From contig SLOD01000159.1 of assembly GCA_007132725.1 (NCBI GenBank), positions 1-37,490 on the forward strand: 37,490 nt of DNA, given 5' to 3'. The DNA comes from Candidatus Sumerlaeota bacterium (lineage in GTDB: Bacteria; UBP6; UBA1177). This document shows, in pieces, positions 1 through 37,490 of this stretch (positions are counted from its first letter, which is position 1; the number at the start of each line of letters is the position of its first letter). The notes under the pieces were generated by a model. That model was not told the DNA's origin. It searched no databases and saw only the letters and a list, made by a program, of their open reading frames with translations. The translations under genes and the position numbers were made by a program.

Positions 1-2
1 AA

Positions 3-1535
3 CCATGTTTCAATGACGGATCATGCAGAGACGGCTTAGAGTGTATTGACGGTATATGTGTACACCCTGACAGTGCCGAAACTGATGATGAAGAAAGTGA
101 TTTAAAAGAGAGTGAAGACGAGGATATGCAGGATGGTGAACATCTGTTCTTAGATGATGATGACCTTTTTGACGATGACGATTCTGACGAGTATCCCGAT
201 GAAGACCCTGATGAATCCGCCGATGAGGAGTATCCTGATGAATACCCCGATGAATATCACGATGAGGTGTATCCTGACGAAGACCCCGATGAAGAGTATC
301 CTGATGAAGACCCCGATGAAGAGTATCCTGATGAAGTTCCCGACGACTTGGAAGACACCCGTAATGTGGCGTGCACTAATACACTCCCTGACCATTCATC
401 CTGGGCATATCCGAATGAAGACGGGATGTTGACCCAAACCTTTGATGGGTCGGCATGGGTTCCGGAGGCAGATACATGTGTATGGGAATGCTATAAATGT
501 TTTTCAAAGGCATCCGGAGAATGTATTCCTACGATACTTGGCGGAGGAAACGGAACTGCAGGGGAACCTTATATTGTAACAACTGCTGAACATCTTGATG
601 AAGTAAGGTGTTATCTTTCCGCACACTTCATTCAGACTGACGATATAGATCTTTCAGAATACTCATCGGGAGAGGGATGGGTACCGATAGGAAGTGCAAC
701 AAAAAGGTTTGCCGGACACTATACAGCACAGTCAGGAAGTACAATAATCAACTTGTCAATAAATAGGCCCTCTGATAATTATCAGGGACTTTTTGGATAT
801 ATCCATACTGCGACCATTGAGGGAGTTTCTCTTGAAAATATAAATGTGACCGGAAAAAGCAATGTGGGTGCTCTTGCCGGTATAGCTGAAAGCTCAATGA
901 TAGAAGACTGTCACAGCATAAACGGAGAAGTTACCGGAAATAACAATGTGGGAGGGCTTGTCGGGAACAATTACGAAAACTCTATGATAAACAGGTCTTC
1001 CAGCGGCTTGGTAGATATAGATGGCAATGAAAGTGTAGGTGGTCTTGTCGGAATGAACTACAAGTCAAATATTTACAGAAGCTACTCAAGAAGTTATGTG
1101 CAGGGGAACCAGTTTGCAGGCGGGTTCGTCGGGTATATTATGGGAGACACCAGTTTGAAAGCCAAAGTATCCAACTGCTACAGCAGGGGGGAAGTTGTTA
1201 GAAAATCTGGAGTGGGTGATTCTGTAGCCAGTTTTGCCGGTTTCATAAACTATGGAGAGGTTGAATACTGTTACTGTACAGGGAGTGTAGATTTTGTCGG
1301 GGGCGTCAATCCGATGAACAGAGGTTTTGAAGGAGGAAATACCGGAGGCAACACCTACGGGTCGAATTTTTTTGATAAAGAAACTACCGGGCAGGAAACA
1401 TCGGTAGAAGCAGCTCAGGGGAAATCCACAGTCCAGATGCAGACAGAGACAACATACCAGGGAGAGGGATGGGATTTTGAGAATGTATGGGATATTGTGA
1501 CAGGAGTTAATGATGGATATCCGTATTTAAAGTGA
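3..1535 (+). CDS. 5'-truncated surface/secreted protein: Cys-rich segment, Asp/Glu/Tyr/Pro repeat, GLUG-motif C-terminal domain
   Basis: Frame 3 is open from base 3 (PCFNDGSCRDGLECIDGICVHPDSAETDDEESD...) through the listed M at 126, so the true start lies upstream of the window. Repeats of (EEYPDEDPD); GLUG-like VGALAG / VGGLVG / VGGLVG / AGGFVG motifs. Confidence 0.8.
   Translation, partial: PCFNDGSCRDGLECIDGICVHPDSAETDDEESDLKESEDEDMQDGEHLFLDDDDLFDDDDSDEYPDEDPDESADEEYPDEYPDEYHDEVYPDEDPDEEYPDEDPDEEYPDEVPDDLEDTRNVACTNTLPDHSSWAYPNEDGMLTQTFDGSAWVPEADTCVWECYKCFSKASGECIPTILGGGNGTAGEPYIVTTAEHLDEVRCYLSAHFIQTDDIDLSEYSSGEGWVPIGSATKRFAGHYTAQSGSTIINLSINRPSDNYQGLFGYIHTATIEGVSLENINVTGKSNVGALAGIAESSMIEDCHSINGEVTGNNNVGGLVGNNYENSMINRSSSGLVDIDGNESVGGLVGMNYKSNIYRSYSRSYVQGNQFAGGFVGYIMGDTSLKAKVSNCYSRGEVVRKSGVGDSVASFAGFINYGEVEYCYCTGSVDFVGGVNPMNRGFEGGNTGGNTYGSNFFDKETTGQETSVEAAQGKSTVQMQTETTYQGEGWDFENVWDIVTGVNDGYPYLK
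184..344 (+). repeat. In-frame acidic tandem repeat, locally 27-nt units (gaagagtatcctgatgaagaccccgat)
   Basis: Unit 291-317 repeated at 318-344 with only terminal changes; degenerate units upstream; encodes EEYPDEDPD. Confidence 0.8.
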
Positions 1536-1643
1536 TATGTTCTTTCCTTACAAGTAATTTTAATACTCCTCCTTATTTGCTTTTTTTTTCAAAAATGTTA
1601 ATCTTGTCTGTTTTTATTTGTCAATTGTATCCGGAGGTAGATC

Positions 1644-3092
1644 ATGAACGAAAAAGTAAAAGAAATCCTTGATGTTTTTGAGGAAATTAACAAGGTCCCA
1701 AGACAGAGCAAACATGAAGAAAAAATAAGCCGGTGGCTTGTTGACTGGGCACAAAAGAACGGTTTTAATGCAAAAAAAGATAAAGCCATGAATGTTCTTA
1801 TCGAAGTTCCGGCAACACCGGGATATGAAGATAAGCCTGTAATAGTTTTTCAGGGACATATGGATATGGTCTGTGAAAAAACTCCCGAAAGCACTCATGA
1901 TTTTTCAAAAGATCCAATTAAACATGTTTTTCATGGCGATTGGCTTAAAGCTAACGGGACAACTCTTGGAGCAGACAACGGAATAGCTCTTGCAATAGCA
2001 ATGGTAGTAGCAACAGACAAAACTGTTGTCCATCCGCCGCTTGAACTTCTTTTTACTGTCGATGAAGAAACCGGGCTCACAGGTGCCAATGCTCTTGAAC
2101 CGGGCTTTGTAAAAGGAAAAGTTCTCTTAAATCTTGACAGTGAAGACGAGGGTGTTTTTGTTATCGGTTGTGCCGGTGGAAAAGATACGAACATAGTCTT
2201 CACCCCTGAGTGGAAAAATGTTTGTGACAAAAACATTGCTGTTGAAATAAAGATCGGAGGACTTGAAGGTGGACACAGCGGAGTTGACATCCATCTCCCC
2301 AAAGGAAATGCCAATATCATACTTGCAAGAGTTCTTGATGCTGTCAGGACCGAAACCGGCTGCCTTAAAATAGGAAATGTTGACGGTGGCAGTGCTCACA
2401 ATGCAATTCCGAGAGATTCTTTTGCTGTAATAAGTGTAAAAGAAGACCAGCTTGAGAAAATGGAAACAGCTTTTAACAAAATTGCCGCCGATATAAAAGA
2501 AGAATGTAAAGTTCCTGAGCCGAAGCTTTCGATCACTCTTAAAAAAGGGATAGATTTTCAAGGGCAGTTCATGACAGGCGAAGATAGTAAAAAGTTCATT
2601 GACCTTATGATAGCACTGCCCAACGGTGTTGCCGCAATGAGTACTGAAATGGAGGGGCTTGTTGAAACTTCCAACAATTTCGCTACAATTAAAAGGAACG
2701 GTGACTCCTTTACAATTCTTACAAGTCAGAGAAGTTCAATAAAAAGTCGTCTTGAGTGGATAACCGCAAGAATTGAAAAACCGGGAACACTTGCCGGTGC
2801 TGAAGTTAAGAGTGGAAACGGATACCCCAACTGGCAGCCTAAACTTGATAGTAAACTCACTGAAAAATGTGTTTCAGTCTATGAAAAACTTTTTGGAAAG
2901 AAACCTGTGCTTGAAGTTATTCACGCCGGACTTGAGTGTGGAATAATCGGGGCAAAATATGATGGAATGGAGATGATATCTTACGGACCGACAATAATGA
3001 ATCCCCATTGTCCGGATGAGAAAATGTTTGTACCGAGTCTTGAAAAAACATGGGATTTCACAGTAGGGATTTTAAAAAGTTACTGCGAATAA
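1644..3092 (+). CDS. pepD: Aminoacyl-histidine dipeptidase (M20 family, PepD-like)
   Basis: VFQGHMDMVCEK, GTTLGADNGIALA, TVDEETGLTGA, LNLDSEDEG, HAGLECG motifs; RBS cggagg before the ATG. Confidence 0.92.
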   Translation: MNEKVKEILDVFEEINKVPRQSKHEEKISRWLVDWAQKNGFNAKKDKAMNVLIEVPATPGYEDKPVIVFQGHMDMVCEKTPESTHDFSKDPIKHVFHGDWLKANGTTLGADNGIALAIAMVVATDKTVVHPPLELLFTVDEETGLTGANALEPGFVKGKVLLNLDSEDEGVFVIGCAGGKDTNIVFTPEWKNVCDKNIAVEIKIGGLEGGHSGVDIHLPKGNANIILARVLDAVRTETGCLKIGNVDGGSAHNAIPRDSFAVISVKEDQLEKMETAFNKIAADIKEECKVPEPKLSITLKKGIDFQGQFMTGEDSKKFIDLMIALPNGVAAMSTEMEGLVETSNNFATIKRNGDSFTILTSQRSSIKSRLEWITARIEKPGTLAGAEVKSGNGYPNWQPKLDSKLTEKCVSVYEKLFGKKPVLEVIHAGLECGIIGAKYDGMEMISYGPTIMNPHCPDEKMFVPSLEKTWDFTVGILKSYCE

Positions 3093-3116
3093 AAACAATC
3101 TCTTAAGGGGATGATC

Positions 3117-4313
3117 ATGAAAAAAATTTTCCTGATGGCGGTGATGTTCCTTTTAATGGCAGGCTGCACAACTCATGAAGGTGTAGTCAAAGAACGGGAC
3201 ATCCCTATCTTTGCTCAAAAAACCGGAGCAAAACTGAATGACGGGAACATAGAACTTGTGGCCTGGATGACAGAGCCGTCCAAACCCAGACATGGTGAGC
3301 CTTTTAAAGTGATAACTTACTGGAAGTTCAAAGAACAACTCCCTGAAGGGTGGAAACTCTTCCTCCATTTTGAAGATGAAACCGGCAAAGAGAGATTTAT
3401 CTATGACCATGAATTTCTCGGTGGCAGGGTAAGGAGACTTGCTCTCAACAGGATCATAAGAGAAACCAGCGAAATAAAGGAGCTGCCAAGACACTTTGAT
3501 TCCAACTCCATGTATATAAGAACAGGTTTTTTTAAAGGGAGAGAGCGGACTGTGCCTGAAGAAAAATATAATGACGGCAAAAACAGACTCAACATAGGAC
3601 CCGTTGCGATCACTCAGCCCAATATCCTTAGAAAAAGGATGGATGTCTACGCTGTTGCCGCCAGATCCAGATCTCAGATAAAAATAGACGGGGAGTTCAA
3701 TGAAAGTTTCTGGAGCAATGCTTCCCGTGATGACAGATTCTGGCAGATTAAAGGTGACGATCTTTCACCTATAAGGACAACAGTTATGACCGCAATGGAT
3801 GACAAATATCTTTACATAGGTTTTGATGTTGAGGATGAAGATATTGTTGCACATTATAAAAATGACGGTGATCCGTTATGGGAAAAAGATGATGTAGTAG
3901 AAATATTTATCGATCCCAGAGGTGAAGGTAAAATTTACTATGAAATTCAAGTAAGTGCCGGCGGAGTAAAGTTTGACACTAAATTTAACGGCAGAAGAAA
4001 AAACAGGGATGACAGTTGGGACTCAAAAATCAAGTATGCCGTCAAAGTTGATGGAACTCTTAATGATCCCAGTGACAAAGATAAAGGTTGGAGAGCAGAG
4101 ATAGCCATTCCGTGGGAATCTATTGAAGATGCCCCAAGTATACCTCCTAAAGACGGTGAAGTGTGGAAAGTTTTCTTTTACAGAATAAACAGACACAGCA
4201 ACAAAAAATCGACTTATTCCGACTTTTCTGCATGGACACCTCCTTACTCAAATGATTTTCACAACTTGAAATATATGGGTGAACTGCATTTTGTTTATGA
4301 AGAAATCCTTTGA
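3117..4313 (+). CDS. Lipoprotein with C-terminal CBM9-like (carbohydrate-binding family 9) domain
   Basis: MKKIFLMAVMFLLMAGC lipobox. IKIDGEFNESFWSNA ... YLYIGFDVEDEDI ... DDVVEIFIDPRGEGKIYYEIQVSAGG ... WRAEIAIPWESI is CBM9-like. ATG 3117 is better placed behind aagggg than 3111. Confidence 0.75.
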   Translation: MKKIFLMAVMFLLMAGCTTHEGVVKERDIPIFAQKTGAKLNDGNIELVAWMTEPSKPRHGEPFKVITYWKFKEQLPEGWKLFLHFEDETGKERFIYDHEFLGGRVRRLALNRIIRETSEIKELPRHFDSNSMYIRTGFFKGRERTVPEEKYNDGKNRLNIGPVAITQPNILRKRMDVYAVAARSRSQIKIDGEFNESFWSNASRDDRFWQIKGDDLSPIRTTVMTAMDDKYLYIGFDVEDEDIVAHYKNDGDPLWEKDDVVEIFIDPRGEGKIYYEIQVSAGGVKFDTKFNGRRKNRDDSWDSKIKYAVKVDGTLNDPSDKDKGWRAEIAIPWESIEDAPSIPPKDGEVWKVFFYRINRHSNKKSTYSDFSAWTPPYSNDFHNLKYMGELHFVYEEIL

Positions 4314-4332
4314 CCGGTTTTAACATGGAACA

Positions 4333-5142
4333 ATGACTGTAAAATATTTTTTTATACTGTCACTGATCTTTTTTGCCTCTGTAAATATCTTTGCACAGGA
4401 GTCACACCAAAGCCGGAGATCTAAAATACTTTCAGAAAGAATTGAAAAAGAAAGAGCGGAAATCGTTTATGATCTAAGAGTTTCCCAATTGGAAATGCAG
4501 TATTTGGGAAACAACTATCTAAACGGTTTGATAAAAAAACAAAAACTGGAATTTCTTATTAAATCTTCAGAGTTTATGAGAGACAACTGCATCCCTTTCG
4601 ATTCCAGATGCCGCAACTTGTATAATATGTCCATTGCTTATTTGAAAGATGAAATAAGAGTTGTCGAAAGAGACCTTCTGGAACAGGAAAATATCATTTC
4701 CGATGCAAAAAACAGGGTGGATTCTCTTACAGAACGACTGCAGTACATTGAAGAAGGGATAGTTATTGAAGAAAAGGAAAGAAGAGTTTCTGCCGCTATC
4801 CCTGAATTGAAAAAAGCTTTCAAATGTAACCGCTTTAGAGGGTGGAACCATTACAGAGGAGTTTTTATAGACCCGGAAGATATGAATGACCTCCCTTTTA
4901 CGATGTTTGTTAAAGATGTTGTAAAACTTGATTTGGGAGGGTATCTTATTGCTCTTGAAGCGGGTGAGCATATAATAAATTTTACTTATGTTGAAAAGCC
5001 GCTTGTTAAAAAAGGAGAAGTCACAGGAATGGGTTCTCCCGTTTTTCAGGGAAGTGCAGGCAACCCTGTTATGCCGGACAAAGTGCTTGTATTTATTAAT
5101 AAGAACAACAGGTTTGTGAATCCGGGGTTTATGTGCAGATAG
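4333..5142 (+). CDS. Exported coiled-coil protein of unknown function
   Basis: Signal peptide MTVKYFFILSLIFFASVNIFAQ; charged heptad-rich middle region; no recognised domain. Confidence 0.6.
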   Translation: MTVKYFFILSLIFFASVNIFAQESHQSRRSKILSERIEKERAEIVYDLRVSQLEMQYLGNNYLNGLIKKQKLEFLIKSSEFMRDNCIPFDSRCRNLYNMSIAYLKDEIRVVERDLLEQENIISDAKNRVDSLTERLQYIEEGIVIEEKERRVSAAIPELKKAFKCNRFRGWNHYRGVFIDPEDMNDLPFTMFVKDVVKLDLGGYLIALEAGEHIINFTYVEKPLVKKGEVTGMGSPVFQGSAGNPVMPDKVLVFINKNNRFVNPGFMCR

Positions 5143-5167
5143 TTACATTTTAAAAGGAGACATAAAA

Positions 5168-6406
5168 ATGGTCAAAGCAAAAACAATTCGGGGAGACCGA
5201 TTGCATATAGCGTTTTTCGGAAGAAGGAATGTCGGGAAATCATCTCTTATCAATGCTCTTACCAAACAACAGGTATCCATTGTTTCAGAGGTGCCCGGTA
5301 CTACGACAGACCCTGTATTCAAATCCATGGAACTGGCTCCTGTGGGACCTGTGGTCATTGTTGATACTGCCGGAATGGACGATCTGTTCAATGACTTAGG
5401 CGGAGAAAGGATCAAAAGGTCGGAAAGAATACTTTCTAAAACAGATATCGGGATCATTGTCATAGATTCGTCAGGAAAAGCAGGTGAGTTCGAAGAGAGA
5501 CTCATAAAGCTCTTAGAAAAAAATAACAGCTCGGTAATAATTGTTCTTAACAAAACAGATGCCGGCATTTCAGAAAATGTTTCTCAATGGGTAGAAAATA
5601 AAGATGTTATAAAAGTAAGTGCAAAAGAACTTAAAGGGATCGAAGATATAAAAACCCGTATTATTGAGATAGCTCCTCCTGAGTGGGAACCTCCATTTTT
5701 AAATGATCTGGTCAAAAAAGGGGAGACGGTGCTTCTTGTAATACCGATAGACACCGGAGCTCCCAAAGGAAGACTCATAATGCCTCAGGTAAAAGCATTG
5801 AGAGATGCTCTTGATGGCCATGCTGTTGCTTTAATGTGCAAAGAAAGTGAGCTTGAACAGGCCCTTGGTGCTTTAAAAAAGCCTCCTGCTCTTGTTGTCA
5901 TTGATTCCCAGGTGTTTGCTCTTGTTGCAGCTAAGATACCGGAAAGTGTGCTACTTACTTCGTTTTCTATTCTTTCTATCAGACAGAAAGGAGACCTTAA
6001 TGAAATGGTCAATGGGGTTTTAGCCGTTAAAGAGCTTAAGCCGGGGGACAGGATATTAATTGCCGAAAGCTGTTCGCATCATCCACTGGAAGATGATATA
6101 GGAAGGATAAAGATCCCTAAATGGCTCAATGAATTTGCCGGAGGAGATTTAATAATTGATACTGTACCCGGATGCGAATATCCTGACGATATTTCAAACT
6201 ACAGTCTTGTCGTGCACTGTGGAGCATGCACTTTGAATAGAAAAGAGATGCTTCGGAGACAGTCTATCCCTGCCCAAGCTGAAGTTCCCATGACCAATTA
6301 CGGAGTTTTGATAAGTTATCTTCACGGGGTATTCCCAAGAGCTCTCAAACCTTTCCCCGAAATATACTCCCTTTTTGGAAAGTATACCGATAATTCAGAT
6401 AAATAA
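5168..6406 (+). CDS. hydF: [FeFe]-hydrogenase H-cluster maturation GTPase HydF
   Basis: G1 GRRNVGKSSLINAL, DTAGMDD, NKTDAG; C-terminal CxH (SCSHHPLEDDIGRIKIP) and HCGAC cluster motifs typical of HydF. Confidence 0.93.
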   Translation: MVKAKTIRGDRLHIAFFGRRNVGKSSLINALTKQQVSIVSEVPGTTTDPVFKSMELAPVGPVVIVDTAGMDDLFNDLGGERIKRSERILSKTDIGIIVIDSSGKAGEFEERLIKLLEKNNSSVIIVLNKTDAGISENVSQWVENKDVIKVSAKELKGIEDIKTRIIEIAPPEWEPPFLNDLVKKGETVLLVIPIDTGAPKGRLIMPQVKALRDALDGHAVALMCKESELEQALGALKKPPALVVIDSQVFALVAAKIPESVLLTSFSILSIRQKGDLNEMVNGVLAVKELKPGDRILIAESCSHHPLEDDIGRIKIPKWLNEFAGGDLIIDTVPGCEYPDDISNYSLVVHCGACTLNRKEMLRRQSIPAQAEVPMTNYGVLISYLHGVFPRALKPFPEIYSLFGKYTDNSDK

Positions 6407-6426
6407 TAGTCATTTAGGAGAAAAAG

Positions 6427-7536
6427 GTGGTCCGTCCGGAAATTAAGAGAATTGTAATTGATCCCGGGGTTAAAGATGCAAATATGGCACTTTCGATAGC
6501 CTCAGGTCTTTCAATTGCACCGGAATTTATGTCAAAAGAGGAACTAATTGAAGATATAAGGGGAAATAGCGGAAAAGATTTTTTTAAAACAGCTAAAAAA
6601 ACATTGTTTTTCACAAAAAACAAAGGAAATTTCCTCAAAAAGTGTCCGGGAAGCAGAGGAGTAGTATGTTGTGACTACTACACTCTGAACAGTGTCACCG
6701 GATGCCCCTATGACTGTTCATACTGCATACTTCAGCACTACATTGAAAACAATCCTTTTACAACCGTTTTTTTAAACAGGGAAAAAGCAGTTGATGAAAT
6801 AGAAAAGTTCCTTAAAAAGAGCAGAAAAATCAGAGTTGGAACAGGGGAGCTTGCCGATTCACTTGCCCTTGATCATCTACTTGATGAAACCGGCTTTTTT
6901 TTAAGTGAAATTGAAAATAGAGGTCTGAGTGAAAAAGTTCAGTTCGAATTCAAAACTAAATCCGCTGAAATTAATAACTTTATTGAAAAATATAGAAGAC
7001 ATCGTTCTGTTGAAACAATTGCAGCCTTTTCAGTGAACATTCCTCTTTTTCAGCAAAATGAGGAGCATGGCTCCGCAACTGTTGAAGAGAGGATCCGCTC
7101 AGCAAAGCAGCTTTCCAAAGAAGGGATCAAAATATCGATACATTTTGATCCGGTGTTGATGCTGGATGAGCTTTTTGAAAGTTATATGGAGCTTATAGAT
7201 CAAGTTTTTGGCACACTTGACTGTTCAAAGATAGTCTGGATAAGCATGGGCGGATTCAGGCATACCCTTTCTCTCACATCTACGATACGGGAAAGATGGC
7301 CGGAAAGTCTTCTGCTGAAAGGTGAAATGTTCCCTTCAAAGTCAGACAACAAACTCAGATACCTTGCAACATCAAGGAGAAAGTTCTATAAAGCTTTTAT
7401 CGGGAGAATAGGTGGATACTTCAATGGAAAACCTCCTCTGTATATGTGTATGGAAAAGCCGTTTATGTGGGCGGACTTAAAATTGCCGCTAATAAAAGAA
7501 GTTTTTCCAAAAGGTAAAAATTGTCTTTTAAAATAA
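6427..7536 (+). CDS. Spore-photoproduct-lyase-like (SplB family) radical SAM protein
   Basis: GTG start; radical SAM CX3CX2C (CPYDCSYC) in the SPL-like context TGCPYDCSYCILQHYIENNPFTTVFLN; C-terminal LYMCMEKPFMWADL. Confidence 0.8.
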   Translation: MVRPEIKRIVIDPGVKDANMALSIASGLSIAPEFMSKEELIEDIRGNSGKDFFKTAKKTLFFTKNKGNFLKKCPGSRGVVCCDYYTLNSVTGCPYDCSYCILQHYIENNPFTTVFLNREKAVDEIEKFLKKSRKIRVGTGELADSLALDHLLDETGFFLSEIENRGLSEKVQFEFKTKSAEINNFIEKYRRHRSVETIAAFSVNIPLFQQNEEHGSATVEERIRSAKQLSKEGIKISIHFDPVLMLDELFESYMELIDQVFGTLDCSKIVWISMGGFRHTLSLTSTIRERWPESLLLKGEMFPSKSDNKLRYLATSRRKFYKAFIGRIGGYFNGKPPLYMCMEKPFMWADLKLPLIKEVFPKGKNCLLK

Positions 7537-7612
7537 CTTTTGTCTGTTATTTTGATAAAAATAAGCTATAATGTTTTGTCTGTGTGTTAATTTTACCTTG
7601 CAGGAGGGGTGA

Positions 7613-8998
7613 ATGAAGTTCTATTTTTGCATCGCAATTTTAATTTTAACAGTTTTTTTTGCGGCCTGTTCCGATGGGTCTGGAAAAGTTGAAGATGAGG
7701 CGGAAGAAGCTGTTTGCGGGAACGGTGTTGTTGAAGAAGGAGAAGTTTGTGACGGCAATGAAAAGTCATGTTCAAAGATCGACTCAAATTTTGTGTCGGG
7801 AACGGCAACATGCAAGCCTACATGCGATGGATGGGATACCTCGGCATGTAAAGAGGAAGAAACTGAAGAAGCTGTTTGCGGGAACGATATTGTTGAAGAA
7901 GGAGAAGTTTGTGACGGCAATCAAAAGAGCTGTATAGATATTGACGGCGAAAAGTATGATGGAGGGAAAGCATCTTGTAACGATACCTGTGACGGTTGGG
8001 ATGTTGAAACCTGTGAGTTTTGCGGAAACGGTGTTGTAGATCCGGGGGAAGAGTGTGACGGTGGAGCCATTGACTGTTCCGAACTTGGATTTTTATCAGG
8101 ATATGCTTTTTGTACAGATGAGTGTAAATGGGACACTTCAGAGTGTCTTCCTCAGTGCGGCAACGGTATTCTTGAAGAAGGAGAGGAGTGCGAAGTGGGG
8201 GATACAATGGATTGTCACGAACACAGTTGGCTTGAATACAGAGGCGGAGAGGCAACCTGTGATCCTGATAACTGCACTTGGGATATGAGTACCTGTGAAC
8301 CCACTTTCGATGTTGTACCCTATGGTTTTATAAACAAAATGGTTGTCAACACTGTAAATGGGATCGCCGACTCAAAAAGGCTCTGTGTCCCGAAAGAAGG
8401 TGAAGAAGAGGAAGGATGTGATTTTGACGCTACATATACGCTTGGCCGGCTCGGTGATACTCCCCTTGATATATCGGGAGGTTATGCCAACGGCTCTAAA
8501 GTTATCTTAACTCAGCCGTCAGGGTTTGATGCTATAACTAAGGACAGCAGGAGAACTTGTCTTGCTGTCAACAAAGGCTTTGACCCTCTTCCTGAAAAGT
8601 TTTTCACTCTTTTTGCATCAATTGCTTTTGACAGACTCACTTTCCAGAATATAGAAATGTTTGGTCCCCAAGTTGTTTTAATGTTCAATTCTGATGAGAT
8701 ATCTCCGGGATTTTATAAGATCACCCCTTTTGGCGAAGACGGTATAATAATTGCCGTTGGAGAACAATTCGACAAAACAGGTGATCTCGATATTAGTTCC
8801 TTATGTATATCTGCTATCGGTTTCGGGAAAAAAATGGATGTTAAATCTGCTTTTAATGTAATGCAGGACGGTGGCGGGGGAAATATTCACTATGAAGGAT
8901 ACGATATTCCTCTTTATCATCCTGAAGAAACTCCGATCGGTGATGTTACTGATATGATCCTTGAGTTTGGACTTGAACATGTATGTGACAGGCACTGA
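7613..8998 (+). CDS. Cys-rich repeat lipoprotein (DUF4215-like CGNGxxExGExCD repeats)
   Basis: Lipobox VFFAAC; four CGNG..EEGE.CD...C..W..C units (CGNGVVEEGEVCDGN, CGNDIVEEGEVCDGN, CGNGVVDPGEECDGG, CGNGILEEGEECEVG). Confidence 0.8.
   Translation: MKFYFCIAILILTVFFAACSDGSGKVEDEAEEAVCGNGVVEEGEVCDGNEKSCSKIDSNFVSGTATCKPTCDGWDTSACKEEETEEAVCGNDIVEEGEVCDGNQKSCIDIDGEKYDGGKASCNDTCDGWDVETCEFCGNGVVDPGEECDGGAIDCSELGFLSGYAFCTDECKWDTSECLPQCGNGILEEGEECEVGDTMDCHEHSWLEYRGGEATCDPDNCTWDMSTCEPTFDVVPYGFINKMVVNTVNGIADSKRLCVPKEGEEEEGCDFDATYTLGRLGDTPLDISGGYANGSKVILTQPSGFDAITKDSRRTCLAVNKGFDPLPEKFFTLFASIAFDRLTFQNIEMFGPQVVLMFNSDEISPGFYKITPFGEDGIIIAVGEQFDKTGDLDISSLCISAIGFGKKMDVKSAFNVMQDGGGGNIHYEGYDIPLYHPEETPIGDVTDMILEFGLEHVCDRH
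7703..7926 (+). repeat. Near-identical direct DNA repeat inside the Cys-rich lipoprotein gene, period 162 bp
   Basis: gaagaagctgtttgcgggaacg...ttgttgaagaaggagaagtttgtgacggcaat at ~7703 and again at ~7865, differing at a few bases. Confidence 0.8.
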
Positions 8999-9041
8999 AC
9001 ATTCCCGATGATCTGTTTTTAATTAAAAACCTTAAGATATT

Positions 9042-9069
9042 TTGCAACAGGACATTTTGTAAGTATATT
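9042..9069 (+). promoter_or_regulatory. Candidate sigma70-type promoter TTGCAA-N16-TATATT upstream of the phosphohexomutase
   Basis: -35 at 9042-9047 and -10 at 9064-9069, about 50 bp before ATG 9121; intergenic. Confidence 0.4.
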
Positions 9070-9120
9070 AAGCAGAGATGATGTATGTTTGATAAAAGGT
9101 CTTGTCAGGGAGGAAAAAAA

Positions 9121-10497
9121 ATGAAAATCAATAGAAATATTTTCCGTCAGTATGATGTAAGAGGAATTGTCGGCTCAGATCTCACTGAAGATTTTGCCTA
9201 TAACCTTGCCAGAGGATGTGCCACATACTTTAAAAGAGAAGTTCCTGAACTTAAAAAGGTGAGTATCGGTCATGATGCAAGAGAAAGCTCACCTCTGTTT
9301 GCCGATGCTTTGATAAAAGGATTCAATGACAGCGGTATAGATACGGTTTTTCTTGGAATGGTACCTACCGGCCTGCTTTACTACTCAATGTTCAACCTTG
9401 ATGTGCAGGGTGCCGTTATGATAACGGGCAGCCACAATCCTCCTGAATATAATGGCTTTAAAATCAACCTCGTCGATCTTCCTGTTTATGGTGACGGAAT
9501 TCAGAAAATTGCCGATATAATGGAAAATGATGAGTTCAGAGGATCTTCAACAAGAGGGACAAACTCAAAATATGATATTATTCCCGATTTTCAAAAATAC
9601 GCTCTTGATAACATCAGGATAGAAAATCCCGGAAAATTAAAGATAGTTGTTGACTCAGGTAACGGGGTAGGAGGATTTGTTGCAGTACCTCTTCTTAAAC
9701 AGATGGGAGTCAATGTCATCAGTCTTTATGAAGAACCTGACGGAACTTTTCCCAACCATCATCCCGATCCGACAGTCGAAGAATATATTCAGGACATGAT
9801 AAAAACTGTCAAAGAAACCGGAGCTGACATGGGTATAGGCTATGACGGAGATGCTGACAGGATCGGTCTTGTTGACAGGAACGGAAAAATAATCTGGGGA
9901 GATAAAGTTCTTACTATTTTTGCAAGAGATATTCTTAAAGAAGTTCCGGGAGCAACTATAGTTGGCGAAGTAAAATGCAGCAAAACTTTTTACGATGATG
10001 TCAGACAAAGGGGCGGTAAAGGGATAATGTGGAAAGCGGGACACTCTCTTATAAAAGCCAAAATGAAAGAAGTTGGAGCTGCTTTCGGGGGAGAAATGAG
10101 CGGCCATGTTTTCTTCAAACACCGTTTTTTCGGTTATGACTGTGCTATTTATGGGACACTGCGGCTTCTTGAGATAGTGTCAAGGATGGATAAAGTTGAC
10201 TTTGACAAGCTTCTTGAAGGTATTCCTGAAACCTTTTCAACGCCTGAGATAAGACTTGAGGTAGATGATGTTAAAAAATTTGAAATAGTTGAAAAAGTTG
10301 TCAATTATTTCAAGGAAAAGGGGGAAGATGTCGTAGATATTGACGGTGTCAGGGTCACCTTCAGTGATGGGTGGGGGTTGATGAGACCGAGCAATACCCA
10401 GAATGTCATTGTGCTGAGAGTTGAAGCTGATACTCCCGAAAGAATGGAAGAGATAAAACAGACGCTTCTACAAAAACTGGATGAATATAATAAATAA
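9121..10497 (+). CDS. Phosphomannomutase/phosphoglucomutase (alpha-D-phosphohexomutase)
   Basis: ITGSHNPPEYNGFK, GYDGDADRIG, GGEMSGH motifs. ATG 9121 has the RBS gggagg; the ORF-track start 9085 is probably too early. Confidence 0.9.
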   Translation: MKINRNIFRQYDVRGIVGSDLTEDFAYNLARGCATYFKREVPELKKVSIGHDARESSPLFADALIKGFNDSGIDTVFLGMVPTGLLYYSMFNLDVQGAVMITGSHNPPEYNGFKINLVDLPVYGDGIQKIADIMENDEFRGSSTRGTNSKYDIIPDFQKYALDNIRIENPGKLKIVVDSGNGVGGFVAVPLLKQMGVNVISLYEEPDGTFPNHHPDPTVEEYIQDMIKTVKETGADMGIGYDGDADRIGLVDRNGKIIWGDKVLTIFARDILKEVPGATIVGEVKCSKTFYDDVRQRGGKGIMWKAGHSLIKAKMKEVGAAFGGEMSGHVFFKHRFFGYDCAIYGTLRLLEIVSRMDKVDFDKLLEGIPETFSTPEIRLEVDDVKKFEIVEKVVNYFKEKGEDVVDIDGVRVTFSDGWGLMRPSNTQNVIVLRVEADTPERMEEIKQTLLQKLDEYNK

Positions 10498-10509
10498 CGG
10501 AGTTAAAGT

Positions 10510-11760
10510 ATGTCCAAAGCTCTAGTAATGATCCTCGCCGGTGGTCAGGGAAAAAGACTTGAACCGCTGACTCTTGACAGAGCAAAACCTGCCGTTCCTT
10601 TTGCCGGAACTTACAGGATAATTGATTTTGTTTTAAGTAATTTTGTAAATTCCGGTTTTATGCAGATCAAAGTGCTGACCCAGTTTATGAGCAACTCACT
10701 TAATCAGCATATTGCAAGGAACTGGAGTTTAGCCCAAATTTTCAATCAGTATGTTGACAGCGTCCCTGCCCAGATGAGAACCGGAAATAACTGGTATCTT
10801 GGCAGTGCCGATGCTATATTCCAAAATCTAAACCTTATTAAAGATGAAAGACCTAAAGATGTTTTTGTTTTCAGTGGAGACCATATCTATAAAATGGACA
10901 CCTATCAGATGTACAGCTATCATCAAATAAAAGATGCTGATATGACAATAGCGGCCATCCCTGTTCCCATAGAAGAGGCGAGTGCTTTCGGAGTCATTGA
11001 AATAGATAAAGATTACAGAATGATAGGATTTGAAGAAAAGCCTGCCAAACCTAAATGCATCCCGGGAAAACCGGATACTGCTCTTGTCAGTATGGGCAAT
11101 TATCTTTTTAAAACTGAAATACTGGTAAATGCTGTAACAGAAGATGCAAAAGATGAATCGAGTGTCCACGATTTCGGAAAAAATGTGATTCCGGCACTTT
11201 ATCCCTATAAAAAAGTATATGTCTATGATTTCCTTAAAAACAGTATTTACATGCCGGAAGAAGATGATTATGAAAAACCTTACTGGAGAGATGTAGGAAC
11301 TATCAAAAGCTATTTTGAAGCTCACTTGGATCTTGTTTCAGTTTCTCCATCCATTAATCTTTATAACCGCAACTGGCCTATTTTCGGTTTTCCTGAAGTA
11401 AATATGCCGCCGGCTAAATTTGTTTTTGCCGATAATAAAAATAAACGGCTTGGCGTTGCCACAGACTCTATTATTTCTGAAGGATGCATAATAAGTGGAG
11501 GAAATGTGAACCTTTCAATTCTTTCTCCCGGGGTAAGGGTCAACAGCTATGCTGCCGTAAAGAAGTCGGTACTTCTTAACAATGTCAGTGTCGGCAGATA
11601 TTGCGAGTTGAAAAATGTTATTGTCGACAAAAATGTTTCCATACCTCCTGATACAAAAATAGGATTTGACAGAAAAAAAGATGTTGAAAGGGGGTTTACT
11701 GTAACAGAAGACGGAATAGTAGTTATTCCTAAAGATTTCAGTTTTGAGGAGGGACGATGA
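10510..11760 (+). CDS. glgC: Glucose-1-phosphate adenylyltransferase
   Basis: MILAGGQGKRLEPLTLDRAKPAVPFAGTYRIIDFVLSN, FSGDHIYKMDY-type motif, YWRDVGTI; C-terminal left-handed beta-helix. Confidence 0.94.
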   Translation: MSKALVMILAGGQGKRLEPLTLDRAKPAVPFAGTYRIIDFVLSNFVNSGFMQIKVLTQFMSNSLNQHIARNWSLAQIFNQYVDSVPAQMRTGNNWYLGSADAIFQNLNLIKDERPKDVFVFSGDHIYKMDTYQMYSYHQIKDADMTIAAIPVPIEEASAFGVIEIDKDYRMIGFEEKPAKPKCIPGKPDTALVSMGNYLFKTEILVNAVTEDAKDESSVHDFGKNVIPALYPYKKVYVYDFLKNSIYMPEEDDYEKPYWRDVGTIKSYFEAHLDLVSVSPSINLYNRNWPIFGFPEVNMPPAKFVFADNKNKRLGVATDSIISEGCIISGGNVNLSILSPGVRVNSYAAVKKSVLLNNVSVGRYCELKNVIVDKNVSIPPDTKIGFDRKKDVERGFTVTEDGIVVIPKDFSFEEGR

Positions 11761-13940
11761 GTAAAACCCGAATAGTTTTCCTTTGGCACATGCATCAGCC
11801 TTACTACAAAGATGCCGGGAAAGATATATACCTCATGCCATGGGTCAGGCTGCATTCTCTTAAAGGGTATTATGATATGCCCCTTGTTATGGAAAAATTT
11901 AAAATAAAAGGGGTACTTAATGTTGTTCCTTCTTTGATAGAACAGATAATTGATTATACAGAAAATAATGCTTCGGATCCATGGCTTGACCATACTGTGT
12001 ATGATCCAAATGAAATGGATGAGGATAAAAAAGGGTTCCTTGTCAAAAACTTTTTCATGCTTCATTGGGACAGACTTGTAAAAACTTCCCCAAGATACTA
12101 TGAACTGTTGAAGAAGCGTATAAGGTATGAGAAAAAACTTAACTGGAATGAAATGGGGATACTTTTTACTGCTGATGAACTTTTCGATCTACAGGTACTT
12201 TTTAATTTGAAGTGGTTCGGGTTTATGGCAAGAGAAAAATATCCTGAATTAAAAGCTCTTGATCAAAAAGACAGGAATTTTACTAAAGAAGATAAAGAAG
12301 TTGTCCTTGAAACAATGAAAAAAGTGATGGGAGAGATAGTTCCTCTTTATAAAAGATTAAGCGAAGAAGGTTCCCTCGAGCTCAGTTTTACCCCTTTTTA
12401 TCATCCGATACTTCCTCTTGTAATAGATTCCGATATATCTTCAAGGAGTTCAGGAGCTCCATTGCCAAGCAAGTTTACTTATCCGGAAGATGCTTTGTGG
12501 CACATAAGTGAAGGAAAAAAATATTGTGAAAATTTATGGGGGCATATTGTTGACGGCATGTGGCCATCTGAAGGAAGTGTTTCTCCGGAAATAATTCCCC
12601 TGGCTGTTCAGTCGGGAGTTAAATGGATCGCCAGTGACGAAGGGGTTCTTATGAATTCACTGGGGACATCGGATAAATCTACAGTTCTTTACCGTCCATA
12701 CAGACTTAAAAGTGGAGAAGGGTCGCATGTTGCCGGTTTTTTCAGGGACAAGTATCTGTCAGATCTGCTCGGTTTTTCGTTTTCAAGAATGGAACCCCGG
12801 AAAGCTGTGGACATTTTTATGCATTATGTAAGGAGTGTAAACCACAACCTTCCTCAAGGACATCCGGATCCTGTAGTATCTGTAATTCTGGATGGAGAAA
12901 ATGCCTGGGAATCTTATCCTGAAAACGGGAAACTTTTTCTGGAAGAATTTTTTGGAAGACTTGTTGATAATCCTGATGTAGAGGCAACAACTTTTTCCAA
13001 AGTGCTTGAATCTGAAGATGTTGAGCTCATGCAGCCCATTTCGAGAATTTTTTCAGGTTCATGGATTAACAGCAACTATGAGATATGGATAGGAAATGAA
13101 GAAGATAACACGGCCTGGGAATATTTAAAAAGAGTAAGAGATTTTTACGAAAAGTATAAAGCTGAAAACGATGTTGACCCTCAAGTTGACAAAGATGTTA
13201 TGCTGAGCCTCTACAGAGCAGAAGGAAGTGACTGGTTCTGGTGGTACGGACCACAGTTTTCTACCGAGAACGACTGGCTTTTTGACAGGCTTTTCAGAAG
13301 ACACCTGAGAAGAGTCTATTATCTGCTTGGAGAAGAATATCCCTCTTTTCTTGATATCCCCATAAGTGCATCTTCAGGAGTAAGTGTCAACATACAGCCT
13401 GCAAATCTTATAAATCCTTCTATTTCAGGAAAAAATGAAAGTTACTACGAGTGGTCGGGAGCGGGGGTGTATGAAAATATAAAAAGGTCAGGGGAGGCAA
13501 TGTACAACTCCATACGCATGGTTGATATGCTGTTTTACGGATTTGACAGAAATGCTCTTTTCTTTAAACTTCAACTTGTGGGGCCATTAAGTTTTTACGA
13601 ACACAGAAAATACACGCTCAAAGGTTTTATAACTAATGATAATGACCTTGATTTTTCTCTTCCTGTTATAAAGATGCCCCCTACAGATTTTTCTGTCCGC
13701 TCTAACAATGAGGAAGGATTCCTTATGGAAATTGTAGGGGCCGGTTCAGCAGCTTTTGATGAAATACTTGAAATGAAAATAGATTCTTTCAAGGCCGGTC
13801 TCAAGCCCGGGGAAAGAATAGGGGTATATTTTAAAATTATTTCTTCTGACGGGATAGAGCTTGAAAGGGTTCCTTCTACCGGTTCGATCGAGTTGCTGAT
13901 CCCTGATGAAAAGACACTTTATACCTTTTGGGATGTTTAA
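11757..13940 (+). CDS. Glycoside hydrolase family 57 protein (amylase/branching-type)
   Basis: FLWHMHQPYYKD N-terminal GH57 motif, WIASDEGVL (nucleophile region), LDGENAWESY; ATGA overlap with glgC. Confidence 0.88.
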   Translation: MSKTRIVFLWHMHQPYYKDAGKDIYLMPWVRLHSLKGYYDMPLVMEKFKIKGVLNVVPSLIEQIIDYTENNASDPWLDHTVYDPNEMDEDKKGFLVKNFFMLHWDRLVKTSPRYYELLKKRIRYEKKLNWNEMGILFTADELFDLQVLFNLKWFGFMAREKYPELKALDQKDRNFTKEDKEVVLETMKKVMGEIVPLYKRLSEEGSLELSFTPFYHPILPLVIDSDISSRSSGAPLPSKFTYPEDALWHISEGKKYCENLWGHIVDGMWPSEGSVSPEIIPLAVQSGVKWIASDEGVLMNSLGTSDKSTVLYRPYRLKSGEGSHVAGFFRDKYLSDLLGFSFSRMEPRKAVDIFMHYVRSVNHNLPQGHPDPVVSVILDGENAWESYPENGKLFLEEFFGRLVDNPDVEATTFSKVLESEDVELMQPISRIFSGSWINSNYEIWIGNEEDNTAWEYLKRVRDFYEKYKAENDVDPQVDKDVMLSLYRAEGSDWFWWYGPQFSTENDWLFDRLFRRHLRRVYYLLGEEYPSFLDIPISASSGVSVNIQPANLINPSISGKNESYYEWSGAGVYENIKRSGEAMYNSIRMVDMLFYGFDRNALFFKLQLVGPLSFYEHRKYTLKGFITNDNDLDFSLPVIKMPPTDFSVRSNNEEGFLMEIVGAGSAAFDEILEMKIDSFKAGLKPGERIGVYFKIISSDGIELERVPSTGSIELLIPDEKTLYTFWDV

Positions 13941-13960
13941 TTTTTATAAGGCGGTGATCT

Positions 13961-14977
13961 ATGATAAAAGGATGCTTAAGACGCGATCCATTAAATAAGT
14001 ACTGGGTGATATTTGCTCCGGAAAAAGTAAGTACCATTATAAAACAAAGTTCGGAACAGGAAGCAGATTTTGATCTCAATCCCTATGCTCCGGGATTTGA
14101 GTTTGCTACAGGACGGGACATCTTAAGGAAGATAAACCCAGCCTATGCCGACCAGAACTGGTCTGTAAGAGTTTTTCCCGCTAAAAAACCTGTTTTGCTG
14201 ATAGAGAGCGAAGTCAACTTTAAAGGGAAAGGGCTTTATGATGTAATGGAAAGGCTGGGAGCACATGAAGTGGTCGTTGAAACGCCCAGACAGAACATAT
14301 ACTTTGATCAACTCTCTATAGAAGAGATAGCGGATGTTTTAAATGTTGTAAGAGAGAGGATAGGGGATCTTAAAAAAGATACAAGATTCAGGTATGTTAT
14401 GGTCAGTAAAAACAGAGGTCTCGCTGCTGGAGGCACTATAAATCATAATTACAGTGAAATCAAAGCATATCCTTTTGTTCCTCCATTGGTTCAAGCAAGA
14501 ATAGACAATGCTGTGGCATATTACAACCTTAAAGAAAGGTGTCTGCTTTGTGATATAGTTGATCAGGAACTTGAATCGAAAGAAAGAATAGTAGCAAAAA
14601 ATGATTTTTTTGTAGCTTTTTGTCCTTATGCAAGCAGGTTTCCCTTTGAAATAATGATCTCTCCCAGGAAACACGGGTCAGTTTTTAATACGGCACTATC
14701 TGACTTTGATATTGACAAAGAACTTGCCAAAATATTAAGACTGGTTCTTTTAAAGATCCGTAAAGCACTTAAAGCTCCGGCATACAACTGTGTATTTCAT
14801 TATCCTCCTGTCAACTCAGGTGAAAAAGAGCTTATCGAATCAAAAGCTTTACACTGGTATATAAGTATCATTCCAAAAATTACCAATATGATGTCCGATG
14901 CTTTGGAAGGGGGAGTTTACACCAACCCGACACTTCCAGAGGAAGCAGCTGAATTTCTTAAGAATATTATTGAATAG
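13961..14977 (+). CDS. GalT-fold (galactose-1-phosphate uridylyltransferase-like) protein with degenerate active site
   Basis: RRDPLNKYWVIFAPEK, RYVMVSKNRGLAAGGTINHNYSEI, CLLCDIVDQE, FPFEIMISPRKHGSVFN, TNPTLPEEAAEFL give the GalT family scaffold. Canonical catalytic/metal motifs are substituted (see findings). Confidence 0.78.
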   Translation: MIKGCLRRDPLNKYWVIFAPEKVSTIIKQSSEQEADFDLNPYAPGFEFATGRDILRKINPAYADQNWSVRVFPAKKPVLLIESEVNFKGKGLYDVMERLGAHEVVVETPRQNIYFDQLSIEEIADVLNVVRERIGDLKKDTRFRYVMVSKNRGLAAGGTINHNYSEIKAYPFVPPLVQARIDNAVAYYNLKERCLLCDIVDQELESKERIVAKNDFFVAFCPYASRFPFEIMISPRKHGSVFNTALSDFDIDKELAKILRLVLLKIRKALKAPAYNCVFHYPPVNSGEKELIESKALHWYISIIPKITNMMSDALEGGVYTNPTLPEEAAEFLKNIIE

Positions 14978-14998
14978 ATTTTTGAAAGCAGAAAGATA

Positions 14999-17900
14999 TC
15001 AACGGGTTTCTTTAAGAAGCACTTTGACAGCTTTTTCTATTTGAGGATCTTTTCCCAAGGTTAATTCTTCAGGGGTTATATTGACAAGGTAATCGGGTTC
15101 GAGTTGTTTGTTTTCAAGATACTCTCCTTCAAGATCTTTTATTCCGATCTGCGGTATTCCAAAATACATTGTTTCATCAAGCATGAATGGCCACCAGACC
15201 GCTGTAGAAGTCCCGGGGACAGGCATCCCCACTATTTTGCCAAGTTCAAGTGTTCTGTAGGCATAGGGGAAAAGATGAGCATCGCTGTAATTTCCTTCAT
15301 TTACAACGAGGATGCTTTTTTTCGTCCATTGATTGTTGGGGTCACCTCCAAAATTTTTTACACCCCGATGGGAATAACGGGTATAACTCCTTCCTCCAAA
15401 AAGTATGGAAAGTTCGTTGTGAAGCCATCCTCCGCCATTGAATCTTGTGTCAATGACAATTCCTTCTCTGTCGTTATATCTGCCAAGGATATCATTATAA
15501 ACCTCTCTGAAACTTGCCTGGTTCATCCCTCTTATGTGAACATAGCCGAGTCTGTTATCTGAAAGTTCATCAACTTTTTTTCTGTTCCTTTCCACCCACC
15601 TGTCATACATCAGGTCATATTCAGCCCTGTAACCCACAGGTTTAACTACTTCTTCCCATCTATCTATTCCGGCTGGAGATCTCAAAGAAAGCCTGACATT
15701 TCTCCCTACTTTTCTGTTGAGAAGTTTGTTCATATCTTTTTCTGCGGTTGAAACACCGTCTATTTTTTCAATAATAACACCCGGCTTTATTCTGCTGGCA
15801 GCTCTATCAAGAGGGGAGCCGGGAATGATTTCTTCTACGGTCACTCCTTTATCTGATACCGAATAGAAAATACCGAGTCTTCCGGTAGCATCTCCCATAC
15901 TTGCTCTGTGAATGTATCCGCTTCCGGTATGAGAAACATTAAGCTCGCCTAACATTTCAGAAAGCATCTCCGTGAAGTCATAGTTGTTGTTAATATGAGG
16001 AATAAAGTGAATATATTCATTATAATACTTTTCCCATTCAGTATCATGCATCTCTTTTATATAGAACTTGTCATTTACTGTTTTCCAGACATGATCGAAC
16101 AGATAGAGTTTTTCATCTTTATCAACTACGGAAAATTCTGCGGAGAGATTTACCGGCACTCTTTTACCGTCACCTGCAGTTATCTTTGAAATTCTTCGAT
16201 CAGCCAATACATATAATGTTGAGCCTGACTTGTCAAGAAGCAGCTGGAAGTTAGGTCGCTCCCACCAGGGTCTGTTCCCTGATCGGGGTATTGAAGCAAT
16301 GTTTTTTTCTTTTTTTTCTCTGATAGAAACAGAAGTTATTTTATATTCTGTAGGATCCATGGTAAGCAAGTATAGAGTTTCATCATCATCTGAAAAGGCA
16401 TAGTCAAGAACATTGGCAGGATTTACAGAAAGTTTGACGATTCTGGAATCCATTCTTTCTTTTTCAAATACAACGGGTTCTGGCGGTTCTTTTTTGTCGG
16501 AACTGTCATCACCTTCACTGTTGTTTTTTTCTGACTTTTCTTTCTCTCTTCTTTTTTGTAAAAGGTCATATTCTTCTTTAGAAAGGTTGAATTCATCAAA
16601 ACCCTCTTTATTTAGAAAAAAACCGTGTATTTCATTCTGGACGAACCACGATATGAATTGCCCTTTGTCACTCCATTTAGGCTTGGACTCATTTGCACCG
16701 GTATTTGTAATATTTACCACTTCTCCTTTCCCGTCGCTGTTCACTATCCCGATCTCTCCGCTCCAAAGGTCCCTGTCGAGGAATTTGACTGCGAGTTTAG
16801 AACTGTCAGGAGACCAGAAATATTCCTGATCTCCGTCAACATACGATATGTTCCTGTCGCCATCAAGAACTGTTACATGTGTTTTCCGCTCAATGTTGTA
16901 AACTACAAGTTCAGTTCTTTCTCTCAGGTATGCTATTTTTGTACCGTCCGGAGAATATGTCGGTTGAAAAGTGTTTGAGCTGTTTTCAATAACCGGCCTT
17001 TCAACAAGTTTTGTTGATGCAAAGAAGTACAGTTCACTTTTGTCGGCCATTTCAGTTTCGTAAATATTCCACGATCCGTTCCTGAAAGAAGAGTAAAGTA
17101 TTTTTTTTCCATCAGGATGAAAACTGACCCACCTTTCTTCGTTTGGAGTTTCTGTTATTCTTTTTGTAGTTCCTGTCTCCGGATTTACGGCATAGATCTC
17201 ACCTCTGAGAACCGCCACGATCTCCTTTCCATCGGGGCTTACAGCGAACTCACTTATATTATTCAGCATTTCTCTTGAAACAGCCGTCACTCTCTCTCCA
17301 GGGACATAAACATCCAGTTTTTCGGGTTTTTTATTTTCTTTAAGTGTATATATTTGTCCATGGTATGAAAAACAGAGTGTCCCGTTGTTACTTATCGAAA
17401 GGAACCTGACAGGATGTTTGTCAAAAAATGTTATTTGTGATTTCTTTCCTTCTTCGTCCATTTTCCACACATTAAAAGTTCCGCTTCTTTCGCTTAAAAA
17501 GTATATTGATCTTTCATCGGGACTGAATACAGGTGACCTGTCTTCTCCTTCAAAGTCAGTAAGTTTAGAAAAATTACCGGCTTCTTTGTTATATTCCCAA
17601 ATATCTCTGGTGACACTCGATCTATGGTGTTTCCGCCACTCGTTCTCGTATCCTTTTTTATCGTGATATATAAATCTTTTTCCATCTCTGCTGATACTCA
17701 GATCAAAGACGGGAACAGTTACCTCAAGTAGAGCGTTGCCACCTTCGATCCCCACAGAATAGAGTTGAGGCATTCCTCTTGATGGAAAAACAGAACTGTC
17801 TCTACCCGGCATTCTTGCCGAGGAAAAATATATTTTCTTCCCGTCATTTGAAAAAGCAAGAGGATGGTCATTAGCAGAGTGAAATGTGAGTCTTTTTGCT

Positions 17901-18304
17901 TTCCCTCCATTTACAGAAATCAAAAAAATGTCGTGATTTCCATGTCTGTCACTTAAAAAAGCTATTTCAGAACTGTCAGGGGACCACACAGGTCTTGACT
18001 CGAAGCTTTCAGAAGAGGTGAGAGCTCTTGCAAATCCACCGTCAACAGAAGTAATGTAAATATTCCCCATATATGAAAAAGCGATCTCTTTTCCATCGGG
18101 AGATATAAAAGGGTATCTGATCCAGTCAAGAAGGTTTTTGTCTGTGAGAGAATGATCGGACAGTTTTTCCAGTTGAGAAGCTGTTATCCTTGGTTCTTTT
18201 TTAATTTCCGTTTCTTTGGTCGTTTCAGCTCTATCAGGAAGCAGTTTCTCACAGGAAATAAAAAATAAAACCCCTGAAAATAAAAACACTAACCATTTTT
18301 TCAT
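14999..18304 (-). CDS. Tricorn-protease-like S41 peptidase, lipoprotein (beta-propellers + PDZ + S41)
   Basis: FSGVLFFISC lipobox; repeated PD40/TolB-like blades (SPDGKEIAF, SPDSSEIAF, SPDERSIYF); GELNVSHTGSGY, PDZ-like LGIFYSVSDKGVTVEEIIPGSPLD, NEGNYSDAHLFPYAYRTLELGKIVG. Confidence 0.88.
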   Translation of the reverse strand: MKKWLVFLFSGVLFFISCEKLLPDRAETTKETEIKKEPRITASQLEKLSDHSLTDKNLLDWIRYPFISPDGKEIAFSYMGNIYITSVDGGFARALTSSESFESRPVWSPDSSEIAFLSDRHGNHDIFLISVNGGKAKRLTFHSANDHPLAFSNDGKKIYFSSARMPGRDSSVFPSRGMPQLYSVGIEGGNALLEVTVPVFDLSISRDGKRFIYHDKKGYENEWRKHHRSSVTRDIWEYNKEAGNFSKLTDFEGEDRSPVFSPDERSIYFLSERSGTFNVWKMDEEGKKSQITFFDKHPVRFLSISNNGTLCFSYHGQIYTLKENKKPEKLDVYVPGERVTAVSREMLNNISEFAVSPDGKEIVAVLRGEIYAVNPETGTTKRITETPNEERWVSFHPDGKKILYSSFRNGSWNIYETEMADKSELYFFASTKLVERPVIENSSNTFQPTYSPDGTKIAYLRERTELVVYNIERKTHVTVLDGDRNISYVDGDQEYFWSPDSSKLAVKFLDRDLWSGEIGIVNSDGKGEVVNITNTGANESKPKWSDKGQFISWFVQNEIHGFFLNKEGFDEFNLSKEEYDLLQKRREKEKSEKNNSEGDDSSDKKEPPEPVVFEKERMDSRIVKLSVNPANVLDYAFSDDDETLYLLTMDPTEYKITSVSIREKKEKNIASIPRSGNRPWWERPNFQLLLDKSGSTLYVLADRRISKITAGDGKRVPVNLSAEFSVVDKDEKLYLFDHVWKTVNDKFYIKEMHDTEWEKYYNEYIHFIPHINNNYDFTEMLSEMLGELNVSHTGSGYIHRASMGDATGRLGIFYSVSDKGVTVEEIIPGSPLDRAASRIKPGVIIEKIDGVSTAEKDMNKLLNRKVGRNVRLSLRSPAGIDRWEEVVKPVGYRAEYDLMYDRWVERNRKKVDELSDNRLGYVHIRGMNQASFREVYNDILGRYNDREGIVIDTRFNGGGWLHNELSILFGGRSYTRYSHRGVKNFGGDPNNQWTKKSILVVNEGNYSDAHLFPYAYRTLELGKIVGMPVPGTSTAVWWPFMLDETMYFGIPQIGIKDLEGEYLENKQLEPDYLVNITPEELTLGKDPQIEKAVKVLLKETR

Positions 18305-18391
18305 ATCTTTTTCCTCCGGACTTTACTTCAATTTAAGTTTTATAGTCATACTGAAGATAAATCAACTGTTTTTATGTTTTATTTTTAAAAT

Positions 18392-18419
18392 TTGACGGGA
18401 GCTTCCTGTAATATATAAT
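18392..18419 (+). promoter_or_regulatory. Candidate sigma70 promoter TTGACG-N16-TATAAT upstream of glnS
   Basis: -35 18392-18397, -10 18414-18419, 16-bp spacer, 30 bp before ATG 18449. Confidence 0.65.
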
Positions 18420-18448
18420 CACTCAGCTTTTTAAAGGGGAGAAATAAA

Positions 18449-20137
18449 ATGAGTGAAGAAAAAGTAGCAGGGAATGCGGTAAATTTCATAAAATCTATAA
18501 TCGAATCTGATTTAAAGTCAGGGAAACATTCAGGTATAATTACAAGATTTCCCCCGGAACCCAATGGCTACCTCCATATAGGGCATGCAAAATCAATATG
18601 TTTGAATTTCGGTCTTGCAAAACAGTATAGCGGTAAATGTCACCTCCGTTTTGATGACACAAATCCTGAAAAGGAAGATGTGGAGTATGTAGAGTCAATA
18701 ATGAATGACATTAAGTGGTTAGGATTTGACTGGGAAGAAAATCTTTTTTTTGCGTCATCTTATTTTGATCAACTTTATGACTGGGCAGTACAAATTATAA
18801 AAGACGGTTTTGCCTATGTCTGTCATCAGAGCCCTGAAGATGTAAGAAAATACCGTGGCACAGCAAAAAGCAAAGGGATTGACAGCCCGTTTAGAAACCG
18901 TTCTGTCAAAGAAAATCTGGAGCTCTTTGAAAAAATGAAAAACGGTGAATTTAAAGAAGGGGAGTGTATGCTCAGAGCAAAAATAGATATGTCCCATCCC
19001 AATGTGCTTATGAGAGACCCTGTCATGTACCGCATCAAACATATTCCTCATCATAGAACAGGGAACAAGTGGTGTATTTATCCTACTTATGACTATGCTC
19101 ATGGACAGTCCGATGCCATAGAAAACATCACTCATTCACTTTGCACCCTTGAGTTTGAAGCGCATAGACCCCTTTATGAGTGGTTTCTTGAAGTTATCAA
19201 ACCTGAGTCAAGACCGAGACAAATTGAGTTTGCAAGACTTAACTTAACTTATACTGTAATGAGCAAAAGACTAATGATGACCCTTGTGAAGGATGGTTAT
19301 GTCAACGGTTGGGATGACCCTAGAATGCCTACTGTTGCAGGAATTAGAAGAAGGGGTTATCCTCCTGAGGCTGTAAAGGATTTTGCAGAAAGAATAGGTG
19401 TTGCAAAAAGAGACAGCACTGTCTCAATAGATCTCCTTGAACACTGTGTCAGAGAAAATCTTAATAAAACAGCTCAAAGATTTATGGGGGTGCTCGATCC
19501 TTTAAAAGTAGTTATATCCAACTATCCGGACGATCTTGTTGAAGAGTTCGATGCAATCAATAACCCGGAAAATGAAAGTGACGGCAAAAGGAAGGTTCCC
19601 TTTTCTAAAACCATTTACATAGAAAAAAGTGATTTTATGGAAGATCCTCCCAAAAAATTTCACAGACTTGCTCCGGGGAAAGAGGTGAGACTGAGATCGG
19701 CATATTATATAACATGCAATGAAATCGTTAAAGACGGTGAAGGCAACATTGTTGAGTTGCACTGCACTTATGATCCTCAAACAAGAGGTGGCGGGTCTCC
19801 TGACGGGAGAAAAGTGAAGGGAACTATACACTGGGTAAGTGCTACGCACTATGTCCCTGTAGAAGTAAGGCTGTACGACACGCTTTTTACGGTTGAAAAC
19901 CCTCTTGACCGTGAAGGAGGAAAAACATTCCTTGACTATATCAACAATGAATCATTAAAGGTTATCAAAAATGGATGTGCTGAAATAAATTTGAAAAATG
20001 TAGAGCCGTCTGCAAGGTTCCAATTTGAAAGAGTAGGGTATTTTTGTGTTGATCCAGATACAACAAAAGAAAAGATCATTTTAAACAGGATCGTGACTTT
20101 GAAAGATAAGTGGAACAGAATCCAGAAGAATAAATAA
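18449..20137 (+). CDS. glnS: Glutaminyl-tRNA synthetase
   Basis: [26 protein letters not shown] (HIGH), [32 protein letters not shown] (KMSKS-type) class I GlnRS motifs. Confidence 0.96.
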
Positions 20138-20213
20138 AAGAGAGCTTTTTTTTACATTACCTTCCTAAGAGAAGTTACAATTAAAGAGAGTTGAACAGCA
20201 AAAGGAGGTAACA

Positions 20214-21419
20214 ATGAAAAGTATGATCTTTATTTTTATTTTAATTGCCGTTTTAAGTTTTTTTAACTGCACAGGAACCTTGTCAGCCACATCTTCTTCA
20301 CCTGACAAAACTCAAGTGAAAATGCCACGGGTCAAAAGTTTGGAAAAAATCGGGGAGGGATCATTCCCCAAATGGTCTCCTGACGGTACCTTGGTAGCGT
20401 TCACAGGACAAGTTACAGAGAGGAATGCATTACAAGGTATCCGTTACGAAATATTTACAATGAAGCCGGATGGAACAGATATAAAATGTCTGACCTGTGA
20501 TAAAACAGCTCTTTCAAATACGAGGTGGAGAGGGCAGCCTTTTTGGCATCCCGGGGGAGAATATATAGTATTTACAGCAGAAAGCTCAAAATATCCAAGA
20601 AAAGGAAATGGAACTACCGCAAGACCGGGTCTTGGTCGTAACCATAATGTGTGGATCATGACAAGTGACGGGGAACAGTTTTGGCAGATCACTGATTATC
20701 CGGACAACTGGGGTGTTATAAGGCCAAGTTTTTCTCACGATGGGAAAATGCTTTTTTGGAATGAAGAGTTCTCTATGGAAAAATATCCGGAAGGGAAAGA
20801 AAACGATGGTCGTCCCGGATCTTACTGGGGATGGGGAAGTTTTAAATACAGAGTAGGGGAAGAACTTGGTGCATGGAGAGCAAAAATAGCAAAGATATCT
20901 TTTAAAAACAATGAACCTGTGATATCGGACATCAGACATATAGATCCTCCCGATGGTTTTACTTTGATAGAAGGTGCCGGTTTCATTCCGTCTGACAAAG
21001 GTTTTATTTACAGTTATACCGACTTGAAAGAGAACAAGGGACGGGGACTTTGGGGAGATATCTATATAAGCGATCTGGAAGGTGTTTTAATTAAACGCCT
21101 AACTGACACCCCTTTTGTTCATGACGAAAATCCGGAATTTTCCCCCAATGGAAAATATATTATGTGGAATTGCAGCAATGGCGATCCCGGAGAAGGTGAA
21201 GATCTATGGTTGATGGAGCCGGATGGTAAAAACAAAGTAAGGCTGACATACTTTTCAAAACCCGGACACGAAAATTTTGATCCCGATGGGAGACAGATAA
21301 CGGAATCAACTTGGAGCCCTGATGGCAAAAAGATCATATTCGGGCATGTAAGTCAAAGCAGAAGGGGAGGAGCAAGAATACCTTCAACTCTTTATCTTAT
21401 AACTTTAGATACACCCTAA
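20214..21419 (+). CDS. TolB-like/PD40 beta-propeller lipoprotein
   Basis: Lipobox LSFFNC; FPKWSPDGTLVAFTG, FWHPGGEYIVFTA, FSHDGKMLFW, FSPNGKYIMW, WSPDGKKIIFG blades; aggagg RBS. Confidence 0.8.
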   Translation: MKSMIFIFILIAVLSFFNCTGTLSATSSSPDKTQVKMPRVKSLEKIGEGSFPKWSPDGTLVAFTGQVTERNALQGIRYEIFTMKPDGTDIKCLTCDKTALSNTRWRGQPFWHPGGEYIVFTAESSKYPRKGNGTTARPGLGRNHNVWIMTSDGEQFWQITDYPDNWGVIRPSFSHDGKMLFWNEEFSMEKYPEGKENDGRPGSYWGWGSFKYRVGEELGAWRAKIAKISFKNNEPVISDIRHIDPPDGFTLIEGAGFIPSDKGFIYSYTDLKENKGRGLWGDIYISDLEGVLIKRLTDTPFVHDENPEFSPNGKYIMWNCSNGDPGEGEDLWLMEPDGKNKVRLTYFSKPGHENFDPDGRQITESTWSPDGKKIIFGHVSQSRRGGARIPSTLYLITLDTP

Positions 21420-21443
21420 TAAAATAAAACCTCTTTATTGTTT

Positions 21444-21460
21444 CTGGCACCCTTTTTGCA
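21444..21460 (+). promoter_or_regulatory. Sigma-54 (RpoN) -24/-12 promoter: cTGGCAC-CCTTT-TTGCA
   Basis: Intergenic; TGGCAC (21445-21450), N5, TTGCA (21456-21460), with GG and GC elements separated by exactly 10 nt; 56 bp upstream of ATG 21517. Confidence 0.8.
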
Positions 21461-21516
21461 TAATTCCGTGTGGTAGGAGTGTTTTGTGTTTTGATATGTG
21501 AAATGCGGGTGTTGTT

Positions 21517-22500
21517 ATGGATAAGGCAATGAATTCCTTGGAAAAAAGAGCCTACCATGAAGCGGGACATGTTGTTGCCGCTTACTTAGTGGGCTACTCC
21601 TGTAAAAAGCTTGAAATTACTGGTAAAAATCCTTTAGACAACAATGAAAGTTACGATTTCAGGGAAGATGCCGAACTTATTTACACCATATATAAATACA
21701 AGGAGTATCCTGACAGATATGATGATCTTTCGCAGTCTGCCAAAAATAATTGCCGTAATGTGGCATCAAGAGCAATTATTGTCCTGATGGGCGGACCTGC
21801 TTCTGAATCTGTCTCCAAAAATGGCGGAACTGTTGTAGCAAATCCTGTTTTTACAATTTCTGTCCATGATTTTGAAGCTGCCGACACGATCGATTATTTT
21901 CTTTCTATAGTTAAGCAGGGGCAACATCCTACAAACTATTTACAGGAAGTTTACAGGCAAGTTCTAAAACTTATGGGGGAAAAAGAAGTCTGGAATGCTG
22001 TTACAACACTTGCAAATACAGTTGTAAAATCAGGTGACAAAAAACTTGAGAGAAAAGAAGTTGAAAAAATCCTTCTTGAAACAGGGTTTTTGAGTTATAT
22101 CAGCAATCTGAAACAAAACAGAGGCTCGGTACGATCTTCATCTTCGGCTGCATCGACCGCCACCGGTTTTACAAAAGAGGAACTTGAAAAACTGAAAAAA
22201 GAATGCAAAAAGGGACCCCCGGTTAATAAAAAAGATGGTGTTATAAAAGTAATCAACTTTGTTAAAGGTATGAAATACAGTAATTTTCAGATAGGGTTGA
22301 CTGATGATCCTGAAGGCGATCTTTTCTTTAGCGGCAAGATCGACAAAAATGATAAAGACAGCTATATAATTATTGAAACTCTTTCTCACTCTGTTGCCAG
22401 AGATGTTCTAATGTATTTTATATGTCTTGGAATGGAAGTAGTTCCCGGTTCATCGAAAAGTAAAGAAGCTTCAACGGTCTATGTTTTGCAAAAACAATAA
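21517..22500 (+). CDS. Stand-alone peptidase M41-like (FtsH protease-domain-like) protein without AAA domain
   Basis: EKRAYHEAGHVVAAYLVGY (HExxH), VLMGGPASESVSKNGG, HDFEAADTIDYF matching the third zinc ligand region of M41; no Walker A/B or SRH motif. Confidence 0.75.
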   Translation: MDKAMNSLEKRAYHEAGHVVAAYLVGYSCKKLEITGKNPLDNNESYDFREDAELIYTIYKYKEYPDRYDDLSQSAKNNCRNVASRAIIVLMGGPASESVSKNGGTVVANPVFTISVHDFEAADTIDYFLSIVKQGQHPTNYLQEVYRQVLKLMGEKEVWNAVTTLANTVVKSGDKKLERKEVEKILLETGFLSYISNLKQNRGSVRSSSSAASTATGFTKEELEKLKKECKKGPPVNKKDGVIKVINFVKGMKYSNFQIGLTDDPEGDLFFSGKIDKNDKDSYIIIETLSHSVARDVLMYFICLGMEVVPGSSKSKEASTVYVLQKQ

Positions 22501-22506
22501 AGGATA

Positions 22507-23100
22507 TTACGAAGCTTCTTTTATGGAAACAACGCCATTTTGAAGAGTATATACAGTGTTGTCAGTTTTATCTACAGCTTCTCCTGACAGATCAAAATTA
22601 AGTTGGTTCCCGCTCATTCCAACCCAACCGTGCTGTTTTGCAGGAACACCATAAACTAGAGCGAAGTCCGGGATGTCATTAGTAACAAGAGCTGCTGCAC
22701 CGACAAAAGCATATTTCCCTATGGTAACTCCGCAAACGACAGTTGCGTTTGCACCTATAGTGGCACCTTTTTTTACAAGCGTTTTTTTGAACTCACTTTT
22801 TCTTTCTATAAAAGCTCTGGGGTTTATTACATTCGTAAAAACCATAGAAGGTCCCAAAAACACATCATCTTCTATTTCAACACCTTCATATATCGAAACA
22901 TTATTTTGTACTTTCACATTGTTGCCTATTTTTACATTTGCTCCCACCACACAGTTCTGCCCGAAATTACAATTGTTCCCGACGATGCTGTTTTTTAGAA
23001 AATGACAGAAACACCATATTTTTGTCCCTTTTCCTATTGTTACATTTTCGTCAATGACGGTAGTTCCGTGAACAAAAAAATTCTTTTTCGGCACTGTCAT
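22507..23100 (-). CDS. Hexapeptide-repeat acyltransferase (WbpD/WlbB-like UDP-sugar N-acetyltransferase)
   Basis: Left-handed beta-helix hexapeptides ([85 protein letters not shown]). Confidence 0.88.
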
Positions 23101-24380
23101 AATCTCTCCGTTATAAGGTTTCTGTCAAAAAAACCTTTAATGTCATAAACAACACTGTTTTCTTTGATCAGAGATGAAAGGTCGAAATTTTTGAACTCAT
23201 TGTGGGCTACTGCAAGAACTAAAGCATCATACTCGGAATTTTTACAACTTTCAAAACTACTTAGCTCAATTCCATATTCTTTTTTAACTTCGTGAGGATC
23301 AGCAATAGGGTCACAAATATCCACAATACACCCGAAATCTTTAAATTCATTTATGACATCTATAACTCTGGAGTTTCTTGTGTCAGGACAGTTTTCTTTG
23401 AACGTTATTCCAAGAACAAGAATTTTCGACTTTTTAACTTTTTTGTTTTTCCTGATCATCAGCTTGACAACTTTATTTGCAACATAAAGTCCCATATTAT
23501 CATTTATTCTTCTTCCGGCAAGGATCACTTCCGGGTCGTAACCCACTGCTTGAGCTTTATATGTAAGGTAATAGGGATCCACTCCGATACAGTGTCCTCC
23601 CACAAGGCCCGGTTTAAATGGGAGAAAATTCCATTTTGTTCCGGCAGCTTCAAGAACATCAAGAGTGTCTATTCCAAGTTTTTCAAAAATAAGAGCAAGT
23701 TCATTTACAAATGCGATGTTTATATCCCGTTGGGAATTTTCTATAACTTTAGCAGCTTCCGCAACTTTGATACTTGGAGCTTTATGGGTACCTGCTTTAA
23801 TAATAGTTTTATATAGAGAGTCAATAATTTCAGCTATTTCAGGTGTAGATCCGCTTGTTACTTTTTTTATCGAAACAATAGTGTGTACCTTGTCTCCTGG
23901 GTTTATCCTCTCCGGTGAAAACCCGCAGAAAAAATCGTGATTAAACTTCAGTTTAGAATACTTTTCAAGAATAGGGACACATACTTCTTCAGTGCATCCC
24001 GGATATACAGTAGATTCGTAAATGACAACATCACCTTTTTTTAAGATATTTCCAACAGTTTCAGTCGCTTTTATAACAGGAGAAAGGTCCGGCTGTTTAT
24101 ATTCATTGATGGGGGTGGGGACAGTTACAATATAAAAGTTGCAACTGGAAATATCACTTATATCAGTAGTGTATAAAAGTTTAACAGCTTTTTCAAGGTC
24201 TTTTGGCTCCACTTCCAAAGTTTTGTCTACACCATTTTTCAATTCTTCCACCCGTTCTTTATTTATATCAAAACCCACGGTGTGAAAAATTTTACCAAAC
24301 TCCACAGCAAGAGGGAGTCCGACATAACCAAGACCTATGACACATATTTTTATGTTGGATCTGTCTGACAAGTCACTCAT
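23097..24380 (-). CDS. UDP-sugar (UDP-GlcNAc/UDP-Glc type) 6-dehydrogenase
   Basis: [18 protein letters not shown] Rossmann; [29 protein letters not shown] catalytic Cys. ATG 24380 ([11 protein letters not shown]) has the RBS ggaga; the ORF-track start 24500 would overlap the epimerase gene. Confidence 0.9.
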
Positions 24381-24394
24381 TTTATTTCTCCCGT

Positions 24395-25381
24395 TCATAA
24401 CCAGTTGTTTTCTCTGTACCATTTCACGGTCTCTTCCATACCTTCTTTTAAAGAGTAAGAAGGTTCCCAACCTGTTGATTTTAGCAGATAATTGGAGCAT
24501 ATCCAGTTATCCTGCTTCATTTCTATAATTTTCTGAAAATTTAAAAGAGCAGGTTTTTTAGTTAACTTTGCAGTTAATTCAGAAAAAAATGCAACGGGAA
24601 ATGCAGTCATTTCCGGCAACTTAAGATTCAGATATCGGTTTTTCCCCATTGCTGAAGCTATTGCCGAGAAAAGTTCATCCCAACTGTAGTGATCATCGGA
24701 GCAGGCAAAATAAGTTGCCCCCTCAGGTTTAACTTTTTGAGCAAGATGACAGATCGCATTTACCAAGTCTTTAACATAAATGATAGAAAGTCTTTTTTCT
24801 TTAAAGCCCATAATAAAAGCAATGTTCTTTTTTATCAGTTTAAAACAGGCGAAAATATCTTTTTCTTTCGGCCCGAAAACAGAAGGAGGTCTTATTATGG
24901 TGAACTTGTTGTCGTTGTTTTTCCCCCATTCAACAACTTCTTTTTCGGCGGCAAGCTTGCTTTTCCCATACCATGTCAAAGGGTTAGGGTCGTCGGTTTC
25001 AACAACCGGTCTATCAGGCCGGGCAGCAGGTCCGGCCGCAGCCTGAGAACTTATAAAGATAAAACGGATGTTTTTGCCGTTACATGCGTCAAGAAGATTT
25101 TTCGTATATTCGGCATTGACTCGAAACATCTCTTTTTCAGTTAAAGTTTTAGTGGCTCCTGCTACATGTATAACGGTGTCAACACCTTCAACTGCTTCAT
25201 TAAGCAGTGGTTTGCTGCCCAATTCTCCTGTCAAAATTTCCGCCCCCGATTTTTCGAGTTTGGAAAACAGGGGAATTTGCCTTCTTGTAAAGATCTTAAC
25301 TTTATTCCGGTCATTAATAAGTTTTTCAGCAAGGTGCTGCCCTATAAAGCCGGTTGCTCCGGTTAGAAAGATATTGTTCAT
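24395..25381 (-). CDS. NAD-dependent epimerase/dehydratase (extended SDR); candidate ceramide-pathway reductase
   Basis: [35 protein letters not shown] (YxxxK). Confidence 0.88.
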
Positions 25382-25386
25382 GGTGA

Positions 25387-26517
25387 TTATCCGGTAATAT
25401 TTTTCTCTAATATCACATATTTGTTCAGGGGTTTCGCTCCCATCCTGTTCAATACGGATGTCATTAAAGAATTGTGGTCAAGAATCCATCCCATTTCAAC
25501 ATGTTTGTAGTTTTCTGTTTGAAGACCGTCATTGAATATTTCATCGTACATTAAAAAATCAAGCCCCGTTTTTCGGAATTTTGATTTAACCCCCATAATT
25601 ATTACTCTGAAAGAAGATAGTTTGTTTTTTTTCGACAAAAAATCATATAAAAAGCAAGGGGTTGCTCTGCCATGTCTGTATTTTGATACTATTTCGTTCA
25701 AGTTCGGGATAGCCACAAGACAGGCTGCCGGCTCACCGTTTTTATAGGCAAAATAAATAATTCTCGGGTCTGCAAACATTTTTAAACTTTTGATGAGCTC
25801 TTCTATTTCAAGCTTTGTCATAGGGGTAAAACCCCAGTTGTCCGACCAGGCATCATTATAGATATCAAGAATTATCTCAGCTTCTTTTTCGAGATTTTTC
25901 ATATCAACTTTGCGTATATCCACATCTCCTATCCTGTTTCTGATCCTTTGTGACATCTTTGAAACTATTTCCGGTGTCTCTGTAACATTTTCCATAACAA
26001 AAGACAACAATGTGCATGCTGTTCCATACCCCAGTTTTTCAAAAATAGGAGGATAATAAGACTTGGTGTAGGGCATCATGACGGTCGGTTTTCTATCAAA
26101 GCCTTCTATTTGGAATCCACACTCATCGTTAATGTTGAAATTAAAAGGTCCTATGGAAGAAGAACAACCCCTCTCTTTAAGCCAATATTCAGCTTTCTCC
26201 AGAAGAACTTCAGCTATTTTGATATCGTTCAGAGATTCGTAAAACCCGAAAAAACCTTTTGAGTTGTTCTGATTCTCATTGTAAACAGGATCAACTTGAG
26301 CAGTTATTCTGCCGACAGGCTTTCCGTCATTATATGCAACAAAAAACTCAGCTTCACAGTTTCTTAAAAATGCCCCTTTTTTTTTGTTTAACTTTTCTTT
26401 CATAACTGCTCTGACAGGAGCAACCCAGTTTTTATCGTTCCTGTAAAGGGAGTAGGGTAGTTCAAGAAAATCTTTCATTCCTTTACGGAAGTTGGAAACT
26501 GCCCTAACTGACAGCAT
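25387..26517 (-). CDS. GNAT-like acyltransferase of the family often beside SPT-like enzymes; candidate bacterial ceramide synthase
   Basis: LPYSLYRNDKNWVAPVRAVMKEKLNKKKGAFLRNCEAEFFVAYNDGKPVGRI; GFFGFYESLND; GPFNFNINDECG. Confidence 0.7.
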   Translation of the reverse strand: MLSVRAVSNFRKGMKDFLELPYSLYRNDKNWVAPVRAVMKEKLNKKKGAFLRNCEAEFFVAYNDGKPVGRITAQVDPVYNENQNNSKGFFGFYESLNDIKIAEVLLEKAEYWLKERGCSSSIGPFNFNINDECGFQIEGFDRKPTVMMPYTKSYYPPIFEKLGYGTACTLLSFVMENVTETPEIVSKMSQRIRNRIGDVDIRKVDMKNLEKEAEIILDIYNDAWSDNWGFTPMTKLEIEELIKSLKMFADPRIIYFAYKNGEPAACLVAIPNLNEIVSKYRHGRATPCFLYDFLSKKNKLSSFRVIIMGVKSKFRKTGLDFLMYDEIFNDGLQTENYKHVEMGWILDHNSLMTSVLNRMGAKPLNKYVILEKNITG

Positions 26518-27709
26518 TTAAGACACCAAGATTCATTATGTTGGCTCTTATTTTATCGAGAGCATAGTCTATCTGCTCAAAAGTATGAGAGGACATAAGG
26601 CTTATTCTGATAAGGGCTTTGTCCTTGGGAACAGCAGGGAAAATGACAGGATTAACAAAAACACCATCTCTTTCAAGATTTTTACATAACATGAAAGCGT
26701 TTTCATCTTTTCCTATAAAAACAGGCATGATAGGAGTTTCAGAAAGTCCTGTGTCAAGACCTATTCTTTTGAGACCGTTCCTCATTCTCTCAGAGTTTTC
26801 CCACAGTTTTGTTATCCTTTCCGGCTCTCTTTGTAAAATTTTAAGAGATGCCATTGCAGATGCAGTAGAAGCGGGGGTTATACTTGCACTGAATATTAAT
26901 GACCTGCTATGATGTCTTAAAAACTCGATCGTTTTGAAATCTGAAGCAACAAATCCTCCGATAGTGGCAAGAGATTTGCTGAAAGTCCCCATTATCAGCT
27001 CAACATCATCCGTCAGGCCGAAATAATCGGCCGTTCCTTTGCCTGCTTTGCCAAGAACACCTACCCCATGAGCATCATCAAGCATAATGGCGGCATTATA
27101 TTTTTTAGCGAGATCAACAAGCTCGGGAAGGTTTATAACGTCTCCATCCATACTGAAAACCCCGTCACTTACGATAAGTTTTCCTTTTTCGTAGGGGTAA
27201 ACAGAAAGTTTGGACTCAAGGTCTTGCATATTGTTATGTTTGAACTTTACCGTATGGGCAAAAGAAAGTTTGGCTGCATCTATCAGAGATGCGTGATTCA
27301 GTTGATCCATGAAAAGGATATCGTGTCTTCCGGTGAGAGCGGATATTACCCCCTGGTTAACCATAAATCCGGTAGGATAAAGAAGAGCTTCTTCTTTGCC
27401 TATGAATTTTGCAAGTTCATGTTCAAGTTCTTTGTGTATATCGAGCGTCCCATTCAAAAAAGGAGATCCGGCACAGCCTGTACCATATTTTTCCACTGCT
27501 TTTATTGCAGCTTCTTTGACTTCGGGATGACTGGCAAGCCCCAGATAACAGTTCGAGCCGAGCATAATAACTCTTCCATCATCCTTTAGGTCAACTTCTG
27601 TATCCTGTTCAGATGTAATTTCTCTGAAATAAGGGTATATACCGTTTTTTTTGGCAATGATAGACCGATCGTAACGATCAGCTTTTGTAAAGATAGATAA
27701 GTTTCTCAT
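26504..27709 (-). CDS. PLP-dependent alpha-oxoamine synthase (serine palmitoyltransferase/KBL-like)
   Basis: GSNCYLGLASHPEVKEAA, GSPFLNGTLDIHKELEHELA, LDDAHGVGVLG, GTFSKSLATIGGF (PLP lysine). Confidence 0.88.
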   Translation of the reverse strand: MRNLSIFTKADRYDRSIIAKKNGIYPYFREITSEQDTEVDLKDDGRVIMLGSNCYLGLASHPEVKEAAIKAVEKYGTGCAGSPFLNGTLDIHKELEHELAKFIGKEEALLYPTGFMVNQGVISALTGRHDILFMDQLNHASLIDAAKLSFAHTVKFKHNNMQDLESKLSVYPYEKGKLIVSDGVFSMDGDVINLPELVDLAKKYNAAIMLDDAHGVGVLGKAGKGTADYFGLTDDVELIMGTFSKSLATIGGFVASDFKTIEFLRHHSRSLIFSASITPASTASAMASLKILQREPERITKLWENSERMRNGLKRIGLDTGLSETPIMPVFIGKDENAFMLCKNLERDGVFVNPVIFPAVPKDKALIRISLMSSHTFEQIDYALDKIRANIMNLGVLNAVS

Positions 27710-27890
27710 AAATAACCGCTCCGGACACTATCTAAAAAAATTTTTAACATAAATCTAACAAACACACAACGTTCATATTAAAATTTGAACAAAAAAAAAC
27801 GAGGACATGTTAACATGGATTATGATTTTTGCAACTTTTACATCATCTTTTTTTTTCTCTTTTTTTTGCCTGTTTTATGAAGATGTTTTT

Positions 27891-27919
27891 TTGACAAAAA
27901 AAATATCCGGAAGTATATT
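27891..27919 (+). promoter_or_regulatory. Candidate sigma70 promoter TTGACA-N17-TATATT
   Basis: Consensus -35 at 27891-27896, 17-bp spacer, -10 at 27914-27919; 32 bp before ATG 27952. Confidence 0.7.
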
Positions 27920-27951
27920 TTCAGAGTTTCCAATGTTGGGAGGGTGTTGCC

Positions 27952-30582
27952 ATGAGAAAAGTCAGTGTGTTGAATTTCGTTTTTATCATTTCAATTCTCA
28001 TATTCACACGTGTCGGATATGGAGAAGAACTTACTGTTGATGTACCGGAAGATGGATGGGTAAAAGAAACAGTCATCGCTGTTGAGCCGGTGAACATAGG
28101 AAAACCCGAAATATCCGTCCCTCTGAGCAAATGTGATGTGAACGGCAAAAACTGCAAACGGACGGGAACCTTCAAACATACTTTAAGCAGCGAAGAGATA
28201 TCTCAACTATCGTGGCATTTATACGAAAAGCTTATTTCTTCCAGATTTAATAAAATTATTTTGGGAAGTGATATTTCCACTGCGACTTCAGGCGAAGAGG
28301 CCTTTTCTGTCACCATACCTGAACTTCCCGTTTTTGAACCTTCCGGAGAAAAAAGATTCAGGGCGGAGCTTCAGGAATACATCCCCGAAATATTAAAAGT
28401 AGTTGAAACAACCGTTAATGAATTTTTTCATGGAATGTCGGAAGAGGAGCAGGAAAAGTATATTCAAAAAAAATCTGAAAAGACTGGTCTCCACCCTCGG
28501 CTCATTCCCTTGTTTATGAACACAGTATATCTTTTCGCAGTCAATATTATACATTTGAAGGCAGAAGGAATAATTGTTCCCATAGAAGGAGTGGGTTATG
28601 AACTGCGTTTAAAGGTCAACATGACAGCTGATATCTATATTTACAGCTATGACCGTTACAATAACGATTATGTGTACTCCCAAAGAGAAAGGGTCAGCTC
28701 AACGGAACGGTTGGCAAAAAGATTAGGGTTCCCTGACAAAAGTTCCTATACTGCACTTTTTTCAGAAATGCCCGATCAAGAATCTCCTGAGATAGAGAGT
28801 TTGTGGAAAAGAAGTTTACAGTCTACTATAAATGCTGTAGGCGTTACAGGGAGATACAAACTGAGGAGAAAAAGAGAGTTTTCGATCTATGCACCGGTTA
28901 GATCGGTCTATGGGAGCAATATAGAAGCTCAGTGCGGTCGTTTTGAAGATGTAAGAGTAGACCAACCGATGGCAATAGTAGGACAGGAAAAAGGGAGTGT
29001 TTATACCGCAGGTTATGCAAAAGCCCGTAAAATTGGAGACAACTGTTCCAACAAAGATAACTTGACCAGGTTTAGACGAATTCAAGGTTTTGCCACTGAA
29101 GAGGATATGCTCCATGAAATTCCGTGGTCCGGAGTGATGATCTCAGCAGGAGGAGGTATTAATCAATTTGCCTTGTCTTTTTGGGAGAGCGATCAACTTT
29201 TAAAACTGGGCGGTATTTACGGGGGCTCCCATGTGGAGCTTAATATGAATCTCGGGTATATCTCCAACTTGAGTTTTCTTAGTGAAACATGGCTTTCTTT
29301 TGGTGGCTTTGTCTACGCTTCAGGTAAAAACATTGTCGGTTACTACAGATATCCTGTTTTGGGTGGTGGTTATTTGGGTTTGAGTCGTCGCATATATATG
29401 ACAGGAGGAGGAGTGTTTTTGGCCCCCAATTTCAGATTTGGAGTAATTGCCGGAGGAGCACTGGCTTCAAAATACAACCCTAATGAAGGAGATCTTATTT
29501 TCGGCTCTCTTTTCGTAGAACCCGCTCTGCAACTTGGTTTTACTTTTACACCCGGATTTGAAATGTCAGTTCAGGGTGGATACCAGTTCCCTCTAGCCGG
29601 GAGACTTTATAAAGATAAAGTAAGGATAGCTGACAGTACTGTGGCGTTCAAAAGCGGTTTTACAACTTTGATAAGTTTCCATATACATCTTCCTGTGTTC
29701 AGAGGGGCAGCAGCCTCAAGAGCATTAAGTAAAACAAGCAGACATTGTAGGAACAAGCCGGGCTACAGCGAGCTGCTTCCCGGGGAAAGACCTCTTCCGC
29801 TGCCAGAAATAGAAAAAGAAGAAAAAGAAGAAAAAGAAACTGTTCCTGAGAAAGAGGAGCCCGAGATAGTTGACATATCTGAACTCATTCCTCCACCTTT
29901 TGACAAAAGTAAAGTGGAAGTCATAGACATATTGCATATCAATCCTGAAGTGATAGTGGCTTATGATGAAGCAGTTCATATTGAAAGCGGCGAAAATGTC
30001 CATCAAAACTCGACAGATGCGATTGATGCCTGGAAAAAAGTTGTTGAAATGGAAGGAGAAAATCCATTCCTCGAAATTGCTGAAAAACGGCTCTTTCTCT
30101 GGTTGAAATATCATTTAGCAAAAGGAAAAGAGCTGGAAATGAAAAAAAATGCACTGGAAAACATCAGCACCATACTCCCTCTGGCATCAATATCTGATGA
30201 GCAAAAACTCCATGCTGTTATTCAGTATTTTGAGAAGTATGGTACAAAATACGGAATATCAAGTGTCATGGAAATTCTTTCTGACTCCCAGGATCAGGAA
30301 ACTGTATTGAAAATACTCAACGATCCTGCGTTCGATACAGTGCTTAAAAAGACTATATCTGCCAGATGTGACATTGATGATGCAGAGGCATGTTATACTT
30401 ATGGAAAAACATTTCCTGCAGAAAGTGAGGAAAGAGAGAAGCTTCTTGAAAAAGCTTGCGGCCTCGACTTCATAAAAGCGTGCAGAGAACTTAAGGGGGA
30501 AGAAGAATATCCGGAAGATGAGGAAGAGGAAGCTGAACCGGAAGACTTAGAAAACTTATATGAATATCAGTATGATTACTAA
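27952..30582 (+). CDS. Exported protein, possibly outer-membrane associated, with acidic linker and Sel1/Hcp-like Cys-pair C-terminus
   Basis: N-terminal hydrophobic signal; glycine/aromatic-rich beta-like middle (MISAGGGINQFALSFWESDQLLKLGGIYGGSH...); EKEEKEEKETVPEKEEPEIV linker; CDIDDAEACYTYGKTF...LLEKACGLDFIKACREL; acidic tail EEYPEDEEEEAEPEDLENLYEYQYDY. Confidence 0.6.
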   Translation: MRKVSVLNFVFIISILIFTRVGYGEELTVDVPEDGWVKETVIAVEPVNIGKPEISVPLSKCDVNGKNCKRTGTFKHTLSSEEISQLSWHLYEKLISSRFNKIILGSDISTATSGEEAFSVTIPELPVFEPSGEKRFRAELQEYIPEILKVVETTVNEFFHGMSEEEQEKYIQKKSEKTGLHPRLIPLFMNTVYLFAVNIIHLKAEGIIVPIEGVGYELRLKVNMTADIYIYSYDRYNNDYVYSQRERVSSTERLAKRLGFPDKSSYTALFSEMPDQESPEIESLWKRSLQSTINAVGVTGRYKLRRKREFSIYAPVRSVYGSNIEAQCGRFEDVRVDQPMAIVGQEKGSVYTAGYAKARKIGDNCSNKDNLTRFRRIQGFATEEDMLHEIPWSGVMISAGGGINQFALSFWESDQLLKLGGIYGGSHVELNMNLGYISNLSFLSETWLSFGGFVYASGKNIVGYYRYPVLGGGYLGLSRRIYMTGGGVFLAPNFRFGVIAGGALASKYNPNEGDLIFGSLFVEPALQLGFTFTPGFEMSVQGGYQFPLAGRLYKDKVRIADSTVAFKSGFTTLISFHIHLPVFRGAAASRALSKTSRHCRNKPGYSELLPGERPLPLPEIEKEEKEEKETVPEKEEPEIVDISELIPPPFDKSKVEVIDILHINPEVIVAYDEAVHIESGENVHQNSTDAIDAWKKVVEMEGENPFLEIAEKRLFLWLKYHLAKGKELEMKKNALENISTILPLASISDEQKLHAVIQYFEKYGTKYGISSVMEILSDSQDQETVLKILNDPAFDTVLKKTISARCDIDDAEACYTYGKTFPAESEEREKLLEKACGLDFIKACRELKGEEEYPEDEEEEAEPEDLENLYEYQYDY

Positions 30583-30585
30583 AAT

Positions 30586-31503
30586 TTGAAGATGGAACTC
30601 ATTCTTGCTCCTTTGGCTGAAATAACATCCACAGAGTTCAGAAAACTGTGCTATGAGGGAGGAGCAGATCGTTGCTACAGCGAAATGATATCAGCTAAAG
30701 CCTTGACTTTAAAAAACAAAAAAACTTTTAAGACTGCATCTGTAGATACAAGCGAACCTAAAACCTTTATTCAGTTTTTTGGCAGTGATCCTGAAATAAT
30801 AAAAGATGCTGTCAGCAAAGTCCTTGAAAACACTACTCCCTATGGAATTGATATAAATGCAGGTTGTCCTGTGAAGAAAGTTGTAAAACAAGGTGCCGGA
30901 TCAGCACTTATGGACGACCCGGCAAAACTTGGAGCAATAGTGAAAGCTGTCCGGTCGGTGACACAACTTCCTCTTTCTGTTAAAATAAGGAAAGGATTCA
31001 AAACTCCCAACTACTTAAAATGTGCTTTAGTTTCACAGGAAAACGGTGCAGACGAACTCATTATCCATCCAAGACTCAGAACAGAAATGTTTTCAGGTCT
31101 ATCCGACTATAAAGTATCTCTTGACCTTGCCAAAGTACTTGATATTCCGGTAATACATTCCGGAGACATAAGGTGTGCAGAGGATCTTGAGAAATTTGAG
31201 GGTAGCGGGGTAAAAGGTGCAATGATAGGACGGGGTGTTCTGGGAGCCCCCTGGATATTCGATATCCTTAAAAAAAGAACCGTTGAAAAAGAAAGAAAAA
31301 GGGATATGATGATAAAACATTTTTTATTTTATGTTTTCCATAAAGATAAAAAGTGGGCACACACTATGATGCGGAGGCATGCATCGTGGTACTCTTCAGG
31401 AAAAAACGGAAGTGCCGAATTTAGAAATGCGGTTTTCCGTCCAGAAAAAACAGTTGAAGATACTGTAAAAGACATAAAAAACTTCTTTAAAATAAAGCTA
31501 TGA
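30586..31503 (+). CDS. dus: tRNA-dihydrouridine synthase
   Basis: LAPLAEITSTEFRKLCYEGGAD, GIDINAGCPVKKVVKQGAGSALMDDP (catalytic Cys), SGDIRCAED, GRGVLGAPWIF; start TTG 30586 or ATG 30592. Confidence 0.9.
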   Translation: MKMELILAPLAEITSTEFRKLCYEGGADRCYSEMISAKALTLKNKKTFKTASVDTSEPKTFIQFFGSDPEIIKDAVSKVLENTTPYGIDINAGCPVKKVVKQGAGSALMDDPAKLGAIVKAVRSVTQLPLSVKIRKGFKTPNYLKCALVSQENGADELIIHPRLRTEMFSGLSDYKVSLDLAKVLDIPVIHSGDIRCAEDLEKFEGSGVKGAMIGRGVLGAPWIFDILKKRTVEKERKRDMMIKHFLFYVFHKDKKWAHTMMRRHASWYSSGKNGSAEFRNAVFRPEKTVEDTVKDIKNFFKIKL

Positions 31504-32231
31504 AAAAAATTATCGGTCAAAGTCTGTCTGCTAAAACAATGAGGAAATTTCTCCGTGATGCTAAGGAGGGAAGCAGTTTTCTTATCGGTGGTGAACCGGG
31601 AACAGGGAAAAGATTTCTTGCAGGAATGCTGGTTGACAAACTTTATAAAAAGTCAAATAAAAAGCCTCCGATGGTGAAAATTAAAGATGTGCCTCGTTTT
31701 TCTGAAGAAGGAAGTATTTTTATTACTGAAGACAGGGATCTTTTTGATGCCGTATCCCTTTTAATAAAAGACTCTATCTGGCTTTTGCCTTTAAGGGAAA
31801 GAGAGGCCGATATTGTTGAACTTACTGAATGTTTTATTCAGGAAACTGGAGTTGACGGAGAAAGGTGGTACTCTCAAAAATCTATGAAACTCCTTTTGGA
31901 CTACTGGTGGCCTTTCAATATCGCTGAACTTAAAAGAGTGGTGACTCTGGAGGAGGGGTACAAACTGCTTCCTTATGCGAACATGAAGAAAATTCTGGGA
32001 AATTACAGTGCAACAGAAATCGTTTCAATAAAAATCGAAAGTTTTTGGGACGAACTGGGGGAAAATGTTAACCCGGGAAAATTTTATCATCTTTTCCTTG
32101 ACTCTATTGAAAGAGCATTTATTAAGTCGGCCTTAAAGCAGTGCGGTGGATCTATAACTAAGACTGCTCAACTCCTTAATGTTCACAGGAATACCCTGAC
32201 AAAAAAGATAAAAAAACTGAGAATCAAATGA
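31500..32231 (+). CDS. Degenerate NtrC-like protein: shortened AAA+ domain lacking GAFTGA, Fis-type HTH
   Basis: Walker A GGEPGTGKRFLA; LPLREREADIVELTECFI; WWPFNIAELKRVV; C-terminal SIERAFIKSALKQCGGSITKTAQLLNVHRNTLTKKIKKL (HTH_8). Confidence 0.8.
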   Translation: MKKIIGQSLSAKTMRKFLRDAKEGSSFLIGGEPGTGKRFLAGMLVDKLYKKSNKKPPMVKIKDVPRFSEEGSIFITEDRDLFDAVSLLIKDSIWLLPLREREADIVELTECFIQETGVDGERWYSQKSMKLLLDYWWPFNIAELKRVVTLEEGYKLLPYANMKKILGNYSATEIVSIKIESFWDELGENVNPGKFYHLFLDSIERAFIKSALKQCGGSITKTAQLLNVHRNTLTKKIKKLRIK

Positions 32232-32848
32232 AACACGAAATATATCCTGTAATAAATATTTTAAAAAACGGGAGATATGATGTTTCTTTTGTCGCTTCTG
32301 TTCTTAAAAAACTTTCTCCTAAATATCTTCAAATAAGAATGAAAGAGAGTCCTCTTGATGAAATCATAAAAGTTTCAAAAGAGATAGTGGCATTGAGAAA
32401 CACTCTGAAAATTTCTTCTGCAATAATAGTTAACGATTCTGTCGAAGCTGCCCTGAAAAGTGGTGCGGATGGAGTTCATCTGGGTCAGACGGATACTTCT
32501 CCCCAACAGGTTAAAAGTTTTTGTCCCGGCTTGATAACGGGGCTTTCAACACACTGTATAAAACAAGTTTATCAAGCCAATTCGCTTACCATTGACTACA
32601 TTGGATTCGGACCTGTTTTCAAATCTTCAACTAAATCAGGACACAGTGCTCCAGTTGCTGTTTCAGCTCCTGAAGTTATAAAAATATCAACCCACCCGGT
32701 TGTTTTTATAGGTGGTATAAATAAAAAAAACATTGAAACCCTTCCAGACGGTGATAATATATCATTTGCTGTAGTATCTGCTCTTAATGAGTTTTTACAG
32801 GAAAAAAGTGATGGCAGACAGAGCTATAAACATTTTGGTAGTGGATGA
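32228..32848 (+). CDS. thiE: Thiamine-phosphate synthase / TenI family
   Basis: LQIRMKES, IIVNDSVEAALKSGADGVHLGQTDTSP, DYIGFGPVFKSSTKSG, VFIGGINKKN. Confidence 0.8.
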   Translation: MKHEIYPVINILKNGRYDVSFVASVLKKLSPKYLQIRMKESPLDEIIKVSKEIVALRNTLKISSAIIVNDSVEAALKSGADGVHLGQTDTSPQQVKSFCPGLITGLSTHCIKQVYQANSLTIDYIGFGPVFKSSTKSGHSAPVAVSAPEVIKISTHPVVFIGGINKKNIETLPDGDNISFAVVSALNEFLQEKSDGRQSYKHFGSG

Positions 32849-33932
32849 TTCTATTCAATGCAGGAAACATCTTGAAAGGATCCTGCTTTTGGAAGGTTAC
32901 TCTGTTGTTTTGGCAGAAAACGGGGAAGATGCAGTCCAAATCATAAAAAACAACCATTTCAACCTCATACTCCTCGATATAATTATGCCGGGAATGGACG
33001 GTTTTGAGGTTATAAAAGAAATACATTCTGCCCCGATGTTTTACAATACACCTGTAATTTTTCTTACAGGGAATGATGACAGTGTTTCCAAAATAAAAGC
33101 TTTTGACTTAGGTGCTGTTGATTATATAGTTAAGCCTTTTAACCCTTCTGAGGTGAGAGCAAGGGTTAATGTACATCTTAGAAACGCTATACAGACAAAC
33201 ACTATAATCTGCAGTCAGGCTGAAAAATTAAAGCAAATCGCAATGGTCAGAGAATCTATGCTTGTAAAGCCGTGCGATATTCCTGAAGCTAAGTTTTCTG
33301 TTGTCCATTCTGCAGTCCTGGAAGCGGGGGGTGACTTTTATGATGTGATGCACAGCTCCGGAAAAAGACACTTGTATTTTGTTGCCGACCTTAGTGGTCA
33401 CGATATCGCTGCCAGCTATATGGTACCTGCCGTTAAAGCACTCATTAAACAAAACTCGCTCCCCATATATTCAATACAGGAAACCTTATCGATGATGAAC
33501 CGGGTGCTGTTTGAAATAATGGAAGAAGACAAATATATGACCGCTTTTTATCTGGTCGTTGACAGAGCCCTGGATAAAATATTCTGGGAAGGAGCAGGAC
33601 ATCTTCCCGCACTCTATATCCCTGTTGCCGGTGACCCCGAGTTCCTTGAAAGCAACGGGGATGTTATAGGAATGTTTGAGCAGGCACGATACAGTTCGCT
33701 CACAAAAAAAGTGTCAAAAGGGGACAAGATAGTTCTTTTTACAGACGGCCTGCTTGAAACAGGAAAAAATTCTCCAGTATGGTGCAGTAAAATAAAAGAT
33801 CTGCTGGGAGCAGCCAAAAATGCAAGAAATATTGATATAAGCCGGATCTCTCAAGCGATCTTTGACGAACTTGTAAAACAGGAACAGTCTGAAATGACTG
33901 ATGATATCATAATACTGTCAACAGAAGTTTAA
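32811..33932 (+). CDS. Response regulator with PP2C/RsbU-type phosphatase output (REC-PP2C)
   Basis: NILVVDDS, LILLDIIMPGMDGFEV, VIFLTGNDD, VDYIVKPF; AGGDFYDVM, YFVADLSGHDIAASY, FTDGLLETG, DDIIIL. Confidence 0.9.
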   Translation: MADRAINILVVDDSIQCRKHLERILLLEGYSVVLAENGEDAVQIIKNNHFNLILLDIIMPGMDGFEVIKEIHSAPMFYNTPVIFLTGNDDSVSKIKAFDLGAVDYIVKPFNPSEVRARVNVHLRNAIQTNTIICSQAEKLKQIAMVRESMLVKPCDIPEAKFSVVHSAVLEAGGDFYDVMHSSGKRHLYFVADLSGHDIAASYMVPAVKALIKQNSLPIYSIQETLSMMNRVLFEIMEEDKYMTAFYLVVDRALDKIFWEGAGHLPALYIPVAGDPEFLESNGDVIGMFEQARYSSLTKKVSKGDKIVLFTDGLLETGKNSPVWCSKIKDLLGAAKNARNIDISRISQAIFDELVKQEQSEMTDDIIILSTEV

Positions 33933-33945
33933 CGGACCGGTCTAT

Positions 33946-34731
33946 TTAAAAACAGTTAGTGTACCCGCCACTACAGTGACAATCCGCAAGACAAAAGGAG
34001 ACAAGAACAGTACTGTTTTTATAACAACATAAAAATTCAGTGTCAGAAGGATAACATCCGCAATAGTTATCAGGGACGATATCTTCGTCCAGCCATGTAT
34101 ATTCATCGTCACCATATTCATCGTCATTATATTCTTCGTAATAATCAGTATCGTCAAAATCATTGTATTCTTCATCAAAAAAGATAATGTCAATGTCATT
34201 TTCTTCAGGTTGTTCAGTGTCTGGATGATGGGTGGAATCACATACTCCAAATTCATAATCGGAGCATATATTTCCATCTGAAAAATTAAAGTAGCAGTTT
34301 GCAAAACAGGCATTGAAAACGGATATACCTTTTTTACAGCAAACAGGATTATAGGTAGGTTTGTCACCGCAATCACACATGTCATTGGTAAAATCTTCGG
34401 AGAAGGGGTATTCGAAAGGGGGATCAACTCCTCCATTTATGTCAGTGTCAGGGAGATCATTATCATCATAAACATCAGAGTCATATTCCTCTCCGGTGTT
34501 TCCGGTGTCTCCAGTATTTCCCGTGTCCCCGGTGTCTCCAGTATTTCCCGTATCACCATCAGATACAGATTCATCGGTTGAGCCTTCTGTGAGGTCCTCA
34601 GGCAAACCTTCTTCATGGGATTTGGGAGCACTGTCTCCAAGGTTGACAAATCTGTCACAGGAAAAAAATGGAGACGAAAATAAAAAAGAAATAGTGATCA
34701 CAAATAAAACAGCAGCACTATTTTTCATCAT
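33946..34731 (-). CDS. Acidic, Cys-rich exported protein/lipoprotein with GNTGDTG repeat
   Basis: N-terminal signal ending FFSC; GDTGNTGDTGDTGNTGDTGNTG; Cys pairs MCDCGDKPTYNPVCCKKG; acidic/Tyr-rich EEYNDDEYGDDEYTWLDEDI. Confidence 0.65.
   Translation of the reverse strand: MMKNSAAVLFVITISFLFSSPFFSCDRFVNLGDSAPKSHEEGLPEDLTEGSTDESVSDGDTGNTGDTGDTGNTGDTGNTGEEYDSDVYDDNDLPDTDINGGVDPPFEYPFSEDFTNDMCDCGDKPTYNPVCCKKGISVFNACFANCYFNFSDGNICSDYEFGVCDSTHHPDTEQPEENDIDIIFFDEEYNDFDDTDYYEEYNDDEYGDDEYTWLDEDIVPDNYCGCYPSDTEFLCCYKNSTVLVSFCLADCHCSGGYTNCF
34494..34556 (-). repeat. In-frame tandem repeat encoding (GNTGDTGDT)n, 27-nt period
   Basis: ccggtgtctccagtatttcccgt at 34502-34524 and again at 34529-34551. Confidence 0.8.
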
Positions 34732-35986
34732 TCATAAGCTCCATTATTTCATTTCTTTTGTATCCTCTTGGAAACTCATCTATATATTGTGTGCAAAAGG
34801 TTCTGTCTTTACTTTCTGCTCTATGTTGAGCATAACATCCTCTTATTAAAAGCTCTTCCTTGTAAAGTTTTCCAGAGTTGAGTACATTGTTATAAGCGTC
34901 GAAAAGTTCAATAATTTTGCTATTGCTACCTTCATTGGCATAAATTCTGGAAACTTCAAAAAGAGCAGTCTCTTTTTTCTCTCCTCTTTCAAGCTCCATA
35001 ATAAACAACTGAAGAGCCGCACCTTTTTTTCCGGAATCAAGAGCTTCTCTTCCCTGCGTGAGAAACGATGCATCAGGAGTCACAAAAAGCTTCCTTTCAT
35101 TTTCATCTTTATCTTCAATTTTTCTTTTCTTCCCTGCAGAAACTGGTCTAGGCTCAACCTTTTCCGGACTGATCTGGTATGTTTTACTCATTTTTTCAGA
35201 AAGAGGGGTCACCGAGTTGTCAAAACTGTCAACGACTTCAACAAGACCTCTGATCACCTCAACGGAAAATCTCTCTGAAGATGAATCAAGAATAAAAGAA
35301 GTTCCAAGAACTCTCACAGTGAAACGATCCTTTATGTTGATCCTGAAATCGTCTCCGCTCATAACACTCACTTTAATTTTCCCATCTTTCATTAAAACTG
35401 AATTTTTGTCAGGGGACATTCCTATGTATGTAGGGGCAAGTGTCCTGATCTTTGATCGCCCCGTTTTAAGGACGACATCCTTTTCTTTAACTGCAGGTGA
35501 TTCAGGAACAGAAATTTTGATTTCAGGCTTTTCATACGATACAGCGGTTCTTTCCATATCAGATGCAGCTATAGGAGTGTCCATTGTCCCATCGCTGGAA
35601 GCAGTGCTTAAAAACCCCGCATAGATGATTGCGGCAAGCAATACTGCAGCTGTTGCCGCTGTTAAAGGTTTTATAATAGAGGATGTCCATCCCCTTATAA
35701 AGATGGAAAGGGGGGAACTTTCATGTTTTTCTGTCGTTACATCACCATGAAGAATTTTGAATGAAGCATCTGAAAGGGCTTCGATCTTTTTCTGGTCGGG
35801 AAAATGTGAAATATGTCTGTTAGTCGTCACAGCATGTCTCATAAAATCATAATTTCTTATCATAAAAGAACATTTGCTGCAATTCCTAATATGATCCTGC
35901 ATGTGGGGCAACAATTCCAAATTGCCATCAGAAAAAGCTATTATTTCTTCAATTTCAAGGTGTTTTTTTATCTGGGCCATATTCAC
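34718..35986 (-). CDS. FecR-like anti-sigma factor with N-terminal zinc-finger (HX3CX2C) and TPR-like C-terminus
   Basis: HIRNCSKC (ZAS-type); single TM PLTAATAAVLLAAIIYAGFL; FecR-like DGKIKVSVMSGDDFRINIKDRFTVRVLGTSFIL...VEVIRGLVEVVD; overlaps the sigma gene by 4 bp. Confidence 0.8.
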   Translation of the reverse strand: MNMAQIKKHLEIEEIIAFSDGNLELLPHMQDHIRNCSKCSFMIRNYDFMRHAVTTNRHISHFPDQKKIEALSDASFKILHGDVTTEKHESSPLSIFIRGWTSSIIKPLTAATAAVLLAAIIYAGFLSTASSDGTMDTPIAASDMERTAVSYEKPEIKISVPESPAVKEKDVVLKTGRSKIRTLAPTYIGMSPDKNSVLMKDGKIKVSVMSGDDFRINIKDRFTVRVLGTSFILDSSSERFSVEVIRGLVEVVDSFDNSVTPLSEKMSKTYQISPEKVEPRPVSAGKKRKIEDKDENERKLFVTPDASFLTQGREALDSGKKGAALQLFIMELERGEKKETALFEVSRIYANEGSNSKIIELFDAYNNVLNSGKLYKEELLIRGCYAQHRAESKDRTFCTQYIDEFPRGYKRNEIMELMNDEK

Positions 35987-36585
35987 CTCTGTTTTTTCAT
36001 ATTCCCGAAAATTTTATCATACATCTCTTTTCTGGCATTATATATTCTTGACCACACCGTCTGAAGAGGAGCTTTTAAAAGGTCCGAAATTTCTTTCAGG
36101 GTAAGGTTTTCAACTTCAAAAAGAACAATAGCCATCCGTTTATCAGGAGAAAGAGTTTTAAGAACACTATTGACCATTGCCGCTCTTTCCCCGGCTTCCA
36201 AGATGCAGTCTCCGTTTTTTTCCAAAGCAAGTGAGTCAACAAGAAGTTCAACCGAATCGCAGACAATATCTTTGGATGTTTTTCTTTTTATATATCTGAA
36301 CGCAGTATTTACAGAGACTCTATATAAAAAGGTTGAAAACTGAGAGTCTCTTCTAAAATTTCCGGCGCACTTGGCCAGTTCCATAAAAACCTCCTGCACA
36401 ATATCCTCAGCTTCGCTATCGTATCCGAATATACGGTATACCGTAGCAGAAACTTTAGTGTAGTACCTTTTAATGAGCTCAGTCCATGCTTTCTGATCTT
36501 TATGATCTATAGCGAGATCCAAAAGCTCAATGTCTTCCATTTCACAAAGACCGGGTATGTGTTTCTCCATAGCACACGCTCTCAT
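35983..36585 (-). CDS. ECF-family RNA polymerase sigma factor
   Basis: Region 2 WTELIKRYYTKVSATVYRIFGYDSEAEDIVQEVFMELAK...STFLYRVSVNTAFRYIKRK; region 4 LSPDKRMAIVLFEVENLTLKEISDLLKAPLQTVWSRIYNARKEM. Confidence 0.92.
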   Translation of the reverse strand: MRACAMEKHIPGLCEMEDIELLDLAIDHKDQKAWTELIKRYYTKVSATVYRIFGYDSEAEDIVQEVFMELAKCAGNFRRDSQFSTFLYRVSVNTAFRYIKRKTSKDIVCDSVELLVDSLALEKNGDCILEAGERAAMVNSVLKTLSPDKRMAIVLFEVENLTLKEISDLLKAPLQTVWSRIYNARKEMYDKIFGNMKKQR

Positions 36586-36666
36586 GATTATTCAGTAACA
36601 TGTCAACATGAATTTTATTTATAAATTAATTTTTTTTTACTTTTTTTTTTAATAAGCATTTTTACC

Positions 36667-36696
36667 TTGACTAAGTATCATTCTTTTTGATATACC
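36667..36696 (+). promoter_or_regulatory. Weak candidate sigma70 promoter TTGACT-N18-TATACC upstream of gdhA
   Basis: -35 at 36667-36672; -10-like at 36691-36696. Confidence 0.3.
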
Positions 36697-36702
36697 CAAT
36701 AA

Positions 36703-37490
<788 letters not shown>

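Follow-up and report, generated by a model that had tools for sequence, protein, structure and literature searches.

Tyrosine replaces the nucleophilic histidine of a GalT-fold protein in one order of candidate phylum UBP6: a possible non-catalytic regulator of NDP-glucose supply

GalT is a classic example of covalent catalysis, and nearly all of the relatives that we examined carry its nucleophilic His. In the E. coli structures, residues R28, N77, H166 and Q168 hold the nucleotide and the phosphates. Attack on the alpha-phosphate is carried out in the GalT family by the second His of the HxHxQ motif, which is H166 in E. coli and H186 in the human enzyme (PMC5081055). Human GALT carrying His186Gly, and similarly His186Ala, was found solely in the apo form, and the Q188R (Gln188Arg) protein was uridylylated to only about 8%, compared with 81% for the wild type (PMC5081055). 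Among solved structures, the Arabidopsis ADP-glucose phosphorylase At5g18200 is the nearest to the protein described here, both by sequence (E 3e-47) and by fold. The nearest bacterial family, represented by our canonical loci (L040 to L110), is glycogen-linked, with glgA adjacent in 35 of 71 loci and GH57 in 16 of 71; no paper on its function was found in the open literature.

We analyzed a 37,490-nucleotide stretch of DNA, referred to here as the window, from a Candidatus Sumerlaeota bacterium whose genome belongs to candidate phylum UBP6. The window encodes a GalT-like protein whose nucleophile position is occupied by Tyr (GalT-Y; Table 1). The reading frame is unbroken over all of its codons, as an earlier note on this DNA had stated. 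Both GalT domains passed their Pfam cut-offs, PF01087 with 28.5 bits (cut-off, 22.1) and PF02744 with 34.6 bits (cut-off, 29.2). In the NCBIfam galT_1 equivalog TIGR00209, the protein reached 87.9 bits and failed the cut-off of 102.1, compared with passing scores of 120 to 126 bits for canonical proteins of a UBP6 sister lineage. The AF2 model had a pLDDT of 92.5 and a pTM of 0.91, and the best Foldseek match in the PDB was the Arabidopsis enzyme (1zwj; E 8e-31, TM 0.82/0.92). By its predicted fold, the protein is a relative of GalT and ADP-glucose phosphorylase. By its active site, it lacks the features that define either enzyme and should not be annotated as galT, a label which would wrongly give Leloir chemistry to these UBP6 genomes.

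Table 1. Positions in the window of the GalT-Y gene, its altered or retained sites, and the genes of the same operon
Feature	Positions	Strand	Basis
GalT-Y, a GalT-like protein of 338 aa	13961..14977	+	ORF; PF01087 and PF02744 above cut-off; AF2; Foldseek
H162-N163-Y164-S165-E166 in place of HxHSQ (Tyr164 codon 14450-14452; Glu166 codon 14456-14458)	14444..14458	+	Alignment; laboratory mutants 2h39 and 6k9z
Lys22 for conserved Arg (E. coli R28); fixed in clade	14024..14026	+	Alignment, site census
Ala74 for conserved Asn (E. coli N77); fixed in clade	14180..14182	+	Alignment, site census
Arg98 for invariant Gly; fixed in clade	14252..14254	+	Alignment, site census
Gly158 for conserved Ala; fixed in clade	14432..14434	+	Alignment, site census
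Hexose-side loop, residues 312-316: SDALE in place of the GFEWG of canonical relatives; released, variable in clade	14894..14908	+	Alignment, site census
N40-P-Y-A-P-G45, former zinc-site-1 CPFCPG; ligands lost in f1 and f2, retained in f3	14078..14095	+	Alignment
C194-x-x-C197, second zinc site, with H238 (14672-14674) and H298 (14852-14854); invariant in clade	14540..14551	+	Alignment including Arabidopsis 1z84
Phosphoglucomutase/phosphomannomutase, same operon	9085..10497	+	Profile match
GlgC, glucose-1-phosphate adenylyltransferase, same operon	10510..11760	+	TIGR02091 above cut-off
GH57 family protein, same operon	11757..13940	+	Profile match; adjacency conserved

In the nucleophile motif, GGTINHNYSEI stands where relatives have AGASLEHPHSQL. 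The second, nucleophilic His of the motif is replaced by Tyr164, and the phosphate-stabilizing Gln two residues later is replaced by Glu166. The earlier note had described the HPHSQ/HPHGQ motif as lost; this is correct for the nucleophilic His, but the first His of the motif (His162) is retained. The register was set by two deposited laboratory mutants at this very residue, 2h39 (His to Gly, Arabidopsis) and 6k9z (His to Phe, of the archaeal 6k5z), both of which align to Tyr164.

Tyr164 and Glu166 were fixed in all readable orthologues of one order of UBP6, comprising families f1, f2 and f3 (44 to 81% identity), so that the Tyr and Glu of the HNYSE motif singled out earlier proved to be invariant across a whole clade. 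A DNA pattern for the Tyr motif matched 23 of 386 genomes, every one within this order, and the same pattern with His matched 65 of 192 genomes, none of which belonged to it. Canonical HxHSQ was present in the other UBP6 lineage (f4; three genomes, G025 to G027) and in nearly all of the about 70 nearest proteins, which came from Acidobacteriota, Myxococcota, Nitrospirota, Planctomycetota, Elusimicrobiota and others. The exceptions among relatives from other phyla had exchanged the nucleophilic His for Asn or Arg; Tyr was never seen. In the tree, the Tyr proteins formed a single group (support, 100/100) on a long stem (0.66), and this group did not cluster with the canonical proteins of its own phylum. 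The Tyr clade may therefore have arisen either by vertical change or by early replacement, which the tree does not separate. Each UBP6 genome with a match contained one GalT-family gene. Our search of the open literature, which takes in only a minority of subscription journals, turned up no earlier account of a GalT that has Tyr in place of the nucleophile and is both fixed throughout a clade and present in single copy, nor anything on GalT-family pseudoenzymes, Tyr nucleophiles or glycogen-linked GalT.

The change extends well beyond the nucleophile. When the 114 sites conserved in the canonical family were compared with nine Tyr-clade representatives from the three families, 64 were retained, 22 were released, and 6 were replaced and re-fixed, namely, R22K, N74A, G98R, A158G, H164Y and Q166E. 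In the alignment, the R22, N74, H164 and Q166 sites correspond to E. coli R28, N77, H166 and Q168; our grouping of all six residues in one pocket is based on this alignment and on what is known of the E. coli enzyme. The released sites include the second Arg (R25; E. coli R31), a Cys of the first zinc site, and the hexose-side loop GFEWG, which is lost and unalike between f1, f2 and f3. Since the released sites vary where constraint has dropped, they provide an internal control against plain drift, and the six fixed sites are probably under selection. Several of these changes had been overlooked earlier: R28 to K, R31 to T and N77 to A (E. coli numbers), as well as G98R and the loss of the GFEWG loop.

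The nucleophile is also missing from three other proteins, two from Omnitrophota (L085 and L101; His to Arg) and one from Nitrospinota (L065; His to Asn). All three retain both Arg residues, both zinc sites, the Gln and the GFEWG/GFELG loop. Since the active site is otherwise almost intact in these cases of His loss, the UBP6 pattern amounts to a rewrite rather than a simple knock-out. The Omnitrophota genes occur in tandem (L085:1338-3145 and L101:6958-8987), the upstream copy carrying KHSRSQ or KHSRTQ with a one-residue insertion and the downstream copy being intact, which makes a catalytic/non-catalytic pair possible. The Nitrospinota gene (L065:7992-8987) adjoins glgA and has HSNSQ in an otherwise largely intact active site.

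The earlier note had also pointed to NPYAPGFE in place of CPFCPGxE and, near the C terminus, to LHWYISI in place of HWH. The N-terminal zinc site, and only this one (C40, C43 and H111), is indeed lost, but its loss does not hold as a sign of lost chemistry. The N-terminal zinc site is likewise absent in working human GALT (PMC5081055), and its loss alone is thus uninformative on activity. Family f3 retains the first zinc site yet has Tyr, so that the nucleophile was probably lost before the zinc in the Tyr clade. Zinc loss as proof of inactivity was therefore rejected on the basis of human GALT, the zinc-retaining f3 with Tyr, and L173 with His. The last of these (G043:C40:44800-46200) is a GalT homologue which lacks the ligands of both zinc sites and retains the YSHSQ nucleophile and both Arg residues, and it is a candidate for a naturally zinc-free protein. 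The supposed loss of HWH did not stand up: HWY occurs in the window protein, L015 and L022 only, HWH is the usual form among the orthologues, and HWF is found in the Arabidopsis enzyme, which rules out HWY as a lost motif. Neither the loss of the first zinc site nor that of HWH is diagnostic.

The GalT-Y gene is the last of a tight run, with the phosphohexomutase gene 12 bp upstream of glgC, a 4-bp overlap between glgC and GH57, and 20 bp between GH57 and the galT-like gene; the next gene lies on the opposite strand. GH57 precedes the galT-like gene in two genera of f1 (g1 and g4), in families f2 and f3, and in the canonical lineage f4; in the window, L031 and L036, this run also includes glgC and pgm. 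The Tyr gene of the rumen genus UBA1177 (g3) is found directly upstream of a gene for a GalU-type UTP--glucose-1-phosphate uridylyltransferase where both genes could be placed, at a distance of about 10 bp in near-complete cases, and glgC and GH57 are still together elsewhere in the genome; in the other lineages, it is galU that lies elsewhere. The constant neighbor is a gene making NDP-glucose from glucose-1-phosphate. The previously proposed glycogen link thus stands as a general association with glycogen and NDP-glucose, but it is not specific to glgC and GH57, since one genus pairs the gene with galU. Because the canonical gene also adjoins GH57 in the sister lineage, the operon position is partly inherited. 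While glgA was present in nearly all UBP6 genomes examined, galactokinase (TIGR00131) scored above the cut-off in only 1 of 28 genomes and was not found in the window genome (G000; 91% complete). With galK absent in nearly all genomes, an ordinary Leloir role is ruled out.

Three further loci in the window deserve mention. A Tricorn-like S41 protease with beta-propeller repeats (14999-18304, minus strand) is convergent with the GalT-like gene. A serine-palmitoyltransferase-like gene (NF047600, 581 bits, below the cut-off of 640), a GNAT-like protein and an NAD-epimerase stand in a row at 24395-27709 (minus strand), an arrangement, here in candidate phylum UBP6, that resembles a bacterial sphingolipid (spt-bcerS-cerR) operon. 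HydF, the [FeFe]-hydrogenase maturation GTPase (above cut-off), is followed by a spore-photoproduct-lyase-like radical SAM protein at 5168-7536 (plus strand).

Several explanations of the Tyr/Glu motif have to be weighed. That the gene is a decaying GalT pseudogene, or that the motif results from a sequencing error, is scarcely credible. The G003 copy, one of about 24 genomes, is frameshifted, and the ligands of zinc site 1 are gone in two families, but Tyr and Glu are fixed across three families, the other copies are open or cut by contig ends, with intact frames in the other readable genomes, and dN/dS was 0.03 to 0.15 in 49 pairs of Tyr-type genes. Such values signify strong constraint, in line with the purifying selection that the earlier reading implied, and together with the clade-wide fixation they rule out error or decay. 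In the frameshifted copy (L024, from a UBA1177 genome), a small deletion with a frameshift near codon 188 interrupts the gene, reflecting either an assembly error or a real loss. Nor is the protein a spare paralogue beside an intact GalT, since there is a single GalT-family gene per genome. It is also very improbable that the protein is an ordinary GalT with its catalytic residues elsewhere in the fold, a possibility which the earlier note had raised against its own reading. The fold is fully retained, as is the second zinc site, but no gap interrupts the alignment in the motif, the two solved nucleophile mutants confirm its register, the protein contains no other HxHxQ motif, and the known mechanism offers no second nucleophile. 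An essential catalytic residue has been lost in a fold retained under purifying selection, as expected of a pseudoenzyme. The earlier inference that the protein is a GalT fold kept without uridylyltransfer chemistry finds good support in the order-wide replacement of the nucleophile and Gln, the single copy and the strong purifying selection.

A different kind of enzyme is a serious though still unlikely alternative. Such a protein would act on a nucleotide or sugar phosphate by direct displacement or hydrolysis and would form no covalent intermediate; Glu166 would serve as the general base, and Lys22 and Arg98 would grip the phosphate. The strictly fixed polar set, the strong constraint on a single-copy gene and its retention after relocation beside galU in one genus would all be consistent with this. 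However, the loss of the hexose-side loop, unalike in the three families, would be odd for a sugar-phosphate enzyme, and we know of no member of the GalT family that works by direct displacement or hydrolysis. More doubtful is a nucleotidyltransferase in which Glu166 activates Tyr164 and a tyrosyl-nucleotide intermediate arises during the phosphorolysis or exchange of ADP-Glc or UDP-Glc. Tyr lies exactly at the nucleophile position and is invariant, and protein Tyr-nucleotidyl linkages do occur in nature, in adenylylated glutamine synthetase and VPg. On the other hand, five other conserved pocket residues are replaced, including the phosphate-stabilizing Gln and the first Arg, the second Arg is lost, and the literature that we searched yielded no GalT or HIT enzyme using Tyr. 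An active site re-invented around a Tyr nucleophile and Glu, and acting on NDP-glucose or another nucleotide from the neighboring GlgC or GalU, thus seems improbable.

We tentatively regard GalT-Y as a repurposed non-catalytic pseudo-GalT that regulates NDP-glucose supply, which is the most likely reading even if its chance falls somewhat short of even. Tyr took the place of the nucleophilic His, and Glu that of the Gln, in the common ancestor of one order of UBP6, accompanied by changes of Arg to Lys, Asn to Ala, Gly to Arg and Ala to Gly at other conserved positions; the new set has since stayed constant, whereas the hexose loop and first zinc site drifted. GalT-Y would then no longer form the nucleotidyl-histidine intermediate. 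Its altered pocket may sense a nucleotide, NDP-glucose or glucose-1-phosphate, and the ligand-bound protein might adjust a partner glucose-1-phosphate nucleotidylyltransferase, which would be GlgC or, in UBA1177, GalU. This regulatory reading draws on the fixation of Tyr and Glu, the single copy, the dN/dS values, the 6 re-fixed versus 22 released sites, and the NDP-glucose-forming neighbors in two arrangements. With the hexose loop and the conserved Asn gone, NDP-glucose is less likely to be sensed in its canonical pose. A catalyst would be equally well served by the invariant Y/E/K/R set of polar pocket residues, and the absence of a fixed neighbor (glgC in most lineages, galU in one genus) likewise seems to weigh against a regulator. 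An order-wide single copy without the nucleophilic His and with a coordinated, re-fixed pocket represents a natural experiment in the passage from an enzyme to a regulator or a new enzyme. It poses the concrete question of whether NDP-glucose synthesis in UBP6 is under pseudo-GalT control or whether nucleotidyl transfer can be Tyr based.

Compared with known systems, GalT-Y shares with Arabidopsis At5g18200 (1z84, 2h39) the fold, a similar length, the second zinc site and the HWx near the C terminus, but it lacks the nucleophilic His (residue 186), the Gln, the Arg pair, the first zinc site and the GFE loop of that enzyme. With E. coli and human GALT it has the fold in common (TM about 0.8) at an identity of only about 20%; these enzymes carry the nucleophilic His where the window protein has Tyr, and the window genome is without galactokinase. 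The bacterial glycogen-linked family, comprising the UBP6 sister lineage (G025 to G027) and the glgA- or GH57-adjacent genes of Myxococcota, Nitrospirota, Planctomycetota and Acidobacteriota, is about 36 to 42% identical to the window protein over its full length and partly has the same GH57 neighborhood, but it retains HxHSQ, the RR pair, Asn, the first zinc site and the GFEWG loop, which the window protein does not. The Omnitrophota (L085/L101) and Nitrospinota (L065) proteins belong to the same family and have lost the same residue, but, unlike the window protein, they keep nearly all other active-site residues intact. GalF is a GalU paralogue and does not have the GalT fold. It nevertheless offers a precedent, as an enzyme relative that regulates a glucose-1-phosphate nucleotidylyltransferase (NCBIfam TIGR01105, "GalU regulator GalF").
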